Shown: in pieces, positions 1 through 64,000 of the stretch
Numbering within the stretch: position 1 is the first letter of the stretch
Layout of the letters: the number at the start of each line of letters is the position of its first letter
Assembly (NCBI GenBank): GCA_034717495.1
Contig: JAYELL010000057.1
Coordinates: 1 to 64,000 of the forward strand
From: Chloroflexota bacterium
GTDB taxonomy: Bacteria > Chloroflexota > Anaerolineae > JAAEKA01
DNA: 64,000 bases
Direction of reading: 5' to 3'
Program-made: the position numbers and the translations under genes
The notes under the pieces: model-generated
What the model saw: the letters and a program-made list of their open reading frames with translations, nothing else
Database searches by the model: none
What the model was told of the DNA's origin: nothing

Positions 1-246
1 ACGGGCGGTTACGAAGATCACAGGAATATCGGCGCCTGTCTTGAAGTGACGAAGGGCCTCCAGGCCATCCATGCCGGGCAGCCCCACGTCCAGCAGGATT
101 AGATCGGGTGGATCCCGGCGTGCGACCGCCAGCCCATCCTCAGCGCTGGCGGTTGTGCTGGTTTGATAGCCGACGAGCTCCAACTGCAGGCTCAGGCTGC
201 GGCGCAACAGGTCGTCATCTTCAACGATCAGAATATGTTGTGGCAT
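1..246 (-). CDS. Response regulator receiver domain protein (partial, 3' end off the window)
   Basis: Reading leftwards from ATG at 246, 82 codons stay open to the window edge, so only the first part of the receiver domain is present. The acidic cluster EDDD at residues 9-12, the phosphoacceptor D53 in LLDVGLPGMDG and the conserved T80 in the VTAR segment are all visible. That is the classic CheY-like phosphorelay domain of a two-component regulator. The output domain (DNA-binding or other) lies outside the window, so the regulated process cannot be told. The next gene is divergent, separated by about 280 bases. Confidence in the receiver domain is high; nothing can be said about the cognate kinase. 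Confidence 0.93.
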   Translation of the reverse strand, partial: MPQHILIVEDDDLLRRSLSLQLELVGYQTSTTASAEDGLAVARRDPPDLILLDVGLPGMDGLEALRHFKTGADIPVIFVTAR

Positions 247-344
247 GGCAAAGCCTCGGGGAAGAATGATGAAACCAGCGGCTATCATAACATGGATTGC
301 CAGCCAATTCAAGCGGCGTATGGGGAACAGAAATTCTGCCGACT

Positions 345-368
345 CCCCTCCCCGAACCGGGGAAGGGG
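345..368. other. GC-rich inverted repeat in the 247-526 intergenic region
   Basis: CCCCTCCCC (345-353) can pair with GGGGAAGGGG (359-368) across a 5-base loop with one bulged base. It lies between the divergent response regulator and phosphatase genes, just upstream of the predicted phosphatase promoter. It could be a transcriptional roadblock or simply a structured spacer. No T-tract follows on either strand, so it is not a convincing terminator. Confidence 0.4.
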
Positions 369-383
369 TCACGGTTAATGGCT

Positions 384-412
384 TTGACAACGGTGCTGGG
401 TGGTGATAGACT
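384..412 (+). promoter_or_regulatory. Sigma-70-type promoter for the histidine phosphatase gene
   Basis: A perfect -35 TTGACA (384-389) is followed by a 17-base spacer and a -10 TAGACT (407-412, four of six matches). Transcription would start near 419, giving a leader of about 108 bases before the ATG at 527. Confidence 0.55.
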
Positions 413-526
413 GCGCGTGTTCTGTTGGGAAATAATCCCGGAAACGAGGTCAAAGAACCTTGGCATGGCGAGGGTGTTGAACCAGTCCGCGCCGGGCCGC
501 GATTTCTCCACGAGGCAGGGACTCCA

Positions 527-1174
527 ATGCATCTATACTTGATTCGACATGGACAGAGTTACGTGAATCTGAAGGACTGGGAGGATGGCAACCTGGATGA
601 GGGGTTGACCGAGCTTGGACAGCAGCAGGCGGCCGCGCTTGGTACCTGGATGCCGGTGGCGGTACCCGAGATCGATACCCTTTACGCCAGCACCATGCGT
701 CGCGCCCGGGAGACCGCTCAGTACCTGGCTGATGCTTACCAATGCGGGATCGAATTCGACGATCGACTGCGGGAGATTGGCAACAACCGCTACGACCACA
801 CACCGTGGCCCAGCGATGATCTGCCCAAAGAGTATTCTGATTACTGGTCAAGCGAGCGACCCTTTGCCACCTCCACGCCCATCGTGGAGGGTGGTGAGAC
901 CTTTATGCATTTCCGTACCCGGGTCGGACTGTTCATTGAGGAATTGGTGACATGCTGCCGCGGAAAGCGAGTGCTGGCGGTTTGCCACGGCGGAGTCGTC
1001 GAGGCAGCCTTCGATCATATCTTCAACATCGGTCCCTGGCGCCGCTGTGAGATATGGGATCACAACACCGGCGTTACCTATTTTGAGTATGTGGAGATTC
1101 CTCGGCGCGAGACATGGCGCCTTCATTTCCATAACCGGATTGACCATCTTGTCCAGGAGATTACGGCTGAGTAA
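527..1174 (+). CDS. Histidine phosphatase family protein (phosphoglycerate mutase-like)
   Basis: This 215-residue protein starts with the signature LIRHGQS, whose H8 is the phosphohistidine nucleophile of the branch 1 histidine phosphatase superfamily. The second catalytic histidine is in VCHGG near residue 170, and the conserved [10 protein letters not shown] segment supplies the usual arginine. The family includes phosphoglycerate mutases, phosphatases of sugar phosphates and cobalamin-pathway alpha-ribazole phosphatases. The sequence alone does not fix the substrate, so no specific function is assigned. The frame stays open upstream to 425, but only the ATG at 527 places the RHG motif at its normal distance from the N-terminus. 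It is probably cytoplasmic; no signal peptide is seen. Confidence 0.9.
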
Positions 1175-1268
1175 GGGGCATGTTCCCGTTCGGCCAATCG
1201 TTTCGACCAGTCGGAATTGATCCGATTCCCGGATTGAGTGCCAGGGCGTACCTGGAGGGAGACAGATC

Positions 1269-1316
1269 GTGGAAACCGGTTTGTTCGATTGGGAACAGCT
1301 GGAGGGGAGGGATTAG
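1269..1316 (+). other. 15-codon mini-ORF directly ahead of, and in frame with, the SpoU methyltransferase
   Basis: GTG at 1269, preceded at about ten bases by GGAGGGAGA, opens a 15-codon frame (METGLFDWEQLEGRD) ending at TAG 1314-1316. The strong ribosome binding site of the next gene (GGAGGGGAGGG, about 1302-1313) lies inside this mini-ORF, and the stop sits three bases before the proposed ATA start in the same frame. It could be a leader peptide coupling translation to the methyltransferase. It could also be an N-terminal extension broken by an in-frame TAG, or chance. Confidence 0.3.
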
Positions 1317-1319
1317 ACC

Positions 1320-2123
1320 ATAATCACCAGCCGCCGCAATCGGCGCATCGTCGAGGTGCGAAAATTGAACCAGCGCAAACACAGGCAGCGCCAGGGCCGT
1401 TTTTCGGTCGAGGGTGTGGCATTGTTGGAGATGGCGTTGGCAGCGGGCGTGCAGCCCCAGGAAGTCTACTTCAGTGAAGAACAGCTGCAGTTGAGCGACG
1501 GTGGAGGCAGGGTGTTGGCGCGCCTGGCTGCCACAGATGCTGAGTTGGTGGCTGTTTCCCTGGAGGTGATGAACTCCCTGGCCGATCGCGGGATTCCCGA
1601 GGGAATCGTATCCCTGTTTCCCTTGTTCGAAACCCCGCTGAACGATCTGCGTCTGGCAGGAGATGGCCTGGTATTGCTCATTGATCGGCTCCAGGATCCT
1701 GGAAACCTGGGCACGCTAATCCGCACCGCCGACGCCATCGATGCAGCCGCGGTGGTGTTGATCGAGCCCTGTGTGGACCCCTTCGAGTCCAAGGCGGTGA
1801 GAGCGACTATGGGATCTCTCTTCAATGTGCCTTTGATGCGCACCACCGATGTGCCGGCTCTTTTCCAGCGACTTGCGGCATTGGGGCTTTCGACCGTGGC
1901 TGCTGATGCCCATCGCGGGGAAGCCTGGGGCGCCAACTTGTGGCAGGGTTCGGTGGCATTGGTGGTCGGGCATGAGACGCGCGGCCTGACGGAGGATGTC
2001 CTTCCCTACGTCGATGCCTGGGTCAGTCTTCCCATGGTGGGCAAGGCGGAATCGCTCAATGTGGCGGTAGCAGGCGGTGTGCTGATGTATGCCTGGCTGA
2101 AGGCGAACGAGCGCCATGGTTGA
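1320..2123 (+). CDS. TrmH/SpoU family RNA 2'-O-methyltransferase
   Basis: The SPOUT-fold catalytic region is clear: LIDRLQDPGNLGTLIRTADA (motif 1, with the catalytic-type arginine), then LVVGHETRGL (motif 2) and SLPMVGKAESLNVAVAG (motif 3, knotted SAM site). The N-terminal VRKLNQRKHRQRQGRFSVEG is the substrate-binding domain typical of TrmH/RlmB-like enzymes that methylate ribose 2'-OH in rRNA or tRNA. The target nucleotide is unknown. The nearest standard start is GTG at 1356, but the family N-terminus (ITSRRN..) is encoded from ATA at 1320, seven bases after a near-perfect GGAGGGGAGGG. I therefore place the start at ATA 1320. The 3' end overlaps the next gene by eight bases, implying translational coupling. 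Confidence 0.85.
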   Translation: MITSRRNRRIVEVRKLNQRKHRQRQGRFSVEGVALLEMALAAGVQPQEVYFSEEQLQLSDGGGRVLARLAATDAELVAVSLEVMNSLADRGIPEGIVSLFPLFETPLNDLRLAGDGLVLLIDRLQDPGNLGTLIRTADAIDAAAVVLIEPCVDPFESKAVRATMGSLFNVPLMRTTDVPALFQRLAALGLSTVAADAHRGEAWGANLWQGSVALVVGHETRGLTEDVLPYVDAWVSLPMVGKAESLNVAVAGGVLMYAWLKANERHG

Positions 2124-3903
2124 TATCCTTGTTATCGGAGGTGCCTCTCTCGACCGTTTGCATTTCGCAGGCAGGACAGCACAGTCACCCGGTGGCGCCG
2201 GGCTCTATACCGCTGCTGCCGCGCACCGGGCGGGTGCCACTGTGGCGATGTTGGCGCCCAGACCTGACCCTGTTCCTCGGGCATTGGAACCAGCGGCAGA
2301 GCGGATTGACTGGATAGGGCCTCTTGTTCCTCCCAAGGACCTTCCACATTTCGAGATTGCCCATTATGGCGGCGGCAGGGCTGAACTGGTCACGGCTCGC
2401 TGGGGAGCAGAGGCCAGACTGACACCGCAAGAGCTTCCCGGTGATCTCTCAGGCTTTTCAATAGTCCACATTGCCGCTCTGGGATCTGCTGAACGGCAAC
2501 TTGCGTTCCTACGCTCCTGCCGACTGCGTGGCGCATCCCGTATCTCGGTTGGTACCTATGCCAGGGTTGTTGTCGGAGAAACAGAGACAGTAAGGGCCTT
2601 GCTCCGTGAGGCTGATCTGTTTTTCATGAACGAAAACGAGGCTGCTGTCCTGTTCGCCGATGTGGTGGATGCCAGAACCCAGCCGGGGAAGCTTCTCTTC
2701 ATCACACTGGGCGAGAAGGGCGCCAGGGTTTGTCAGGGAGATCGTGTCAGCGAAATAAGCCCTGTGTCTGCACGGGAACTGGATCCAACGGGTGCCGGCG
2801 ACACCTTCTGCGGAACCACACTGGCCCTCCTGGCACGTCACGAGCATCCGGTACTTGCCGCCGAAATGGCCACCGCTCTGGCTGCGCAGGTCATCGAGAG
2901 TGTCGGTCCTTCAGCCCTGTGGCGAACCGACCCGCTGCCCAGGCCGGCAGCAGATCGAAGGGTGATCGTCAATCCGGTGCAGGTAGACAACGTTGCGGCC
3001 TTGATCGCAGACCTGCCGGAGGTGCAGGCTTTTGACTTCACCGGTCCTGAGTATCCTCCAGAAGGACACCCGGCTACCCTTGGCTATTTCTTCACAGCAA
3101 CGCTGCAACAATTCGGTTTTTGGTCTGTTGTCGATGATCACTACAGCCACCCGCTGTTGGCGCCCCTGGATGGGGCTGTACGCAAAGGTTCCGACTATCT
3201 GTGGCAAAGCTGGTTGCACCCCCTGGCAGGTGACCGGTCTTTTTATCATGCTTCCCGCCAGGTCACCCTGACTCCCGCGGACCTGAGTGCACTCTTCCGC
3301 GCCGACGATGGCTGCGATCCCATGCCAGCGCAGGCACTGCACCTGGAGGTAGCCCGATCCTATGGGCGGGATATGATGACCATGGCCCATACCCCGGCCG
3401 GGATGGTGCAGACAGCCAACCGATCGGCTGCACCTCTGGGAACCTTCCTGTCCAGCCTCGATCACGTGGGCGGCTACAAGGAAGACCCGCTGCGCAAGAA
3501 AGCAAGTCTGCTGGCGTTGATTCTGGCCCAGCGTCCTGAAAGGTTCCTGCGACCTGGCCCGTCTGAGGCAATGCCACCCATCATCGATTATCACCTGATG
3601 CGCTCCTGTTTGCGCACCGGGCTTCTGGAGGTGACCGATCCTTCGCTGGAGCAGGCTTTGATCCAACGACAGGTATTGGACGCGGCCTCAGAGCGAGCTG
3701 TGCGCCGGGCAGCCTACCGGGCAGTCAACTCGCTCGTGCCACTTTCCGGAAAGTCGATGGGTGCAGTGGACTGGTTTTTCTTCAACGCTCGTCGCCGCTG
3801 TCCGGAGATGACGGAGCCGGACTGTTCAGCATGCGCGGTTGATCCGGTGTGTGCTCAGCGCAAAACGTTGTTTCAGCCTGTGTTTCGTACAACCTGTTAT
3901 TGA
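2116..3903 (+). CDS. PfkB-family sugar/nucleoside kinase fused to a QNG1/DUF2419-like queuosine-salvage glycosylase domain
   Basis: Residues 1 to about 275 form a compact ribokinase/PfkB domain: GGASLDRL at the start, FFMNENEA mid-domain, and the anion-hole and catalytic-base motif DPTGAGDTF with D229. Residues 280-595 resemble the DUF2419/QNG1 family, which hydrolyses queuosine 5'-phosphate to free queuine. The recognised pattern is FGFWSV (about 333-338), LFRADDG, PIIDYHLMRSCLRTG (D491 matches the ADYRLPQ block of human QNG1), ERAVRRAAYRAVN and VDWFFFNARRR (D552). The C-terminus adds C562-x7-C570-x2-C573-x5-C579, close to the Fe-S ligand spacing of endonuclease III-like glycosylases. A kinase making the 5'-phosphate next to the hydrolase that uses it is metabolically sensible, but this is inferred from remembered alignments only. 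It overlaps the upstream methyltransferase by eight bases. Confidence 0.68.
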   Translation: MVDILVIGGASLDRLHFAGRTAQSPGGAGLYTAAAAHRAGATVAMLAPRPDPVPRALEPAAERIDWIGPLVPPKDLPHFEIAHYGGGRAELVTARWGAEARLTPQELPGDLSGFSIVHIAALGSAERQLAFLRSCRLRGASRISVGTYARVVVGETETVRALLREADLFFMNENEAAVLFADVVDARTQPGKLLFITLGEKGARVCQGDRVSEISPVSARELDPTGAGDTFCGTTLALLARHEHPVLAAEMATALAAQVIESVGPSALWRTDPLPRPAADRRVIVNPVQVDNVAALIADLPEVQAFDFTGPEYPPEGHPATLGYFFTATLQQFGFWSVVDDHYSHPLLAPLDGAVRKGSDYLWQSWLHPLAGDRSFYHASRQVTLTPADLSALFRADDGCDPMPAQALHLEVARSYGRDMMTMAHTPAGMVQTANRSAAPLGTFLSSLDHVGGYKEDPLRKKASLLALILAQRPERFLRPGPSEAMPPIIDYHLMRSCLRTGLLEVTDPSLEQALIQRQVLDAASERAVRRAAYRAVNSLVPLSGKSMGAVDWFFFNARRRCPEMTEPDCSACAVDPVCAQRKTLFQPVFRTTCY

Positions 3904-3947
3904 CGGTTGAATGGTTTGGATCTGGCCGCCAAGATCAACGCGATTCC

Positions 3948-4703
3948 ATGATGATATTGATTGACTCGCTTTTGTCCCAAATTACCGATGGTGCTATTTG
4001 TGATATTCGTGTCGGCGCCAGCTGGACGGCTGTTGAGGCCCATGTGGCCGGGGAGAGGCGTTGTGGTCTGGCAACCTCGTTTTCCGGGCATCGATCCGGC
4101 CATCACGGGAGGCCGCGGGTTGCCGATGCTGGCAACCTGACAGGGTTTTCCCCCACAGCCCTGGTGCAACTGGCGCGATCCGATAGCCCGATGGAGATTG
4201 CCATTGGCCTGGCTGCTATCAATGCTCTGTTGCCGCGCCAGCCAGCGTTATGGGCCGAGGAACATGCGGCTGATGTCATTGCACATCATGGCAAGGGAAA
4301 ACGCGTTGTTCTGGTTGGGCATTTTCCCTTCGTCGACCAGCTGCGCGAGCGCGTGGGCACCCTCTGGGTCCTGGAACTGCAACCTCAGGCGGGTGACCTG
4401 CCGGCCAGCGCAGCAGTCGATGTGGTTCCCCGGGCCGATGTACTGGCTATTACGAGCACGGCTTTCATCAACCGTACGTTTGCCGGCCTCATGGCTCTTC
4501 GTCGCCGGGATGCGCTGGTGATGTTGCTGGGCCCCAGCACCCCCCTGTCACCTGTGCTGTTCGATTACGGCGTGCATTTTCTTTCGGGGGCAATCGTACA
4601 GGATGTGGACCGGGTCCTGCAAGCGGTAAGCCAGGGCGCGAACTTTCGCCAGGTCCGTCGCAGTGGCGTGCAACTGGTTACGATGAGCCAGATTGTACCG
4701 TGA
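3948..4703 (+). CDS. DUF364-type Rossmann-like protein (DUF4213 N-terminus)
   Basis: About 250 residues. The N-terminal half (MMILIDSLLSQITDG, then GLATSF and GNLTGFSPTALVQLARS) fits the DUF4213 module. The C-terminal half (KRVVLVGHFPFVDQLRE, PRADVLAITSTAFINRT, VMLLGPSTPLSPVLFDYGV) fits DUF364, often labelled putative heavy-metal chelation because of its enolase-N-like and Rossmann-like folds. No enzymatic activity is established for the family. The ATG pair at 3948/3951 begins the domain; upstream codons overlap the kinase-glycosylase gene in another frame and are not homologous-looking. The gap to the upstream gene is only 44 bases, so the two are likely co-transcribed. A role with the queuosine-like fusion is possible but unsupported. 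Confidence 0.75.
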   Translation: MMILIDSLLSQITDGAICDIRVGASWTAVEAHVAGERRCGLATSFSGHRSGHHGRPRVADAGNLTGFSPTALVQLARSDSPMEIAIGLAAINALLPRQPALWAEEHAADVIAHHGKGKRVVLVGHFPFVDQLRERVGTLWVLELQPQAGDLPASAAVDVVPRADVLAITSTAFINRTFAGLMALRRRDALVMLLGPSTPLSPVLFDYGVHFLSGAIVQDVDRVLQAVSQGANFRQVRRSGVQLVTMSQIVP

Positions 4704-4746
4704 GGTATCCCTCGTTAAGATGTATGTGTTTGCTTATTGTGACCAA

Positions 4747-4775
4747 TTGTACAGGATAGCAATCCGGGGTATAAT
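4747..4775 (+). promoter_or_regulatory. Promoter for the thioredoxin-VKOR gene
   Basis: A perfect -10 TATAAT (4770-4775) lies 17 bases after TTGTAC (4747-4752). The transcript would begin near 4782 and leave a leader of roughly 48 bases before ATG 4830. Confidence 0.6.
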
Positions 4776-4829
4776 GTCAGTGAATTTTACGCCACTGATT
4801 CTCCTCAGAGTCTCGTAGAGGTAATTGAG

Positions 4830-6038
4830 ATGCGAAGGTCGCTTTTACTTGTTTTCCTTGTTGCTATTATCATTTTCATCCTTCCCCAGGGCGTGATTGG
4901 GCAAGATGAGGATGAAGCGCCGGTCGTGCGCGCCGTTCTGTTTTTCTCTCAGAGTTGCCCTCATTGTCACACGGTCATCAACGAGTTCCTGGTTCCCATG
5001 ATCGAAAAAGAGGGTGATAAATTGGCGATCATCGGGGTCGACATCGCCCAGCCAGGAGGTCAGGAGCTTTACCTGGCATCCACCCAGCGGTTTTCCGTGC
5101 CCGACGAACGGCAGGGTGTTCCCCGCCTGGTCGTCGGCGACCGGGTATTGGTCGGAAGTGTGGAGATTCCCCAGGAGTTTCCGAAGATCTACGCCGAGGG
5201 TCTGGCCAATGACGGAATCGATTGGCCAGACATTCCTGGTCTGACCGAGGTGATTGCCCTCAGTGCGGAACAAGAGGCACAACACGAGGGCCCTGAACAG
5301 CCGCCATCCAGAGAGGCCCAGGCAACCGACACGCCGGTCCCGGAGGCTGAGGCAAACAGTACATCGGTCCCTGAGGGCGAGCCGACACCGGCCGAGCATG
5401 TCTTGCAGCTGGGAGAGGAACCACTGCCGCCGGAGCCTACCACTGACACAGCAACGGAAGGGGGTACGCTGGCGGCGATCATATTGGGTGCGATGCTCCT
5501 GGCACTGATCTACACGATCGCACGCGCCATCGTTGCACGCGATACCTTGTTTGCAAGTAACGGCGAGTTAATAGGAAGGGCCTGGTCGTGGCTCATTCCG
5601 CTACTGGCCCTGATTGGGCTGGGGGTCGCCGGGTATCTGGCCTACGTGGAGATCACGCACACAGCAGCGGTGTGTGGACCAGTGGGCAAATGTAACATCG
5701 TCCAATCCAGCGAGTACGCCAGCATTGCAGGCATACCGGTTGCGGTCCTGGGTATGCTGAACTATATCGCTGTCCTTGTATTGTGGACAGTGCATCGCTT
5801 TGCATCAGGCAAATGGTCCTGGTGGGCAGCTCTGGCGCTGTTGCTCTTGACCATCTTCGGTGTGCTGTTTTCTATCTATCTGACGCTGATGGAACTGTTC
5901 GTTATCCATGCCATTTGTGCCTGGTGCCTGGCGTCGGCCATTATCACGACGGTGTTGATGCTGCTGGTCTTGCTTCAATTGACCGGGCGGGGCACTGTCA
6001 AGAGTGTTCCTCCCCGGCAGAGTCCAACTCAGGCTTGA
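4830..6038 (+). CDS. Thioredoxin-like / vitamin K epoxide reductase (VKOR) fusion, disulfide-bond formation
   Basis: 402 residues. An N-terminal signal/anchor (residues 1-24) is followed by a thioredoxin-like domain with the redox motif C43-P-H-C46, then an acidic Pro/Thr-rich linker (about 150-215). A multi-pass VKOR domain follows with the paired cysteines CGPVGKC and the quinone-reactive CAWC. VKOR homologues replace DsbB in Actinobacteria, Cyanobacteria and other phyla: they take electrons from a thioredoxin-like oxidase of exported proteins and pass them to quinone. Here both partners are one membrane protein, with the thioredoxin domain predicted outside the membrane. The domain order (Trx first) is the reverse of the commonly described VKOR-Trx fusions. 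It is monocistronic, with its own promoter and a strong terminator downstream. Confidence 0.92.
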   Translation: MRRSLLLVFLVAIIIFILPQGVIGQDEDEAPVVRAVLFFSQSCPHCHTVINEFLVPMIEKEGDKLAIIGVDIAQPGGQELYLASTQRFSVPDERQGVPRLVVGDRVLVGSVEIPQEFPKIYAEGLANDGIDWPDIPGLTEVIALSAEQEAQHEGPEQPPSREAQATDTPVPEAEANSTSVPEGEPTPAEHVLQLGEEPLPPEPTTDTATEGGTLAAIILGAMLLALIYTIARAIVARDTLFASNGELIGRAWSWLIPLLALIGLGVAGYLAYVEITHTAAVCGPVGKCNIVQSSEYASIAGIPVAVLGMLNYIAVLVLWTVHRFASGKWSWWAALALLLLTIFGVLFSIYLTLMELFVIHAICAWCLASAIITTVLMLLVLLQLTGRGTVKSVPPRQSPTQA

Positions 6039-6089
6039 GAAGAGTCCTCCAGAGTCTCAAAAGCTGAGGCTTCGGCAGAAACTCCAAAG

Positions 6090-6127
6090 AACAGGCGGCG
6101 GACATCACGTCCACCGCCTGTTTTTCG
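6090..6127. terminator. Strong intrinsic terminator between convergent genes
   Basis: AACAGGCGG-C-GGAC pairs with GTCC-A-CCGCCTGTT around ATCAC and runs into TTTTTCGCTTTT on the plus strand. On the minus strand the hairpin is followed by a weaker T-rich stretch. It ends the Trx-VKOR transcript and may also serve the converging LVIVD lipoprotein gene. Confidence 0.85.
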
Positions 6128-6146
6128 CTTTTCCAGACATCTTTGC

Positions 6147-8315
6147 TTACGGCTGGGATTCGCTTTTCTCAAACACCAGCAGACCGGCGCTGCTGTCTGC
6201 CACATATAGTTTCCCGGGAACCTGCGGATCGACCACGATGTGGCGAGCGCTTCCTGGCACATCCCCCGCTGCCACCGGCCGCGGCCTGTCGGGGTCGCTC
6301 ACGTCGAGAAGCCAGATGCCCTGCTCGCCCGCCGTAACGTAAACGCCATCGTTGCTGGCGGTGACTCCGATCAAACCGCCAGGCCCGATCATGGAACTGA
6401 TGAGCCGGGGGGTGGCGCGATGACTCAAATCCACGATGTGCAGACCACCGGAACAGATGTCATAATAGCAACTGGCGGTGGCAATATAGGCCAGGTCGCC
6501 CGCCACGGCAATATCCGAGACATCTGCCGGGAGTTCGACCGAACCGACTTCATGAGGCAGCGTGGGATCGCCCAGATCAAATATTCGCAGAATGCCCTTG
6601 TGGCCATCTCCCTGATCAGCACCGCCCCCTGCCAACAGGAACTCAACGGGCCCGCCTGGCACAGACCCGCCCGCCAGGGCAACCTGCCAGAGTTGACCCG
6701 GCACGTCCAGTTTGCTCAGCAATTCAGGTTTCGTCCAATCGGTGACATCCAGCACTCGCAGGCCCGTATCGCCGACAGCTACATACGCCAGTCGTTGCGC
6801 AGGATTGTCGCCGGTGACGGCAACACTGTAACCCGCCCCTTCCATCTCGTCAGCGCTGATTCTGCCTACCCCCTGCGGCTGTGTGGGATCGGACAGATCG
6901 ACAATCTTCAGGCCTTCCTGCCATACCGGCACATAGGCGATGTTATCGATGATCGTGAAGCCACGGGCCCAGCGCATATCATCCAGGCTGCCGATTTGCT
7001 TCGGGGCAGCACCCCAAACCGGTTCGTAGATACTCAGCACACTTTGGGAGGTTCCTGCAGCCAACAGAAGCGGTGTGCCGGGAATGGCGGCGATTTCCGC
7101 CAGGCCACCTGGAAATACCACATCTCCGATAATGGCCAGCTGTTTGGGATCTGAACTATCAACCACCGTTAATCCCGAGTTGGCCGTGTCGACCAGGGCA
7201 CGATCTTCGACCAAAACCAGGGCCGAGTTGGCGCCAGGAAGGCCGAGGATGCCGGCGGATTTCGGCCTGTACGGCTTCGCCATATCGACGGCGATCAGAT
7301 TGGTTCCGCACTGCCCGAACTCGCAGAAGACTTCGGTCGCGAAGACATAGTTTCCATCGACTCCCACGAAGCCGGTGGGCAGGTCTGTCTCGTAAAGGTT
7401 GATCAGCCGGGGATTGGCCGGTTCGCTCAGGTCGTACCATCGAATGCCATCTCCGGCTACGAAGAGGCGGCCTTCGTCCAGGGCCAGGGATCGTGCCCCT
7501 CCGGGTACTTCGATGGTGGCCAGGTCCCGCGGGCGCACCGGATCACCAACGTCGATCACTTCCACGCCTATGCCATGAGCCACGTAGGCCATCCTGCCTG
7601 CCGCAACGACATCATTGGGATAATCGGGCAATTCCGTGGCGCTTAGCAGCGCGGGAGTTTCAGCTTCGGCTATATCGACCAGGTAGAGGCTTCCCTGGCA
7701 GGGGCCGTTCGGGCAGTGACCGCCCGTTACCATCGCCACATCGTATCGAGTGAAAACCTGCAGGGCATCCCGGGGCAGTGGAAACAGGCTCACAAGTTGG
7801 GGCATGGAGTAGATATTGACATCCAGAATAGCCAGCCCGGCCGGGCCTGCAGCGGCGTAGGCATAGCCGTAACCGGGGACATCCAGCCCTTCGATCATCG
7901 CAGGCAGTGGCGGGCTTTCCCCCAGGAGCCGGGGATTGGCAGCATCGTAGTGGTCGATGGTTACCAGGCGCGGACCCACGGCAAGGAAGGAGAGATAGCC
8001 GGTCGCGTCGATGGCCAGGGATTGTCCGCCGACCTGGTCTACCAGGGTCAGCGTGGTTTCCCCCGCCACGATGTTTTGGGCAGAAATCGAGAGCTCTGCC
8101 AGAGGTTGTTGTGTCATCGGCACAGCCGCCGGCTCTGCAACCGTTTCAACCGTCGACCGACCTATGGGGTCGACAATGGGTTCCGGCGCAGGGATGGCGT
8201 AGTCGTACCATGCCGTGCCCGGCGCACAGCCACTCAACAGCGAGATCACCACCAGGATCAGAATCCCGGGGAAAACAGACCGGCGAACAAGATTCCTGTA
8301 GGCTATCACGTTCAT
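6147..8315 (-). CDS. LVIVD-repeat beta-propeller lipoprotein
   Basis: From ATG 8315 the protein has about 722 residues, with a type II signal peptide ending in the lipobox LLSGC (C29). The mature part consists of repeated units such as GVEVIDVGDPVRPRDLATIEVPG, GLKIVDLSDPTQP and GLRVLDVTDWTKPELLS. These are LVIVD repeats, which fold as propeller blades; roughly a dozen can be counted. LVIVD proteins are usually cell-surface proteins of unknown ligand. An upstream ATG at 8336 would also keep the frame, but it would begin only a few bases after the predicted transcription start and lengthen the signal peptide unusually. Neither start has a clear ribosome binding site. It lacks the C-terminal FLP tail of the two neighbouring secreted propeller proteins. 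Confidence 0.85.
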   Translation of the reverse strand: MNVIAYRNLVRRSVFPGILILVVISLLSGCAPGTAWYDYAIPAPEPIVDPIGRSTVETVAEPAAVPMTQQPLAELSISAQNIVAGETTLTLVDQVGGQSLAIDATGYLSFLAVGPRLVTIDHYDAANPRLLGESPPLPAMIEGLDVPGYGYAYAAAGPAGLAILDVNIYSMPQLVSLFPLPRDALQVFTRYDVAMVTGGHCPNGPCQGSLYLVDIAEAETPALLSATELPDYPNDVVAAGRMAYVAHGIGVEVIDVGDPVRPRDLATIEVPGGARSLALDEGRLFVAGDGIRWYDLSEPANPRLINLYETDLPTGFVGVDGNYVFATEVFCEFGQCGTNLIAVDMAKPYRPKSAGILGLPGANSALVLVEDRALVDTANSGLTVVDSSDPKQLAIIGDVVFPGGLAEIAAIPGTPLLLAAGTSQSVLSIYEPVWGAAPKQIGSLDDMRWARGFTIIDNIAYVPVWQEGLKIVDLSDPTQPQGVGRISADEMEGAGYSVAVTGDNPAQRLAYVAVGDTGLRVLDVTDWTKPELLSKLDVPGQLWQVALAGGSVPGGPVEFLLAGGGADQGDGHKGILRIFDLGDPTLPHEVGSVELPADVSDIAVAGDLAYIATASCYYDICSGGLHIVDLSHRATPRLISSMIGPGGLIGVTASNDGVYVTAGEQGIWLLDVSDPDRPRPVAAGDVPGSARHIVVDPQVPGKLYVADSSAGLLVFEKSESQP

Positions 8316-8346
8316 AAAAACAGTTTGCGAGGACATTGGCTGCGCT

Positions 8347-8375
8347 ATTTTAGCATCTCGCCCGATTGCGGGCAA
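8347..8375 (-). promoter_or_regulatory. Promoter for the LVIVD lipoprotein gene
   Basis: On the minus strand TTGCCC (8375-8370), a 17-base spacer and TAAAAT (8352-8347, five of six) form a good sigma-70-like promoter. The -35 overlaps a small GCCCG-CAAT-CGGGC hairpin. Transcription would start near 8340, about 25 bases before ATG 8315. Confidence 0.5.
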
Positions 8376-8400
8376 GGGAAATCTCCGCGCAAATCCCGCC

Positions 8401-11115
8401 TCACTGTCGCGTGATCAAGGGCAGGAAAACAGAGGGTGCCGGGTCCGGGGCACCGTAGCGCATCATGACTCCCTCGAAACCCACCGCCCAGCCATCGGTT
8501 GCCGAACTCATGGCAATCGAATTCACTCCTCTAGCCGAGGGGGTCTGCGCAGGCACCCATGCGTTTCCGTCGCCGTGCAGCAGCGGCAGCCGGCTGCCGC
8601 CAATCCAGCCTTCCTCAGTATCAACCAGGGTCACCGCCCAAAGGTCGTGATCGCTCGGGCTATCTGCCTTGTGCCAGGCCTGCCCGTCCCACTGCAGGAT
8701 GGTGCCTTCCTGGCCCACGGCCCAGCCATCGTCGGCCTGGTTCATTGCGATGGCTTTCAGGTAGTAACGGCTGGAGGGAACATCAACCGGGGACCAGGCG
8801 TTTCCATCCCAGTGAAACATGTGTTGCCATTCACCTGCACCCCACCTCGAACCAACGATCCAGCCATCCGTGCTGGAGATCATGGCTATCGCACTTCCAC
8901 TGATCTCCTGATCGAAAAGAGACCAGGCAATGCCATCCCATCGAAAAATGCCACCCCTTCCCGCGGCCCAGCCGTCGTCGCTGGACACCATGTCCAACGC
9001 ATAAAGATCTTCAGTAGTGGGGCTCTCGACCTGGCTCCACGATTGCCCATCCCAGTGCAGGATAGTTGAAGAAGGATAATTGCCGCTATAGCCGCCCACG
9101 GCCCAAACATCGTCACTGCTTACCATATCTACGGCGTTTAGTTCATCATCGCCGGGGTTGTCGACTTGAGTCCAGGAGGTGCCATCCCAGTGCAGGATGA
9201 CAGAAGCAGGCCATTCCCCACCCACGGCCCAGCCATCGTCGGGTTCGCCGATGGCGACGCCGTTCAAATCAAGTCCGGTTGCAGTAAAGGCCGGTGCCCA
9301 GGCAATATCCCCCGATTGGGGCACCCGGTGCATGATGATACCGTTTTTTCCAACGGCCCAGCCCATGCCATCGGCCGTGGTCGCAACGGAGTAGAGACTG
9401 TATTGGGATCTGACTGGGAAGGGACTCGTCACCTGAAGCCAACGATTGCCGTCCCAGCGAAGCAGGGCGGGAGAATACCTCAGACTACTCACGGCCCAGC
9501 CCTCGTCAGCATTGACCATGGAAACCGACGTAAGCGACCGGTCAGTAGGACTCTCCACGGGGGTCCACGAACTGCCATCCCAGTGCATGATCGTGCCGTC
9601 TCCGCCCACGGCCCAGCCATCGTCGGCGGAAACCATGAAAACCGAGAGAAGCCCTTCTCCCCAGGTTGGAGCACCGGGCGGCCGCAGCCAGGCGTGACCA
9701 TCCCAGTGGAAGATGGTCATCCCCCCGCCCACGGCCCAGCCATCGTCGGCGGCAACCATGAAAACCGAACTCAGCCGCTTCTGCGAGACCATCTCGAACT
9801 GGGACCAATGGTGACCATCCCAGTGCAAGATCGTGCTCCAGTCACCCACGGCCCAGCCATCATTGGCATCGACCATGGAAACTGAGTACAGGGTCCGGTC
9901 AGTAGGACTCTCCACCAGGTCCCACGAAATGCCATCCCAGTGCAGAATGGTACCTTCTGCGCCCACCGCCCAGCCGTCGTCGGCATCCAGCATGGTGATC
10001 CCATAGAGATCGTGGACGGTTGAACTGGGTACGGCCGTCCACTGGTCGCCGTACCAGTGCAGAATGGTGCCCCCTTCCCCAACCGCCCAGCTCTCGTTTT
10101 CAGAAACAGCTGCCACCGAGTGCAGATCTCTCTTGGTAGGGGAGTCGGGGGGGGTCCAGACCGCGCCATCCCAGTGAAAAGCGCCCTCACCCCCGATAGC
10201 CCAGCCGTCTGAAGCGGAGATCATGGACACATCGTATAACGGTTTGCCGGTCGGGCTGGTGACCTCATCCCAGGCGTGGCCGTCCCAGTGCAGGATGGTG
10301 GTTGTGTTGGAATAACCGCCAACTGCCCAGGCGTCGTCATGGGCGAGAACGGTTACCGATTGCAACAATTCGTCGCTGGGACTGACAACCTCGCTCCAGC
10401 TGGTGCCATCCCAGTGCAGGATGGTGCCAGCTCTCCCGACGGCCCAGCCATCATCCGCCGCGACCATGGACACAGAATACAGCGTATGACCGGTTGGGCT
10501 TGGGAACTCAAGCCAGGCATGGCCGTCCCAGCGCAGCATGGTGCCGTCGTAGCCGGCGATCCAGCCACCCTCTTCCGTCAAAGCAATCGAATTAAGCCTC
10601 CGGGTTGTTGTTGATGCGACCCGCCGCCACCGGTTGCCATCCCAGTGCAGGATGGTGCCCTCGTAGCCCGCGGCCCAGCCGTTGTCAGGATCGGTCATGG
10701 CCACCGAGGTCAGGATTTCGTCGGTGGGGCTGGCGAACCGTTGCCACTCGACTCCGTTCCAGTGGATGATGGTGCCCTCTTCACCCACAGCCCAACTATC
10801 ATCGGCACTCAGCATGGTTATCCCGTACAGGGTCTTGTTGGTTGGACTGGGAACCCGGAACCAGCCAACACCATCCCAATGCTGAATACTGCCTTCGTAG
10901 CCCACGGCCCAACCGTCATCTGGTGAAAGCATGGCGATGGCTTCGCCTCGGCCTGCGGGGCATCGGACTGGCCGGTCAGTTGTCCAACATTGCCAGGCGT
11001 ACGGAGTATCCGCGGTGGGCGCGGACTGGCCAACGGGTGCCGATGCCGCCGGCGGCACATTGACCAGCAGCACAAGGACGAACATCAAGCAGAGCAACGA
11101 GCGGGTCGATTTCAT
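8401..11115 (-). CDS. Secreted 21-repeat DGWAVG/HWDG beta-propeller protein
   Basis: 904 residues from ATG 11115, preceded at seven to eight bases by GGAGGTG. A Sec signal peptide (MKSTRSLLCLMFVLVLLVN, cleavage after ASA) is followed by about 21 tandem copies of a 41-43-residue unit. Its consensus is roughly MVSADDGWAVG..GTILHWDG..W..V.SPT...L.SV. These resemble the WAVG-type BNR/Ycf48-like blades found in large exported Chloroflexota proteins. Twenty-one units would suit three seven-bladed propellers, but that is arithmetic, not a model. The C-terminus ends in SVFLPLITRQ. No catalytic motif is seen; binding of extracellular glycans or proteins is a guess. The next upstream gene encodes another secreted propeller ending 94 bases before this start. 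Confidence 0.85.
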   Translation of the reverse strand: MKSTRSLLCLMFVLVLLVNVPPAASAPVGQSAPTADTPYAWQCWTTDRPVRCPAGRGEAIAMLSPDDGWAVGYEGSIQHWDGVGWFRVPSPTNKTLYGITMLSADDSWAVGEEGTIIHWNGVEWQRFASPTDEILTSVAMTDPDNGWAAGYEGTILHWDGNRWRRVASTTTRRLNSIALTEEGGWIAGYDGTMLRWDGHAWLEFPSPTGHTLYSVSMVAADDGWAVGRAGTILHWDGTSWSEVVSPSDELLQSVTVLAHDDAWAVGGYSNTTTILHWDGHAWDEVTSPTGKPLYDVSMISASDGWAIGGEGAFHWDGAVWTPPDSPTKRDLHSVAAVSENESWAVGEGGTILHWYGDQWTAVPSSTVHDLYGITMLDADDGWAVGAEGTILHWDGISWDLVESPTDRTLYSVSMVDANDGWAVGDWSTILHWDGHHWSQFEMVSQKRLSSVFMVAADDGWAVGGGMTIFHWDGHAWLRPPGAPTWGEGLLSVFMVSADDGWAVGGDGTIMHWDGSSWTPVESPTDRSLTSVSMVNADEGWAVSSLRYSPALLRWDGNRWLQVTSPFPVRSQYSLYSVATTADGMGWAVGKNGIIMHRVPQSGDIAWAPAFTATGLDLNGVAIGEPDDGWAVGGEWPASVILHWDGTSWTQVDNPGDDELNAVDMVSSDDVWAVGGYSGNYPSSTILHWDGQSWSQVESPTTEDLYALDMVSSDDGWAAGRGGIFRWDGIAWSLFDQEISGSAIAMISSTDGWIVGSRWGAGEWQHMFHWDGNAWSPVDVPSSRYYLKAIAMNQADDGWAVGQEGTILQWDGQAWHKADSPSDHDLWAVTLVDTEEGWIGGSRLPLLHGDGNAWVPAQTPSARGVNSIAMSSATDGWAVGFEGVMMRYGAPDPAPSVFLPLITRQ

Positions 11116-11208
11116 GGCGAAACACCTCCAGATGGAAAGAATATGACCTGAATCATGGCGCAATAGCGTGTGACGCGGTAAGCTGGTATTGAACGGCCGG
11201 GACCAACC

Positions 11209-14200
11209 TCACCGGCCGTTGACCACTGGCAGGAACAGATCCTGCGGGCGATAACGCCACAGCTCCCCGCCGTTGGCCCAGTTCCAGGTGCCCAGGTGCA
11301 GACCACCGTCGAAATTGGCGATGGCGTTGGCCCATAGCGTTGCATCGTTGTTGTTGTCGCCGAAGCCCTTGGGACTCATGGGATTCCAGACTGACCCGTC
11401 CGAAGAATGCCACACCTCCAGCCCCGTGGAGAAGTTGGTGGTCACGGCGATCAGTTCGGAGTCGAAGGACAAGAGGGCTTCCACCTTGAAGTTGTCCGGG
11501 TCACCGAAGCCATCGACCATGGTGGGCAGCCAGAGCGATCCATTCGGTGAACGCCATATCTGTCCACCGGTCGAGTCGTTGCGCGTGCTGATATAGAGCC
11601 AGTTGTCGAACAGGGCCATGCTGCCGAAATGGATGTTGTCGGGGTCACCCAGGCCGTTGACGGCAGCCATTTCCCAGCTGGCGCCGTCGTCAGTTCGCCA
11701 CAATTCCGCGCCTTCTGCATTGTTCTCTACCGCAGCATAGAGCTTTTCCTCAAACACGAACAGGTCCGATACCAGGTTGTTGCTGCTATCACCGTTGAAT
11801 CCGGCGGTGACCACCCGTGTCCAGGAGCCGTTGTTTCCTGTGCCGGAACGCCAGATTTCCGCGCCAGAGTCGTTTTGTGTGGCGGCGTAAAGTGTGTCAT
11901 CGAAAACGGCCAGGGCGGTGATGGCGACATTGTCCCCATTGCTAAACCCGTTTTTGACTACCTTGGACCAGGAAGTGCCCGAAAAACTGCGCCATACCTG
12001 AGCGCCTGTGTCGCCCCATCCCGTTGAGGCGTAGAGGTCTCCATGGAACAGTTGCATGTCAACCACGGCGGGTGCTGCCTGGGGATCAGTGAATCCCCAC
12101 TCGCTGGAGGGCAGCCAATCGGATCCGTGCGTTGACTTCCATATCCTGGAGCCCTGTTCCCAGTCGGACGTGGCAGCGAACAGTTGCCCGTCGAAGGGTT
12201 CCAGTGCTGACACCCCGGTGCTCCAACGCTGGCCAAAGCCGTTGATATTGACCTGGACCCAAGAAGGAACGCCGGTCATGAATTTCTGGACGCGGTGATT
12301 CTCCTGGTCCGCCACATAGATAGTGCCAACCTGGTTTGCAGCTACGCCGGCAGGGTTGCGCAACCGCCCTGATCCGGTGCCTGTCTCGCCTCCGATGGTT
12401 GTCAGATAGGCGCCCGTCGCATCGAAGACCTGTACCCTGTTGTTCCATTGGTCGACGGCATACACCCGACCGGCCTGACCCACTGCCACTGCGATGGGAT
12501 GAAGATGGCCGAAATCATCGCTGAAGACGCCGGTTTCACCCGCGAAGGGTCCGCAGTCGTAGGCCTGTCCGTCGGGCAAACACTGCTGTATCCGCTGGTT
12601 GTTGCTGTCGGCAATATAGATGATGCCCTGGCTACTGACGGCGACGCCAGAGGGCCAACGGAAGTGGCTATGGTCAGACCCGGGCTGACCTGTTTCGCCC
12701 AGGGTCAGCCTGTAATTCCAGTTGCTGTCATAGATCTGTACCCGTTCGTTGCAGCGATCCGCCACCAGGATATCGTCGTTGGTTGGGTTGATGGCAACCC
12801 CGCTGGGGCAGTTGAACTGCTGGTTACCCGTGCCCTGCCCGCCGACGCTCTGATTGAAGGATCCGTCGGAGTTGAACACCTGGACGCGATGGTTGGTGGT
12901 ATCAGAGATATAAGCGCGGCCTGTTGCATCAATCCCCACGTTGCCCTCAGGCCCGCCCCAGTAGTCGCCAAAGTGTTCATTGTCGTCGCCAAAGATGCCC
13001 GCTTCCCCCGCCGCCCACAGCGTCAGGCCATCAGAATCCAGCTTGACCATGCGGTAGCCCGGGTTTTCCAATACGAAGAGCTTGCCATCCGCCCCGGTGC
13101 CTACACCCCACGGCCCATTGAAGTGGGACTGGTCGACGGCGTAGGGTATGCCACCGGTGCCGGCGAAAATGGCCAACAATGTCCCGCCATGGCTGTACTT
13201 GCGGATCGTGTGGGCCTGCAGGTCGCCAATGAAGATATTACCGAACGAATCCGCCACAATGTCGCCCGGCCAGATCATCTCGCTGGCAAAGCTGGTGCAG
13301 TTGCCCGCCGGCGTACAGCGTTTGACGCGCCCGTTGCCTGTATCGGCGATGAACAGGTTGTCGTTGTTATCGATTCCGATTCCCAGGACAAAATCCAGGG
13401 TGTCGACCCCGTTGCCTTGGCTACCGGTGCCGTGGAATGTGGTGCAGGTCCACGCCCCGGCCAGGACACAGCGTTGAACGCGGTAGTTATCGGTATCTGC
13501 TACGTACAATTGGTCGGCGCTGTCCAGAACGATCTGAGAGGGCAGGTTGAAGTGAGCGGAGTCGCTGCCTGGCTCCCCGGTCACACCAATGGTAGCTACA
13601 TGGCCTGGCGTTCCGCCCGATAACGAATAGACCTGCACGCGATGATTTCCGGAGTCCGCCACGTACATCTGGCCCGTGCTGTCAAAGGCAACGCCGCGCG
13701 GATAACGGAACCGGCTATTGGAACTGCCGGGCGTCCAGGGGCTGCTTGATGGGAAAGTTTGAAGCGGACTGCCATTGGCATCGAACTGCCGTAGTGCCGA
13801 AGCGGCCACGATCCAGATCGATTCATCGCTGTCCAGGGCGACATCTTCCGGTGTTGCCAACAGGTCGTCGTCGAATCCCGGTTGGCCTGCCTGACCGATA
13901 GACAAGGTTTTTATTCCTGCAGCGTCGAATTTCTGCATCCGAAAGCCTGCTTCCTCGACGACATAGATGGCCCCTGTGTCGTCGATCGTCATGCCCATCG
14001 GGCGGTTCAGATGCAAGGAGTCAACATGATAGGGTGAGCCTGTTGTTCCCAGGGTTTCCAGGTAGCTGAAACTGAGCCCAGGATCACCCAGGCTAACGGT
14101 GGTTGCCCGGGATTCCGGCAGGTTTTTCAGGTTCAATGGAGGCTGCCAGGGGTATTCCCGTTCGTCGACCGGATCGGTCGCGACCAGATCAAGGTCTTCT

Positions 14201-14307
14201 TCGGGCGAGTGGTCCGGCATCGGCGCTTGGGCAAGCACTGGTGCACTGCCCGCCAACAGGAATACCACTGTGGATAAAATGAGAGAAAGATTTGTTTGAA
14301 AGTTCAT
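11209..14307 (-). CDS. Secreted NHL-repeat / BNR-like beta-propeller protein
   Basis: 1032 residues from ATG 14307 with an excellent GGAGGATTGGC ribosome binding site. The signal peptide MNFQTNLSLILSTVVFLLAG ends at VLAQA. Residues of about 50-670 contain a dozen or more NHL blades (typified by VAFDSTGQMYVADSGNHRVQ and GVAVSSQGIIYIADSNNQRI). The last third switches to a second repeat of about 50 residues with cores like GAEIWRSGTG and LYAATQNDSG, similar to BNR/sialidase-type propellers. The protein ends in DLFLPVVNGR, matching the tail of the downstream DGWAVG protein. NHL proteins scaffold protein, RNA or glycan binding; the target here is unknown. It heads the three-gene propeller block and has its own promoter. 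Confidence 0.87.
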   Translation of the reverse strand: MNFQTNLSLILSTVVFLLAGSAPVLAQAPMPDHSPEEDLDLVATDPVDEREYPWQPPLNLKNLPESRATTVSLGDPGLSFSYLETLGTTGSPYHVDSLHLNRPMGMTIDDTGAIYVVEEAGFRMQKFDAAGIKTLSIGQAGQPGFDDDLLATPEDVALDSDESIWIVAASALRQFDANGSPLQTFPSSSPWTPGSSNSRFRYPRGVAFDSTGQMYVADSGNHRVQVYSLSGGTPGHVATIGVTGEPGSDSAHFNLPSQIVLDSADQLYVADTDNYRVQRCVLAGAWTCTTFHGTGSQGNGVDTLDFVLGIGIDNNDNLFIADTGNGRVKRCTPAGNCTSFASEMIWPGDIVADSFGNIFIGDLQAHTIRKYSHGGTLLAIFAGTGGIPYAVDQSHFNGPWGVGTGADGKLFVLENPGYRMVKLDSDGLTLWAAGEAGIFGDDNEHFGDYWGGPEGNVGIDATGRAYISDTTNHRVQVFNSDGSFNQSVGGQGTGNQQFNCPSGVAINPTNDDILVADRCNERVQIYDSNWNYRLTLGETGQPGSDHSHFRWPSGVAVSSQGIIYIADSNNQRIQQCLPDGQAYDCGPFAGETGVFSDDFGHLHPIAVAVGQAGRVYAVDQWNNRVQVFDATGAYLTTIGGETGTGSGRLRNPAGVAANQVGTIYVADQENHRVQKFMTGVPSWVQVNINGFGQRWSTGVSALEPFDGQLFAATSDWEQGSRIWKSTHGSDWLPSSEWGFTDPQAAPAVVDMQLFHGDLYASTGWGDTGAQVWRSFSGTSWSKVVKNGFSNGDNVAITALAVFDDTLYAATQNDSGAEIWRSGTGNNGSWTRVVTAGFNGDSSNNLVSDLFVFEEKLYAAVENNAEGAELWRTDDGASWEMAAVNGLGDPDNIHFGSMALFDNWLYISTRNDSTGGQIWRSPNGSLWLPTMVDGFGDPDNFKVEALLSFDSELIAVTTNFSTGLEVWHSSDGSVWNPMSPKGFGDNNNDATLWANAIANFDGGLHLGTWNWANGGELWRYRPQDLFLPVVNGR

Positions 14308-14400
14308 GCCAATCCTCCTGGTCCGGCATCGATCGCCGATCCGGATCGGTCCCGGACCTATGGTGCCGGGTCCATTGCTCTGGGCACAGGCCATAGGGGT

Positions 14401-14430
14401 AGTATATACGCTGCCTGTTTCTGCAAGCAA
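14401..14430 (-). promoter_or_regulatory. Promoter for the NHL propeller gene
   Basis: Minus strand TTGCTT (14430-14425), an 18-base spacer, and TATACT (14406-14401, five of six matches). The start would be near 14394, giving a leader of about 87 bases. The rest of the 14308-14631 intergenic region holds no other clear signal except an isolated TATAAT at 14580-14585 facing the LLM oxidoreductase, with no good -35. Confidence 0.5.
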
Positions 14431-14631
14431 ATACGTAATGGCAGGTGAGCTGGGATGATTAGTACAGCTTGGCGTAGATAAATATACAGTTAAAGACCGT
14501 CCCTACTTCTGGTGAAGGACCTTGGTTACTGCATAGTTATTTAGCCCGCAGAGTATTAGTGTATTTTGCTGAGAGTCACTATAATGACAGATGCTGTTCC
14601 TCGTAGGTGCCATGTTGGAGAGGGTCGAATC

Positions 14632-15510
14632 ATGCACTATGCCATCAATATCATAAACTTCGGTGACTGCGGTGATGCCCGCGTGTTGGCCGATTTGGCT
14701 CAAGATGCCGAGGCTGCCGGCTGGGACGGCTTCTTCATCTGGGATCATATCGCATGGGATTGGGGTGTAATGCCCATGGTTGATCCCTGGATTGCCTTGA
14801 CGGCAATCGCCCTGAGTACTGAACGCGTGCGACTCGGGGCCATGGTTACGCCGATTCCCCGTCGAAGGCCCTGGAAGTTCGCGCGGGAGACCGTCTCCCT
14901 GGATCATCTGTCCGATGGCCGGCTGGTTGTAGGCGTGGGCATCGGGATTACCAAGGCCGAATTCGACAACCTGGGCGAGCCAGGTGACTTCAAGATCCGA
15001 GGTGCCATGTTGGATGAGGGCCTTGAGGTCGTGGAGAAGCTCTGGTGTGGCGAGTCGTTCAGTTTCGATGGCCAATACTACAAGATCAAGGATACCCAGT
15101 TCCTTCCGGCACCACAGCAATCTCCCCGGATTCCCGTCTGGGTGGCGGGCATGTGGCCCAATAGACGGCCCTTCCGTCGCGCTGCTCGTTGGGATGGTGT
15201 CTTTCCCATACCGGCCGGCGGCGCGCCCGAAGAAATGCTCACTCCCGACGACATTCGCGACATCATGGCCTACGTCCAGCGGTATCGCGGGAGCGATCGC
15301 CCCTTTGATGTTAGCATCGGTGGCGACACCCCTGGCGATGATCCGGCGCGGGCCGCTGAAACGGTAAGCCCTTATGCCGCAGCCGGTGTAACCTGGTGGC
15401 ATGAGGCAATTCATGGCTTTCGTCCCGACCTTGCCCAACGGGCTGAAGAGTCCTCGTGGGTCGATGCCATGCGCTGGCGCATTCTTCAGGGGCCTCCGCG
15501 TATCGAATAA
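14632..15510 (+). CDS. LLM-class flavin-dependent oxidoreductase (luciferase-like)
   Basis: 292 residues from ATG 14632, preceded by GGAGAGGG at eight bases. The luciferase-like TIM-barrel is clear: AINIINFGDCGD at the start, GWDGFFIWDHIAWD, VRLGAMVTPIPRRRPWKFAR, and SDGRLVVGVGIG. The family uses FMN or coenzyme F420 with substrates ranging from alkanesulfonates to methylenetetrahydromethanopterin. The segment FARETVSLDHLSDGRL is common to F420-type and FMN-type members alike, so the cofactor cannot be told here. It converges on the acyl-CoA synthetase gene with only 14 bases between the stops. No partner reductase is nearby. The substrate is unknown. Confidence 0.88.
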   Translation: MHYAINIINFGDCGDARVLADLAQDAEAAGWDGFFIWDHIAWDWGVMPMVDPWIALTAIALSTERVRLGAMVTPIPRRRPWKFARETVSLDHLSDGRLVVGVGIGITKAEFDNLGEPGDFKIRGAMLDEGLEVVEKLWCGESFSFDGQYYKIKDTQFLPAPQQSPRIPVWVAGMWPNRRPFRRAARWDGVFPIPAGGAPEEMLTPDDIRDIMAYVQRYRGSDRPFDVSIGGDTPGDDPARAAETVSPYAAAGVTWWHEAIHGFRPDLAQRAEESSWVDAMRWRILQGPPRIE

Positions 15511-15524
15511 CCGTAATCTGCAAG

Positions 15525-17828
15525 TTACGTGACCAGCATTCGCGCATCCACAGCCAGGGCACCCTGACCCCTGGCATAAACGATCAGGGGATTGATGTCG
15601 ATCTCCTGGATATCGGGGAAGTCCAGGGCCAGTTGTGCCACCTTTTCGATGACCTCAGCCACTGCTTCGATATCCCCCGGTGGCTTGCCCCGCAGGCCCT
15701 GGAGCAGCTTGCCGGCCTGGGTTTCCCCGATCATCCGCAAGGTCTCCGCTCTCTCAAAGGGTGCAATGCGAAAAGCGACATCTTGGAATAACTCCACATA
15801 GATGCCACCCAGTCCAAACATGATCAGCGGACCAAACTGAGGGTCGCGGCGCATGCCTACAATCACCTCGTGGCCCGCCGCCGCCATCTGGGCGATCAGC
15901 AGGCCCTCAACCCGGGCATCGGGCATGCGCCGGGGGATCTGGGCCATCATCTCTTCGAAGGCCAGCTCCACTGCTGCCCGGTCAGAGAGTCCCAACACGA
16001 CCCCGTCAACCTCTGACTTATGCAGAATGTCGGGGGAAACGATCTTGAGCGCTACCGGGAAACCCACATTTTCTGCCAGCTCTGCCGCCTCAAATCCGGA
16101 ATGTGCCATGGCAGCCCTCGGTTGGGGCACATCGTAGGCCTCCAGGATCAAGCGTGCAGCGTACTCCCCAAGCCAGCTGTGGCTATCAGCTCTGGCTCGT
16201 TCTATCAGCGTTGTCACCTGGTCGGATGTGCTATCCCTGGGCGCTTTCCCGGTCTTCCGTAGTTTCTTTGCTATCGTTTCATCTCCCCGAGGATCCCCTG
16301 CCTCGTTCTTTCGCGCAATGGCTGATTCTCTCCACAGCGCTTCGCTCTCCGCCCTGCGGCCTACGGGGTGGTTCCCAAGGACTTCGTGACATTCTGACAT
16401 TCTGACATTCTGACATCCTTCTCTCTGTATCTTCGCATATTGCCACATCTTGCCCAATGCCCGGACGGCCGGTTCCGGAAATTGAAAGGGCGCGATCTGA
16501 TACTCGTGGAGCCGGGCCATGGCTTCGCGTACCGCCAGGTCACCCATGAAGCAGGCCACCACTGGCTTGTCACTGTCTCGAGTTGCCCGGCCAATAGCAT
16601 CTGCGACGGCGGCCGGATTGATCAACGCCTGGGGAACCAGAATGGCCAGCACCGAGTCCATGTTGGGATCGGCCACCAGGGCCCGGATTGCCATTTCAAA
16701 ATCGGGCGGGGTGGCGCCACCCAACATGTCGATGGGGTTAGCCAGTTGTGCATCGGAATGGGTGTGCCTGCTCAGCTTATCCAGCGTGTCAGGGCAGGGT
16801 GCAGGCATGACCAGACCATTGCGTTCCAGCTCATCGGCGGCCAGACTGGCGGGTCCACCCGCGTTGGTGACGATGGCAACACGATTGCCCCTGGGTAGTG
16901 GACCATAAACCAGAGCCACGGCGCTGTTGAATAACTCTTCCACGGTGTCGACCTGCAGCACCCCGCTCTGCTTGAAGGCTGCATCATAGGCGGCTGATTC
17001 CCCCGCCAGGCTACCGGTATGGGAAGAGACAGCCCGGGTGCCAGCTTCCGTGGTACCCGCCTTGATCACCAGAATTGGCTTTCGGGGCGTGACCTGGCTG
17101 GCGACATCTATGAAACGACGCCCGTTTCTGATCGACTCAAGATAGGCGACGATAACCCGGGTGTTGGGATCATCGGCCAGCGCTGCGATCAGGTCACTCT
17201 CGCTGAGATCGGCTTCGTTGCCCAGGGTGGCAAAACGGCTGAAACCGACCCCCTTGCCATCGGTCCATTCCAGGATTCCACCGCAGATAGCTCCTGACTG
17301 GCTGACAAAGGCGATGTGCCCGGGCTTGGGCATGGCACGAATGAAGGTTGTATTGAGTCCTGTGTAGGCATCCATAGTGCCCACGCAGTTGGGACCGATC
17401 ATACGCATATTGTGGGTCTGGGCGATTCGCACCATTTCCTCCTCCAACGCCTGGCCCTGGAGCCCCACCTCCTTGAATCCTCCCGACAGAACGATAGCTG
17501 ACCTGATACCTCGTCGGCCACACTGTTCCAGCGCCGCCGGGCACAAGGTGGCGGGAAGGATGATCACCGCCAGTTCGACCGGGTCGGGCACGCTATCCAC
17601 GTTCGGGTAACATGGCAGGTCGAGGATATGCTCTCTTCCCGGGTTCACCGGATAGATCGCGCCACGGAAACCATAGCTTTTCAGGTTGCGCAGAACGCCA
17701 AAGCCCAGCTTCTGTGGATTGGAGGATGCGCCGATCACAGCGACGCCCGAGGGATCGAAGAAGGCGCGCAGGGAAGAGGATTGGAGATTGTGTGATTGCG
17801 AGATTGCGTGGTTGCGTTCAGTTGTCAT
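15525..17828 (-). CDS. ADP-forming acetyl/acyl-CoA synthetase, fused alpha and beta subunits
   Basis: 767 residues from ATG 17828 (AAGAGG seven bases upstream). The N-terminal CoA-binding domain starts at LRAFFDPSGVAVIGASSNPQ. The CoA-ligase domains include MRMIGPNCVG and the phosphohistidine-type loop SSHTGSLAGE. After a long linker comes the ATP-grasp beta domain (GEYAARLILEAYDVPQP, GFPVALKIVSPDILHKSEV, GGIYVELFQDVAFRIAPF). The enzyme converts acetyl- or acyl-CoA plus ADP and Pi to the acid plus ATP, conserving energy in fermentation. The upstream ATG at 17858 has no ribosome binding site. The linker is about 60 residues longer than I would expect, and it and the N-terminus both contain short tandem DNA repeats, suggesting in-frame insertion of non-coding repeat DNA. 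Confidence 0.9.
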   Translation of the reverse strand: MTTERNHAISQSHNLQSSSLRAFFDPSGVAVIGASSNPQKLGFGVLRNLKSYGFRGAIYPVNPGREHILDLPCYPNVDSVPDPVELAVIILPATLCPAALEQCGRRGIRSAIVLSGGFKEVGLQGQALEEEMVRIAQTHNMRMIGPNCVGTMDAYTGLNTTFIRAMPKPGHIAFVSQSGAICGGILEWTDGKGVGFSRFATLGNEADLSESDLIAALADDPNTRVIVAYLESIRNGRRFIDVASQVTPRKPILVIKAGTTEAGTRAVSSHTGSLAGESAAYDAAFKQSGVLQVDTVEELFNSAVALVYGPLPRGNRVAIVTNAGGPASLAADELERNGLVMPAPCPDTLDKLSRHTHSDAQLANPIDMLGGATPPDFEMAIRALVADPNMDSVLAILVPQALINPAAVADAIGRATRDSDKPVVACFMGDLAVREAMARLHEYQIAPFQFPEPAVRALGKMWQYAKIQREGCQNVRMSECHEVLGNHPVGRRAESEALWRESAIARKNEAGDPRGDETIAKKLRKTGKAPRDSTSDQVTTLIERARADSHSWLGEYAARLILEAYDVPQPRAAMAHSGFEAAELAENVGFPVALKIVSPDILHKSEVDGVVLGLSDRAAVELAFEEMMAQIPRRMPDARVEGLLIAQMAAAGHEVIVGMRRDPQFGPLIMFGLGGIYVELFQDVAFRIAPFERAETLRMIGETQAGKLLQGLRGKPPGDIEAVAEVIEKVAQLALDFPDIQEIDINPLIVYARGQGALAVDARMLVT
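16388..16419. repeat. Four tandem GACATTCT octamers inside the acyl-CoA synthetase gene
   Basis: Three perfect GACATTCT units and a fourth with one change (GACATCCT) lie in the linker between the CoA-ligase and ATP-grasp domains. On the coding strand they read AGAATGTC repeats and translate as part of GCQNVRMSECHEV. Four octamers (32 bases) would not keep phase alone, so the surrounding insertion must compensate. Confidence 0.85.
17779..17816. repeat. Degenerate GATTGYG tandem repeat at the 5' end of the acyl-CoA synthetase gene
   Basis: Units of seven to eight bases (GATTGGA, GATTGTGT, GATTGCGA, GATTGCGT, GGTTGCG) encode the N-terminal HAISQSHNLQSSS segment just before the CoA-binding domain. 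This is a second, unrelated microsatellite-like tract in the same gene. Confidence 0.7.
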
Positions 17829-17971
17829 GGGCAGCCTCTTCTCGGAATGGTGTTTCATGAATCATAACACGGATACGACTGGTCGACCATGATACAGGTC
17901 ATATATGGCTGAGAATGACCAAGAAAACAGGTTTTGGCTCACGGCTGAAGAATCCCTGGCTGTCCAAATAA

Positions 17972-17998
17972 CAGGGCGAGGCTCAATGCCTCGCCCTG
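17972..17998 (-). terminator. Hairpin terminator downstream of the fumarase operon
   Basis: CAGGGCGAGGC and GCCTCGCCCTG form a perfect 11-bp stem with a 5-base loop. On the minus strand, reading out of the fumarase beta gene, it is followed by TTATTTGG, a short T-rich tail. The 199-base gap it occupies contains no gene. Confidence 0.7.
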
Positions 17999-18027
17999 GG
18001 TGCGATCATTAGTCGGTGGTGAGATCT

Positions 18028-18648
18028 TTAAACGGCGACAAGTTCGTTGAATTTCTCTGCGGAGGAAGCCTGTATCTGATCGTGGATGGAAACCCCGTGG
18101 CTGTCCATAGTTACCACAGCCGGAAAGCCCTCGACCCGGATCTGCCAGAAGGCTTCAGGCACGCCAAACTCATCCATCTTGTGAACATCCTGGACCTCTT
18201 TGACCGACTGGGCGATCAGACTGGCTGCCCCGCCGATGGCGTGGAGGTAAACAGCCTTGAATTTCTGGCAGGCAGCCAACGTTCTGGGCCCCATGCCACC
18301 CTTGCCGATCACAGCCTTGACGTTGAAGTGTTCAATGACATGGTCTTCGTACACTTCCTCGCGGATACTGGTCGTCGGGCCGGCAGCCACAAACTGCCAC
18401 GTGCCGTTGTCCTGCCTGACCACCGGGCCGCAGTGATAGATGACGCCGCCGTCCAGTTTATCCTTCAGCAACGCGTACAAACCGGCTTCCGACTCGGGCG
18501 GGTTGCCCTCGGTGTCGATAAACGTTTCGATCATGTACTTATGGGCGGCATCGCGCGCTGTAAAGATGACGCCATTGATGCGAACGACGTCGCCCACATT
18601 CAGGGCGGCAATAGCTTCATCCGAAATTGGTACGTTCAGATCGATCAT
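18028..18648 (-). CDS. Class I fumarate hydratase (or related hydro-lyase), C-terminal/beta subunit
   Basis: 206 residues from ATG 18648, whose first bases overlap the alpha-subunit stop (ATGA). It matches the beta (C-terminal) part of Fe-S class I fumarases and L(+)-tartrate dehydratase: LNVGDVVRINGVIFTARDAAH, YHCGPVVRQ, GPTTSIREE, VIGKGGMGP and DSHGVSIHD. With the alpha subunit it would interconvert fumarate and malate in the TCA cycle. Tartrate dehydratase is the main alternative, as the two are not reliably separated by eye. Malic enzyme a few kilobases upstream supports a C4-acid role. The frame is open upstream to 18732 but inside the alpha gene; the ATGA overlap decides the start. Confidence 0.9.
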   Translation of the reverse strand: MIDLNVPISDEAIAALNVGDVVRINGVIFTARDAAHKYMIETFIDTEGNPPESEAGLYALLKDKLDGGVIYHCGPVVRQDNGTWQFVAAGPTTSIREEVYEDHVIEHFNVKAVIGKGGMGPRTLAACQKFKAVYLHAIGGAASLIAQSVKEVQDVHKMDEFGVPEAFWQIRVEGFPAVVTMDSHGVSIHDQIQASSAEKFNELVAV

Positions 18649-19541
18649 TGGTAGATCACCTCCCAGCCTGGCATAGCTCCCTCCCTTTCCTTGGGGCGCA
18701 CCAGCATACTTCGCCGGCGGTTGGCCCAGCACATGTAGCTTACCGAAACAAAATAACTGGCCGGCAGCCGGTGCATGACATCCATCTGGACATCGAGTAT
18801 CGTCGTCCTTCCGCCGAAGCCCATGGGACCGATGCCCAATTCGTTGGCCTGGTCCTTGATGGTCTGCTCGAGTTCGGCAAGCTCCGGGTTGGGGCTTTGG
18901 TCCCCGATTTCGCGGAATAGCTGGATCTTGCTTCGGGTGTACCCTGTGCCCCTGTCACCGCCAACTGCGATGCCGAGTACCCCGGGGGCACAGCCTTTTC
19001 CCTGGGCCTGCTGAACGGCATCCAACGCGACTCGGCGCACACCTTCCAGGTCTCGTCCTGCCTTCAGCCGGGCATCGGGAATGGCGTACTGGGCTCCCAC
19101 GTTTTCGCAACCGCCGCCCTTGAGCATCAAGTCCACTTTCACGAAGTCATTTTCCCATTCGTGGAAATGCATGGTGGGAAAGTCGATGCCCGTGTTATCG
19201 CCACTGTTTTCGCCGGTGAGGCTGTCTACGGCATTGGGCCGTAGATAGGCCTGGGCAGTCGCGGTGGCACAGGCTGTGCGGATCTGATCGGCCAGCTTTC
19301 GCGTCGACCAGCCCAGGGGATAGTAGACTTCAAAGATGGGTGTGCCAGTATCCTGGCAGATGGGAGTTGACTTCTCGCGGGCCAGCGCCACATTCTGCAG
19401 GATGGTATCCAGTGCACCCTCGGCGGCCGAGCCTGGCTCTTCCTGCTCCCTGGCCTCTGCCAGGGAACTTTCCATATCGGGGGCCAGATCAGTGGCCGTG
19501 CGTCGAATCAATTCAACAAAGGCATCGGTCAAATCTTGCAT
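18645..19541 (-). CDS. Class I fumarate hydratase (or related hydro-lyase), N-terminal/alpha subunit
   Basis: 298 residues from ATG 19541, with GAGGAG eight bases upstream; the TTG two codons earlier sits too close to that site. The Fe-S cluster cysteines are seen in STPICQDTGTP, LKGGGCENVG and the late GKGCAPGVLG region. Other family signatures are GENSGDNTGIDFP, GIAVGGDRGTGY and GIGPMGFGG. The alpha subunit holds the [4Fe-4S] aconitase-like active site. It is the first gene of a two-gene operon. Immediately upstream lies the 91-bp tandem repeat region, and I could not find a convincing promoter within it. Confidence 0.92.
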   Translation of the reverse strand: MQDLTDAFVELIRRTATDLAPDMESSLAEAREQEEPGSAAEGALDTILQNVALAREKSTPICQDTGTPIFEVYYPLGWSTRKLADQIRTACATATAQAYLRPNAVDSLTGENSGDNTGIDFPTMHFHEWENDFVKVDLMLKGGGCENVGAQYAIPDARLKAGRDLEGVRRVALDAVQQAQGKGCAPGVLGIAVGGDRGTGYTRSKIQLFREIGDQSPNPELAELEQTIKDQANELGIGPMGFGGRTTILDVQMDVMHRLPASYFVSVSYMCWANRRRSMLVRPKEREGAMPGWEVIYQ

Positions 19542-19624
19542 ACTCAATTCTCCTCAGGCGCTACAAAAAAGCCAGTTCCCGCCAGAGCTTACAGGGAGCA
19601 AGCGCGAACAAACAGACTTCAGCC

Positions 19625-19880
19625 GGGAATCACCGATGTTGAATTCAGGATGTATATAAATCCGCCTGAAGCCTCGACTCCCTGGCGGGAACATTCAGGA
19701 GTTGAGGCTTTAGCTGGGAATCACCGATGTTGAATTCAGGATGTATATAAATCCGCCTGAAGCCTCGACTCCCTGGCGGGAACATTCAGGAGTTGAGGCT
19801 TTAGCCGGGAATCACCGATGTTGAATTCAGGATGTATATTGACCCACCTGAAGCCTCGACTCCTGCAGCGCTACGCCGGG
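19625..19880. repeat. 91-bp tandem repeat (about 2.7 copies) between the fumarase operon and folD
   Basis: Copies begin at 19625, 19716 and 19807, exactly 91 bases apart and nearly identical; the third is cut short near 19870. Each carries GCCTCGACTCC and GGAGTTGAGGC, an 11-bp inverted repeat with one mismatch around a 16-base loop, followed by TTTAGCYGGGAATCACC. A degenerate half copy (ACTTCAGCCGGGAATCACC) precedes the array. The core GGAGTYGAGGCTTTAGCYGG recurs at 53772-53792. The array holds no gene. Confidence 0.95.
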
Positions 19881-19885
19881 CTGCA

Positions 19886-20761
19886 CTAGATTGTCCGCTC
19901 GAAAGAGTCCAGGGTGTTCTGGAGCAGCATGACGATGGTCATTGGGCCCGCGCCGCCGGGCGAGGGTGAGATGGCACCCGCAACCTCCTTGGCTTCATCG
20001 AAGGCCACATCTCCCGTCAGACGATACCCGCGTTTGCGGGAAGGATCATCTACCCGGTTCGTGCCGACGTCGATCACCACGGCCCCTGGTTTGATCCAGT
20101 CACCGCGTACCATCTCTGGACGGCCCACCGCAGCTACCAATATATCGGCCTCCCGGCAGATGCCTGGCAGATCCTTGCTACGGGAATGGCAGGTGGTTAC
20201 CGTGGCGTTGGCGTGCAACAGTAGGGATGCCATGGGCATCCCTACAATATTGCTCCGGCCCAGCACGACGGCGTTGGCGCCTTCCAGTTGGACACCAGTT
20301 CTTTCCAGTAGAACCATACAACCCTTCGGGGTGCATGGAATGAAGAGGGGTTCACGCCCCTTCATCACCAGCCTGCCGATGTTAATCGGATGAAATCCGT
20401 CGACATCCTTATCCAGGCTAATTGCTGCCAGGATGGACTCTTCATCGAGATGCCCGGGTAAGGGCAATTGCACCAGGATGCCGTTGATCTCCGGGTTGGC
20501 ATTCAGCTCTTTCACCAGCCCTTCCACTTCCTCCTGGGTGGCGTCGGCCGGCAGGGTATGGTTAAAGCTCTCCATGCCCACTGCCTGGCAGCGCTTGCCC
20601 TTCATGCGAACATAGGTCTGAGATGCCGGATCCGCTCCGACCAGTACCGTGACCAGACCTGGCCTTCGGCCCGTTTCAGCGTAGAGTTCCGCCACTCGGC
20701 CTTTTATCTGTTCCTGAATGTCGGCGGCAATAGCCTTGCCGTCAATCACCGTTGCAGTCAT
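19886..20761 (-). CDS. folD: Bifunctional methylenetetrahydrofolate dehydrogenase / methenyltetrahydrofolate cyclohydrolase
   Basis: 291 residues, the normal FolD length, from ATG 20761 with AAGGAGAG five bases upstream. The signatures are YVRMKGKRCQAVGM (catalytic lysine), VQLPLPGH, VVLGRSNIVGMPMASLL (NADP site) and the C-terminal SPSPGGAGPMTIVMLLQNT. It interconverts 5,10-methylene-, methenyl- and 10-formyl-tetrahydrofolate in the cytoplasm, feeding purines, formyl-Met and one-carbon units. It works upstream of the homocysteine methyltransferase/MTHFR encoded at 61.8-63.6 kb. The TrxB-like flavoprotein gene ends 39 bases upstream on the same strand, so the two may be co-transcribed. Confidence 0.97.
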   Translation of the reverse strand: MTATVIDGKAIAADIQEQIKGRVAELYAETGRRPGLVTVLVGADPASQTYVRMKGKRCQAVGMESFNHTLPADATQEEVEGLVKELNANPEINGILVQLPLPGHLDEESILAAISLDKDVDGFHPINIGRLVMKGREPLFIPCTPKGCMVLLERTGVQLEGANAVVLGRSNIVGMPMASLLLHANATVTTCHSRSKDLPGICREADILVAAVGRPEMVRGDWIKPGAVVIDVGTNRVDDPSRKRGYRLTGDVAFDEAKEVAGAISPSPGGAGPMTIVMLLQNTLDSFERTI

Positions 20762-20800
20762 ATGACTCTCCTTGAGTATAATCGTTTTGGTGGATAGAGA

Positions 20801-21751
20801 TCAATCCACTGTAACAGAGTGATCCTGGGGGGTTGGGTGGCGCAACAAATACTCGGATGCTGATAGTACCGCCTTGGCGCCGTCTCCAATAGCGATCAGC
20901 ACCTGTTCGGTGAAGGTGTTTGTAACATCACCCGCCGCAAACACCCCCGGACGACTGGTAACGCCACGGCAGCTGACGATGATTTGTCCCTCGCCGTCAA
21001 GGTCGACCAGATTTTTCACCAACTCCGCGTTAGGAATCAACCCCATTTCGATAAAGAGTCCCCGGACGTCGATGGTTTCCTCGTCACTGTCTGGCGTACG
21101 AATGGTCATCTCCTCCAGGTAGGGAGATCCTCCAACGCTAACCAGGGTTGAACCCTCAAGCACCACAACGTTCTCAAGGGAACGGATCTTGTTCAACCAG
21201 GGTGAGTCTTCATCCAAAGGGTCTGGCGAGACCAGAAAGACCTGGCTGGAGAGGGTAGCCAATTCGGTTACCGCTCGGAAGGCCAGGTCGTCGCTGCCGA
21301 CAACCGCCGTCCTTTTTCCCCAGAACAGCGGCGCGTGACTTAGCGCCGAAAAGCTCACGCCCAGACCCAGTAGGTCGGCTTCTCCCGGGACACCCAGGGT
21401 GCGCGGCTGGGAACCGGTGGCAACGATAAGGGTGCGCGCGAGGAAAGAAGTGCCACTTTCGGTGGAGACCTGAAATATCTCATCGCCATCTTCCGACTGT
21501 TTGGCTGTGACGCTGATGGCCTTATCCATGAGGCGGGCGAAATCCAGGTACTCGACCTGGCTCTGGAATTTGCGAATTACTTCCTCGCCGTTGATAGTTT
21601 CGTAGCCTTCAAGGCCACGGATGTGCATGCGATAGTTCGCCTTGCCCCCCAGGTCTTCGGTGATCAGCAGCGTTTCGAGGCGTTTGTGAATGGCATAGAC
21701 CGTCGCGGTTAATCCGGCCGGGCCTCCGCCAAGAATGATCAAATCATACAT
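20801..21751 (-). CDS. Thioredoxin-reductase-like flavoprotein lacking the CxxC active site
   Basis: 316 residues from ATG 21751 (GGAGGCAACC upstream). The FAD-binding motif MYDLIILGGGPAGLTATVYA, ATGSQPR and the C-terminal GVFAAGDVTNTFTEQVLIAIGDGAKAVLSASEYL are those of TrxB/AhpF-type reductases. The segment that normally carries the redox disulfide (CATCDG or CPHCDG before the NADPH domain) reads LGVSFSALSHAPLFWGKRTAVVG, with no cysteine at all. It therefore cannot be a normal thioredoxin reductase. It may be a ferredoxin/flavodoxin-NADP reductase-like member or an electron-transfer flavoprotein of unknown partner. The NADPH site is also unusual (VVGSDDLAF instead of GGGxxA). Confidence 0.82.
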   Translation of the reverse strand: MYDLIILGGGPAGLTATVYAIHKRLETLLITEDLGGKANYRMHIRGLEGYETINGEEVIRKFQSQVEYLDFARLMDKAISVTAKQSEDGDEIFQVSTESGTSFLARTLIVATGSQPRTLGVPGEADLLGLGVSFSALSHAPLFWGKRTAVVGSDDLAFRAVTELATLSSQVFLVSPDPLDEDSPWLNKIRSLENVVVLEGSTLVSVGGSPYLEEMTIRTPDSDEETIDVRGLFIEMGLIPNAELVKNLVDLDGEGQIIVSCRGVTSRPGVFAAGDVTNTFTEQVLIAIGDGAKAVLSASEYLLRHPTPQDHSVTVD

Positions 21752-21851
21752 GGTTGCCTCCTGCAGGGTCATGTGTCAGTTGCGTGTGGGTTCTCGACGG
21801 CAGGGTACAGTTACCCAGATAGTCAATTTGGCAATCAATTCCTGCCAACAG

Positions 21852-23219
21852 CTAATCCTCCGGCGCTTCCGGAATGAAACCCTCTTTCATCATCCAGTTG
21901 GTCAGATCGCGGGAACGGGCGATGATATCCCGGGCATGACTGTAGAGCTCATCAGCCGAGCGGGTCAGGCGCGCCAGGCCCTGCTCTTGGGCCATCACGC
22001 CCACCGCTACCGCTTCCTTGGGGAAAACATCCCAATCATCCATGGTGGGCAGAATGTGTTCAACATCCACTTCCCCGGCTGCATCTGCCAGGGCATTGGA
22101 TGCAGCAATACACATCTCATCGGTGATCGTGCTGGCTCGTACGTCCAAAGTTCCCCGGAAGATGCCAGGGAACCCGAGGGAGTTGTTGACCTGGTTGGGA
22201 AAGTCGGAGCGACCGGTGGCGAAAACGCGTACCCCCGCTTCTTTTGCCTCCCAGGGCCACATCTCAGGTACCGGGTTGGCGCAAGCGAAAACGATCGAAT
22301 CCTCAGCCATCTGGCTGACCCACTCGGTTTTCAGCGTACCCGGTCCCGGCCGACTGAGGGCAATGCAGACATCGGCATCCCGCAGCGCTTCAGAGATATC
22401 GCCGACTCTGCCTTCGGCGTTGGTTGCGTTACAGAGCCGCCATTTGTCCACGAACTCGGCCTTGCGGTGGGCGATATCCTCGCGCCCGGGGTGCAAGATG
22501 CCCTTGCTGTCGACCACGCGGCAGTTGCCGGGATCGGCGCCGGCCTTAAAGATCAGGCGCATACAGGCCACGTTGCTGGCTCCCGAACCGACAAAGGTGA
22601 TGTTGACATCCTCGATCCTTTTTCCCACAACCATCAATGCGTTGATGAGCCCTGCCAGCGTGACGGTCGCTGTGCCCTGTTGGTCGTCGTGCCACATGGG
22701 TATCTCCGCTTTTTCTCGCAAGGTGTCGAGGATGCGGAAGCATTTGGGCTGGCTGATGTCCTCCAGATTAACACCACCGAAGCTGGGTTGCAGCATCAGC
22801 ACTGTGTCAATGAATCGATCGGGGTCCTTGGTGTCGAGGCAGATGGGCACGGCATCCACACCTCCAAGATACTTGAAGAGCAGCGCCTTGCCCTCCATGA
22901 CCGGCATGGCGGCCTTGGGACCGATATCGCCCAGACCGAGGACCCGGGTGCCATCGCTGACGATTGCGATGGTATTCCATTTGTTGGTGTGTTCGTAGAC
23001 GAGTTCGGGGTCGGCCTGGATGGCCTTACAGGGTGCCGCTACCCCTGGCGTGTACCAGATGGCGAAATCATTGAAATCGCGCACGCGGCAGCGCAGCGCT
23101 ATTTCCGTCTTTCCCCGGTAAAAGGGATGGAGACGCATGGCGTCGGCCGATGGCTTGGTGGCCTTCGCCAGCAACGCCTCGACATCTACAGGTTTTTCCT
23201 CGTTTTTCACAGCTATCAT
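21852..23219 (-). CDS. Malic enzyme (NAD(P)-dependent, decarboxylating)
   Basis: 455 residues from ATG 23219 with GGAGGCAACA upstream. The malic domain shows WYTPGVAAPCKAI, NTIAIVSDGTRVLGLGDIG and PVMEGKALLFKYLGG. The metal and substrate sites follow in DISQPKCFRILDTL and WHDDQQGTATVTLAG. The NAD(P) domain has ITFVGSGASNVACMRL and FACANPVPEMWPWEAKEAG. It is the short bacterial form without the phosphotransacetylase extension. It converts malate to pyruvate and CO2; cofactor preference cannot be read confidently. It fits with fumarase and the ADP-forming synthetase nearby as a C4-to-acetate route. Confidence 0.95.
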   Translation of the reverse strand: MIAVKNEEKPVDVEALLAKATKPSADAMRLHPFYRGKTEIALRCRVRDFNDFAIWYTPGVAAPCKAIQADPELVYEHTNKWNTIAIVSDGTRVLGLGDIGPKAAMPVMEGKALLFKYLGGVDAVPICLDTKDPDRFIDTVLMLQPSFGGVNLEDISQPKCFRILDTLREKAEIPMWHDDQQGTATVTLAGLINALMVVGKRIEDVNITFVGSGASNVACMRLIFKAGADPGNCRVVDSKGILHPGREDIAHRKAEFVDKWRLCNATNAEGRVGDISEALRDADVCIALSRPGPGTLKTEWVSQMAEDSIVFACANPVPEMWPWEAKEAGVRVFATGRSDFPNQVNNSLGFPGIFRGTLDVRASTITDEMCIAASNALADAAGEVDVEHILPTMDDWDVFPKEAVAVGVMAQEQGLARLTRSADELYSHARDIIARSRDLTNWMMKEGFIPEAPED

Positions 23220-23392
23220 TGTTGCCTCCTGTAGTCAGGAAGATGCCTGGCTACAACAGAACCGGGTGGCAGAAGTTTCCCTGGCGGGAAGTGTGAGATA
23301 GCCCGGCGTTGGCATTCCACCTAGGTGCCATAGCCAGCTTCAACTGATATGTTTCCAAATCGAGGTAGATCGCTGATGACCAGAACATTGAA

Positions 23393-23424
23393 AACCTCGG
23401 CTAATGACAGCGACAGCCGAGGTT
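23393..23424 (-). terminator. Hairpin between the membrane-protein fragment and malic enzyme
   Basis: AACCTCGGCT and AGCCGAGGTT form a perfect 10-bp stem with a 12-base loop, followed on the minus strand by TTTTCAATG. The surrounding 23220-23635 region is AT-richer than its neighbours and holds no recognisable gene. Confidence 0.6.
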
Positions 23425-23635
23425 CTTATTCGCCTTGGTCGCCGACCTATCATCGTCAGTTATCTCTAGAATACCACAGGTTTTTGGGGAAAAATATGAT
23501 CTGGCGCGTGTTTTTTCCCCGATTTTCAACGAATTTTCGAGATTCGCAGGCTTTCTTGGGATTGGAAAGAATAGTTTGCACTACGGAATCAACGGCCGGT
23601 CAGGATTCCAGGGCAAAAAAGGCCAGGGGATAGGC

Positions 23636-23773
23636 CTAGGCCAGCCGGCTGTCGACCGATGTCCAATCGCTGTTGCCAATCCAGCCAACGATGGCCTTGA
23701 TAACGGCGATGAAACCGACGATCATCACGATCCAATGCAGGATCGAGTGGAGTGATAGGACCAAGGGATACAT
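23636..23773 (-). pseudogene. N-terminal fragment of a small integral membrane protein
   Basis: ATG 23773 opens 45 codons: MYPLVLSLHSILHWIVMIVG, then one hydrophobic helix, then GWIGNSDWTSVDSRLA and TAG. The LHSxLxW..., GW, WTxxDxRL pattern is what I remember at the start of a small conserved four-helix membrane protein family of about 140 residues in Chloroflexota and Bacteroidota. Here the frame stops exactly where the second helix should follow, and downstream DNA in any frame does not continue it. It is best read as a truncated remnant, although a genuine 45-residue membrane peptide cannot be excluded. Confidence 0.45.
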
Positions 23774-23896
23774 GATTACATCCGAGTGTTTGCTGAATGA
23801 GTTGATTCCCATTCTAGCGTGGAGTTATCTGTTGTCAAGAATCCAGGGTCAAGTGCCGGGCATCTGGGGCTGAGCAAGGACGCAGGCAAAAAGAAA

Positions 23897-23923
23897 GCCC
23901 ATGCGTCAAAAAGACACATGGGC
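23897..23923 (-). terminator. Intrinsic terminator of the cold-shock gene
   Basis: GCCCATG pairs with CATGGGC, extended by GTC/GAC inside, and is followed on the minus strand by CTTTCTTTTTG. It lies 60 bases after the cold-shock stop codon. Confidence 0.85.
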
Positions 23924-23982
23924 AATTGCATGCTTTGCGACCGATCATTGATCGGTCGCGGCACGGCATAGTTGGCTGGTTG

Positions 23983-24192
23983 TTAAGCGACCACTACGTT
24001 CGTTGCCTGCAGGCCCTTGCGACCCTGCTCGACGTTGAACTCGACCTGCTGGCCATCCTCCAGAGTGCGGAATCCGTCAGTCTGAATCTCAGAGTGATGG
24101 ACGAACACATCCGGGCCGGACTCGCGGGCGATAAAACCATAACCCTTGGCGGGGTTGAACCACTTTACGGTTCCTTGTTCTCGTTCTGCCAC
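23983..24192 (-). CDS. csp: Cold-shock domain protein (CspA family)
   Basis: 69 residues from GTG 24192, with AGGAGA eight bases upstream. The nucleic-acid-binding motifs RNP1 (KGYGFIAR) and RNP2 (VFVHHSEI) are complete within a single OB-fold, along with [11 protein letters not shown]. Such proteins melt RNA secondary structure and act as RNA chaperones or antiterminators. It is a single-gene unit with a consensus promoter about 170 bases upstream, giving the long 5' leader typical of temperature-regulated csp mRNAs, and a terminator right after it. Confidence 0.97.
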
Positions 24193-24367
24193 GGTATTTT
24201 CTCCTATTACGTATACTTCTGGATGACCGGCGCCGTGGCGGCGTCGCCATCACAATGGTTTGTCGACGTAGGTTAAAGTTGATCGCCAGTAAACAAAAAA
24301 GGCTCGCCAGAAGAATCCCGGCAGCCTTGATTAGTCTTACAGGGTTGAACTTCATCCTACTGGCAAT

Positions 24368-24396
24368 AGTATATTACGGTTTAGAGATTCTGTCAA
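24368..24396 (-). promoter_or_regulatory. Consensus promoter of the cold-shock gene
   Basis: Minus strand: perfect TTGACA (24396-24391), a 17-base spacer, TATACT (24373-24368). The transcript would start near 24361 and carry a leader of about 169 bases before GTG 24192. An 88-codon frame from ATG 24355 with a hydrophobic N-terminus runs through the leader into the csp gene in another frame; I regard it as probably non-coding. Confidence 0.75.
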
Positions 24397-24713
24397 ATTT
24401 CCGATTGGAGGCCAAAAACACTAATTTTGGCAAGCTCGAGAGCCTCGGTAACTAACGCCGTTATTCAGTCGTTTAGATACTAATCTGGACAAGCCAGAGG
24501 AACGCTGATTACGCAGACCTTCGGCGCAGATCATCGCCGATCTTCTCTGATGTCTGATCAGCGTTTGCCCTTCGGCTACGCCCCTCGACAAGCTCGGGAC
24601 ACGTCGGCGTTTATCTGCGGTCATGTTCTTTCTTTTCAGCGCTGCGGTACATCACTTGTTAGGTTCGCGGATAATCTCCTTGCCCAGTGTGCAAGAATCT
24701 GACTCGAAAGGTA
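24397..24713. other. Intergenic region with degenerate inverted repeats
   Basis: Between the csp promoter and the recD2 stop there is no gene. The stretch 24500-24625 is built of degenerate short repeats: AACGCTGATTACGCAG against GATCAGCGTTT, CTTCGGC twice, and CTCGACAAGCTCGGGACACG. A related GAGCTTGCGAGGGACCGTGTCGAAGGG lies at about 51650-51680. This looks like dispersed intergenic repeat DNA, not a regulatory site. Confidence 0.4.
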
Positions 24714-26933
24714 CTAACGAAGCCGTTCCGCCAGGGCACTGTAGCGATCGGCGATGCGGTTATTATTCACAGCAATGGCGATGGCCCGGGGCGATCCTAC
24801 CAACACGACCAGTTCCTTTGCCCTGGTAATGGCTGTGTAGAGCAGATTGCGCTGCAACATCATGTAGTGCTGGGTCATCACAGGGACGACCACGGCCCGG
24901 AACTCGCTACCTTGCGACTTGTGTACCGACACGGCATAGGCGTGAACTATTTGGTCCAGTTCGAGAAAGTCATAAACAATCGTTCGGTTATCGATCTGCA
25001 CCATTAGTTGCTGTTCGACAACGTTGAGGGCGATGATCTGCCCCAGGTCGCCGTTGTAGACGTCTTTGTCGTAGTTGTTGCGGATCTGCATGACCCGATC
25101 GCCTACGCGAAAGACCCGTCCGCCTGCCCGGCGTTCCGGTTTGTTGGGATGCGAGGGATTAAGCGTTGACTGCAATCGCAGGTTGAGGGCACCGACGCCC
25201 ACAGCACCCCGGTGCATGGGGCTGAGTACCTGGACATCGGTCGAGGCAATGCCAAACCGTCGCGGGATACGCTCCTGCACGATTTCAGCAACGAGCCCGG
25301 CCGCTCGCTCCGGATCCTCCGTGCGAAACAGGAAAAAATCCTGGCAGATCTCGGGATTCCACTCGGGCAAACGACCCTGGTTGATGCGGTGGGCATTTTC
25401 GATGATGTAGCTACCGGCCGCCTGGCGGAAGATCACATCCAGGCGGACTACCGCGGCTGAACCGGAATCGATCACATCGCGCAGGACGTTGCCGGCGCCC
25501 ACCGGAGGCAACTGGTCGATATCGCCAACCAGCAACAGATGGGCCCCTTGCGGAATGGCCTTCAGCAAATGGTTGGTGAGTAACAGGTCCAACATGGACG
25601 CCTCATCGATAATGACGATGTCGACCTTCAGGGGTTTTTCCTCGTTGCGCTGAAATGTGAAGCCGCCGCTGGGACTGAATTCAAGCAACCGGTGGATCGT
25701 CTTGGCCTCCCGGCCAGTTGCTTCGCTCAGGCGTTTCGCTGCGCGGCCGGTCGGTGAGGCCAGGGCATAGCGCATGCCGCTGGCGTCCAGTAGATTGATC
25801 ATGGCAAGCATGCAGGTGGTCTTGCCGGTACCGGGACCGCCGGTCACCACCGTGACGGGCCGGGTCAGAGCCGTCTGTACGGCTTCCTGCTGCTTGCCCG
25901 TGAGGCGCAGACCTGTTTTTTGTTCGACACTGGCAAAGGAGCCCGGCCAATCGTGCTCTTGGAAGATGAACAGGCGATCCTGGGGAGTTTCCATCAGGCC
26001 TCGCAGCCGGCTCGCCGTTCCAATCTCGCCCCGGTAGAATGGTACCAGATAAACGGCTCGCTCCTCAGCCAACTGGCTCCCTCCCGCATTCCTGCTCCCG
26101 ATAGCTTTCCTCTTTATTCCCTCTGCCACCTTCTCAACATGTACCTGTTCGTCTCTTTGCAGGGTATCGATCGCGTCGCCAACCAACGGCGAAGGTACCT
26201 CCAGTAGTTCGGTGCTGACCTCGGTCAATTCCTGTTCAGGCACGTAGACATGGCCGTCATCGGCCTTTTTTCCCAGGCTATAGGCCACGCCGGCCGCGAT
26301 CCGCTCCGGCGCGTCGGAAGCGATGCCCAGATTGCGGGCGATCTTATCGGCGGTAATGAAGCCAATGCCGTGCACGTCCCGGGCCAGGCGGTAGGGATCG
26401 TTTTTGACTACGGCGGCGGCTCCATCTCCATACTGTTTGTAGATACGGACCGCAAGCGCAGGACTGACACCGTGACTCTGCAGGAAAACCATCACTTCCC
26501 GGATCTGGCGCTGCTCGTGCCAGGCGTTTTTAATCAGTGCTACCCTTTTGGGGCCAATACCCTCAACTTCGCGTAGCCGGTTGGGGTCCTGGTCGATGAT
26601 CTCCAGCGTATCGGAGCCAAATTTGCCGACGATATGCTTGGCCATTACCGGGCCGATGCCCTTGATCAGGCCGCTGCCCAGGTATTTTTCGATGCCGGCC
26701 GCGGTGGCAGGCAAGACGGTGCTGTAGCTCTCAGCCTTGAACTGCCGGCCATATTGGCCGTGCAATGTCCACTCCCCCTTCAGACGAACGTGCTCGCCGG
26801 CGCTTACCCCCAGCATATTGCCCACCACGGTAACCTCGTAGTCCTTGCCGTCAGGAATCAGTTTGGCGACGGTATAGCCGTTTTCCTCGTTATGAAAGGT
26901 GATGCGCTCGATAACGCCTTCGAGAGGGAGCAT
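24714..26933 (-). CDS. recD2: RecD2-type ATP-dependent DNA helicase
   Basis: 739 residues. The N-terminal OB-like domain (LEGVIERITFHNEENGYTVAKL) and helix-hairpin-helix elements (GLIKGIGPVMAKHIVG, EGIGPKRVALIKNAW) distinguish RecD2 from the RecBCD subunit. The SF1B motor shows motif I GGPGTGKTT, motif II VIIDEASMLDL, motif III LVGDIDQLPPVGAGNVL and the C-terminal motifs YAVSVHKSQGSEF and LLYTAITRAKELV. RecD2 is a 5'-3' helicase found in bacteria lacking RecBCD and contributes to DNA repair and fork stability. No recB or recC is nearby. The ATG at 26933 is the family-typical start. Confidence 0.95.
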   Translation of the reverse strand: MLPLEGVIERITFHNEENGYTVAKLIPDGKDYEVTVVGNMLGVSAGEHVRLKGEWTLHGQYGRQFKAESYSTVLPATAAGIEKYLGSGLIKGIGPVMAKHIVGKFGSDTLEIIDQDPNRLREVEGIGPKRVALIKNAWHEQRQIREVMVFLQSHGVSPALAVRIYKQYGDGAAAVVKNDPYRLARDVHGIGFITADKIARNLGIASDAPERIAAGVAYSLGKKADDGHVYVPEQELTEVSTELLEVPSPLVGDAIDTLQRDEQVHVEKVAEGIKRKAIGSRNAGGSQLAEERAVYLVPFYRGEIGTASRLRGLMETPQDRLFIFQEHDWPGSFASVEQKTGLRLTGKQQEAVQTALTRPVTVVTGGPGTGKTTCMLAMINLLDASGMRYALASPTGRAAKRLSEATGREAKTIHRLLEFSPSGGFTFQRNEEKPLKVDIVIIDEASMLDLLLTNHLLKAIPQGAHLLLVGDIDQLPPVGAGNVLRDVIDSGSAAVVRLDVIFRQAAGSYIIENAHRINQGRLPEWNPEICQDFFLFRTEDPERAAGLVAEIVQERIPRRFGIASTDVQVLSPMHRGAVGVGALNLRLQSTLNPSHPNKPERRAGGRVFRVGDRVMQIRNNYDKDVYNGDLGQIIALNVVEQQLMVQIDNRTIVYDFLELDQIVHAYAVSVHKSQGSEFRAVVVPVMTQHYMMLQRNLLYTAITRAKELVVLVGSPRAIAIAVNNNRIADRYSALAERLR

Positions 26934-27054
26934 GGGGGGATCATGTGGGTGATAGTGTTTTTTGTGCGGGTAATCAGGACCGGGTGCTGGGTGGCAGGTG
27001 GCGTCGCTGGCTTTTCAGCCTCGAAGAGCCAGCCGCCCGGTGCCCGGAAGTGGT

Positions 27055-27996
27055 CTATCTTTCTATCCACCGGGGGAAGAACATGCGAATTTCTCCCTCG
27101 ACGGTGTGGTCCCAGCTATCGGATACCTGATTGCCGCCAGAGTCGACCAGGACAGATCTGTACTGACCAGGAGTAGTGCCGGGGATCTCGACCTTGCAGT
27201 TGTAGCGGAATTCGCTGCCCGCGATGCCAGGATAACCGATTTCCTGGAACTCCGTGCACATCTTTTCTCCGTTAAGCGGACCCTGCACCAGCAGCTTCAC
27301 ATTGCCTACTACAGCGCTCTTGTTGCGGTTCAGGACCATGCCGTAGAAGGTCAAAAAAGGGTTGGAGTTATCCCTTGGCGTACTGTTTTCGTACTTGTTG
27401 AAGAGATAGGAGGGCGCCGGCGTTGGCGCTGGTGCCGGTGTATTGGTCGGCGGCACCGGCCTGGGTGTGTTGGTTGGTGGGGGTGGCGCAATGTTGGTCG
27501 CAACCTGGACCCCATCGACGTTGCCCTGAACATTGGCCAGACGGGAAACGATCCAACCATCCTTGCCGTTTACGCAGCAAACCTGCCACCAGTCATTGGC
27601 ATTGTTGCGCCCAATGATCTCCAGTTCGCTGCCGGAGGAAATCTGGCCGACTACCGGATAAGCGGTGCCTGGCCCGGAACGAACGTTGACCCGACCCGAA
27701 CCAGCGACGATCGCTACCGGACCGCTCTCCGGCGTGGGCGTGGGCGGCACGGGTGTCTCAGTTGGTGGTTCGGCGGGTGTATCGGTCGGTACCGGAGTCG
27801 GAGGGACCTCCGGAATCGCTGTTGCAGGAACTGGCGTTTGTGTTTCGATCGCCAGCGGCGTTGGGGTAAAGGTAGGCCGCAGCGGCCGGTTCAAGGTTGG
27901 GGCCGGCTCCGGTTCGGCCGACGATCCGCACGATACGGAAGCGACCAATAAGAATATCAAGGTCAGAAATATCGGTAAACGATGTCTTGTGAGCAT
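27055..27996 (-). CDS. SH3-domain lipoprotein with proline/threonine-rich linkers
   Basis: 313 residues from ATG 27996 (GGAGGAACG upstream). A signal peptide ends in the lipobox VASVSC (C23). A long low-complexity linker rich in TPTP, PVPPTPTPES and TDTPAEPP follows, then a bacterial SH3-type 3 domain (GRVNVRSGPGTAYPVVGQIS, ELEIIGRNNANDWWQV, GWIVSRLA). A second PPTNTP linker leads to a C-terminal beta-rich domain of about 110 residues (SNPFLTFYGMVLNRN, GEFRYNCKVEI-like) resembling Ig-like/FxLYD folds. The SH3 domain probably binds peptidoglycan or surface polymers; the function of the C-terminal domain is unknown. This linker style is very common in Chloroflexota surface proteins. Confidence 0.88.
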   Translation of the reverse strand: MLTRHRLPIFLTLIFLLVASVSCGSSAEPEPAPTLNRPLRPTFTPTPLAIETQTPVPATAIPEVPPTPVPTDTPAEPPTETPVPPTPTPESGPVAIVAGSGRVNVRSGPGTAYPVVGQISSGSELEIIGRNNANDWWQVCCVNGKDGWIVSRLANVQGNVDGVQVATNIAPPPPTNTPRPVPPTNTPAPAPTPAPSYLFNKYENSTPRDNSNPFLTFYGMVLNRNKSAVVGNVKLLVQGPLNGEKMCTEFQEIGYPGIAGSEFRYNCKVEIPGTTPGQYRSVLVDSGGNQVSDSWDHTVEGEIRMFFPRWIER

Positions 27997-28108
27997 GAAC
28001 GTTCCTCCGCGAAAAGAGGTGTTGTTTCCAACTCCATCGAAGGAGTCAGGAGGCTCTATTGTAGCACAGCGCGGGAAACTGAGCTACTTGAAAGCCCGGT
28101 GATCAACA

Positions 28109-28137
28109 AACGCCGTGACCGGCAAAGTCACGGCGTT
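28109..28137 (-). terminator. Hairpin between the cDPG-synthetase-like gene and the SH3 lipoprotein
   Basis: AACGCCGTGAC and GTCACGGCGTT form a perfect 11-bp stem with a 7-base loop. No real T-tract follows on either side, so termination may be incomplete. It lies 67 bases after the stop of the leftward GTPase-like gene. Confidence 0.6.
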
Positions 28138-28203
28138 CATCTCGATTTCCAGAAACAGCGCAGGACAGTGCCTGGATTTTCTGTTCAGGATGACCGGCTT
28201 CTT

Positions 28204-29541
28204 CTATGATGATGTTCCGAAACGGCTGCCCAGAATATCTACCAGATCAGGCTTTCCGATCTCCTGCAGTTCGTAGCGAACCCGCTGGTGGGGCTTATCG
28301 ATCCGGGCTACCTTGGTCAGGTCAATCGGCGTCGCGATAATTACCAGATCGCAGGGTACATTGGCAATAGTCTCGCTTAGATCGGCTATCTGTTGGTCTC
28401 CATAACCCATCGCAGGCAGTACGGCGCCCGTTGTCGGATACTTGTCATAGGTCGCTGCGATGGATCGAACCGCATAGGGTTTTGGATCGATGATTTCGGC
28501 AGCGCCAAAGCGACGGGCTGCCACCACACCTGCGCCGTAGGACATTTCGCCATGGGTCAATGTGGGACCATCCTCAACCACCAGCACCCTCTTGCCCAGA
28601 ATTTCCTGCGGATTCTCGACGAAGATAGGGCTGGCCGCATCGACAATGATCGCTTCGGGATTTACCTCGCGCACCGTGTTGCGAACCTGCGCTACGTTAT
28701 CGAGACCGGCCGTATCAATTTTGTTGATCACGACCACGTCGGCCATACGCAGATTGGTTTCTCCAGGATGATACCTGACGCTATGACCGGGACGGTGGGG
28801 GTCGACCACCACGATATGTAGGCTGGGCCTAAAGAAGGGCAAGTCGTTGTTGCCGCCATCCCAGACAACGATGTCCGATTCCTTTTCCGCCTGGCGCAGG
28901 ATTGCCTCGTAATCCACGCCTGCATAGACGACGATGCCCCGATCCAGGTGGGGTTCGTATTCCTCGCGCTCCTCGATGGTGCAATCATGGCGGTCCAGGT
29001 CCTCGTGGCTGGCAAATCGCTGCACTGCCTGCTCCGCCAGATTGCCGTAGGGCATGGGATGGCGCACGACCACGACCTTTTTTCCCTGGTCGCGCAGGAT
29101 GTCGCAGACTCTGCGTGTGGTCTGACTCTTGCCACTGCCGGTTCGCACGGCGCAGATGGCGATCACAGGCTTCTGCGATTCGAGCATGGTCTTGTCGCCA
29201 CCCATAAGACAGAAATCGGCGCCGGTCGCTAGCACCCGTGATGCCTGGTGCATGACGAATGTGTGGCTGATATCGCTATAGGCGAACACAACCTGGTCGA
29301 CCTGCAGATCCTCGATCAGCGCTTCCAGTTCCTCTTCCGGATGGATGGCAATCCCCTCGGGATAGAGGGAGCCCGCCAGTTGGGCTGGGTAGAGGCGCCC
29401 TTCGATATCGGGAATCTGCGTTGCCGTGAAAGCAACAACCTGGTAATCCTCATTGTCGCGGAAAAACAGGTTGAAGTTGTGGAAATCCCGCCCGGCTGCA
29501 CCCATGATCAGCACGCGTTGCGCAATCTTCTCTTCAATCAT
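28204..29541 (-). CDS. Cyclic 2,3-diphosphoglycerate synthetase-like P-loop GTPase/ATPase
   Basis: 445 residues from ATG 29541 (AAGGAG ten bases upstream; the TTG at 29592 adds only a non-conserved stretch). Features are VLIMGAAGRDFHNFNLFFRD at the N-terminus, a P-loop VRTGSGKSQTTRRVCDIL, VVVRHPMPYGNLAEQ, a switch-like VVWDGGNNDLPFF and an NKID guanine-specificity-like motif in VVVINKIDTAG. This family is named after the methanogen enzyme making cyclic 2,3-diphosphoglycerate, a thermoprotectant. In bacteria its role is unproven. The NKID motif suggests a G3E-like GTPase acting in metal or metabolite handling. It precedes an imperfect inverted repeat and the tat genes. Confidence 0.8.
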   Translation of the reverse strand: MIEEKIAQRVLIMGAAGRDFHNFNLFFRDNEDYQVVAFTATQIPDIEGRLYPAQLAGSLYPEGIAIHPEEELEALIEDLQVDQVVFAYSDISHTFVMHQASRVLATGADFCLMGGDKTMLESQKPVIAICAVRTGSGKSQTTRRVCDILRDQGKKVVVVRHPMPYGNLAEQAVQRFASHEDLDRHDCTIEEREEYEPHLDRGIVVYAGVDYEAILRQAEKESDIVVWDGGNNDLPFFRPSLHIVVVDPHRPGHSVRYHPGETNLRMADVVVINKIDTAGLDNVAQVRNTVREVNPEAIIVDAASPIFVENPQEILGKRVLVVEDGPTLTHGEMSYGAGVVAARRFGAAEIIDPKPYAVRSIAATYDKYPTTGAVLPAMGYGDQQIADLSETIANVPCDLVIIATPIDLTKVARIDKPHQRVRYELQEIGKPDLVDILGSRFGTSS

Positions 29542-29578
29542 TGAGCTTAAACTCCTTTGTTCCGCTACCCAAAGGACC

Positions 29579-29612
29579 TGTCGAGTTGACAAATGGCCGT
29601 GCCAATTCGACA
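29579..29612. promoter_or_regulatory. Imperfect 13-bp inverted repeat upstream of the cDPG-synthetase-like gene
   Basis: TGTCGAGTTGACA and TGCCAATTCGACA match at 11 of 13 positions as inverted arms around AATGGCCG. The site is 38-71 bases ahead of ATG 29541 and 69 bases beyond the tatC stop. It could be an operator or a weak terminator for the long tat-side operon; there is no T-tract. Confidence 0.35.
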
Positions 29613-29680
29613 GATCCTTGAGATAGCAACTATATCTATCCGACTACCGAAGCGAGTCGGGACGTTGCCAACAGCCAGAC

Positions 29681-30454
29681 TCAGCTTTCTACATCTGTTT
29701 CCGCCGCTTCCGGTGTTTGTCCTATTACCCGGGGCCGGTACATTATCTTGGCCAGTATAATGCTAATACCGTACAGGCCCAGCAGCGGCCCCATCACGAT
29801 TGCCATATTGACGGGGTCGATGGTCGGTGTGATCAGTGCTGCCAGCACGGCAACGATCACGAAGGCGATTCGCCAGTTTCTGATCAACATCTCCGGTGTT
29901 ACGATGCCGATGCGTGCCAACAGGGCGATCACCAGCGGCGTCTCGAAGGCCACCCCGATCCAGAATACCACGCGGGTAACGAAACTGACGTAATCCTTGG
30001 TACGAGGGACTGTTGGAATCCCGCTGAAATCAACCAGGAAGGGAATCGCCACCGGCAACATGATGAAGTAGGCGAAGGCTGCCCCTGCCAGAAAGGAAAG
30101 CGCCACGAACGGCAACGACACGTACAGCATCAGCCGTTCCGGGTCCGTCAGGCCTGGCACGATGAACGCCACGACCTCGTACACGATGACAGGCATGGCC
30201 AGAATGGCTCCGGCCGCCAATGATACCCGCACGTATACCCCCAGGTTCTCTGTGAGTTCAATAGCCTGCAATCCCTGAAGGCCGCCTACCGGTTCAGCGA
30301 GAAATTCGATGATCCGACCGGCAAAAACAAACGCGATTACTGTTCCGATCAATACAGCGACCACGGCAATCGTCAAACGCCGCCGCAGTTCCTCGATATG
30401 AGGAACGAGCGATTCAAACTGCAGGCTCAAGTCTCGGAAAATATCGTCTTCCAT
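29681..30454 (-). CDS. tatC: Twin-arginine translocase subunit TatC
   Basis: 257 residues with six predicted transmembrane helices. Family motifs are LVPHIEELRRRLTIAV at the N-terminus (the HLxELRxR signature, with E binding the twin-arginine signal), VYVRVSLAAGAILAMPVIVYEVVAFIVPGL and the AFETPLVIALLARIGIV segment. TatC is the receptor of the Tat pathway, which exports folded, often cofactor-bearing proteins across the cytoplasmic membrane. It follows the TatA/B gene by seven bases and closes the long leftward operon. Confidence 0.96.
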   Translation of the reverse strand: MEDDIFRDLSLQFESLVPHIEELRRRLTIAVVAVLIGTVIAFVFAGRIIEFLAEPVGGLQGLQAIELTENLGVYVRVSLAAGAILAMPVIVYEVVAFIVPGLTDPERLMLYVSLPFVALSFLAGAAFAYFIMLPVAIPFLVDFSGIPTVPRTKDYVSFVTRVVFWIGVAFETPLVIALLARIGIVTPEMLIRNWRIAFVIVAVLAALITPTIDPVNMAIVMGPLLGLYGISIILAKIMYRPRVIGQTPEAAETDVES

Positions 30455-30461
30455 GTTGGAA

Positions 30462-31022
30462 TCAGGTTGCAGAACTGGGTGTCTCGGTTACTGGATCCGT
30501 CTTGGTATCCGCTTCAGGCTGGGCGGGATCATCGTCAACTACGGGAATCGCTGGGGTGGTGCCATCCGGCAGCGGGGCGGCGGGCGTTGCACTGGACTTG
30601 GATTCCTGTTGAGCTATGCTGGCCGCTCCTGTTTCCTGCGGGGCCGCCGATTCGACAGGCTGGCCAAACCCAGGCGGCGCGATCGTGTTGGCTGAGAGCT
30701 CGTCCAACTCCTGCAACGCAGGAACCGGCTCAGCTATCGCGTCCGTGCCGTTGCTGGTTTGTGGGTTGGGATCAGAGGTGAGGGGTTGCTGAGCGGCTGC
30801 TGTCTCGCGGCGCTGGTCAGTCTCTTCCATGAGCTCCTCGAGCTTCAGTTGCCGTTCGATTTCGGCGTTGACGTTTTGCCAAATTTCGGAGTAATATCGC
30901 AGTGACCGCGAAAGTTTCGCCCAGTAACGCGCGATCTGGGGCAAACGCTCAGGACCCAAAACAAGGAGGGCAATCAAAAGGATGAAGAGAAGCTCTCCTG
31001 TGCCAACTCCAAACAGGTTCAT
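30462..31022 (-). CDS. Twin-arginine translocase TatA/TatB family protein
   Basis: 186 residues. A single N-terminal membrane helix (GTGELLFILLIALLVLGPERLP) is followed by an amphipathic helix (QIARYWAKLSRSLRYYSEIW) and a long, acidic, Ala/Pro-rich tail. The GPERLP hinge is more TatB-like, while only one TatA/B gene is seen next to tatC. It may serve as TatB with a TatA elsewhere, or do both jobs as in minimal TatAC systems. Its ATG overlaps the nusB stop (ATGA), indicating translational coupling. The tail is unusually long and low-complexity. Confidence 0.9.
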   Translation of the reverse strand: MNLFGVGTGELLFILLIALLVLGPERLPQIARYWAKLSRSLRYYSEIWQNVNAEIERQLKLEELMEETDQRRETAAAQQPLTSDPNPQTSNGTDAIAEPVPALQELDELSANTIAPPGFGQPVESAAPQETGAASIAQQESKSSATPAAPLPDGTTPAIPVVDDDPAQPEADTKTDPVTETPSSAT

Positions 31023-31528
31023 GGGGTGTCTGCGTCCTTGGAAACTGGCTCCAATGTCTTTATCGGTTCGGGCGTCAGAGGGATTGTGCCGTCGTCGGGA
31101 AGGAGTTCGCCCAGTTCGGGACGAGGCGAATCGGCCAACATGGTGCCGAGTACGCCGTTAACAAATCGGGGGCTGCTATCGCTTCCAAAAGACTTTGCCA
31201 CCTCCACGGCCTCATTGATGGCGACTTTGATCGGCGTGTCCGTCTCTGCTTCGACCAACTCGTAGATAGCAATGCGGAGGATATTGCGATCGATTACGGC
31301 CATCTGGTCCAAAGGCCATTCCGGTGCGTAGCGAACGATTAACTCGTTGAGCTGCTTGCGATGGCCAATGACCCCAGCAAGCAGGTGGCGAGCAAATGCT
31401 TCGGCCTGGGGTGACAGGGGTTGGGTCTTGAACCGTTGTTCCAGGGCGGTGCCTGCCGGGTGGTGCGCCATGTCTGCTTCGTAGAGGGCCTGCAGCACCG
31501 CGATTCTGGCCTTGCGTCGCAGTTTCAT
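31019..31528 (-). CDS. nusB: Transcription antitermination factor NusB
   Basis: 169 residues. The RNA-binding N-terminus RRKARIAVLQALYEADM and the core MAVIDRNILRIAIYELVE and PIKVAINEAVEVAKSFGSDSSPRFVNGVLG are diagnostic. NusB with NusE (S10) binds boxA in rRNA leaders to suppress Rho termination. The last 30 residues (LGELLPDDGTIPLTPEPIK..) are a non-conserved acidic tail. It lies nine bases after the Asp23 gene and overlaps the next gene by four bases. Confidence 0.95.
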   Translation of the reverse strand: MKLRRKARIAVLQALYEADMAHHPAGTALEQRFKTQPLSPQAEAFARHLLAGVIGHRKQLNELIVRYAPEWPLDQMAVIDRNILRIAIYELVEAETDTPIKVAINEAVEVAKSFGSDSSPRFVNGVLGTMLADSPRPELGELLPDDGTIPLTPEPIKTLEPVSKDADTP

Positions 31529-31537
31529 CTACCTGTC

Positions 31538-31909
31538 TCAGCCACTGGTGTTGGCTGACTCAAGTTCGATTTCGTCGATGAAGACGTTAACGGCGCGAAC
31601 ATCCATGCCCACCATGTGTTCCATGGCACGCGATAGCTGGGTCTGAAGCACTTCACCGAGATCGGCCAGGCTGATTCCCTGCTCCGCGATGACGTGCACG
31701 TCGATCGTCACTGAGTTGTCGTCAAACACCTCGATGCGCATGCCTTCGGCGACAGCCCCGCGACCAATCATCCGGCCGAGTCCGGAGGGGGTTCGACGGG
31801 AAAGACGCAAGACGCCTGACTGGGCCAACGAGGTCATGCGCACGATAGTGGTTAACACGTTGGGTGCGATGGTTACGCTGCCGGGCGGAATATCGTAGGT
31901 TTGATCCAT
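31538..31909 (-). CDS. Asp23/Gls24 family protein (first paralogue)
   Basis: 123 residues of the DUF322/Asp23 fold: SVTIAPNVLTTIVRMTSLAQSGV, VFDDNSVTIDVHVIAEQGISLADLGEVLQ, and MVGMDVRAVNVFIDEIEL. Members are envelope-associated or cytosolic stress proteins with no known activity. In Firmicutes and Chloroflexota one copy commonly precedes nusB, as here. A second copy lies at 41.0-41.4 kb next to fakA. It sits 13 bases after fabG in the same operon. Confidence 0.9.
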   Translation of the reverse strand: MDQTYDIPPGSVTIAPNVLTTIVRMTSLAQSGVLRLSRRTPSGLGRMIGRGAVAEGMRIEVFDDNSVTIDVHVIAEQGISLADLGEVLQTQLSRAMEHMVGMDVRAVNVFIDEIELESANTSG

Positions 31910-31922
31910 GGCACTGTCCCGA

Positions 31923-32675
31923 TTATTGCATTACAAGGCCGCCGTCGACGCTCAGGACCTGTCCCGTAATGAAACTGGCTTCGTCGGATGCCAGAAAGGC
32001 GACAGCGGCGGCAACATCAGCGGGTGTTCCCAACCGTCCAAGGGGTGTGGCTTCTTCCGCAGCCTTAACGTTTTCTTCGGTCAGCACGCTTTCAGTGAGG
32101 GCAGTAGGCACAAACCCTGGCGCAATCACGTTGACGGTGATGTTGCGGCTACCCAGCTCCTTGGCCAGCGATTTACTGAAACCGATCGCGGCAGCCTTGC
32201 TTGCCGAGTAGTTGGTCTGACCAGCCTGCCCTGCTAACCCTGAAACACTGCTGATGTTGATGATGCGGCCCTGTCGGCGTTTTACCATGGGCCGGGCTGC
32301 CGCCTTGCAACAGTTGTACACGCTCTTGAGATTGGTGTCAATCACGATGTCCCATTGGGGCTCTTTCATCATCATCAGCAAGGTGTCGCGTGTGGTACCT
32401 GCGTTGTTTACGAGCACGTCGATCTGGCCAAAGGCGTTCAAAGTTTCCTTGATCAAGCGCTGCGCTTCATCGAGCTGGCTGACATCGGCCTGGATCACGA
32501 TCACCTCACTTCCCGCGGATCGGATCAACTCGGCGGTTTCCTCAGCACTTTCTTCGCTGTCACGGTGATTGACAACGACTTTGGCGCCCTCTTCTGCCAA
32601 CCGGAGCGCTATGCCCCGTCCGATTCCTCGGCTGGCGCCTGTTACAATAGCGACTTTATCAGTAAATCTGTTCAT
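31923..32675 (-). CDS. fabG: 3-oxoacyl-[acyl-carrier-protein] reductase FabG
   Basis: 250 residues with the short-chain dehydrogenase layout: NADP motif TGASRGIGRGIAL, VNNAG, the catalytic serine in NISSVSGLAGQAGQTN and Y-x3-K in YSASKAA, ending in LSVDGGLVMQ. It reduces 3-oxoacyl-ACP in fatty acid elongation. Its ATG overlaps the fabD stop by four bases, which strongly supports the fatty-acid assignment over other SDR roles. No acpP follows, unlike the usual fabD-fabG-acpP order. Confidence 0.95.
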   Translation of the reverse strand: MNRFTDKVAIVTGASRGIGRGIALRLAEEGAKVVVNHRDSEESAEETAELIRSAGSEVIVIQADVSQLDEAQRLIKETLNAFGQIDVLVNNAGTTRDTLLMMMKEPQWDIVIDTNLKSVYNCCKAAARPMVKRRQGRIINISSVSGLAGQAGQTNYSASKAAAIGFSKSLAKELGSRNITVNVIAPGFVPTALTESVLTEENVKAAEEATPLGRLGTPADVAAAVAFLASDEASFITGQVLSVDGGLVMQ

Positions 32676-33619
32676 GTTGATAGGGCACTCAATTTCTCGA
32701 TGTCTTCCGGGGTACCGACCGACAGGCGGCTAACGCTGCGATCGATCCTTCGCATCAGTTTGCTTAACACATCGCCCGAGCCAATCTCGATCACGATGTC
32801 AATGTCGCTCTCCACCAGCGTACGCATGGAATCAGCCCAGAGCACAGGGGATGTTAACTGCTCCACCAGGTCTTCACGTATCGCATCTGCCTGATCTATC
32901 GGCCTTGCATAAACATTGCTCACCACCGGAATCCTGGCATCGTCTATCGACGTGTTTTCCACAGCCACGCGAAGTGCCTCGGCGGCCGGCGCCATCAACG
33001 GGGAATGGGCAGCTATACTCACTGCCAGCCGGACTACCTTACGGGCGCCGGCCGCCTCGGCAAGCGCCATGGCCCGTTCCAGGGACGGCATATCGCCTGA
33101 GACCACGACCTGCCCCGGGCAATTATCGTTGGCAACCTGGACCACGCCATCCGTGGCTATGCGGGCACTCTCGCAAACATCTTCCATCGTAGCCATGTCC
33201 AACCCGAGGACAGCAGCCATGCCACCCCGGTTTCTTTTGCCAGCTTCCTTCATAAGACGACCACGCTCGCGCACGAGGCGCAGGGCATCGGCATACGAAA
33301 GGGATTCGGCGGCAACCAGTGCCGAATACTCTCCCAGGCTATGCCCTGCAACGGCGGCCGGCGCAGCCATAGCCGGCGTGACTTCCTGAATAGCTCGCAA
33401 TGTGGCGATACTGCTCGCAAGCAGGGCAGGCTGGGCATTAATGGTGTCGGTAAGAGCCTCTTGCGGCCCGGTAAAACAAAGGGTGGAAAGAGAAAAGCCC
33501 AATACCTCATCGGCCTCTGCCATGGCATCACGGGCGCTCTCAAACACTTCTGCCAGCGCTTGAGCCATGCCAACGGCTTGCGATCCCTGTCCCGGGAAAA
33601 GGAATGCGGTCGAGCTCAT
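32672..33619 (-). CDS. fabD: Malonyl-CoA:ACP transacylase FabD
   Basis: 315 residues from ATG 33619. The start MSSTAFLFPGQGSQAVGM is the family N-terminus; the 16 upstream codons in frame are not. The nucleophile serine is in GHSLGEYSALV, the catalytic histidine in AAHSPLM, and NDNCPGQVVVSG and FFDIGSGDVL-like EIGSGDVLSKLM are present. It loads malonyl groups onto ACP. It is coupled to fabG by a 4-base overlap and follows rpmF by 125 bases. plsX, which often sits here, is absent. Confidence 0.95.
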   Translation of the reverse strand: MSSTAFLFPGQGSQAVGMAQALAEVFESARDAMAEADEVLGFSLSTLCFTGPQEALTDTINAQPALLASSIATLRAIQEVTPAMAAPAAVAGHSLGEYSALVAAESLSYADALRLVRERGRLMKEAGKRNRGGMAAVLGLDMATMEDVCESARIATDGVVQVANDNCPGQVVVSGDMPSLERAMALAEAAGARKVVRLAVSIAAHSPLMAPAAEALRVAVENTSIDDARIPVVSNVYARPIDQADAIREDLVEQLTSPVLWADSMRTLVESDIDIVIEIGSGDVLSKLMRRIDRSVSRLSVGTPEDIEKLSALST

Positions 33620-33744
33620 TTTTCTGTCTGTCAAAAAACGGGAGATCTGGACGATATAGGATGCCAAATCCCCCGAGCTGCCGGCACTACTCGAGTCATC
33701 TCGTTGAGCCGATCATGGGTCCTGTCAGAATACTTCGAATTATC

Positions 33745-33930
33745 CTATTCCTCTTCAAATTCCACCACAGTGCGGCCGCGGTAGGTGCCACATTCGGCGC
33801 ACGCACGGTGAGACCGGTGCTTCTCGTGGCACTGGGGGCACTCGACCAGCCGGGGGACAATGAGCGCATGGTGGGCTCGGCGCCGATTTCGGCGTCCTTT
33901 CGAAATCTTTCGTTTTGGCAACGGGGCCAT
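33745..33930 (-). CDS. rpmF: 50S ribosomal protein L32
   Basis: 61 residues: MAPLPKRKISKGRRNRRRAH, a zinc-ribbon with CPQC and CAEC, and a C-terminal YRGRTVVEFEEE. It is a small protein of the large subunit. The ribosome binding site GAGGAGAG precedes the ATG. It sits in the conserved DUF177-rpmF pair, ahead of the fatty acid genes. Confidence 0.97.
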   Translation of the reverse strand: MAPLPKRKISKGRRNRRRAHHALIVPRLVECPQCHEKHRSHRACAECGTYRGRTVVEFEEE

Positions 33931-33972
33931 TGCTTTCTCTCCTCTTGTTTACCTACTTATCCAAAAAAGGTG

Positions 33973-34524
33973 CTATTGAGTATCCAATTCACTGAGCAAC
34001 ACGCTTAAATCCTGCCATCTTGCATCGATCTCAGCGGTATCGCAGTCACAACTTTCCACATTCCGGTCACGACCACAGATCGGGCAGAGACCACCACAGT
34101 CTTGTCTGCAGAGGACCTGCATGGGGAGCGCCAGTAATAATGCCTGTCGCAGCACCTCTTCCAGGTCGAGGATATGCTGGTCATTGATCAGCAGAGCACT
34201 GTCCTCTTCTTCGAACTTCAAATAGGTGCCGCGCACAACATCGATCGTCGGCTGGAATTCCTCTTCTACATCCAATGTGACAGGAACCTGGATGCTTGTC
34301 AGGCAGCGACTACATGGCACGATGACTTCTCCCGTCAAGGTGCTCTCAACCAGGATTCCTCGATTGGTGCGCAGCATCCTGACCTTGCCCAGCAGGGGCT
34401 CAACCTGGGCAACCGCCGCTTCATCCGAATCGAGCAGGGCGACGACATCGTACACCCGGGTCGATCCGATAGGCTCCTTCAGGAGCTGGGCAACGTTGAA
34501 TGCAGTCAGATTTGTCTCTATCAT
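33973..34524 (-). CDS. DUF177/YceD protein (23S rRNA accumulation)
   Basis: 183 residues from ATG 34524; a GTG three codons earlier is also possible and neither has a clear ribosome binding site. It carries the DUF177 signature with four cysteine-rich elements: VPCSRCLTSIQVPV, CRQDCGGLCPICG and SCDCD, probably a metal site. YceD (E. coli) and its plant homologue are needed for 23S rRNA accumulation. The adjacency to rpmF is conserved across bacteria and supports the call. Confidence 0.92.
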   Translation of the reverse strand: MIETNLTAFNVAQLLKEPIGSTRVYDVVALLDSDEAAVAQVEPLLGKVRMLRTNRGILVESTLTGEVIVPCSRCLTSIQVPVTLDVEEEFQPTIDVVRGTYLKFEEEDSALLINDQHILDLEEVLRQALLLALPMQVLCRQDCGGLCPICGRDRNVESCDCDTAEIDARWQDLSVLLSELDTQ

Positions 34525-34681
34525 AAAAAACACTAGCGCAAGCGGTGTGACTCCAACCTGTCGCCCTTACGGTGGACAAGCGTCAAGCATGGATATACCC
34601 GCCTAGGCACGCTAGACGCTGCATTATAGGTCAGCAAGAGGTGAATGTCAAAAAAACGCTCTGGCAACGCAGCCAGTGCGG

Positions 34682-35140
34682 TTAATCTCTATCCGCCAGT
34701 TGGACCTGCAGGGTGCGAACACCGTTTTCCACTTCCCTGTGAAGGCGCATTACTTCCTCGGACAAGCGTGTCAGCGACTGTAATGCGTATTGATCCGCCT
34801 CGGCACGCATTGCCGCCATCTCGCTGTGAGCTTCCACGACGATCTCGTTGCCTTTTTGGCGGGCGTCTTCCACGATCTCATGCTCTTCCACTAATTCAGT
34901 GGCCTGTTCTCGAGCCATCTGCACGATTCGACTCGCCTCTTCGTTGGCTTGGGCGATAATACGGTCTCTTTCACCGAGGGTTCGCTCAGCCTGCTTGATA
35001 AGATCGGGCACGGAGACGCGCATCTGATCGATAACCCGGCGAACCGCTTCTTCGTCCACCATGAGGTTTTGAGAGAACGGAATGCGTTTGCCGTTGTTTA
35101 TGATCGATTCCAATTGGTTGATGAGTTGTTGGATTTCGAT
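34682..35140 (-). CDS. Coiled-coil protein of the coaD-DUF177 neighbourhood (ATP synthase b / DivIVA-like)
   Basis: About 152 residues. It opens with IEIQQLINQLESIINNGKRI, then a long helix rich in E, A, R and Q (LIKQAERTLGERDRIIAQAN, ATELVEEHEIVEDARQK) that should form a coiled coil. Homologues lie between coaD and DUF177 in Actinobacteria and Chloroflexota and are often annotated as ATPase or DivIVA-like; the function is unknown. GTG 35149 is the nearest standard start, but the GGGAGG ribosome binding site touches it. The family alignment and an eight-base spacing both point to ATC at 35140, used here. A cytoplasmic, possibly membrane-peripheral location is likely. Confidence 0.75.
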   Translation of the reverse strand: MEIQQLINQLESIINNGKRIPFSQNLMVDEEAVRRVIDQMRVSVPDLIKQAERTLGERDRIIAQANEEASRIVQMAREQATELVEEHEIVEDARQKGNEIVVEAHSEMAAMRAEADQYALQSLTRLSEEVMRLHREVENGVRTLQVQLADRD

Positions 35141-35273
35141 GACGATCACCTCCCTGGTTGTGATCTAACTATCAGATTCGTGCCTCAAGGACAGCGCAAT
35201 CAATCATGCGTTACGCCTACCGGTTGTGGTCGGAGAGATGCGCTTCACGGGAACTAACTGCGCATTCCCCTTG

Positions 35274-35756
35274 TTAACCCTGTGCAAAGCGCGCCAACAG
35301 GGCATCCCGGACAGTAGGTGGTACCCAGGCCGAGAAATCGCCTCCCAGCCCGGCAACCTCTTTGAGCAGTGTAGAGCTGAGAAAAACATAATGCGGGCTG
35401 GTGACAAGAAAGACCGTGTCAATGTCGGGAAAAAGGGACCTGTTGGCCAGAGCAAGGCGAGACTCGTAGTCGTAATCGGTGGCGGTGCGCAGACCTCGCA
35501 CAATCACCGTTGCGCCCTCAGCACGAGCACAATCGCCTGTAAGATTCTGGTAAGTGACGACCCGTACATTCTTCAGGTGGGCCAGGGATGCCTGGGCCAG
35601 CCGGAAACGGTCGTCGGTCGCAAATAACAATCGTTTCGAGGGGGTGTCGTAGATTGCCACGACCACCTCATCGAAAAGCCCGGCGGCTCGCTCCGTGATG
35701 TCCACATGGCCACGGTGGAATGGGTCAAAGGAGCCTGGATAGAGGGCGACAACCAT
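35274..35756 (-). CDS. coaD: Pantetheine-phosphate adenylyltransferase CoaD
   Basis: 160 residues, the usual length. The nucleotidyltransferase motif ALYPGSFDPFHRGHVDI, RLLFATDDRFRLAQ, IVRGLRTATDYDYESRLALANR and the C-terminal SSTLLKEVAGLGGD are all present. It makes dephospho-CoA from 4'-phosphopantetheine and ATP, the penultimate CoA step. Its ATG shares one base with the recG stop (TAATG), so translation is coupled. CoA supply fits the fab and fakA genes in the same operon. Confidence 0.97.
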   Translation of the reverse strand: MVVALYPGSFDPFHRGHVDITERAAGLFDEVVVAIYDTPSKRLLFATDDRFRLAQASLAHLKNVRVVTYQNLTGDCARAEGATVIVRGLRTATDYDYESRLALANRSLFPDIDTVFLVTSPHYVFLSSTLLKEVAGLGGDFSAWVPPTVRDALLARFAQG

Positions 35757-38314
35757 TAGCTGATGTCTCCTTCACCCTGCCAAAACTGCTTCGTCCGTCG
35801 GGCCAGTGCCAGATGTTCCGCCGCCGCCAGGTCAGGATCCTCTTCCAGGAGCCGGGATGCCTCTGCACGAGCCTGTTCCAGCGTGCGAAGATCGCTCAGT
35901 TGAGCCAGGCGCAGGTCGGGTAGGCCACTCTGTCTTGTGCCGAAGAAATCACCCGGACCGCGCAGTTGCAGGTCCTTTTCTGCCAGAGCAAAACCGTCAT
36001 TCGATTGCTCCAGGGCGCGGAGGCGTTCGGCGGCATTGGGTGTCGTCGCGCCAGACAGCAAAATGCAGTAGGATGGATGCTCTCCCCGGCCTACTCGCCC
36101 GCGGAACTGGTGTAATTGTGCCAGCCCGAAGCGCTCGGCATCCTCGATGATAATCACCGTGGCGTTAGGGATATCGATTCCCACTTCCACGACCGATGTC
36201 GCGACCAGGACATCGATCTCGCCGAGCTGCATGGCTTGCATGACAGCCTCTTTGTCCCCCCCTTTCATGCGACCGTGCAACAAACCGAGCCTTGATTTTG
36301 GGAAGATTTCACTTTTTAGATATTCGTACTGTGGAACGGCAGCGCCTGCGTCCAGTTTTTCCGATTCCTCGACCAGCGGGTAGATGATAAAGGCCTGATG
36401 ACCCTCCCGCACCTGGCGTCGCACGAATTTGTAGGCGCGCTCCCGCTCCGCGGGGGGAAGCCAGCGGGTCTTGATGGGCTGGCGTCCCGGCGGCATCTCG
36501 TCGATAACGGAGACATCCAGGTCACCGAAAACAGTAAGGGACAGGGTACGGGGGATGGGAGTGGCGCTCATGACCAGCAGGTGGGGTACCCCACTGTGAT
36601 CAGAATCGCTACCGTTGCTGTCAGGTGCACCTTTCTGACGCAAGGAAGCGCGTTGGCGCACTCCAAAGCGATGTTGTTCGTCGATGACGGCCAATCCCAG
36701 GTTCTTGAACTCGACCCCTTCCTGGATCAACGCATGGGTGCCGATAGCTATATCGATCTCACCCGCCGCCAAAGCTTTTAACGTCTCAGCCTTTTCGACT
36801 GATCCCAGGCTGCCTGTCAACAGGGCGACCTGCACCGGCCTCTCATCGAGGCGCAGCTTTTCGAAGAAGTTGCGCAATCCATGGTAGTGCTGTTCGGCGA
36901 GAATTTCTGTGGGCGCCATCATGGCGGCCTGTGCCCCGTTGGTAACCGCCGTCCACATGGCATAGGCAGCAACGGCAGTTTTTCCGGAACCAACATCTCC
37001 CTGGAGCAACCGGCTCATGGGGTGACCGCTGTTGAGATCGCCACCGATTGCCTCAGACACCCGGCCCTGAGCCGATGTGAACTGGAAGGGAAGTGTCTCT
37101 TCGAAGGCTTGTCGATGATTCTCTTGCAGCGAGTAGCGCTGGGTTGGATAGGATCGCCATTCACTGCGCTGACGCAATACACCTATTTGGATCAAAAACA
37201 GTTCATCGAATGCCAAACGTCGCCGCCCGGCCTTCAGCATGTCCTGGCTGGCGGGGAAATGTACCTGCTCCAACGCTTCGCCCAAGGGCAAGAGACCGGC
37301 GCGGTTGCGCACGCTGGCCGGAAGATGATCGTGCAGGTTTCTGCCCCAGTTTTCCACAACCTGTTTCTGTAGATTTCTCATCCAACGGGCAGAGATTCCC
37401 TTGGTTAATGGATAGATGGGGACGATTCGGCCCGCGTGGATAAACTCCCTGTCCAACTCTTCCCAGTTGGGATTGCGCAGTACCAGGCTGCCCAAATAGC
37501 TGTCGACCTTGCCGCTGAACAGGTAGGTTTGACCGACCCGAAGTTGCCTGTCTATGTAGGGGTTAAACCAGGTTGCCTGGATCGTGGCAGTCGAGTCACC
37601 GAGAACACCCGTGACCAGGGTTCTGTTGCCCCCCGAGAGCTTGCGTTTCTTCAGGTCCCACAGATTGGCCAGGATAGTGATTTCCTCACCGTATTGCAAC
37701 TGGTAGATGGGTTTAAGGGTGTTGTAGTCGACATAGCGTCTGGGTGGCAGCCAGAGCAGATCGCCGATGGTGGTTATGCCCATCTTTTCGAGCCGAGTCG
37801 AATATCCTGGCCCCACGCCCGGCAGCCGGTCGACCGGCGTGTTGAGGGTCTCTGCGTCCACTGGTGTCGGCCGGGAGGGTTGAATGCTGTGCGGTGGTGG
37901 AGAGCTTACCCGTTGGGGTCTGGCCTCGATTTTTTCTGATGCCTCAGTTGGACGGGATGGTCTGGCCGTTTGTTCGACAGGGCTTTCCTGCTCCGCCGGT
38001 TTCTCGCCCTGGATGGCATCAATTCTTCCGCTGCTTTCCTGTTTGCCCGCGTTTTCCCATTGATCAGCATAGGCCAACAGGTTCCCGACCATGGCCTGCC
38101 GCTCCGGCACTGTTTCCAGCGTAGGATATCGCTTCAGTTCGGAGACAATCTGAGACACCAGGGCCATCTGTGCCTGTGTAGTGGCTTGTTTGCTGGCATC
38201 GCTTTGCCAGCGATCCCCCAGACGTTCGAGGCCGCCGATTACCGACTTGTTTCGATATCCTTGCTTTTTTTCCAGCGCAAGGATCTTTTGCAGGCGAACG
38301 ATTGCGTTGCTCAC
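35756..38314 (-). CDS. recG: ATP-dependent DNA helicase RecG
   Basis: About 852 residues from GTG 38314, seven bases after the degV stop. An N-terminal helical extension of about 160 residues (with a Pro/Glu-rich linker) precedes the wedge domain, which begins at VDRLPGVGPGYSTRLEKMGI. The SF2 motor follows: GDVGSGKTAVAAYA, MAPTEILAEQH, VIDEQHRFGV, MSATPIPRT, VATSVVEVGIDIPNA, QFRGRVGRG and a C-terminal GPGDFFGTRQSGLPDLRLA. RecG remodels stalled forks and branches. The N-terminal extension is seen in Thermotoga and cyanobacterial RecG as well. The frame stays open upstream to TTG 38368 inside degV. Confidence 0.95.
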   Translation of the reverse strand: MSNAIVRLQKILALEKKQGYRNKSVIGGLERLGDRWQSDASKQATTQAQMALVSQIVSELKRYPTLETVPERQAMVGNLLAYADQWENAGKQESSGRIDAIQGEKPAEQESPVEQTARPSRPTEASEKIEARPQRVSSPPPHSIQPSRPTPVDAETLNTPVDRLPGVGPGYSTRLEKMGITTIGDLLWLPPRRYVDYNTLKPIYQLQYGEEITILANLWDLKKRKLSGGNRTLVTGVLGDSTATIQATWFNPYIDRQLRVGQTYLFSGKVDSYLGSLVLRNPNWEELDREFIHAGRIVPIYPLTKGISARWMRNLQKQVVENWGRNLHDHLPASVRNRAGLLPLGEALEQVHFPASQDMLKAGRRRLAFDELFLIQIGVLRQRSEWRSYPTQRYSLQENHRQAFEETLPFQFTSAQGRVSEAIGGDLNSGHPMSRLLQGDVGSGKTAVAAYAMWTAVTNGAQAAMMAPTEILAEQHYHGLRNFFEKLRLDERPVQVALLTGSLGSVEKAETLKALAAGEIDIAIGTHALIQEGVEFKNLGLAVIDEQHRFGVRQRASLRQKGAPDSNGSDSDHSGVPHLLVMSATPIPRTLSLTVFGDLDVSVIDEMPPGRQPIKTRWLPPAERERAYKFVRRQVREGHQAFIIYPLVEESEKLDAGAAVPQYEYLKSEIFPKSRLGLLHGRMKGGDKEAVMQAMQLGEIDVLVATSVVEVGIDIPNATVIIIEDAERFGLAQLHQFRGRVGRGEHPSYCILLSGATTPNAAERLRALEQSNDGFALAEKDLQLRGPGDFFGTRQSGLPDLRLAQLSDLRTLEQARAEASRLLEEDPDLAAAEHLALARRTKQFWQGEGDIS

Positions 38315-38321
38315 GAGATGC

Positions 38322-39173
38322 CTAACCAATCGCCTCAAACACGACAACCCCCATTGCTTCCGGTCCAAGATGGACGGCCAGCGATGGATTGCAGCTCATT
38401 ACCGGGAAGTTTTGCCCTGGGTATGCCAGCTCCAGGCGCTCTAACAGAATTTCCGTTTCTTGGGAAAACCCGCGCTGCAAAACGGCAGTGCGCTGAAGAT
38501 TGGCGAATTCGGACACATAGTCAAATAGTTTGTCGACACCTTGCGCACCAGTGCGCACTTTCTCCAATGGAATGATCTTTCCGTCCTCGATTTCCAGCAC
38601 AGGCAGTATTTTGAGCATAGTTCCCAACTCGGCCTGGGCCGGGCTGATGAGTCCCTCTCGTTGCAGGTAGGGTAGCTGTTTCACCAAAAAAAACAGGTAA
38701 ACGTGGGGCAACATACCTCGAACCAGGCGATTGCAGTCATCCAGGTTATGGCCGCTGTTGGCCGCCGCCGCCGCCGCCTGGACCACGTAGCCCAGCCCCA
38801 CCGTAGTAGAAAGACTGTCTACTACCTCTATTCGGCAACGGCCCAATAACATGTTGCGGGCCATTGTGGCGGTTCGCACAGTATTGCTGAGATGGCTCGA
38901 CATGTGCAACGAAAGAATCTGATCCGTTTCTTTGTGCAACCGGGAGTATAACTCAAGGAAATCGTCAAGCGAGGGACCACTTGCGTGCGGAAGGACGGCA
39001 CTATCGCCTTTTCGCAACAGGTCGAAATACTGGCTTGGTGCTAACTCAGTACCTTCCTTGAAGTTACCTTGCTGAAGGTGGATGGTATGTGGCAGCACAT
39101 GGACATTCAGTCGTTGTGCCAACTTGGGTGAAAGATGGGCATTGCTATCGGTAACAATGGTGACGCGGGCCAC
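38322..39173 (-). CDS. DegV family fatty-acid-binding protein (FakB-like)
   Basis: 283 residues from GTG 39173 (AGGAG six bases upstream). DegV motifs are VTIVTDSNAHLSP at the N-terminus, VLPHASGPSLDDFLELY, LSLHMSSHLSNT (fatty acid carboxylate site, usually ISSxLSGT) and VEVVDSLSTTVGLGYVVQAAA. DegV proteins hold a fatty acid for phosphorylation by FakA. The gene for a FakA homologue is immediately upstream (24 bases), making this the probable FakB partner. Product acyl-phosphate would normally go to PlsX/PlsY, which are not in the window. Confidence 0.92.
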   Translation of the reverse strand: MARVTIVTDSNAHLSPKLAQRLNVHVLPHTIHLQQGNFKEGTELAPSQYFDLLRKGDSAVLPHASGPSLDDFLELYSRLHKETDQILSLHMSSHLSNTVRTATMARNMLLGRCRIEVVDSLSTTVGLGYVVQAAAAAANSGHNLDDCNRLVRGMLPHVYLFFLVKQLPYLQREGLISPAQAELGTMLKILPVLEIEDGKIIPLEKVRTGAQGVDKLFDYVSEFANLQRTAVLQRGFSQETEILLERLELAYPGQNFPVMSCNPSLAVHLGPEAMGVVVFEAIG

Positions 39174-39197
39174 GCTGCGCTCCTGTAGCTCGGTTAC

Positions 39198-40970
39198 TTA
39201 TTCGACCGAGATGATGTAATGATAGTGGGGTTGACCGCCAGAGACAATCTCCAACTCCTGGTCAGGATGGGAGCTCTGCACTTCTTTGCCCAGGACCTTC
39301 GCCGTCGCAGAGTCGATTTGGTCGCCGAAATAGATGGTTATGATCTCGGCATCGTCGATTTGCATCTGCGGCAGCAGCAGGAGCACCACCTCTTCCGGGG
39401 TTTCTCCCTTGGTGGTCAACTTATGGTTTAGCAGGCCGATCACATCCCCCTGGGAGACTTCCACGCCGTCGATGCTGGCATCGCGGACGGCGACAGTGAC
39501 CTCGCCTGTGTCGATTTGATCCAGGGATGACTTCATGGCCTGGACGTTTTCTGAGAGGCTCCTCTCGGGTTTGAAGGCCAGCATGGCACTGATTCCTTGC
39601 GGAACGGTGCGGCTGGGTACTACTTCCACCTGTTTTTCCAGACGATTTTCAGCCATTTCCTTGGCCTGGTTCGCGGCCATGATAACGTTGCTGTTGTTGG
39701 GAAGCAGGATGATCTCATCTGTGGGCAGAGCCTCGATAGCCTCCACCAATTCTTGAGTACTGGGGTTCATCGACTGTCCACCGGGTATCACGAATCCAGC
39801 CAGCAGGCTTTCAAAGACCGCACCCAGGCCAGAGCCGGGCGCCACAGTGATGACGCCCACGCCATCCAGTTTCTCCTCAGATGCCGTGACCAGCGTCTGT
39901 GGTGCGGTGCTAAGTTCATCCAAGACATCGTCGGGTGCGAAACCGGCTGCCGCCATAGCATCCATATTTTCGACCACAACGTCGGTAAGGAAGCCCTGAC
40001 TGAGGCCGTAGGAGAGGGGAACACTGGGATCGAAGTGGTGAACGTGCACTTTGATCATCGTAGAGCTTCCCTCCACCAGCGGACAGTCACCTATTTCGCT
40101 GATGTGCTGGCGGATGGAGTCGACCTCCAGATCGGTGCCCCAGATCAAAAACTGGATATCGAAGCCGAAGCGGGCCTGGGGCAGGTTGAAGGGGTCTATG
40201 GCTACGGCATCGGAGATAGGTGGGGCTTCAATTGCCCCCGCGGATGGCTCAAATCGCCCGCCCTTCAAGTATCGCAACATGCCATCGAAAATGTAGTACA
40301 ACCCTTTGCCACCTGAGTCCACGACGCCAGCCTTGGCCAGCACTGGCAGGAGACTGGGTGTGCGTTCGACACTTTCTTCGGCGGCCTGGACCGTACGCTC
40401 CATAACGAAGTGCAGGTCTTTGTCGACCGCGGCGGCCCGGCCCGCCGCGTCAGCTGAGTCTTTCATGACAGTGAGGATGGTTCCTTCAACAGGCTTGACC
40501 ACACCCTTGTAGGCCGTATCGGAGGCGGAATGAAAGGCTTCAACCAGATCGTCTGCGGTGGCGATGCTTTTGTGGCGGAATGCATGGGAAACACCACGCA
40601 GTATCTGCGAAAGAATGACACCTGAATTACCTCGGGCACCCATCAGGGCGCCCTGGGCTACGGCCTGGGCAACGCGGGAAATATCGGTTTCATCGCTCTT
40701 TTCAATCTCTCGCCATGAGGCCAGCATGGTGAGATGCATGTTCGTGCCCGTGTCTCCATCAGGTACGGGGAAGACATTAAGAGCATTTACTGTTTCCTTG
40801 TGGCGTTCCAGCCACATAAAGCCAGCCCAGATCATATTCTTGAGGTCCTGCCCATCGAAATGCTGGTGGCTTTCGCTGGATAGGAGTCCTGCCTGGAGGC
40901 CGGCGGTGTTGCTCTGAGGTTGTTCTGTTTTCGATCCGCGATCGATTTTCAATGAATATTCGCTACTCAA
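39198..40970 (-). CDS. fakA: Fatty acid kinase catalytic subunit FakA (DAK2 domain, YloV-like)
   Basis: 590 residues. The N-terminal DhaL/DAK2 domain has LNVFPVPDGDTGTNMHLTM (Mg-ATP aspartates), GARGNSGVILSQILRG and KAGVVDSGGKGLYYIFDGML. The middle DUF1949/FakA region (GFDIQFLIWG, MIKVHVHHFDPSVPLSYG) and a DegV-like C-terminal part (VITVAPGSGLGAVFESLLAG, LLPNNSNVIMAANQA) complete the architecture. FakA phosphorylates the fatty acid bound by a FakB. It is encoded between Asp23 and degV/recG, the same order as in Firmicutes. TTG 40970 is the frame's start but has no good ribosome binding site, so the first 30 residues are uncertain. Confidence 0.95.
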   Translation of the reverse strand: MSSEYSLKIDRGSKTEQPQSNTAGLQAGLLSSESHQHFDGQDLKNMIWAGFMWLERHKETVNALNVFPVPDGDTGTNMHLTMLASWREIEKSDETDISRVAQAVAQGALMGARGNSGVILSQILRGVSHAFRHKSIATADDLVEAFHSASDTAYKGVVKPVEGTILTVMKDSADAAGRAAAVDKDLHFVMERTVQAAEESVERTPSLLPVLAKAGVVDSGGKGLYYIFDGMLRYLKGGRFEPSAGAIEAPPISDAVAIDPFNLPQARFGFDIQFLIWGTDLEVDSIRQHISEIGDCPLVEGSSTMIKVHVHHFDPSVPLSYGLSQGFLTDVVVENMDAMAAAGFAPDDVLDELSTAPQTLVTASEEKLDGVGVITVAPGSGLGAVFESLLAGFVIPGGQSMNPSTQELVEAIEALPTDEIILLPNNSNVIMAANQAKEMAENRLEKQVEVVPSRTVPQGISAMLAFKPERSLSENVQAMKSSLDQIDTGEVTVAVRDASIDGVEVSQGDVIGLLNHKLTTKGETPEEVVLLLLPQMQIDDAEIITIYFGDQIDSATAKVLGKEVQSSHPDQELEIVSGGQPHYHYIISVE

Positions 40971-41005
40971 CTGTCCATCTCTTATTGAGAAATTGTAAAC
41001 TGGAA

Positions 41006-41377
41006 CTAGCCTTTGGCAACAAGCTGTTCGTCATCGACGCGCAGGCCTTGCACATGTACATTGATGGCCTCAATCGGGAGGCCGGCCACGTTCTCAAGCG
41101 TAAAACGTACCCGCCGCATGACGCCCGCAGCAACCTCGGTGATGCGGGTGCCATATTCGACAATCACGTAGATATCGACAACGATGCCATCTTCACCTCT
41201 TTGCACGGTGATACCACGGCGAGCCCCTCGCTGCAATGAGCCGGTCAAACCGGTGATGATGTTTCGGCTGCTCATGCCAACAACACCATAACACTCCTGA
41301 ACGGCTTCGGCTACCAGGGTGGCGATTGCGCTCGGTGAGACCTCTATTCGGCCTAGGTTTTCATCGGTAAATGTCAT
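41006..41377 (-). CDS. Asp23/Gls24 family protein (YloU-like, second paralogue)
   Basis: 123 residues from ATG 41377; a GTG at 41395 is an alternative. Asp23 features are LGRIEVSPSAIATLVAEAVQ, YGVVGMSSRN, IVVDIYVIVEYGTRITEVA and NVAGLPIEAINVHVQGLRV. It is the standard companion of fakA (yloU-yloV) and heads the leftward operon. Function unknown; possibly envelope stress or lipid related. It diverges from rpmB, sharing a 134-base regulatory region. Confidence 0.9.
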   Translation of the reverse strand: MTFTDENLGRIEVSPSAIATLVAEAVQECYGVVGMSSRNIITGLTGSLQRGARRGITVQRGEDGIVVDIYVIVEYGTRITEVAAGVMRRVRFTLENVAGLPIEAINVHVQGLRVDDEQLVAKG

Positions 41378-41402
41378 TGCAGTTTTGCCGTCCACACAAG
41401 AG

Positions 41403-41432
41403 TTTGCAGAAAATCAGTTGCTATGGTATCAT
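41403..41432 (+). promoter_or_regulatory. Promoter of rpmB
   Basis: TTTGCA (41403-41408) and TATCAT (41427-41432, five of six) are separated by 18 bases on the plus strand. Transcription would start near 41439, ahead of the leader hairpin at 41456. Confidence 0.45.
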
Positions 41433-41455
41433 AGCCTCAGTCATGTAGGAGACTG

Positions 41456-41482
41456 CCCCGAGGCACGGTGCCACGGGGTTTT
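41456..41482 (+). promoter_or_regulatory. Terminator-like hairpin (possible attenuator) in the rpmB leader
   Basis: CCCCG (41456-41460) pairs with CGGGG (41474-41478) and GGCA with TGCC inside, followed at once by TTTTACTTT. The structure lies between the predicted promoter and ATG 41512, so an intrinsic terminator would stop rpmB transcription unless relieved. Autoregulation by L28 or another ribosomal ligand is conceivable. Confidence 0.5.
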
Positions 41483-41511
41483 ACTTTGCACGGGAAGCGA
41501 GGAATTGGACA

Positions 41512-41694
41512 ATGGCCAAGTGTCAAGTTTGCAGTCGTGGTCCCCAGTTCGGACACAACGTTAGCCACTCTATGCGCCACACAAAACGCCGCTGGAATGT
41601 CAATGTGCAGCGCGCTACCATCGTTGTAGATGGCAAACGACGCCGTATGGCAGTGTGCACCAAGTGTCTAAAGACCATGAGCAAGACCCAGTAG
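41512..41694 (+). CDS. rpmB: 50S ribosomal protein L28
   Basis: 60 residues: MAKCQVCSRGPQFGHNVSHS, TKRRWNVNVQRA and a C-terminal VCTKCLKTMSK. The CxxC pairs indicate the zinc-binding C+ form. It is a single-gene unit with its own leader hairpin and terminator. Its divergent neighbour is the Asp23/fakA operon, an arrangement shared with Firmicutes. Confidence 0.97.
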   Translation: MAKCQVCSRGPQFGHNVSHSMRHTKRRWNVNVQRATIVVDGKRRRMAVCTKCLKTMSKTQ

Positions 41695-41698
41695 TGGG

Positions 41699-41719
41699 GC
41701 CGATAGCAGGGCTATCGGC
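41699..41719 (+). terminator. Intrinsic terminator of rpmB
   Basis: GCCGATAGC-AGG-GCTATCGGC is a perfect 9-bp stem with a 3-base loop directly after the rpmB stop, followed by TCTTGCTTT. Confidence 0.85.
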
Positions 41720-41784
41720 TCTTGCTTTGGGCACTAGCTCTCCTTAAGGCGTCGGCTTCGCGAGCGGTGCCAATCTCGATACTA

Positions 41785-42474
41785 TTATCCGGGACCTGAT
41801 AGGGTTCCGGATTTTTTCATGGTCTGTTTCCTCAATTCACGCAATGATGCCCCTACTTCGGGGCCGCGAAATATGGCGCTACCGGCTACCAGAACGGTTG
41901 CCCCTGAGGCGACTGCCGGATAGGCAGTCTCGGCGTTGATGCCTCCATCCACCTCAAGCTCGGCTGCAGAGCCTGCCGTTGCGAGCATCTCACTCGCCCG
42001 GCGCAACTTGTCGTGCATGGAAGGCAAAAAATACTGCCCGCCAAAACCGGGGTTCACGCTCATAACCAGCAGCAGATCAATCTCCGCAATCACTTCCTCC
42101 ACCATGGTCAGAGAAGTGCCCGGATTCACCGACACACCTGCCTTAACACCCAAGTCCCTGATTACCTGAACAGCGCGGTGTAGATGAGGCGTCGCTTCTG
42201 CATGGACCGTCAGATAGTCCGCACCTGCCTCAGCAAAGGCGGCCAGATAACGTTCTGGCTCCACGATCATCAGGTGCACGTCCAGCGGCAGCCTCGTCAC
42301 CTTTCGCAACGAACGAAGAACAGGAATGCCGATGGAGATGTTGGGCACAAAGCACCCGTCCATTACATCGAAATGGATCCAATCGGCCCCGGCGGCTTCC
42401 GCATCTTGTACCTGATCGCCAAGGCGTGCAAAATCGGCGGCTAACACCGATGCAGCGATTTTTACTGTAGTCAT
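41785..42474 (-). CDS. rpe: Ribulose-phosphate 3-epimerase
   Basis: 229 residues, a TIM barrel with all family signatures: KIAASVLAADFARLGDQV, WIHFDVMDGCFVPNISIG (metal-binding H and D), PLDVHLMIVEPERY, VMSVNPGFGGQYF and ELEVDGGINAETA. It interconverts ribulose-5-phosphate and xylulose-5-phosphate in the pentose phosphate pathway. It lies 170 bases downstream of rlmN on the same strand. The intergenic stretch has a short CCCTTT/AAAGGG palindrome but no other clear signal. Confidence 0.97.
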   Translation of the reverse strand: MTTVKIAASVLAADFARLGDQVQDAEAAGADWIHFDVMDGCFVPNISIGIPVLRSLRKVTRLPLDVHLMIVEPERYLAAFAEAGADYLTVHAEATPHLHRAVQVIRDLGVKAGVSVNPGTSLTMVEEVIAEIDLLLVMSVNPGFGGQYFLPSMHDKLRRASEMLATAGSAAELEVDGGINAETAYPAVASGATVLVAGSAIFRGPEVGASLRELRKQTMKKSGTLSGPG

Positions 42475-42644
42475 ACGCTCCTGATTGTCTCGTTCTCCGC
42501 TCCGGAGTTACCCTTCAAAAATCCGGGTAGGACGAATAACCCGGTTATTGTACGCTTGAAAGCCCCTTTTGGCAAAGGGACCGGTCTGAGGGATACCACA
42601 AAAAGTGTCCGTTGATCTCAATAAGGTTGTGGGCCTGGCAGCGA

Positions 42645-43712
42645 TTAAAGTACACCCTTCTCCAGGGATCCAGCAACCCGGGCACGCAATTGTCCGCAAC
42701 CAGCATTGATGTCCACGCCTCTGCGAACTCGCAACGAGGTCACAATGCCGCGGTCGCGCAGAATGCCGGCAAAGATGTCTGCATCCTCCCGTCGGGTTGG
42801 CTGGAAAGGAGAACCGGTGACCGGATTGAGCGGGATCAAATTGACGTGACAGAGTAGTCCCTGAAGAAGAAGTGCCATCTCCTCCGCCAGGGCCGGGCTG
42901 TCGTTGATATCGCGCATCAGTGCGTATTCGAAGGTAATTCGGCGGTGGGTTCGTTCAATGTAACGTCGAATGGCTGCCATCAGATCGGCAATGGGATAGC
43001 GCTGGTTGATCGGGACAAGCTGTTCGCGCAACGCGTCGTTGGGCGCGTGCAGGCTCACCGCCAGGTTTACCTGAAGGCCCTCCTCGGCAAAACGATCGAT
43101 GCCGGGCACCAAACCGACGGTGCTTACGGTGAGACGTCGTGCCCCCAGTCCAAGCCCGTCAGGACTGGACATGGCTCGCAGTGCTCGCCAGAGGTTGCTG
43201 TAGTTGGCCAGCGGTTCGCCCATGCCCATTATCACGACGTTCGTGATGCCACCAGAATCGGGCGTGTTGCTCTGTAACCAGCGCTCGAAGTGTATCACCT
43301 GGCCAAGCATTTCTCCTGGGCTGAGATTTCTCTGAAGGCCCATCTGCCCAGTTGCACAGAAGGTGCAGCCTATGGCACATCCAGCCTGGCTACTGACACA
43401 CACTGTGCGTCGCCGGTTATAGCGCATCAGCACAGCTTCGATCAACTGGCCATCATCGAGTCGCAATAGCGCCTTTGTGGTGTTGCCATCCGATGAGGCC
43501 GTCTCCGTCACGGGTACTAATAGATCGATCTGGCTATCCTCGGCAAGGCGGTCCCTCAATGCAGCGGGAAGATTGCTCATCTCAGATGGCGCGCTTACCT
43601 GCTTCTTGTAAAGCCAATGTTGGACCTGGCGGGCGCGGTAGGCCGGCTGGCCCCATACGGCCATCTGAGTTTCCATTTCGTGGGGCGTAAGGTCAAGAAG
43701 ACGCACACGCAT
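42645..43712 (-). CDS. rlmN: 23S rRNA (adenine(2503)-C(2))-methyltransferase RlmN (dual-specificity radical SAM)
   Basis: 355 residues from ATG 43712 ([13 protein letters not shown]). The radical-SAM cluster motif is C-AIG-C-TF-C; the methyl-bearing catalytic cysteines are the VCVSSQAGC region and the C-terminal [25 protein letters not shown] and [12 protein letters not shown] are also present. RlmN methylates A2503 of 23S rRNA, and in some bacteria A37 of certain tRNAs, improving translation fidelity. The open frame extends upstream to 43799 but without homology. It is divergent from the RsmF-like gene across 157 bases. Confidence 0.96.
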
Positions 43713-43833
43713 TTGCTTTTCGGTCACAATCAACTCGCTATTCCTGGACCAACGATTGGACGCGTAAAAGGCGAGCCACCTGCGCTCGCCCGGTGACATG
43801 TAGTATACCGCAGAACGGAATCTCGGTCAAGGG

Positions 43834-43863
43834 CTGGCATCGCTTCAGAGAGTGTGTTACAAT
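43834..43863 (+). promoter_or_regulatory. Promoter predicting a leaderless transcript for the RsmF-like gene
   Basis: CTGGCA (43834-43839), an 18-base spacer and TACAAT (43858-43863, five of six). The ATG at 43870 begins only six bases after the -10 hexamer, so transcription should start at or beside the A of the start codon. Confidence 0.5.
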
Positions 43864-43869
43864 CTGGTT

Positions 43870-45297
43870 ATGCCCAAGAACACCGCATTTCCTCTCGGGT
43901 TTTTGGCCCGAATGGCAGAACTCCTGGACGACGATTTTCCTGCCTTCTTGATAGCTCTCGGACAACCCCCTCGCTCTGGTCTCCGGGTGAATACCCTCAA
44001 ACTGACACGGGATGAGTTTGCGCGGATTAGCCCATGGCCTTTGGAAGTTGTATTCTGGTGCCCCGACGGTTTTCTGCTCGATCGCAAAGCCAACGCTGGC
44101 CTGCACCCATTCTACGATGCCGGTCTCTATTATATCCAGGAGCCCAGCACAATGGCTGTGGCGACCCAGTTGGCGCCCCAACCCGGTGAACGGGTGTTAG
44201 ACCTCTGTGGCGCGCCGGGTGGAAAAGCAACCCATATCGCCGCTCTTTTGGCAGGAGAAGGGATTCTGGTAGCCAACGAAGTCAACTCGAAACGGGCCAA
44301 GGTGTTGCGCCGCAGCCTGGCGCGGTGGGGCGCTCGAAACGCAGTGGTTTTGAATGAGACTCCACCACGTCTGGCCCAGCGGTGGCCCGGGGCTTTTGAC
44401 CGCGTACTCGTCGATGCGCCCTGTTCCGGCGAGGGGATGTTCCGTAAGAAGGAGGAAGCTCGCCAATATTGGAGCAATGCCCATGTGACCGGCTGCGCTG
44501 TGCGCCAGAAGGAGATACTGGAGTCTGCGGCTGTCCTGGTCCGCGCCGGGGGACTGCTTGCCTATTCAACCTGTACCTTCGCGCCGGAAGAAAACGAAGG
44601 GATCGTGAGCCGTTTTCTGGCTGCCCGGCCCGACTTTGTTCTCGAGGAACCAGTCTGGTTTCCTGGCCTGGAACCTGGGATTCCCGCCTGGGCATCGTGG
44701 CCGGCAGACTCTCGCGAGACAACCCTCGACGATCGGGCGCAAACCCTGGTGCACACCATCAGAATGTGGCCGCACAGAGTGGATGGGGAAGGGCACTTTG
44801 TTGCACTGTTGCGGCGTGAAGGGGATGATCCGGTCCTGGACTGGCATCTGCCGGAAATCGATGATCTGCCCGATGAGGCGATGGAGCCACTGATGGCGTT
44901 CTGGCAGTCGAGTCTGGCAATTCCGCTGCCTGAAGGAATTCTCTTGAGGCCCAGGGATCGCTTCACGGCCGATCTTTTTGCCATACCAGCCGATGCTCCC
45001 GCTGTTGACGGATTACGGGTAGGTCGATCGGGATGGCACCTGGGTACGCTGCGAAAAGGCCGCTTCATCCCCTCCTATTCTCTCGCAATGGGCTTGACAG
45101 CGACCCAGGCTCATCAGGTGCTTGATGAACCTGCGGGCGGCGAGTGTGTTGCCCGCTACTTGCGTGGCGAAATACTGCCTGTGCCCGGGCCCGATGGCTG
45201 GGTTTTGATCTGTGTGACGGGATTTCCTCTGGGCTGGGGCAAACGCAGCAAGAACGTGATCAAAAACCACTATCCCAAGGTCTTCCGCGGCCCGTAA
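43870..45297 (+). CDS. RsmF/NSUN-type RNA (cytosine-C5)-methyltransferase
   Basis: 475 residues from ATG 43870. The NOL1/NOP2/Sun fold is evident: SGLRVNTLKL, YIQEPSTMAVATQLAPQPGE, VLDLCGAPGGKATHIAALL (SAM site), VLVDAPCSGEGMFRK (motif IV, first catalytic cysteine) and AYSTCTFAPEENE (motif VI, nucleophile). The C-terminal third has the RsmF-specific PUA-like region (LGTLRKGRFIPSYSLAMGL, LPVPGPDGWVLICVTGFPLGWGK). It methylates C5 of cytosine in 16S rRNA (C1407 in E. coli RsmF; related Thermus enzymes act at several sites). No ribosome binding site is present, consistent with a leaderless message. Confidence 0.93.
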   Translation: MPKNTAFPLGFLARMAELLDDDFPAFLIALGQPPRSGLRVNTLKLTRDEFARISPWPLEVVFWCPDGFLLDRKANAGLHPFYDAGLYYIQEPSTMAVATQLAPQPGERVLDLCGAPGGKATHIAALLAGEGILVANEVNSKRAKVLRRSLARWGARNAVVLNETPPRLAQRWPGAFDRVLVDAPCSGEGMFRKKEEARQYWSNAHVTGCAVRQKEILESAAVLVRAGGLLAYSTCTFAPEENEGIVSRFLAARPDFVLEEPVWFPGLEPGIPAWASWPADSRETTLDDRAQTLVHTIRMWPHRVDGEGHFVALLRREGDDPVLDWHLPEIDDLPDEAMEPLMAFWQSSLAIPLPEGILLRPRDRFTADLFAIPADAPAVDGLRVGRSGWHLGTLRKGRFIPSYSLAMGLTATQAHQVLDEPAGGECVARYLRGEILPVPGPDGWVLICVTGFPLGWGKRSKNVIKNHYPKVFRGP

Positions 45298-45309
45298 GCA
45301 AAAAGCTCG

Positions 45310-46608
45310 TTACGACTCTTCACTGCTGTTTTCTCTATCGCTGCGGGAATCCCAAACCTCTCGACCAGCATCGATACTTGCTCGCAGACGGCCGCGGCGG
45401 GTTGGCGCATCTGCAGGACCCAGGGATGAGGCATAAGCTCGGCGGGCCGCCCGTCGCCACAACGACCGGGCTGATGCGATCTGATACCCCGCTCTTCGCC
45501 GTGCCGTTTTCCACCAGGGGGATGGGGGTCGATTGACGGGGGCACACCACTTGATTGCAGTAGCTCCCCAGGTCAAGCCAGCACCGAAGCCGACGAATAC
45601 GATGTTCTGACCAGGCTCCACCCGTTTGGCCTCGATGGCTTCACAAAGCGCAATGGGGATCGATGCCGTGGATGTGTTGCCATAACGCTCAAGGTTTACG
45701 AACACTTTCTCTTCAGGAATCTTGAGTTGTTTTATCACCGAAGACTGAATGATACGCCGATTGGCTTGATGGGGAATCACCAGATCCACTTCGTCCATGG
45801 TCATGCCGGCGCGCGCCACCACCCGGCGGGTACCTTCCGCCATGGCCCTGGTGGCAAAACGAAAGACAGCTTTGCCATCCATTTTAAGGTAATGCTGTCC
45901 GGAAGCTACCGATTCCAGGGTCGTCGGATTGGCACTGCCGCCACCGGGCAGGATCAGAAGATCTCCCCCTGAGCCATCAGATCCCAGGGCAACCGACATG
46001 ATACCACCAGGCTCTTCGCTGGCTGCCAGCAAAACGGCGCCCGCGCCATCACCGAACAGGATGCAGGTGCTTCGATCGGTCCAGTCGAGCAGGCGGGAGA
46101 GTGTTTCCGAGCCAATCACCATGACATAGTCAGCGTCGCCGGCCAGGATCATGCCCCGTGCCATGGCAAGGCCATAGACAAAGCCCGAACAGGCTGCGCT
46201 CAGGTCGTAGGCACCGGCGTTGATGGCACCGAGGGCATCCTGAATCAGACAGGCGGTGGCAGGAAACTGGTAATCCGGCGAGGTTGTGGCGCAGATGATC
46301 ATGTCGAGAGCGCTGGCCGGCACGTCAGATACCCTCAGCGCGCCGCGAGCTGCTTTCACTGCCAGGCTGGCCGTCGTTTCATCAGGACGAGACACGATGC
46401 GTCGTTCAGCAATGCCGGTACGGCTACGAATCCATTCGTCGGTAGTCTTCACAATCTCGGATAGGTCATCATTGGTGACCACCCGGTCAGGCACGTGCAT
46501 GCCCCACCCGACGATCTGAGCATAACGACCGGGGGCGGTAGATAGTGGAGGGCCGGAACCATTTACTCCGTTTGTTGTTGGGCTTGGTGTTCCATTCATG
46601 CTTCTCAT
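45310..46608 (-). CDS. fabH: 3-oxoacyl-ACP synthase III (FabH) with a basic C-terminal extension
   Basis: 432 residues. The thiolase core has TGIAERRI, the catalytic cysteine in DLSAACSGFVYGL, the histidine in IPHQANRRI, the asparagine in ERYGNTSTASIP and GFGAGLTWGATAIKW. FabH starts fatty acid synthesis by condensing acyl-CoA with malonyl-ACP. A normal FabH would end at about ATAIKW. Here some 65 further residues follow, rich in Arg and Trp (PSPWWKTARRRAGY, SARSLWRRAARRAY), and an N-terminal extension of about 28 residues precedes the core. The tail resembles what I recall in other Chloroflexota FabH proteins and may be membrane- or nucleic-acid-interacting. fabF ends 27 bases upstream; the two are probably one operon. 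Confidence 0.92.
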   Translation of the reverse strand: MRSMNGTPSPTTNGVNGSGPPLSTAPGRYAQIVGWGMHVPDRVVTNDDLSEIVKTTDEWIRSRTGIAERRIVSRPDETTASLAVKAARGALRVSDVPASALDMIICATTSPDYQFPATACLIQDALGAINAGAYDLSAACSGFVYGLAMARGMILAGDADYVMVIGSETLSRLLDWTDRSTCILFGDGAGAVLLAASEEPGGIMSVALGSDGSGGDLLILPGGGSANPTTLESVASGQHYLKMDGKAVFRFATRAMAEGTRRVVARAGMTMDEVDLVIPHQANRRIIQSSVIKQLKIPEEKVFVNLERYGNTSTASIPIALCEAIEAKRVEPGQNIVFVGFGAGLTWGATAIKWCAPVNRPPSPWWKTARRRAGYQIASARSLWRRAARRAYASSLGPADAPTRRGRLRASIDAGREVWDSRSDRENSSEES

Positions 46609-46635
46609 GCTTCAAATCCTGGGTTGCCGTCAGGA

Positions 46636-47880
46636 TCAAACCTTGCCGAAAACGAGGCAGGTATTGTGCCCGCCGAACCCAAAAGAGTTTGACATGGCAA
46701 CATCTATCCTGAGTTGACGAGCGGTGTTTGGCACATAGTCCAGATCACAGGCCGGATCTGGAAACTCATAATTGATCGTCGGTGAAATAACGCTTTCGGT
46801 AAGGGCAAGCACGGTGGCAACGGCCTCTACGGCGCCGCCTGCGCCAAGCAGGTGGCCAGTCATTGACTTGATGGAACTCAGTGCCAATCGATAGGCATGA
46901 TCGCCAAAGAATTTTTTCACGGCCAGAGTCTCGGTAGAGTCGTTCAGCGGCGTGCTGGTGCCGTGGGCATTGATATAACCTACCGACTCGCTCGGTACTC
47001 CAGCCTGGCGCATTGCCATGGTCATGGCTTCACAGGCCCCGATACCATCCTCCCGTGGCGCCGTCGCGTGATAGGCATCTGCTGTAATGCCGTAGCCCAA
47101 CAGCTCACCATAGATGTTGGCTCCCCGGTCACGGGCATGGCTCAGGCTCTCCAGGATCAGCGTCGCACTTCCTTCGCCGATCACGAATCCATCCCGCTGG
47201 ATGTCAAAGGGCCGGGAAGCGCGCTCGGGCTCATCGTTGCGTGTTGAGAGAGCTCCCATGTTGGCAAAGCCTGCCAGCACCAATTCGTTGATGGCTGATT
47301 CCGATCCGCCGGCGATCATGACATCGGCTGCGCCTCGCCGGATGATTTCGGACGCCTCGCCGATTGCCCCGTTGCCGGTAGCACAGGCCAGAGACACCGC
47401 AACATTGGGTCCTCGGGCCCCCAGCATTGCGGCAATTTGCCCGGCGGCAGTGTCCAACAATATCGAGGGAATCATGAGGGCACTGACGCGCCGGGGGCCC
47501 TTTTCCCGGAGCACTTCCGCTGCATGCAGGAGGGTCGTGATTCCGCCGATACCCGAGCCGATGTGTACGCCCACACGACGAGGATCCTCACTGGCCATGT
47601 CCAGACCAGCATCACTCACGGCCTGCATTGTCGAAGCAATGGCGAATTGCGCAAAGCGGTCTGTTCGCCGAACTTCCTTCCGCCCCAAATAGAGGGATGG
47701 ATCGAAATCTTTCACCTCGGCGGCAATCTGGCTTTTTACCCGACTTGCATCGAAGCTTGTGACAGGCCCGATGCCTGATCGTCCAGCGAGCAGACTTTCC
47801 CAGGTCGATGGTACGTCTACTCCAATGGGTGTTACTGCACCCAAACCGGTCACTACTACCCGCTGATTGTCGTTATACAA
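46636..47880 (-). CDS. fabF: 3-oxoacyl-ACP synthase II (FabF)
   Basis: 414 residues. The start is TTG 47880, with GGAG seven bases upstream. KAS II motifs are VVVTGLGAVTPIG, the catalytic cysteine in SLACATGNGAIGEA, the histidines in NAHGTSTPLND and SMTGHLLGAGG, and the C-terminal MSNSFGFGGHNTCLVF. It elongates acyl-ACP. It is the first gene of a fabF-fabH pair located 14 kb from fabD-fabG, so fatty acid genes are split into at least two operons. Confidence 0.96.
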   Translation of the reverse strand: MYNDNQRVVVTGLGAVTPIGVDVPSTWESLLAGRSGIGPVTSFDASRVKSQIAAEVKDFDPSLYLGRKEVRRTDRFAQFAIASTMQAVSDAGLDMASEDPRRVGVHIGSGIGGITTLLHAAEVLREKGPRRVSALMIPSILLDTAAGQIAAMLGARGPNVAVSLACATGNGAIGEASEIIRRGAADVMIAGGSESAINELVLAGFANMGALSTRNDEPERASRPFDIQRDGFVIGEGSATLILESLSHARDRGANIYGELLGYGITADAYHATAPREDGIGACEAMTMAMRQAGVPSESVGYINAHGTSTPLNDSTETLAVKKFFGDHAYRLALSSIKSMTGHLLGAGGAVEAVATVLALTESVISPTINYEFPDPACDLDYVPNTARQLRIDVAMSNSFGFGGHNTCLVFGKV

Positions 47881-48139
47881 AATGTTTCTCCGGCCTCTGA
47901 TATATCATCGGTTAGCGGGTTACCAGACAGGACCTCTGGAAAAAGAGATGCGCATGCGACCCGATTACTTTCGCTTTCTTAACAACAAAAATGCGCTTCG
48001 GCCTGCACAACCACTCGACCGTGAGCGCGCCTCAATTATAATCTAAAACACGGATGGCGCAAAAAAGATGCGCACGGTGGAAAAAACACCGAGGTTGCAT
48101 CGGCAACTGAAGCAGCTCCCATCGCGGCAGGAGAGTGTT

Positions 48140-48168
48140 TTGGCTGCCGTTTTTCTTTCTGGTACAAT
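48140..48168 (+). promoter_or_regulatory. Promoter of the quinone oxidoreductase-helicase operon
   Basis: TTGGCT (48140-48145), a 17-base spacer and TACAAT (48163-48168). The start would be near 48175, 44 bases before ATG 48219, which has GGGAG nine bases upstream. The rest of the 337-base gap (47881-48218) holds a palindromic ATTATAAT near 48035-48042 that could serve as a -10 for either strand, but no gene. Confidence 0.6.
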
Positions 48169-48218
48169 GATCAGGTTGAATCACGATCGGATACTGCGTT
48201 CAGAGGGAGTTCTATTTC

Positions 48219-49205
48219 ATGAAAGCGATTCGAGTTCACGAGTTCGGCGGGCCTGAGGTGATGAAATTCGAGGATGTACCTTTGCCCGAACCGGGAGAAG
48301 GTGAAGCCCGGGTTCGCATCGAGGCAGCGGGCCTCAACTACATTGATACTTACCATAGAACTGGTCTTTACCCGGTAGGGCTCCCCATGACGCCAGGCAT
48401 GGAGGGAGCGGGTGTGGTTGATACCATCGGCCCTGGCGTTGTCGGTGTTATGCCTGGGGATCGGGTGGCTTACTGCATGGCGCTTGGCGCATACGCCGAC
48501 TACGCTATCGTGCCCTCCTCGAAATTGGTGCCCCTGCCTGCGGCGGTCAGCAGCGAAGCAGCGGCGGCGGCATTGCTGCAAGGAATGACGGCCCACTACC
48601 TGGCTTTGAGCACCTACCCCCTGACGCCAGGGGATAGGGCATTGGTCCACGCCGCGGCCGGCGGTGTCGGACTGCTGTTGGTGCAGATTGCAAAGATCGC
48701 GGGCGCCACTGTCTATGGCACTGTGTCGACCGAGGAAAAGGCTCAATTGGCGCGGGAGGCTGGCGCCGACGAGGTGATCCTCTATTCGAAGATGGACTTT
48801 GAGCAGGCCATCATGGACCTCACCGATGGTCAGGGTGTCGATGTGGTCTATGACTCAGTGGGGCAATCGACCTTCGAGAAAAGCCTGAATTGCCTGCGCC
48901 CCAGAGGCCTGCTGGCGTTGTTCGGCCAGTCCAGCGGACCAGTGCCGCCAGTCGATCTGCAGATACTGAATCAGAAAGGCTCCCTGTTCATCACCCGTCC
49001 CACGCTCGGGCACTACGTCATAGACCGCAACGAACTGATGAGCCGGGCCGGCGACGTGCTGATGTGGATGACGGAAGGAAGCCTGGATGTTCGGATCGAT
49101 CGAACGATGCCCCTGAGCGAGGCGGCAGAGGCCCACCGGCTTTTGCAGGGCAGGAAGACGGCGGGCAAGGTACTTTTGCTTCCCTGGAACGATATTCATG
49201 AGTGA
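48219..49205 (+). CDS. Zinc-free quinone oxidoreductase (MDR superfamily, QorA-like)
   Basis: 328 residues. The MDR fold shows [48 protein letters not shown] and the NADPH motif [16 protein letters not shown], then [20 protein letters not shown]. The cysteine and histidine ligands of alcohol dehydrogenases are missing, as in NADPH:quinone reductase (zeta-crystallin/QorA). It would reduce quinones or related enals with NADPH in the cytoplasm. Its last eight bases overlap the helicase gene that follows. Confidence 0.92.
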
Positions 49206-51477
49206 TATTTTTGCCGGACTCAACGAACAACAGATTGCCGCAGTGTCGGCACCCGAAGGGCCGCTGCTGGTCCTGGCGGGACCGGGCTCTGGCAAGACCC
49301 GGGTACTGACCCACCGCATTGCTTTCCTTGTTCAGCAGCAGCATGTGCTACCCTTCCGGTTGATGGCGGTGACCTTTACCAATAAGGCGGCCCGGGAAAT
49401 GCGCGGCCGGACGGAGTCATTGCTGGGAGGAGAGCTTCGTGGCTTGACGATTGGCACCTTTCACGCCATCTGCGCCCAGATTCTTCGCCGCGAACACCAG
49501 CACCTGGGAGTCGAAGGTAACTATGTCATCTTTGACAGGGATGATCAATTACGCACCGTCAAAGGGGTCATCAAGGAACTCAACCTTAGCGACAAGCTCT
49601 ACAGGCCTCAAGCCATGCTGGGCCATATCAGCCGCTCCAAGAGTGAACTGGTTACACCCGACAGGTATGTCTCCCGAACCTATTGGGAGGAGGTGGCTGG
49701 CCGCATTTACAGTCGCTATCAAGCACTGTTGCGCGAGAGCAATGCGCTGGACTTCGACGATCTGCTCATGGAAACGGCCCTGTTGTTGCAGGGCAACGAC
49801 GAGGTTCGTAAACGCTATTGGGAACGCTATCAGCATGTGCTGGTGGATGAGTTTCAGGATACCAACGTGGCTCAATACGAGCTGGTGAAGCTGTTGGTCG
49901 GCAGCGACTCTCCTCGTAACCTCTTTGCTGTTGCCGATGAGGATCAGGCGATCTATGGCTGGCGAGGCGCGGATTATCACAACATCGCCCGTTTGCGCGA
50001 GGATTTTCCCGAGATGCGCCAGATTCTCCTGGAACGCAACTATCGCTCCACCCAGCTCATCCTGGACGTGGCGAACGAGATCATCAAACACAATTGGCAG
50101 CGAACCCCCAAACGGCTATTTACCGACAACGAAGGTGGGCCGGAGATCACGGTGTTTCAGGCCTACAATGAAACTGAGGAAGCCAGTTACGTGGTCGACG
50201 AGATCGCGCGACTCAACCTGGAGGGCAAAGGGACGCCAGGCGACTGTGTGGTGCTCTATCGAACCAATGCCCAGTCCCGCGCCCTGGAGGATGCCTTCGT
50301 TCATCGCAATCTGCCCTACAGGCTGGTCGGGGCCACCAGGTTTTACGAGCGGAGAGAGATCAAGGATGCGATCGCTTTCCTGCGCCTGGTGCACAATCCC
50401 AGTGACAGTCTGAGCCTGCAGCGAATCGTCAACGTACCGCCCAGGCGCATTGGCAAGACCACGACCACTTACCTGGCCCGTTGGGCTTCCGAGATGGGGC
50501 TTTCTCAAGGGCAGGCATTGCAGGTGCTGGCCGGTGAAGGTGAGGCGTTTCGTGACAAAAGCCCCGCTCCCGAGTTCTTCGATAACCCTCCCTTTGGTCG
50601 CGGCGCAAAGGGGTCCTTGCTGGCCTTCTGGCATATGCTCCAGGGCTGGCTTGATGTCAAAAATACCCTGACGGTCGGCCAATTGCTGGAGCGGGTGCTG
50701 CAGGAGTCGAGCTACGCCACCTGGGTCCGGGATGGCACCGAGGAGGGTGAGGGTCGTTGGGAGAACCTGCAGGAGCTTCGCTCGGTGGCCGCCAACTACA
50801 ATGAATTTCCGCCAGGGGAGGGCTTGTCTGCCTTTCTGGAAGAGATTGCTCTGGTGAGCGATCAGGACGAGGTGCCTGAAACCCAGGATGTACCGACGTT
50901 GATGACCTTGCACACGGCAAAAGGCCTGGAGTTCCCTGTGGTGTTCATTGTAGGGATGGAGGAGGGAATCTTCCCTCACAGCCGCAGCAAGGAGGATCCG
51001 GAACGTCTTGAGGAGGAGCGCCGTCTAGCCTATGTGGGTATTACCCGTGCCAAACGTTTTCTTTGTCTGACACACGCCTTCCGGCGTACGCTCTATGGCA
51101 ATACGGAGATGTATCCTGCCAGCCGATTCCTGGAAGAGATTCCCTCTCATTTGATCAACAGCAAGGGTATGGGCGCACGGAGACGGACTTCGGTGCCGGA
51201 CCGCAGCGCTCAACGGGCCCGGGCGGGATCGCGGATGACCCGCTGGCAATCTCCGCCGGCTGGAAAACGCGATAGCGGGCAGGCTGAGGCAGGGACTCCG
51301 TCCCGAAAGGCTCAGTTCAAGCCTGGACAGCGGGTGAGCCATGGTCTTTTCGGCGAAGGTATCGTTGTCAAGACGGAGTTGGCGGAGGATGATGAGTACG
51401 TCAGCGTAGCCTTCCCGGGCAAGGGGATCAAAAAGCTGATGGCCAGCTTCGCCAGGCTGGAAGTGGTGCGCGAATAG
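49198..51477 (+). CDS. pcrA: UvrD/PcrA-type SF1A DNA helicase
   Basis: 759 residues. It has all SF1A motifs: [20 protein letters not shown] (Q motif), [12 protein letters not shown] (Walker A), [12 protein letters not shown] (Ia), DEFQDTN (II), [13 protein letters not shown] (III), LERNYRST (IV), [16 protein letters not shown] (V) and [14 protein letters not shown] (VI). The C-terminal [15 protein letters not shown] is the Tudor-like RNA-polymerase-binding motif of PcrA/UvrD. It is a 3'-5' helicase for repair, replication restart and conflict resolution with transcription. The ATG is embedded in the end of the oxidoreductase gene, so expression is coupled. Confidence 0.95.
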
Positions 51478-51728
51478 TTTCGTCTGCAAGTCACTGCGAC
51501 GCTACGCCAGCAGGCGCGTACCGTGAGGTAAGGCCACCGAGAGGTGTGAGCGAGCCAGCCGAGGCTTGGTGCAGGTGTTGCTTCGGCCCGAACCCTGGTC
51601 CCTAAGAAACTCGCCAAGATCGGCAGGCACCCTGAGCCGGTCCGGAGCTTGCGAGGGACCGTGTCGAAGGGCGCCGCCTGTATCATCGCAAGTGCGATAG
51701 GAGATAGCTGAATGTGGGAGTTGATTAC
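51478..51728. other. Intergenic region with degenerate repeat sequence
   Basis: No gene is seen between the helicase and the subtilase. The stretch 51630-51680 (CCTGAGCCGGTCCGGAGCTTGCGAGGGACCGT in pieces, then GTCGAAGGGCGCC) resembles, in inverted orientation, the CTCGACAAGCTCGGGACACG segment at about 24576-24600. I see no clear promoter or terminator. Confidence 0.35.
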
Positions 51729-53609
51729 ATGAGCGGGCAGATGATCAAAAAAACGACCATGGGTTTCCTGCTGGCTTCCCTGCTACTGCTGGCCGGCCCC
51801 CTGCCCCAGCGCTCGTCGGCCCGCGTCACCATCCCGGCGACGGGCGGGAGCGCTTCCCGCGGTGACCAGGATCGCTGGCAGGACAAGGTGGTACCCGACT
51901 TGTTGGCGGACACGGCCGGCGGGGAGCGGGCCAGCTTTCTGGTGATCATGGCAGCCCAGGCCGAACTGGGTCACGCCGACCGTTACCTCGACAAGGATGA
52001 CAGGAGCCGCTTCGTCTACGAAAGGCTGACCCGTACGGCGCTGGCCAGCCAGAAGCCGCTGCAGGCCTGGCTGGACCGCCGGGACATCCCCTATCGATCC
52101 CACTACCTGATCAACATGCTGGCCGTCGAGGGGGACCAGGGGGTGCTGGAGGCGTTGGCGCGCCGGGCCGACATCGCCCAGATCCGGGCCAACCGGGCCG
52201 CGCCCGGCATTCCGCCGGCCGAAAGGATCGCCCCCGATCTCCAGGCACCGGGCCTTTTCAGTTTCGACGGGATGGCGACTCCCCGGACGCCCGATAGCCC
52301 ATCCAACACCGAATGGGGAGTCGATTTCGTCAACGCGCCCGCTGTGTGGAGCACCTACGGCATCCGGGGCGAAGGAATCGTCGTTGCCAACAACGACACC
52401 GGGGTAGACTGGGACCATCCTGCCCTGATCGGTGCCTATCGCGGCTGGGACGGCACGTCGGCGGACCACAACTACAACTGGTTCGATCCCTTTGGCGGCG
52501 ATGTTGATTGCCCCGATCCGACGGTGCCCTGCGATGACCATGGCCATGGCACCCATACCAACGGCAGTGCGGTGGGTGACGACGGCGGCGACAACCAGAT
52601 CGGGGTCGCGCCCGGGGCCCAATGGATCGGCTGTCGCAACATGGACAGCGGGGTCGGTACCCCCGAGTCCTATACCAGTTGTTTCGAGTTCCTGCTGGCC
52701 CCCTTTCCGCCCGGAGGAGATCCCCTGACCCAGGGCAATCCAGACCTGGGCGCCCATATTGTCAATAATTCCTGGGGTTGTCCCCCCAGCGAGGGGTGTG
52801 ATCACTTCACCCTGCGCCAGGTGGTGCAAAACGTGCGGACCGCAGGCGTGTTGGTCGTTGCTTCGGCCGGCAATAACGGGTCCGCCTGCACCAGTGTGCT
52901 CTATCCGATCGGTACCTACGATGCCAGCTTCACTGTGGGCAACGTCAACTCGTCCGGGACCATTGCCGGCAACAGCAGCCGTGGGCCGGTGGAGTTCAAC
53001 GGTACGGATATCGCCAAGCCGGATATCTCCGCGCCGGGCACCAATGTCCGGTCTTCAAGGCCAGGCGGCTACGGCTTTGCTTCAGGCACCTCGATGGCCG
53101 CGCCTCATGTGGCTGGCACTGCCGCGCTGCTCTGGTCAGCTGAACCGGAATTGATCGGCCAGATCGGCGCGACCGAGTATATCCTGACCCAGACGGCCGA
53201 TCATGTGGCATCCACCGCCTGTGGTTCCGATGGTGTGCCCAACAACACCTACGGCTGGGGCTATGTGGATGCGCTGGCCGCGGTGCAGGCAGTCCTGGAG
53301 CCGGCCCAGGTGACGGGGCAGGTCACCGAGAGCCAGTTCCGCTGCGACCCCAGCGCCACCGCCCTGGTGCCGGGCGCCCAGCTTACCTTTGAACACGCCT
53401 GGCTGGAGGATGTGACCATCGTTGTCGCCGTCGATGGGACCTTCGCCACCACCCTGGCGCCCGGCCGTTACACGGTGAGCATGGTCGATCCCGCGGGCAA
53501 CGAGTCGCCCGATTATACCGTCTGGCTGCTGGGCAACCGCGACAACCCCCTCGTTTTCTCTCCCATGGCCTGCCAGTTTTTACCAGAGCTGAATGGCGCG
53601 GAATCCTGA
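51729..53609 (+). CDS. Secreted subtilisin-family (S8) serine protease
   Basis: 626 residues from ATG 51729 (GGGAG eight bases upstream). A Sec signal peptide (IKKTTMGFLLASLLLLAG, cleaved near SSA) is followed by an I9-type propeptide (ASFLVIMAAQAELGHADRY). The catalytic domain has D223 in VVANNDTGVDWDHP, H273 in DDHGHGTHTNG and S454 in ASGTSMAAPHVAGT, with VVASAGNNGS for the oxyanion asparagine. A short beta domain follows (VTGQVTESQFRC, TVSMVDPAGNESPDYTVW) and the protein ends FLPELNGAES, similar to the FLP tails of the propeller proteins. It is presumably an extracellular, broad protein-degrading enzyme. Single gene, no obvious partner. Confidence 0.94.
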   Translation: MSGQMIKKTTMGFLLASLLLLAGPLPQRSSARVTIPATGGSASRGDQDRWQDKVVPDLLADTAGGERASFLVIMAAQAELGHADRYLDKDDRSRFVYERLTRTALASQKPLQAWLDRRDIPYRSHYLINMLAVEGDQGVLEALARRADIAQIRANRAAPGIPPAERIAPDLQAPGLFSFDGMATPRTPDSPSNTEWGVDFVNAPAVWSTYGIRGEGIVVANNDTGVDWDHPALIGAYRGWDGTSADHNYNWFDPFGGDVDCPDPTVPCDDHGHGTHTNGSAVGDDGGDNQIGVAPGAQWIGCRNMDSGVGTPESYTSCFEFLLAPFPPGGDPLTQGNPDLGAHIVNNSWGCPPSEGCDHFTLRQVVQNVRTAGVLVVASAGNNGSACTSVLYPIGTYDASFTVGNVNSSGTIAGNSSRGPVEFNGTDIAKPDISAPGTNVRSSRPGGYGFASGTSMAAPHVAGTAALLWSAEPELIGQIGATEYILTQTADHVASTACGSDGVPNNTYGWGYVDALAAVQAVLEPAQVTGQVTESQFRCDPSATALVPGAQLTFEHAWLEDVTIVVAVDGTFATTLAPGRYTVSMVDPAGNESPDYTVWLLGNRDNPLVFSPMACQFLPELNGAES

Positions 53610-53760
53610 GCCTCGATCAATCCAACTCCCAAGACTGGACCTATCAAGTAGACCGCTCACTGCAAGGCACAACTATGTAAGCGGTTCGGGTCGGCCCTTG
53701 CGCAGATGGCCCAGGTATTGCCAGGTCTAGATCGAATTGAATTGCACGTTGTAGAGTGCT

Positions 53761-53804
53761 GACCGAGCAACAGGAGTCGAGGCTTTAGCCGGTCTTGCTC
53801 GGTC
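53761..53804. repeat. Hairpin carrying the dispersed GGAGTCGAGGCTTTAGCCGG repeat core
   Basis: GACCGAGCAA (53761-53770) and TTGCTCGGTC (53795-53804) form a perfect 10-bp stem. Its 24-base loop contains CAGGAGTCGAGGCTTTAGCCGG, the same core found in each 91-bp repeat at 19.6-19.9 kb. It lies between the subtilase and aroD stops. The remaining 53610-53760 region has no recognisable content. Confidence 0.85.
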
Positions 53805-53843
53805 GGTTTCTGTCACCGGCTGTGGCAGCTTCGGGTTGTCTTC

Positions 53844-54824
53844 TTACCTGTCGGCCAGCACCGACAGCGCTTCTCTCAGATCCCCGGCAGGCTCGAACGG
53901 TTCCTGTGCCAGGCGAGCCATCTGCAGGCCGCCCTCTTCCATGGTGGACTCCAGCAGGCAGCCGGCCAGGGGCAACACCCCGCGAATGGCTGACCATGCG
54001 TCTTTCGGGGTTTCGTTGGGTCCAAGCTGCATGGGGATCAATACCGCATCCATGCCACGGCGGTCCAGCCAGTCGTTTCCGGTAATCAGCCGGGGGGACC
54101 CGTTGGCAGCCTGGCCCATCAGGCCGATCAACGCAGTATGGCAGGTGATTTGCTCCACGCGGTAGATGTCGAGCATGTCGCCGGCAGTGATCTGGCCCGG
54201 GGCGGTGGCCGAGAGGGAGGTGTGGCCGTCCGGCATGGCAATGGGGTCAGGGGCGGCGAAGCTCAACAGGGCGTTGCTGTAGCGGAAGGCAACAATTCGA
54301 CTGAGCAACCCATACTGGCCCATGGCGATGGCAATGGTGGGTGCCGCGGCGCTGGCCAGCAGTTCGAGCACCGGGGCTACGTCGGCCAGTTTCCTGGCAT
54401 TGCCCACCACCTTCACCACGTCGGCGCCGGCCGCACGCATCTGGGCGGCGGTGGCCGCCAGCCCGGCAGGCATGGCGTCGAAATCGTGGCGGGAGAGGAT
54501 CAACCGGGTTCGGCTGCGATCCAGGGAGGCGACTGTCTGCAGGGAATCCCATTCGAGATCGATGTAAGCCGGGCCCAGGCACGCGGCCTCCTGCAACACG
54601 GCCAGCCGCTCCCCCTCTGTGCCCCGCCAATTGCCCCCTTCCCGCGGGGGCCGGCAGGTCACAATAACCGGTAAAGGGGAATCCCTCAGCAGCCCGGCCA
54701 GGTCGAAGCGCTGCATCAGGTCCAGGCGCAGCTCAGCCAGGTCGGCGGTCCCGGCTGCCTGGGCCATGGCCAGGCGCGCGCTGGCGGTATCGGGAGCGGC
54801 GATAGCAACTGCAAGAAAAGTCAT
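53844..54824 (-). CDS. aroD: Type I 3-dehydroquinate dehydratase with a truncated shikimate dehydrogenase-like tail
   Basis: 326 residues from ATG 54824 (AGGAG six bases upstream). Residues 1 to about 225 are AroD: LAELRLDLM, VIVTCRPPREGG, ILSRHDF (catalytic histidine), DVVKVVGNA (Schiff-base lysine), AMGQYGLLSRI and SATAPGQITAGDML. The enzyme forms 3-dehydroshikimate in aromatic amino acid synthesis. The last 90 residues (TALIGLMGQAANGSPRL, MDAVLIPMQLGPNETPKDAW) look like the substrate-binding half of shikimate dehydrogenase, but the catalytic lysine (NVTxPxK) and the whole NADP domain are missing. It therefore looks like a decayed AroD-AroE fusion. No other shikimate gene is near. Confidence 0.87.
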   Translation of the reverse strand: MTFLAVAIAAPDTASARLAMAQAAGTADLAELRLDLMQRFDLAGLLRDSPLPVIVTCRPPREGGNWRGTEGERLAVLQEAACLGPAYIDLEWDSLQTVASLDRSRTRLILSRHDFDAMPAGLAATAAQMRAAGADVVKVVGNARKLADVAPVLELLASAAAPTIAIAMGQYGLLSRIVAFRYSNALLSFAAPDPIAMPDGHTSLSATAPGQITAGDMLDIYRVEQITCHTALIGLMGQAANGSPRLITGNDWLDRRGMDAVLIPMQLGPNETPKDAWSAIRGVLPLAGCLLESTMEEGGLQMARLAQEPFEPAGDLREALSVLADR

Positions 54825-54967
54825 AGGGAACTCCTGCCAACCATTGTAGTCGATTGCCAGCGGCCGGCAAGTTGCGAATCAGGGGACAGAGGGCCAGGAG
54901 CGGGTCAGGAAATGGCTGGAAGCCATGATTGAAAAGAGGACTGCCGCCGGCCAGAAGAGGGCGGACG

Positions 54968-54997
54968 ACAGACCGCTGACTGCCGCCGGCGGTCTGT
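54968..54997. other. Hairpin in the aroD-gcs intergenic region
   Basis: ACAGACCGC and GCGGTCTGT form a perfect 9-bp stem with a 12-base GC-rich loop. It lies upstream of both divergent genes, without a T-tract. A further CCGGAG...CTCCGG hairpin lies in the predicted leader of the next gene (about 55074-55098). Confidence 0.4.
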
Positions 54998-55019
54998 TGG
55001 CAGCGGCCACAGCCATAAT

Positions 55020-55048
55020 TTGAGGATTCCGCCGATATTGGCTATCAT
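55020..55048 (+). promoter_or_regulatory. Promoter of the glutamate-cysteine ligase-like gene
   Basis: TTGAGG (55020-55025), a 17-base spacer and TATCAT (55043-55048, five of six). The leader to ATG 55171 would be about 115 bases. Confidence 0.45.
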
Positions 55049-55170
55049 AGCATGACAGGCTGCCCTTGTGACCGGAGAGCAGCTGGGCATGCTCCGGCGG
55101 ACTGCAGCATGACGCGGTCCAGTTCCCTTTTGATCGGCCTGTCTAACAGCAAGAAGGGGTGACAGAATCT

Positions 55171-56301
55171 ATGCGTTTTTCCTACGGCATCGAGCATGAG
55201 GTAGCGTTTCTGAACGGCGAGGGCAGGTTTGCCGACTTCAGCAATACTCAGTTCTCCGAGTTTGACCGGATCATCCAGGCCTTGCCGACCTTCCCTGGCG
55301 ATTATCCCCAGCTGCGGGTGGGTGATGCCGGGATCAAGGTCAAACGCTGGTACATCGAGGGCTTCGAGCGCTTTGCCGACAGCGAGGATGTAGTAGACTG
55401 CGCGCCCAAGGGCATCGAGATTCGCACCACCATCCATCCAACGATTGCTGGGGCCATCGCTGAACTTTCCGAGAGCTTTGAGCTTTTGTGCCAGGTGGCC
55501 GCTGCTTCCGGGTTCAAGCCCGTGTGGACCAGCTTCAATCCGTTTCAGACCACCTTCGAACCAGATCCGCCCTTGAATCCCTATGAACTGCGACGCCGTG
55601 AAACTTCGCCGGAAATGCAGACGGCCGAGATTCCCATGCTGACCTACGGACCCGATCTGAGCATCTCTGCAGACGGCCTGGTCCTGGACCGGCAGATCGA
55701 CATCGGACGCAAGTTGACCTACTATAGCCCGGCATTGCTTCCCTTCAGCTTTAGTTCCCCCTTTTTCGATGGAAAGCTCTGGGACGGCTATTCGGTGAGG
55801 ACCTACGTGCGCACCGGGCCACGCCCGGCCTGCATGGTGTTCATCGACGATCCGGCCAGGATGATCGAGAGTTACCCTTCCCTTACCCAGATGGCGCGCG
55901 TGCCGGCCGAGACGGGGCGCATTGAATTCAAGGCCTTCGATAGCTGCGCCGACTTTTCCCTTTATGCTGGCCTCCTTGTGTTGCTCAAGGGCCTTGTCCT
56001 GGACGAGACGCTGCCTGGGCGGGCGACCGTGCCCGACGCCGCCTTGCACCAGCAGGCTGCGCGGGCAGGCTTCGACGATCCGCAGGTACTGGAGTCGGCC
56101 CACCGGGTGATGGAGGCGGCAGCGGCGGCGCTCTTGGACGATGACGACCGGCGTTTTCTGGCCCCGTTACACGGGTTGCTCGAGAGCAGGCGAACGCCCG
56201 CGCACCAACTGATCGACGCTTTCAAGGTTTCAGGATCAATCGAAAAGGCATTGAGACAACCTTACGAGACCAGGGAGTCGAGTCATGATCTATACCGCTG
56301 A
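55171..56301 (+). CDS. Glutamate-cysteine ligase family protein (GCS2-like carboxylate-amine ligase)
   Basis: 376 residues from ATG 55171; an in-frame GTG at 55159 is an alternative. The start MRFSYGIEHEVAFL carries the metal-binding GIEHE motif of the GCS2/YbdK fold. EIRTTIHPTIAGAIAEL, TSFNPFQTTFEP, VRTYVRTGPRPACM and GRIEFKAFDSC match the substrate and ATP regions. Family members join glutamate or another carboxylate to an amine using ATP (gamma-glutamylcysteine, ergothioneine and other pathways). No glutathione synthetase or ergothioneine gene is adjacent, so the product is unknown. Confidence 0.82.
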   Translation: MRFSYGIEHEVAFLNGEGRFADFSNTQFSEFDRIIQALPTFPGDYPQLRVGDAGIKVKRWYIEGFERFADSEDVVDCAPKGIEIRTTIHPTIAGAIAELSESFELLCQVAAASGFKPVWTSFNPFQTTFEPDPPLNPYELRRRETSPEMQTAEIPMLTYGPDLSISADGLVLDRQIDIGRKLTYYSPALLPFSFSSPFFDGKLWDGYSVRTYVRTGPRPACMVFIDDPARMIESYPSLTQMARVPAETGRIEFKAFDSCADFSLYAGLLVLLKGLVLDETLPGRATVPDAALHQQAARAGFDDPQVLESAHRVMEAAAAALLDDDDRRFLAPLHGLLESRRTPAHQLIDAFKVSGSIEKALRQPYETRESSHDLYR

Positions 56302-56432
56302 CCGCATTTTCGTCTTCGCGGTCCAGCGTTTCACGTCGTCAGGGATATCGGTTGTCATCATGGCGCTTCCATTGGAGTTCACCCGGTGGTACAATGGCAC
56401 CTGAGGCTAGCGGGCGATCGATCCTGGAATCA

Positions 56433-56462
56433 AAAGCGCCCGGTTTACCTGCCGGGCGCTTT
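56433..56462. terminator. Bidirectional terminator between the GCS-like and DUF302 genes
   Basis: AAAGCGCCCGG and CCGGGCGCTTT form a perfect 11-bp stem with an 8-base loop. T-rich sequence follows on the plus strand (TTTCTA) and TTTTGATT on the minus strand, so both converging genes can end here. Confidence 0.85.
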
Positions 56463-56486
56463 CTAATGGCCAACGATCGCTGGTGA

Positions 56487-56912
56487 TCAGGCGGCCACAG
56501 CATACTGCTTCTTCACAGCGTCGATGGCGGCCTTTAGTTTGCTGCCGGCAGCTTCGGCCACCTGCTCCAGTTCCGGGTTGCCAACGATACTCATTGCCAC
56601 CACGGGGTTGAGTGCCGAAACGGTGCAGGTGCCATCCTTGTTCTCGTAAACAACCACGTTGCAGGGCAAGAGCAGCCCGACCGACTGATCTGCTTCCAGT
56701 GCCCGGTGAGCTAACGGTGGGTTGCAGGCACCCAGGATCACATAACGGTGGTAGTCCAGGTCAAGTTTTTGCTTCAATATGGCCTTGACGTCGATTTCGG
56801 TCAACACGCCAAAGCCCTGTTCTTTCAGGGCGGCAACGGTTTTTTCGACAGCTTGATCGTAATCCAGATTCAATACAGTTGTGATGCCAAGGGACTCTTC
56901 TGTTGACGTCAT
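56487..56912 (-). CDS. DUF302 domain protein
   Basis: 141 residues from ATG 56912 (AAGGAG six bases upstream). It has DUF302 features: YDQAVEKTVAALKEQGFGVLTEIDVKAILK, YRVILGACNPPLAHRAL-like YVILGACNPPLAHRALEAD, GLLLPCNVVVYEN and VSALNPVVAMSIVGNPELEQVA. This small alpha/beta family has no established biochemical role but often lies near heavy-metal, sulfur or oxidative-stress genes. The divergent ECF sigma operon starts 148 bases away and may control it. The frame extends upstream to 57089 without homology. Confidence 0.92.
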   Translation of the reverse strand: MTSTEESLGITTVLNLDYDQAVEKTVAALKEQGFGVLTEIDVKAILKQKLDLDYHRYVILGACNPPLAHRALEADQSVGLLLPCNVVVYENKDGTCTVSALNPVVAMSIVGNPELEQVAEAAGSKLKAAIDAVKKQYAVAA

Positions 56913-57060
56913 GGCGAGCTCCTTTTGAGGAAATTTGGATTCAGGGTTTTGCCTTCTGTAACTATTGCAAACTATTCGATGCAGGAAACCGCCATTTGGT
57001 TTCGTCTGCCTATCGCTGATCTCGACAACTGTAACCTCCAGGTGGGAAGTACCATCCAAT

Positions 57061-57684
57061 ATGACAGGAATAACGGTCGATCTAAACATCTATGAAGATG
57101 AAGAAGCGTTGGTTCAGGCGCTACATGCAGGCGATAAGCACGCTTGTGCCTGTATGATCAAGCACCATGCTCCCCAGATGTACGCGGTCGCAATGCGTAT
57201 CATGGGGGATCCTCATGAAGCGGAAGAGGTGCTGCAGGAAGCATTTATCAGTGCCTGTCGCAAGGCCGACACATTTCAAGGCCGCAGTAAACTGAGTACC
57301 TGGCTGTATCGCATCACGACCAACGCCGCATTGATGCGATTGAGAAAGAGGCGGGATAATACAGTCTCCCTGGACGAACCGCACTTGACCGATGAAGGAG
57401 TTGAGTTTCCCAAACAGTTGGGCGACTGGTCTGTCGATCCCAGCCAGCAGGCTTTGAGCGCCGAATTGCGAGAGGTCATGGAGGAGGCGGTGCAGCAGTT
57501 ACCAACCTCGTTGCGGACTACCTTCATCTTGCGTGATATTCAGGGTCTGACCACCCAGGAAACAGCCGATGCGCTTGAAATTTCCCCCGGTGCCGTCAAG
57601 GTTCGCTTGCATCGGGGCAGGCTCAAGTTAAGGGAACTGTTGGCCGGCTACCTGGCTGGTCAATCGGAAGAGGTGGCAACATGA
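57061..57684 (+). CDS. ECF-type RNA polymerase sigma factor
   Basis: 207 residues from ATG 57061. Region 2 is seen in YAVAMRIMGDPHEAEEVLQEAFISACRKADTFQG, region 2.4-like STWLYRITTNAALMRLRKRR, and region 4 in QQLPTSLRTTFILRDIQGLTTQETADALEISPGAVKVRLHRGR as two parts. It is an alternative sigma factor of the extracytoplasmic-function class. The next gene, overlapping by four bases, is a zinc-binding anti-sigma factor. OsmC downstream and DUF302 upstream suggest a redox or thiol stress regulon. Upstream codons from 56965 have no homology. Confidence 0.95.
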   Translation: MTGITVDLNIYEDEEALVQALHAGDKHACACMIKHHAPQMYAVAMRIMGDPHEAEEVLQEAFISACRKADTFQGRSKLSTWLYRITTNAALMRLRKRRDNTVSLDEPHLTDEGVEFPKQLGDWSVDPSQQALSAELREVMEEAVQQLPTSLRTTFILRDIQGLTTQETADALEISPGAVKVRLHRGRLKLRELLAGYLAGQSEEVAT

Positions 57685-57959
57685 GCGAAGACAATCAAAC
57701 TCTTGAGGATGGTCCTGCCTACGGCACCTGCCGCGAAATGTTGTCGGACCTGAGCGCCTACCTGGATGGCGATCTGGACGATGCGTTGTGCCTTGAGATT
57801 GAGCGCCACATGACCGATTGCGAGGACTGTCGTGTGGTGGTCGACACGCTTCGGAAGACTGTCATGCTCTATCACAGGTTACCTCCGGAGCCTTTACCTG
57901 ATGATGTGGAGGATCGGCTCTTTAAGCAACTGGACTTGAGTGAGTACCTGAATTCCTGA
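57681..57959 (+). CDS. Zinc-finger anti-sigma factor (zf-HC2/ZAS domain)
   Basis: 92 residues. It contains the ZAS motif H-MTD-C-ED-C within LEIERHMTDCEDCRVVVDTLRKT, preceded by CREMLSDLSAYLDGDLD, the standard anti-sigma helix. Zinc-bound ZAS proteins hold their sigma factor until oxidation or another signal releases it. It has no membrane helix, so it is a soluble sensor of the RsrA type. Its ATG overlaps the sigma stop (ATGA). Confidence 0.93.
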   Translation: MSEDNQTLEDGPAYGTCREMLSDLSAYLDGDLDDALCLEIERHMTDCEDCRVVVDTLRKTVMLYHRLPPEPLPDDVEDRLFKQLDLSEYLNS

Positions 57960-58016
57960 TACGAAAGCGAAAACGCCATCCTGCGCCGACAGGTGGCAAC
58001 AAATTAAGGAGACAAC

Positions 58017-58442
58017 ATGACACGGGTTACCGCGACCTGGCAGCAGGAAGATTACCTACTTGAAGCGGAAAACGAAAGTGGCAACAGGATTATGCTCGAC
58101 TCCTCCGCCCACGTCGGGGGAAAAAACCGGGGAGCCCGTCCCCTGCAGCTTCTTTTGATGGGCCTGGCCGGCTGCACCAGCATGGATGTGATCAGTATTC
58201 TCAAAAAAAAGCGTCAGCCGTTAGAGGATTTCCAGGTGATCGTGACCGGGGAACAGGCCGACCAGCATCCCAAAGTGTATACAAAGATTCATATCGAATA
58301 CATCGTTACGGGAGACGTTAGCGAGAAGGCGGTCCAGAGGGCCATTCAGCTTTCGGAAGACATCTACTGCCCGGCGTCTGCCATGTTGCGCCAGGCGGCT
58401 GAGGTAACCAGCAGTTATCAGATCATTGCACCTGAAAAATAA
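58017..58442 (+). CDS. OsmC/Ohr family peroxiredoxin-like protein
   Basis: 141 residues (AAGGAG five bases upstream). Both redox cysteines are present: GLAGCTSMDVISIL and EDIYCPASAML. GARPLQLLLMGLAG is the usual OsmC core. OsmC/Ohr enzymes reduce organic hydroperoxides with lipoyl or thiol donors. It follows the sigma/anti-sigma pair by 57 bases and is probably in the same operon. Confidence 0.93.
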   Translation: MTRVTATWQQEDYLLEAENESGNRIMLDSSAHVGGKNRGARPLQLLLMGLAGCTSMDVISILKKKRQPLEDFQVIVTGEQADQHPKVYTKIHIEYIVTGDVSEKAVQRAIQLSEDIYCPASAMLRQAAEVTSSYQIIAPEK

Positions 58443-58487
58443 CAATGCCCCTCCTGGGTTGGGGAAGGAGATCCAGGACGGGCATTG
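58443..58487. terminator. Hairpin between the convergent osmC and ppk2 genes
   Basis: CAATGCCC-CTCCTGG can pair with CCAGGA-C-GGGCATTG, about 14 bp with one bulge, starting right after the OsmC stop. The tail is not T-rich, so it may act as a barrier more than a classical terminator. Confidence 0.55.
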
Positions 58488-58526
58488 ATGCCTGCATTGA
58501 AAAAGCCAGGTTCTGGCTTGTCCGGG

Positions 58527-59486
58527 TCAGGGGTAGAATTCCGGCACGAAGTTTTGGTCTTCCATGGGCGGTCGCACGTAGCCAACGCCACTCTGGCGCG
58601 GTGGCAGGCTGATAAGATCTGGTGTCAGGTCCTCGTACGGGATGTGCGCCAGTAGATGGCGGATGCAATTCAGGCGAGCATGTTTTTTCACGTCGGCGTT
58701 GACCACGTACCAGGGAGCTTGTTTGATATCGGTATAGGCAAACATCTGGTCCTTGGCCTTGGAGTACTCGATCCAGCGGGATCGGGATTCCAGGTCCATG
58801 GGGCTGAGCTTCCACCGTTTGGTCGGGTCATCGATTCGGGCCTCGAAACGCCGCTCCTGCTCCTCGTCGCTGACCGAAAACCAATATTTGAGCAGCGTGG
58901 TGTCGGAGCGGATGAGCATGCGTTCAAACGAGGGGCAGGAGCGCAGAAACTCCCAATATTCCTCCTCCGTGCAGAAACCCATCACCCGTTCGACGCCGGC
59001 CCGGTTGTACCAGCTTCGATCCAACAGGACCATTTCGCCGGCGGCAGGTAGATGGGCCACATAGCGCTGGAAATACCATTGCGTGCGCTCTCGCTCGGTC
59101 GGTGAAGGTAAGGCAATTACCTTGCAGACACGGGGATTCAGCGTTTCGGTGATGCGTTTGATCGTTCCCCCTTTACCTGCTGCGTCACGCCCTTCGAAGA
59201 TGACTACCACCTTCAGGCCCTTGAACTTGATCCACTCCTGCATCTTGACCAGCTCAATTTGAAGCGCGCGCAGTTCCTCCAGATAGCGCTTGTTGCTGAT
59301 CTTTTTCTGCTTAGGATGTGCAACGGCCGCCGGGTGGGCATATTCCTCCTCCGGAAGCATTGCCGGATCCTCCCGATGTTTGCCGTCGCTCTTGCTGGCG
59401 TTGCGGCCAGTTTTCGATGCCGGAAGCACCCCGGTCCCTCGCGGATCGCTGTTTTTTATTGTCGGCTTCTTTTTCTTCTTGCTCAT
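58527..59486 (-). CDS. ppk2: Polyphosphate kinase 2
   Basis: 319 residues from ATG 59486 (GGAGG five bases upstream). PPK2 motifs are VVVIFEGRDAAGKGGTIKRI (Walker A), VLLDRSWYNRAGVERVMGF (Walker B) and the lid region FEARIDDPTKRWKLSPMDLE. The first 60 residues are a Lys-rich, low-complexity leader. PPK2 uses polyphosphate to phosphorylate nucleotides, mostly GDP or ADP. The one-domain length fits class I or II. No ppk1 or ppx is adjacent. Confidence 0.95.
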   Translation of the reverse strand: MSKKKKKPTIKNSDPRGTGVLPASKTGRNASKSDGKHREDPAMLPEEEYAHPAAVAHPKQKKISNKRYLEELRALQIELVKMQEWIKFKGLKVVVIFEGRDAAGKGGTIKRITETLNPRVCKVIALPSPTERERTQWYFQRYVAHLPAAGEMVLLDRSWYNRAGVERVMGFCTEEEYWEFLRSCPSFERMLIRSDTTLLKYWFSVSDEEQERRFEARIDDPTKRWKLSPMDLESRSRWIEYSKAKDQMFAYTDIKQAPWYVVNADVKKHARLNCIRHLLAHIPYEDLTPDLISLPPRQSGVGYVRPPMEDQNFVPEFYP

Positions 59487-59756
59487 CAAGGCCTCCAGAT
59501 CGCTCAGTCGCCTGCACGTCCGTACGCTGCCCAATTATCGCGCACCCGAGATGGTTCGAAGCTCTTACAAATCATGCCATCTCGATTCGGGTCACCAGCC
59601 AGTCCTCAATTCACACACCGGCAAATATCTGGCGGAGCCATCGCCCGATCTCCACGGGGTCCTTCTCATACTATCCGACTCTCCGTGTCCACTATTATAT
59701 CATACAGTTTTGAGACCGTCAGTTCATCCCGAAATGATGCCGGCGTTTCAGCTCCA

Positions 59757-59944
59757 CTACCTCTCGTTGGGTGCCAGCGTGACGTGAGACCTGGACTCGC
59801 CGGGCACGATTAGTTCGGCCACCTGCAGGCCGTCAGAGAAGCGCACGAACCTGAGCCATCCTCGAGCTGGCGTTCCACGGAGTCGCCCTCTGCCTGGGCG
59901 CGTGAGGAGATGCCGGCCCAGACCGCGTAACGTTCACGGTCCAT
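59757..59944 (-). pseudogene. Small frameshifted gene following the HIRAN-like gene
   Basis: ATG 59944 shares a base with the stop of the upstream gene (TAATG) and starts MDRERYAVWAGISSRAQAEG. In this frame it stops at 59810 after 44 residues. After LEDG (near 59855) the other frame continues with a more protein-like sequence, LRFVRFSDGLQVAELIVPGE, ending at TAG 59757-59759. A single indel would join the two into a protein of about 62-65 residues. Either the gene is broken or the assembly has a small error. No function is recognised. Confidence 0.5.
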
Positions 59945-60588
59945 TATTCCAGCGGGATCGTCAGATCGAAACCAGGCCCCATGTCCTCCCACTCCTCATC
60001 AAGCGGAGCGCCCACAATATACCGGATCGACTTGATGGCGGACACATCCACCGGATTCTTGAGCCCGAACAACACCATCCCAGCCATCTCAACTCCCGAA
60101 TAGATATCTCCCCCTACTGCCTCAGACAGCCAGACACTTGAGCCTCTCTGCTGGTTTCCCACCACAATAGTTCCCTGGTCTGGATACACCGATATCGTTT
60201 GATCCGTGCCGTTAGTCAGGTGCGCCTTGAGCGCCAGGACCGTCTCGACATCGGCCCAGTAGTTCGAGTCTGTTACAAATTCATTGCCCCTGAAATCTGG
60301 CGGCATATCCTCGAACGGGACTATTGAAACAGTGGAGACTCTCAAGGTAACCCCACCGCTCTCCTGCTCGACCCCTACATCCTCTATGCGAAATAACGAT
60401 TCTGGCGGCTCCTCTTGAGGCTCCTGGCCGTCCACCGGATTATCCGGCTCCGCCGCAAACGTGACCGTCGTGCCGGGCTTGACGTGCTTTTTTATGATCT
60501 CCTGGCGATTCTTGCCAGTTAAAGGGTCATCAAAGGTCACCCCTTTGATTTTCGTATCAAAGTACCCGTATGCTATCACTTGCGCCAT
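59944..60588 (-). CDS. HIRAN-like / Ig-like (DUF4352-type) domain protein of unknown function
   Basis: 214 residues. Residues 1 to about 52 (VIAYGYFDTKIKGVTFDDPL, NRQEIIKKHVKPGTTVTF, AAEPDNPVDG) follow the pattern of a HIRAN domain, a small DNA-end-binding module. After a PQEEPPES linker, residues 70-214 (GVTLRVSTVSIVPFEDMP, VLALKAHLTNGTDQTISV, IYSGVEMAGMVLFGLKN) look like a DUF4352-type immunoglobulin-like fold. There is no signal peptide, so it is cytoplasmic despite the Ig-like part. It lies in a run of small, tightly packed minus-strand genes. Both domain assignments are by eye and tentative. Confidence 0.6.
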   Translation of the reverse strand: MAQVIAYGYFDTKIKGVTFDDPLTGKNRQEIIKKHVKPGTTVTFAAEPDNPVDGQEPQEEPPESLFRIEDVGVEQESGGVTLRVSTVSIVPFEDMPPDFRGNEFVTDSNYWADVETVLALKAHLTNGTDQTISVYPDQGTIVVGNQQRGSSVWLSEAVGGDIYSGVEMAGMVLFGLKNPVDVSAIKSIRYIVGAPLDEEWEDMGPGFDLTIPLE

Positions 60589-60597
60589 GACCGCCCC

Positions 60598-60723
60598 CTA
60601 CAAGATCCACCAGCCGTCTGGCGTCAAAATGAGCCAGGTTCGCCTCTCTTTCACAATCCTCCTGGCAATCTCCACCCACAGTGCTATGGTTAGGTCATTC
60701 GCCGCCAATAATGATTGGCTCAC
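60598..60723 (-). CDS. 41-residue small protein with GWWIL C-terminus
   Basis: GTG 60723, with GGAGG five bases upstream, encodes SQSLLAANDLTIALWVEIAR, then RIVKERRTWLILTPDGWWIL and TAG. It ends nine bases before the ATG of the HIRAN-like gene. A second short ORF at 61416-61568 ends with the same GWWIL. The protein is aromatic and basic at its end and might be membrane-associated or a binding peptide. Its function is unknown. Confidence 0.5.
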   Translation of the reverse strand: MSQSLLAANDLTIALWVEIARRIVKERRTWLILTPDGWWIL

Positions 60724-60833
60724 GGTCTCCTCCACCTTGTCGCACGTGCGAATTGCAGAAACGCCTATTTCTGTTCCGCGCTCATCGCCGCAAAAAGATA
60801 TACCAGCTCCTGCGCCTTCTCACCCTCGGGGTG

Positions 60834-61274
60834 TTACGGTGCTTGGTCTTCGTTTTTTTGGGGCTGGAATATCACCGTAAGAGGGATTTTGGCCACTGGT
60901 TGCCAGTTAGCGTCAGCTTCGGGCTTCAAATCTACGAGGAAGAAGAACCGCCCTTCTTCTTCGGCCGGCAATCCTTCAAATTCCACCTTCAGCCTCGTTC
61001 GCTGATGATCGGTGAGGTCAATTGGGAAAACTTCACTAACCAATGGCTCACTCGATGGTTTTTTTACCGTAATGCGATACATCCCGAGCGAAGGCTTGCT
61101 AGCATCCGCTCGTTCAAACAAAGAAACGAGTGTGAAGGGAGCTTTGATGATCCCTTCTGACTTAGGAACATCTTGCACATTGAGTTGTTCAACAGCGCTG
61201 ATCAGGCTTATGGTATTGGTATCCTGGTCAGTTATGGCCAGACGACACAGAACCGACCAAACGTGAAAAATCAT
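60834..61274 (-). CDS. DUF6941-like protein
   Basis: 146 residues. The sequence MIFHVWSVLCRLAITDQDTN, TISLISAVEQLNVQD, LFERADASKPSLGMYRITV, and the late GRFFFLVDLKP has the beta-rich layout of the DUF6941 family, whose function is unknown. Members are found scattered in accessory regions of many bacteria. Its ATG overlaps the stop of the upstream 70-codon frame (ATGA). After its TAA the same frame stays open for 22 more codons. Recognition is by memory of the family pattern. Confidence 0.6.
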   Translation of the reverse strand: MIFHVWSVLCRLAITDQDTNTISLISAVEQLNVQDVPKSEGIIKAPFTLVSLFERADASKPSLGMYRITVKKPSSEPLVSEVFPIDLTDHQRTRLKVEFEGLPAEEEGRFFFLVDLKPEADANWQPVAKIPLTVIFQPQKNEDQAP

Positions 61275-61483
61275 CTTGCAATGATCTGTAAATCGTTTGC
61301 GCTGGCAGTTGAGGTGAAGGGAGTTTCGTTTAGACTATAAGCCATATCTGACTGGTTCCGTTCAGGAAAACGAATGATAGTTGCACTTGTTGGCGATTCG
61401 GCTTGAACTGAAGCCTTACAAAATCCACCAGCCTTTATAGGACAACTGCCGCCAGTCATAGGGCAGTAGGTGCCAAACGACAA
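61271..61483 (-). CDS. Possible small cysteine-containing protein (70 codons, uncertain)
   Basis: From TTG 61483 the frame reads SFGTYCPMTGGSCPIKAGGF then CKASVQAESP and ends at TGA overlapping the DUF6941-like ATG. The three close cysteines (CPMTGGSCP, FCKAS) could suit a metal site. It overlaps, in a different frame, the GWWIL-ending ORF at 61416-61568, and only one of these can be right over the shared part. A shorter version from ATG in MAYSLNETPFTSTASANDLQ is also possible. Treat as provisional. Confidence 0.35.
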   Translation of the reverse strand: MSFGTYCPMTGGSCPIKAGGFCKASVQAESPTSATIIRFPERNQSDMAYSLNETPFTSTASANDLQIIAR

Positions 61484-61568
61484 CTATTTGCGCCCACACG
61501 TGTTGCCTCACGGGAGAATCACCCCCGAACCTTGTTGGTGCCTCAGGAGTAATCATCCCCAATTTCAT
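61416..61568 (-). CDS. 50-codon ORF ending in GWWIL (alternative to the 70-codon frame)
   Basis: ATG 61568 opens MKLGMITPEAPTRFGGDSPV, continues VWAQIVVVWHLLPYDW and ends RQLSYKGWWIL-TAA at 61416. The end matches that of the 41-residue protein at 60598-60723 both in protein (GWWIL-stop) and in DNA (GGCTGGTGGATYTTGTARGG). Either a small protein family or a conserved DNA element could explain this. The ribosome binding site is weak. The 61569-61783 interval holds nothing recognisable. Confidence 0.3.
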   Translation of the reverse strand: MKLGMITPEAPTRFGGDSPVRQHVWAQIVVVWHLLPYDWRQLSYKGWWIL

Positions 61569-61783
61569 GGCAGTGTCAACACAGAATCGTTCGATGAGGG
61601 GATCAACCCACCTCTATATCCATCGCATCAGCTCTGGTTTTCGCCCGCTCTGTACCGGCTCTGATGGGGGCTTTAAGCAGTTATGCCGGCGATCGGTAGG
61701 AGAGGCGGCGCTCATCACCGGTTACCGGTGAACTTTGCTGCCTGCGGCCAGATGCGTTTGCTCTCCTTCGAGAGCGCGAAGAC

Positions 61784-63637
61784 TCAACGCAGCGCACCCA
61801 TAACTTCAGCAGCTATATCGTAGCGGCGGAAGGGCGGCATGAGGTAGACGCCCTGGATCATTGGCCGGGCGGCCAGCAGCAATTCCCGGGCAATCCGGAT
61901 GCCTTCCTCCCGGGACCGTCCCTGCTCGTCCGCAGTTTCCATGCGGCTCAGAATCTCCGGAGGGATCGACATCCCGGGAACCTCGTGATGCAGGAAACGA
62001 GCGTGTCGGGCTGTGTAGAGGGGTAGTAGTCCCATGATCAGCGGCAGCGGCGGTTGTTTGCCAAAAACGGCCACAAAATCTCGCAGCAGCTGGATGTCGA
62101 ACACCGGCTGGGTAAGGGCAAACCGCGCGCCACCGTCGAGCTTTTTTCCCAGCACCCGCAGCTCGCGCGCCATCTTGGGTGCGCCCAGGTTAAGTGCACA
62201 TCCAGCCACAAAGCCGGTCGGCTGTCCGATGGGGTTGCCCGCCTGATCGCGGCCCTGGTTCAGGTTATGACTGATGAGCCGGATCAGGCCGGAAGGTACC
62301 ACATCATAGGAGTCGCTGGCATCAGGATAGTCGCCGATATGGGTGGGATCACCCATAACCACAAAAAGATTGCGGACTCCCAGGGCATGGGCTGCCAGCA
62401 GATCGCCTTGAACCCTCAGCAGGTTACGACCGCGAGTTGGGAAGTGCAGAATCGTTTCCAGGCCCAGCTGTTCCTGGATCAGGTAGGCGCAGGCCCAGGG
62501 ACTCATTCGCATGCGCGCCAGGGGGCTATCCGCCACGTTCAAGATGTTGGCGCCTGCTTCCTTCAACCGGCCGGAATCGGCCAGCATTTGGGTCGAGTCG
62601 ATGCCCCGGGGTGGGTGCATTTCAACGGTGATGATGAACTCTTTGCCAAGCATCCCTTCCAACTGTGTTGGCAGTGGTGGTTCGCCCAACTCCAATTCCC
62701 GCACCGGTGGCAGCACCGGAAGAACCGCCGGATCCAGCGGCGGGCGACGCAGTGCCTCTGCCATGGCTGCCGTATGCGCCGGGGTTGTCCCGCAGCAACC
62801 GCCGATGAACTGCATACCGGCCGCGGCAGCCTGTTGGGCGAAGTCGGCGAAGTAGGCTGGACTGGAGGGATAGAGCAGCCGGCCACTTTGCCTGGTTGGG
62901 TAACCTGCGTTGGGTTGAGCGGCATAATTCAACCGGGGGCAGGCCAGCTGCATGCGCCGGGCAACGCGCAATACCAGAGCTGGACCGGCGCTGCAATTCG
63001 CGCCGGAAAGGGTGACCCCCAGATCACACAGAGCATTGGCCACATCCTCAGGTGAGTGGCCTGCCATGGTGCGCCGGGCCTCGACGAAGGTCATCAGTGC
63101 CACGATGGGTATGCCAGGGGCTACCTGGTGGGCCATTTCGACGGCGACAGTGATTTCGTCCAGATCGCTGAAGGTCTCCAGTAGCAGCAGGTCCACGCCA
63201 CCCTCTGCCAGGACGCCGATCTGTTCCCCGTAGACGCTTCGGGCTGTCTTGCTGGAGATGGGACCGAACGGGGCCAGTCCCTTGCCCAGCGGACCTACGG
63301 CTCCCGCCACATAGGCGTGGCGACCGGAGAGGGCGACAGCCTGCTTTGCCAGACGTACACCGGCCTCGTTGATGGCAGTCACCTGTTCCGCCAGATCGTA
63401 TTCCTCCAACTTGGCCCGGTTGGCGCCAAATGTGTTGGTCTCTATGACGTCAGCGCCCGCAGACAGGTATTCGGAATGGGCGCGCAGGACCAGGTTGGGC
63501 TGAAGGTGATTGGTCTCGTCCAGACAGCGTTCCAGGGAGTAACCAAAGCTGTGCAGCAGCGTTCCCATGGCGCCGTCGCAAAGCAGTGGTTTTTTTTCTA
63601 TGGCCTGCTTGAAGGTTTGATGGGCATTTTGGGGCAT
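61784..63637 (-). CDS. Bifunctional homocysteine S-methyltransferase / methylenetetrahydrofolate reductase
   Basis: 617 residues from ATG 63637, like Bacillus YitJ (about 612). The N-terminal half is a Zn-dependent homocysteine methyltransferase: LLCDGAMGTLLHSFG, ETNTFGANRAKL, GANCSAGP and the zinc pair in FIGGCCGTTPAHTAAM. The C-terminal half is MTHFR: FIITVEMHPPRGIDS, LNVADSPLARMRMSPWA, VMGDPTHIG, ALTQPVFDIQLL and PLIMGLLPLYTARHARF. Together it would make methyl-THF and pass the methyl group to homocysteine, forming methionine. FolD at 19.9 kb supplies the substrate. There is no ribosome binding site, and the promoter places the transcription start at the ATG. It is divergent from def. Confidence 0.93.
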   Translation of the reverse strand: MPQNAHQTFKQAIEKKPLLCDGAMGTLLHSFGYSLERCLDETNHLQPNLVLRAHSEYLSAGADVIETNTFGANRAKLEEYDLAEQVTAINEAGVRLAKQAVALSGRHAYVAGAVGPLGKGLAPFGPISSKTARSVYGEQIGVLAEGGVDLLLLETFSDLDEITVAVEMAHQVAPGIPIVALMTFVEARRTMAGHSPEDVANALCDLGVTLSGANCSAGPALVLRVARRMQLACPRLNYAAQPNAGYPTRQSGRLLYPSSPAYFADFAQQAAAAGMQFIGGCCGTTPAHTAAMAEALRRPPLDPAVLPVLPPVRELELGEPPLPTQLEGMLGKEFIITVEMHPPRGIDSTQMLADSGRLKEAGANILNVADSPLARMRMSPWACAYLIQEQLGLETILHFPTRGRNLLRVQGDLLAAHALGVRNLFVVMGDPTHIGDYPDASDSYDVVPSGLIRLISHNLNQGRDQAGNPIGQPTGFVAGCALNLGAPKMARELRVLGKKLDGGARFALTQPVFDIQLLRDFVAVFGKQPPLPLIMGLLPLYTARHARFLHHEVPGMSIPPEILSRMETADEQGRSREEGIRIARELLLAARPMIQGVYLMPPFRRYDIAAEVMGALR

Positions 63638-63644
63638 GGGGGCG

Positions 63645-63672
63645 ATTATAACATGGCGACAGAGGATACCAA
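63645..63672 (-). promoter_or_regulatory. Promoter predicting a leaderless methyltransferase/MTHFR transcript
   Basis: Minus strand TTGGTA (63672-63667), a 16-base spacer, perfect TATAAT (63650-63645), then only seven bases to ATG 63637. Transcription should begin at or next to the start codon. Confidence 0.6.
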
Positions 63673-63683
63673 AGCCACCAGTT

Positions 63684-63712
63684 TTGACACCCTTCGCCCC
63701 TACCACTATAAT
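63684..63712 (+). promoter_or_regulatory. Perfect sigma-70 promoter of def
   Basis: TTGACA (63684-63689), exactly 17 bases, TATAAT (63707-63712). This is the best promoter in the window. The leader to ATG 63751 is about 32 bases and carries GGAGG nine bases before the start. Confidence 0.85.
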
Positions 63713-63750
63713 CCAATGTGTCTGCAGGAAAAGATTGGAGGCAGCGGGCC

Positions 63751-64000
63751 ATGGGTGTCAGAGAGATAAGCCTGATCGGCGACGAGATTCTACGAAAGAA
63801 AGCACGTAAGGTAAAAAAATTCGATCGGAAGCTGCACCAACTGATCGATGACATGGTGGAGACAATGCGCGATGCGCCGGGGATCGGCCTGGCTGCCCCC
63901 CAGGTGGGTGTGTCGCAGCGGGTAATCGTGGTTGAGTTTCCGGAGGACGAAGAGGATCTGGAGAGCAACAGATTGTACGAGGTTGTCAATCCTCAGATCG
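63751..64000 (+). CDS. def: Peptide deformylase (partial, 3' end off the window)
   Basis: The first 83 codons are present: MGVREISLIGDEILRKKARK, DDMVETMRDAPGIGLAAPQVG (motif 1, GIGLAAPQVG) and VVNPQI. Motifs 2 (EGCLS) and 3 (HExDH) lie beyond the window. The enzyme removes the formyl group from nascent proteins using Fe2+ or another metal. Its usual partner fmt, if present, would lie downstream. GGAGG nine bases ahead of ATG 63751 decides the start. Confidence 0.95.
   Translation, partial: MGVREISLIGDEILRKKARKVKKFDRKLHQLIDDMVETMRDAPGIGLAAPQVGVSQRVIVVEFPEDEEDLESNRLYEVVNPQI

Follow-up and report, generated by a model that had tools for sequence, protein, structure and literature searches.

In a 64,000-nucleotide stretch of DNA from a Chloroflexota bacterium (hereafter the window), the open reading frame at positions 2116..3903 of the plus strand starts with ATG and encodes 595 amino acids, and it is an intact PfkB kinase joined to a remote yet genuine homologue of Qng1/DUF2419. 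In this study, we demonstrate the identities of both domains, the conservation of both catalytic sets, the breadth of the family across bacterial phyla and the likely single origin of the fusion. On balance, the protein is probably a bifunctional salvage enzyme, in which the PfkB kinase would act before the Qng1-type glycosylase and queuosine would be the most likely substrate. The original prediction, whose coordinates, motifs and cysteine spacing all proved exact, had proposed that this one polypeptide could salvage queuine from queuosine. The pairing of a kinase with a Qng1-type domain stands, whereas direct use of the released queuine is not supported, given the preQ1-type TGT of this genome.

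The kinase domain (aa 1-269; 2116..2922, plus strand) matches PF00294 over aa 18-268 (E 3.8e-19, 69.6 bits against a cut-off of 25.8), and its GAGDTF sequence, the anion-hole/catalytic base motif that contains D229, lies at residues 226-231 (2791..2808, plus strand); the complete PfkB kinase of the original prediction is confirmed. Conservation was counted throughout in 61 full-length fusions, in 80 complete C-termini and, for comparison, in 20 canonical bacterial Qng1 sequences. Among the full-length fusions GAGD, NxxE and D13 are kept: N172-x-x-E175 (2629..2640, plus strand) is found in 61/61, the GAG triplet in 61/61 and the following aspartate in 58/61, with GAGE replacing GAGD in three Anaerolineaceae members (L079, L099, L101). 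The top PDB match of the kinase profile, over its full span, is the C. tepidum nucleoside kinase 3kd6 (E 3.7e-17), which also ranks second in the Foldseek search with the full-length model, where the fold matches of the kinase half are ribokinases and nucleoside kinases. This best match suggests that a nucleoside would be the phosphate acceptor. The fold, the GAGD and the NxxE are the same as in the PfkB nucleoside kinases of C. tepidum (3kd6), M. jannaschii (MJ0406, 2c49) and B. thailandensis (3b1n); the differences are the fusion to a glycosylase and the GAGE of three members. These three share their lineage with close relatives that have no kinase (L115, L117), and it is possible that kinase decay is in progress there. 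Another genome (G008; L011/L177) encodes a kinase that stands alone and shares 50% identity with the fused domain; no Qng1-like partner was found for it, and its contig ends about 180 nt past the kinase.

For the C-terminal domain (aa 284-595; 2965..3900, plus strand), a PDB search with the single sequence gave no match, and the window protein scores under the 25-bit cut-off of PF10343 (Q_salvage), at 11.4 bits for the whole protein (E 0.23, over aa 318-442) and 13.4 bits for the domain alone (E 0.056). Four relatives (in G031, G422, G203 and G374) score above this cut-off, and the family is matched by 7/7 aligned relatives, weakly to clearly (best E 1.9e-9). Human QNG1 (7ugk) is matched in the PDB by an alignment of seven relatives (E 1.5e-5) and by one of 32 relatives (E 7.5e-8), and hhalign aligns the family profile with 20 bacterial Qng1 over 280 columns (probability 96%, E 1.7e-9). 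In the fold search with the AlphaFold model of the domain (pLDDT 92.5), the top eleven PDB matches are all Qng1 chains (TM 0.71-0.80, E 2e-11 to 2e-10, Foldseek), and AGOG (1xqp), EndoIII and MutY come next at a large distance. The original prediction had recognized the DUF2419/QNG1 pattern in this half of the protein, and the profiles of the relatives and the unambiguous fold search agree in placing it with Qng1 and not with an unrelated family. In the full-length model, both domains are confident (pLDDT 94.3, pTM 0.93).

The profile alignment brings K199, D231, D298 and W302 of Qng1 together with K461 (3496..3498), D491 (3586..3588), D552 (3769..3771) and F556 (3781..3783), all on the plus strand. 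K461 is conserved in 61/61 fusions, and the two aspartates that had been singled out in advance, D491 (61/61) and D552 (60/61), are the equivalents of D231 and D298. In Qng1, D298 and W302 are active-site residues (PMC11592518), and the PDB holds structures of the S. thermophilus mutants D231N (7ulc) and K199C (7u5a). The fusion thus shares with Qng1 (PF10343; PDB 7u91, 7ulc, 7ugk) the fold, the equivalents of K199, D231 and D298, equivalents of E267 and R271 by spacing, and the C-terminal R-T-x-x-Y (3886..3900, plus strand; RTIFY in Qng1), in which R, T and Y are found in 61/61, 60/61 and 61/61 fusions and each in 20/20 Qng1. There are also clear differences. The identity in structural alignments is 16-18%, the fusion has an additional four-cysteine loop and the N-terminal kinase, and residues invariant in the 20 Qng1 sequences (K233, Q236, W302 and Y315-H316-R317, S. 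thermophilus numbering) are replaced: FADYK..PQ becomes IDYH..RS, YHR becomes FQP, and the tryptophan at position 302 (20/20) becomes F556 (F in 61/61). Because of these replacements, we file the domain as a sister subfamily and not as Qng1 itself, and queuosine specificity can only be inferred. A third Qng1-like type, of 329 aa with 26.9 bits against PF10343 and eight cysteines among its final 80 residues, is encoded beside clpX in the window genome (L002:1351-2337, minus strand; G000:C81, about 25.6-26.6 kb) and occurs also in L012-L015, L017-L019, L044 and L045; it forms a clade apart from both Qng1 and the fusion.

The cysteine loop C562-x7-C570-x2-C573-x5-C579 (3799..3852, plus strand), which had been predicted as an extra feature relative to QNG1, occurs in 61/61 full-length fusions, in 80/80 complete C-termini and in 0/20 canonical Qng1. 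Its position, after the last glycosylase helices, resembles that of the Fe-S loop of EndoIII and MutY. The classical spacing of the latter is C-x6-C-x2-C-x5-C, and the x7 of the fusion is therefore not an exact match. With the HhH-GPD Fe-S DNA glycosylases EndoIII (2abk) and MutY (1rrq) the fusion has in common the helical glycosylase fold and a C-terminal four-cysteine loop, and with AGOG (1xqp) the helical fold, but these fold matches are weak (E 3.6e-3 to 1.7e-2) and the catalytic set of the fusion is that of Qng1. Judging from the conservation of these putative ligands and from the analogy with EndoIII and MutY, it is probable that the fusion binds a [4Fe-4S] cluster.

Relatives were sampled by one scan of GTDB genomes, which gave 80 loci: 71 fused in-frame, one split across two overlapping frames, three truncated where their contig stops and five stand-alone. 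Their taxon labels cover at least eight phyla (Chloroflexota, Pseudomonadota, Fidelibacterota, Acidobacteriota, Gemmatimonadota, Actinomycetota, Bacteroidota and Calditrichota); a ninth label, Coprothermobacterota, falls within Anaerolineales and could reflect faulty binning. In a quick tree, the members form a single clade (SH-aLRT 98) that lies next to the eight-cysteine type and away from canonical Qng1, and the stand-alone copies are nested in the fusion clade at three places. Because of this nesting, the kinase would have been lost and not gained repeatedly, and the tree favours one fusion origin with three kinase losses. Among 400 Chloroflexota genomes the fusion is rare and canonical Qng1 common (99 of them match PF10343, most with canonical Qng1), and a search of a plasmid collection gave no match.

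The queuosine pathway was checked in seven genomes (the window genome, three others with the fusion, two with stand-alone copies and one with the kinase only). All seven (7/7) carry tgt, queA and queG, and none (0/7) carries queF; for queC, the window genome gave no match, and five of the other genomes gave matches that were weak and partial only. The expectation that the window genome would carry tgt and be without de novo genes is thus borne out for tgt, queC and queF. The TGT pocket is GGLAVG in three of the seven genomes, including the window genome (GGLAVGE), which is the preQ1 type under the rule that distinguishes preQ1 from queuine pockets (PMC11570991). With queA, queG and a preQ1-type TGT, the cell would therefore build Q on the tRNA, starting from preQ1; it is unlikely to use queuine directly, and any queuine released would have to be converted first. 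Q is made in all seven genomes tested, with scavenged preQ1 apparently needed; the transporter QPTR is found in 5/7, the window genome being without it. Based on this, direct queuine salvage of the Chlamydia/eukaryote type by this genome is not supported. A QueL-like lyase is one possibility for the re-use of queuine, but TIGR03963, a QueE-like radical-SAM model which we take as a (doubtful) proxy of QueL, gave no match over its cut-off, and no queuine lyase was identified. The QueK/QueL system of C. difficile would resemble the fusion in that it releases queuine from the nucleoside in a cell that uses preQ1; the differences are that QueK belongs to an unrelated nucleosidase family without a described kinase step (PMC11130926) and that no QueL was identified here. 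Two other loci touch on this pathway. In G374, a divergent TGT-like protein (L173:6996-8090, minus strand), with GGWPLD where TGT has GGLAVG, is encoded no more than about 6 kb from the gene of a queuosine-precursor transporter, and G203 has a second copy. In G422, QPTR adjoins an ECF transporter set (L175:1647-5898, minus strand) with an S component of the CD3073 family (under the model cut-off), plausibly a locus for the uptake of Q precursors.

In the mechanism that we propose, the PfkB domain would phosphorylate the 5'-OH of a modified purine nucleoside with ATP, most likely queuosine that is taken up or stems from the turnover of tRNA. Using K461, D491 and D552, the Qng1-type domain would then split the resulting 5'-monophosphate at its N-glycosidic bond into ribose 5-phosphate and the free base, which would be queuine in the case of Q. 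A [4Fe-4S] cluster, either structural or sensitive to redox state, would probably be bound by the four cysteines, as it is in EndoIII/MutY. We consider the coupling of phosphorylation to hydrolysis likely, and the chances of queuosine being the main substrate evenly balanced. The preferred substrate of Qng1 is queuosine-5'-monophosphate (PMC11592518), and a comparable architecture is known from the eukaryotic PsuKG, which fuses a pseudouridine kinase to a 5'-phosphate glycosidase (PMC9247573). The logic is the same, as a PfkB kinase makes a 5'-phosphate that the fused glycosidase cleaves, but in PsuKG the PsuG part is N-terminal and cuts a C-glycoside, whereas here the partner is of the Qng1 type and C-terminal. 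Phosphorylation followed by hydrolysis fits the domain order, the single fusion origin, the match to 3kd6 and the few operons with a transporter or 5'-nucleotidase.

These operons are lineage-limited, and no universal operon was found among the related loci. In Acidobacteriota, a concentrative nucleoside (CNT) transporter is encoded directly upstream of the fusion in two loci (L104, L119); in a third (L125) it is also upstream, but a single gene separates it from the fusion. In Gammaproteobacteria, a secreted UshA-like 5'-nucleotidase is encoded directly upstream in L077 and L092 and directly downstream on the opposite strand in L074, and homologues lie about 4 kb from the fusion in L057, L065 and L066. 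Such neighbours fit nucleoside uptake followed by intracellular re-phosphorylation. No conserved Q-gene neighbour was found across the related loci, and no preQ1 riboswitch in the related loci scanned or in the first 12 kb of the window. In the window itself, a SpoU-family RNA methyltransferase gene (1356..2123, plus strand; PF00588 E 3.4e-35) overlaps the fusion gene by 8 nt, as had been noted in the original prediction. The RNA-modification context drawn from this overlap had to be dropped, as no homologue of this gene was found in the other related loci. Elsewhere, a 6-O-methylguanine-DNA-methyltransferase-domain gene lies directly upstream of the fusion in L069, L072, L073 and L075 and about 450 nt upstream in L064; in L073 its motif is PWHR, as in alkyltransferase-like proteins, and not PCHR.

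Several observations count against queuosine salvage. Besides the preQ1-type TGT, the changes at Qng1-invariant residues and the lack of a preQ1 riboswitch or a conserved Q-gene neighbour in the loci searched, five relatives have no kinase (three losses) and three carry GAGE, so that the kinase is dispensable somewhere, and the nucleoside-salvage neighbours are limited to few lineages. The same two-step chemistry could act on another 7-deazaguanine nucleoside, such as that of preQ1 or preQ0, whose base would feed the preQ1-type TGT directly. The window genome's need for preQ1 (neither queC nor queF detected, and queA, queG and a GGLAVG TGT present), QPTR in most of the genomes checked and the altered Qng1 pocket residues speak for such a substrate, but Q itself is the main 7-deazaguanine nucleoside from tRNA turnover and the nearest solved structures are Q enzymes, and we regard this variant as unlikely. 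A clean-up of damaged purine nucleosides such as 8-oxoguanosine, phosphorylated and then de-glycosylated by an HhH/Fe-S glycosylase fold, would explain the Fe-S-type loop, the next structural neighbours (AGOG, solved with 8-oxoguanosine in 1xqp, EndoIII and MutY) and the DNA-repair-like gene (alkyltransferase domain PF01035, or AlkZ-related) that adjoins the fusion in two other lineages. In the fold search, however, Qng1 outranks every DNA glycosylase by a wide margin (E 2e-11 against 4e-3), and the repair neighbours are lineage-limited, which makes this role improbable.

Just as improbable, or slightly more so, is that the domains have unrelated jobs or that one regulates the other, with a kinase acting on a sugar or ribose and no channelling of a nucleotide. 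The kinase losses, the GAGE variants, the separate kinase homologue in G008 and the closest NCBIfam names of the kinase, which are sugar kinases all far under cut-off, would agree with this, but a single ancient fusion has been retained in at least eight phyla, one confident model covers both domains and the best match of the kinase is a nucleoside kinase. An assembly or gene-calling artefact that joined two adjacent genes we reject as having next to no probability: most relatives are metagenome-assembled, but the full-length fusion recurs in many independent assemblies, including L068 (CP070785, labelled a chromosome) and the single-contig genome G031.

The literature searched, which did not extend to the main Qng1 papers, contained no queuosine kinase and no PfkB-DUF2419 fusion, and priority is not established. 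Qng1 prefers a 5'-monophosphate, yet the free nucleoside is a likely source for salvage, and a fused kinase conserved across phyla is a concrete candidate for the queuosine kinase step, in a fusion that mirrors the PsuK-PsuG logic of pseudouridine. Through the four-cysteine loop, Qng1 moves closer to the Fe-S DNA glycosylases, and one may ask what use a salvage enzyme would have for a cluster. In the fullest form of our reading, which we put forward tentatively and as rather doubtful, the fusion may be a new bacterial salvage enzyme for the queuosine nucleoside, able to form queuosine-5'-phosphate and to hydrolyse it within one chain, redox-responsive through its Fe-S cluster, that would feed preQ1 scavengers through a further step.

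Follow-up and report, generated by a model that had tools for sequence, protein, structure and literature searches.

The tailed proteins of the window

Three secreted proteins encoded in the 64,000-nucleotide stretch of Chloroflexota DNA analyzed here (hereafter, the window) end in a short tail that contains the residues FLP. The first (8401–11163, minus strand) is a PSII_BNR/Ycf48-type repeat protein of 920 amino acids, recognized from its open reading frame (ORF), a match to Pfam PF14870 and a signal peptide called by rule; its tail, SVFLPLITRQ-COOH (8404–8436, minus strand), includes a match to the NCBIfam model NF050076 (C57:8407-8433). The second (11209–14430, minus strand) is an NHL-repeat protein with a C-terminal beta-propeller, assigned from its ORF, Pfam NHL matches and a reading of its N-terminus. 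Counted from the first start it has 1073 residues; the signal peptide starts at an internal methionine (MNFQTNLSLILSTVVFLLAG...). Its tail, DLFLPVVNGR-COOH (11212–11241, minus strand), was delineated by homologue comparison and a structure model. The third, a subtilase (S8) of 631 amino acids (51714–53609, plus strand; ORF and Pfam), has the C-terminus CQFLPELNGAES. All three ends are exactly those given in the original prediction. Between four and seven residues separate the LP from the C-terminus, and the window's tails are of an F-form that is looser past the proline and has no fixed final arginine.

Two lipoproteins, named in that prediction as lacking the tail, do lack it: an LVIVD protein (6147–8375, minus strand; ORF, Pfam and C-terminus read) ends in VFEKSESQP, and an SH3 protein (27055–27996, minus strand; C-terminus read) ends in RMFFPRWIER. 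The latter has an FFP close to its C-terminus although it has no FLP.

It had been proposed that such tails are a sorting or anchoring signal belonging to no named system. The second part of this proposal is outdated, because NCBIfam lists a “YLP-box putative sorting motif-containing protein” under two models, NF050076 (sort_motif_YLP) and NF053834 (ultrashort_CTERM). The models describe the same short C-terminal box on large exported proteins, and the window's tails likewise form the very end of proteins that are exported. Among 49 tailed Chloroflexota proteins, 22 match NF050076 and 12 match NF053834 (E≤1), and a protein of an order relative (L030) scores 19.7 bits against NF050076, above its cut-off. 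The difference, in a comparison of names, lengths and cut-offs, is that the F-form tails of the window fall below the cut-off: the BNR tail scores 13.3 bits, the joint best of its whole genome (curated cut-off, 15), and the NHL and subtilase tails give no NF050076 match at E≤10. Used without regard to position, NF050076 is unspecific, with matches in 12 of 14 control genomes at E≤10 and above the cut-off in two. Our literature searches for the motif found no paper on the YLP box or on a test of its function.

Occurrence on exported proteins and spread among Chloroflexota

Association with export was assessed with the criterion of the original prediction, [FY]LPxx within the last 12 residues, applied to in-frame ORFs. 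This in-frame analysis was used because a loose DNA pattern showed no excess in the organism's own genome (73+101 matches vs. 99+74 in the control), out-of-frame matches swamping the signal. A strict DNA pattern gave no excess in that genome either (2 vs. 3 for the backward control). By the in-frame criterion, 7 of 78 non-lipoproteins predicted to be Sec-exported in 1.253 Mb of the own genome carried the tail, compared with 8 of 877 other ORFs, non-exported or uncalled (p = 7e-5); exported proteins were called here by a crude, home-made signal-peptide rule that missed the window's own NHL protein. Pooling these data with 0.4 Mb from each of two other genomes, all unbiased stretches, gave 11 of 133 exported non-lipidated proteins vs. 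11 of 1467 others (p = 2.8e-7). The expected enrichment on Sec-exported free proteins was thus borne out. Its proposed absence from lipoproteins held for all 58 predicted lipoproteins in the pooled stretches of the three genomes, but elsewhere a predicted lipoprotein (L143) has a tail-like end, YLPLVVS.

The motif is confined to the last 12 residues: in the 133 exported proteins, 11 motifs lay in the last-12 window and none to two in each of 19 upstream windows. A signal peptide was called for 37 of 54 distinct tailed ORFs (a lipobox for one, no call for 16), compared with 133 signal peptides among the 1600 ORFs of the unbiased stretches.

The Chloroflexota connection mentioned in the original prediction is also upheld. 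Strict matches numbered 481 in 120 genomes of the organism's class, vs. 92 for the backward control, and 144 vs. 15 in 14 tail-rich genomes of the 151 surveyed across the phylum, the 14 having been chosen by the same count. By family, f77, f68, f4 and f19 are rich in the tail and f2, f14 and f17 are poor in it. A scan of 84,980 species for the exact pattern returned 20 loci, all from Chloroflexota after allowing for one mis-binned contig; the tail is restricted to this phylum. Its consensus is [VI]-[YF]-L-P-[LIVM]-[VI]-x-R-COOH, in which column −8, left unconstrained by the pattern, holds V, I or T in 46 of the 54 tailed ORFs. In the window's organism this signal, common in the phylum, is present in dilute form. 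Further perfect tails do occur elsewhere in its genome (FLPLLLR, YLPIILK). Because the final arginine and the hydrophobic residues after the proline are loose in this lineage (VNGR, LDVE, SAQ), the box there may be decaying or doing something simpler.

Could the tail be simply the final beta-strand of some widespread C-terminal domain, a structural element that signals nothing? Many tails do stand directly behind Ig-like or propeller domains, and their residues alternate as in a strand. However, a Pfam search showed that the 49 tailed proteins span 123 families, the commonest of which occurs in five, and a low-complexity linker precedes the tail in 5 of 54 cases and in a further protein of the own genome (C2:83343-86105, PTPTATPTLRKLYLPIILK). 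In the model of the NHL protein, moreover, the tail is disordered (pLDDT under 50) and lies outside the confidently modeled propeller; the single-sequence model of the BNR protein also puts it outside the fold, but that model is poor. A structure search confirmed the beta-propeller and nothing beyond. We thus regard a purely structural role as very unlikely.

Conservation and exchange of the C-terminal ends

The NHL tail is conserved, as [VI][YFW]LP, in five homologous proteins from four genomes of the order. Nine NHL C-terminal domains could be aligned (33–43% identity to that of the window); six, including the window's, terminate in the box, and in one its place is taken by a dockerin-like module. 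The C-termini of subtilase homologues are either dockerin-like modules or hydrophobic-RRR ends, for which NCBIfam has no name. The dockerin-like end of L219 is our own reading; it has no Pfam support at E≤0.01, and its match to the flexitail model NF041520 is below the cut-off. As judged from these alignments, the case for the tail being an exchangeable C-terminal module is supported. The BNR protein has no orthologue among five order relatives; a search of these and of the own genome found one relative, an own-genome paralogue that is likewise tailed.

These comparisons bear on an explanation by chance, namely that three unrelated ends in the window happen to contain FLP. The loose ends on 8 of 877 ORFs, the lack of conservation of the subtilase tail and the sub-threshold NCBIfam scores of the window's tails all speak for coincidence; the conserved NHL tail, the own-genome enrichment and the further perfect tails of that genome speak against it. 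For the two propeller proteins this explanation is mostly refuted, and as an account of all three ends it is barely credible. The subtilase is a different matter: because about 1% of non-exported ORFs end in this way and the nearest orthologue, 55% identical, has the C-terminus CWFFPRSERAR, it is on sequence grounds a weak and doubtful member, whose tail is indistinguishable from a chance match.

Candidate readers and a proposed envelope address

Signals of the LPXTG/sortase, PEP-CTERM/exosortase, PGF-CTERM/archaeosortase, GlyGly-CTERM/rhombosortase and MYXO-CTERM/myxosortase systems resemble the tail: they are C-terminal, occur on Sec-exported proteins with unrelated domains, have many substrates per genome and often follow a disordered linker. 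These signals are tripartite, comprising a motif, a transmembrane helix and a basic cluster (PMC11980579). The YLP tail, in contrast, is a motif alone with one terminal arginine: a transmembrane-like stretch was found within the last 40 residues of 1 of 54 tailed proteins, and the window's tails have neither the LPXT[GA], transmembrane stretch and basic cluster of LPXTG signals nor the stretch and cluster that follow the PEP-CTERM motif. The C-terminal domain of type IX secretion, which folds into a module some 80 residues long, is similarly a C-terminal address on Sec-exported proteins, but the tail has only eight residues.

Among the candidates searched, no peptidase or secretion machinery emerged as a partner of the tail. 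Exosortase, present in the own genome but in only 1 of the 14 tail-rich genomes, was rejected as a general reader, as was secretin-based export (type II secretion): secretin is absent from 150 of 151 genomes, the sole match being in a genome with a contamination value of 8 (G016). SprA_N, sought as a mark of the type IX translocon, was found in 0 of 151 genomes, with the control genomes silent as well.

Alternatively, one of a genome's sortases might read the L-P core, cut after it and join the protein to the wall with no need of a hydrophobic stretch. LPXTG has the same L-P core (PMC11980579), and sortases occur in all 14 tail-rich genomes vs. 91 of 137 others (p = 0.005, uncorrected for kinship); the window's own genome has one. 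Against this, sortases are just as frequent in the tail-poor family f2 (1–5 copies), G042 has only one weak match, and the tail has no T/S-G past LPx and lacks both a hydrophobic stretch and a basic cluster. In these counts the presence of a sortase does not discriminate; sortase stays a candidate reader, but the tail is unlikely to be a membrane-free sortase substrate.

In another reading, proline and a C-terminal arginine might cap the protein against exopeptidases, or the tail might direct release or trafficking through the atypical outer layer instead of anchoring. Its location at the extreme C-terminus would suit a cap, and the envelope of Chloroflexales is multilayered and unusual (PMC7332563). 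A cap would need no [YF]-L-P-[LIVM]-[VI] core, however; the exchange with dockerin-like and hydrophobic-RRR ends suits retention better, and the scarcity of secretin also weighs against this proposal, which we consider improbable.

We favor, with a probability of roughly 0.6, the view that the tail is a C-terminal address without a membrane segment, by which Sec-exported proteins are retained at the envelope; the nearly identical final seven or eight residues of many secreted Chloroflexota proteins, already listed in a public database as a possible sorting motif, are probably an address label for the cell surface. As part of the same explanation, and with similar confidence, the tail would be a short linear element outside any fold. 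After export by Sec and removal of the signal peptide, the free end would project from the last domain or linker and be recognized by a receptor, or by an enzyme, located at the external face of the membrane or within the envelope. The protein would then be held there, rather than lost by diffusion, either through non-covalent capture of the tail as a beta-strand or, once the tail is trimmed, by a covalent bond. We infer both this retention and the existence of a dedicated reader. In favor of an address we count the enrichment and position, the excess over backward controls, the diversity of Pfam families, the conservation among NHL homologues, the exchange with other C-terminal modules, the disordered tail and the independent naming by NCBIfam; against it, the lack of a reader among those sought, the loose box of the own lineage, the lack of strict excess in the own genome and, given the missing transmembrane stretch, the unlikeness to characterized C-terminal sorting signals. 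At somewhat less than even odds, Chloroflexota may possess a novel type of C-terminal sorting system, in which an address of eight residues without a membrane segment is read extracellularly by a putative receptor or transpeptidase. Each genome would then encode tens of surface proteins that use it, and in evolution it would be interchangeable with dockerin-like and tripartite signals.

Chloroflexota include filamentous phototrophs, predators, and bacteria of sludge and hot springs, and their envelope is poorly understood. For annotation, present models overlook the F-form of the window's lineage. If the tail is an address, its reader could be sought by phylogenetic profiling, the approach taken with EpsH in the PEP-CTERM case, and the eight-residue peptide would be a handy display tag. 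The phylum would then have a sorting signal that dispenses with the membrane helix required by the described C-terminal systems.

Tails of the window and their association with export

The original prediction placed three FLP tails in the window, and all three were found, by open reading frame and Pfam analysis, at the C-termini of a PSII_BNR/Ycf48-type repeat protein (8401–11163, minus strand; SVFLPLITRQ), a protein with NHL repeats and a second propeller (11209–14430, minus; DLFLPVVNGR) and a subtilase (51714–53609, plus; CQFLPELNGAES). The first two genes adjoin; adjoining genes for tailed proteins are frequent (window 8401–14430; loci L142 and L146; G000:C31:34585-39468 in the window's own genome, G000). 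The two lipoproteins said to be without FLP indeed lack it (6147–8375, minus; and an SH3 lipoprotein at 27055–27996, minus, ending in RMFFPRWIER). Further tails in the sampled part of the same genome terminate an RCC1 protein (VFLPLAESR; C38:71667-74504), a BNR+CBM9 protein (KLYLPIILK; C2:83343-86105), a CBM9 protein (LYLPIISAQ; C31:34585-35370), an LRR protein (NIFLPLLLR; C31:35548-39468) and one other protein (KVFLPGIEVDH; C1:278302-279819).

Open reading frames were called in 1.253 Mb of the window's genome (25%, window included) and in two further genomes of the phylum (0.4 Mb apiece), and signal peptides were predicted by a simple, crude rule. The test was that of the original prediction, namely [FY]LPxx within the last 12 residues, and the proposed association with Sec signal peptides emerged: in the window's genome, 7 of 78 exported proteins carried the motif versus 8 of 877 other reading frames (p = 7e-5), and in the three genomes pooled, 11/133 versus 11/1467 (p = 2.8e-7). 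Among the 133 exported proteins, the motif fell in 11 of the last-12-residue windows and in 0–2 of each of 19 upstream windows. The claim that lipoproteins lack the tail was likewise borne out, as none of the 58 predicted lipoproteins in the sampled stretches matched (p = 0.016 against exported proteins). Two of the 11 tailed “others” are in fact exported, their signal peptides having been missed by the rule (11209–14430 and one in genome G066); another is a truncated subtilase (genome G109), and a 137-residue frame of the window's genome, with the end YLPLVAKGYVP, is possibly part of a secreted protein. The other seven are without two hydrophobic residues following the proline and look like chance matches.

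A named motif, clustered within Chloroflexota

The original prediction knew of no named system, a view that is outdated. Tailed proteins were searched with hmmscan against NCBIfam release 20.0; NF050076 (“sort_motif_YLP”; 11 positions, cut-off 15 bits) matched 22 of 49 and NF053834 (“ultrashort_CTERM”) 12 of 49. Both carry the description “YLP-box putative sorting motif-containing protein”; thus, the phenomenon had already been seen by NCBI's curators. The tail of the BNR protein, joint best match of its genome, scored 13.3 bits against the 15-bit cut-off, and no NF050076 match was reported for the NHL and subtilase tails; formally, none of the window's tails belongs to NF050076. Searches of open-access full text yielded no paper on this motif.

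A strict DNA pattern ([FY]-L-P-hydrophobic-[VIAMT]-x-[RS]-stop), controlled by the same pattern backwards, was clustered in particular families among 151 genomes of the phylum (28 vs. 3 in G066, 21 vs. 1 in G029, 17 vs. 1 in G017, 17 vs. 2 in G075 and 10 vs. 0 in G109). Across the window's class (120 genomes) it occurred 481 times vs. 92, one genome reaching 65 vs. 0. The window's lineage is a weak, diverged tail user, because the five genomes of its order in the class list sum to 15 vs. 6 and its own genome has 2 vs. 3. An exact scan for Y-L-P-L-V-V-R-TAG, with most codons free, over genomes of 84,980 species returned 20 loci, 19 of them titled Chloroflexota (Viridilinea and Aquidulcis were checked). 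These counts agree with the original prediction, which placed similar YLPL tails in this phylum. The twentieth (L171, CALFVI010000026.1) is titled Elioraea sp.; its last 19 residues are identical to those of a Roseiflexus locus, and the contig was probably mis-binned in the public genome.

Anatomy and exchange of the C-terminal module

The tail was dissected in 54 distinct reading frames from at least nine genomes, a set whose pattern-found loci are biased toward R-ending tails. A signal peptide was called in 37 and a lipobox in one; 16 had no call, some being cut off by the end of the locus. Position −8, which lies outside the fixed columns, was V, I or T in 46/54, and position −9 was mostly polar; a low-complexity stretch preceded the tail in five and a TM-like stretch occurred in one. 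One protein (L030, from genome G003; 1234–2571, minus) has two boxes, VFLPLVMQRG some 50 residues upstream of its end and VYLPLVFASP at the terminus. Pfam matched 49 of the 54 with 123 families, including peptidases (S8, C11, M23), amidase, beta-helix, FG-GAP, PKD, SdrD_B, CARDB and PA14. Because no family occurred in more than five, the tail is a module in its own right, borne by hydrolases and adhesin-like proteins. One tailed protein (G066:C40:94366-96714) lies near genes whose N-termini, by eye, are sugar transferase-like and Wzz-like (chain length); this is perhaps a polysaccharide locus.

The NHL protein of the window ends in WRYRPQDLFLPVVNGR, and its homologues from the same order in WKYLHNRVYLPRLDVE, WAYQPASVWLPVAARQ, WAYQPTSVYLPVGLR, WLQLDQTVFLPVALR and WKYLHNRIYLPKLDVE. 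Counting that of the window, six of nine aligned domains thus end in the box; its LP core is conserved, as is the aromatic residue that precedes the core, and the final residues drift. At the point where others have the box, homologue L219 has a dockerin-like end, and L222 and L223 continue into another domain. AlphaFold2, given the C-terminal propeller with eight homologues, returned a confident model (mean pLDDT 86.9, pTM 0.87) with the tail (residues 364–373) below 50; in the model, therefore, the tail hangs free. A single-sequence model of the BNR protein's end was poorer (66.2; tail about 28).

Among subtilase homologues, the closest (L236, 55%) ends in CWFFPRSERAR, L253 has a dockerin-like end, and L237, L238 and L242 terminate in a hydrophobic stretch plus RRR. 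Such varied ends indicate that this family swaps its C-terminal module freely, which makes FLPELNGAES in the window no more than a possible box. In the last three homologues, of which L242 is from the window's genome, P-[ST]-A-V-x-L-S-G-[LF] precedes the hydrophobic stretch; these ends look like a tripartite sorting signal, for which NCBIfam has no name. FFP ends recur in the lineage on exported or lipidated proteins (the SH3 lipoprotein, L236 and VFFPVVGVVMANR in G000:C57:81295-83682, plus) and could be either degenerate boxes or chance matches.

Candidate readers and probable capture at the envelope

Co-occurrence of candidate readers was examined across the 151 genomes, kinship uncorrected, against 14 tail-rich genomes chosen by eye (at least four strict-pattern matches and at most three in the control). 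Exosortase, present in one of the 14, and secretin, present in one of the 151, were rejected as general readers. Sortase is still a candidate reader: it was found in all 14, but also in 91 of the 137 others. Exosortase is uncommon in the sample (14/151). The window's genome encodes one (G000:C69:1458-2222, locus L205, plus; TIGR02602, 164.7 bits, over the cut-off), nearest to the named type XrtA and below the XrtA cut-off.

Named C-terminal sorting signals, as described in PMC11980579, have three elements: the motif itself, a membrane helix at which the protein stops, and a basic cluster. In contrast, the YLP tail is the motif alone; hence, a tailed protein would have to leave the membrane before or during recognition of its tail. 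A putative reader would then capture it at the envelope. We consider such capture the most likely outcome (probability roughly 0.6), since homologues swap the tail for other C-terminal modules and since the predicted lipoproteins of the sampled stretches, which have an anchor already, lack it.
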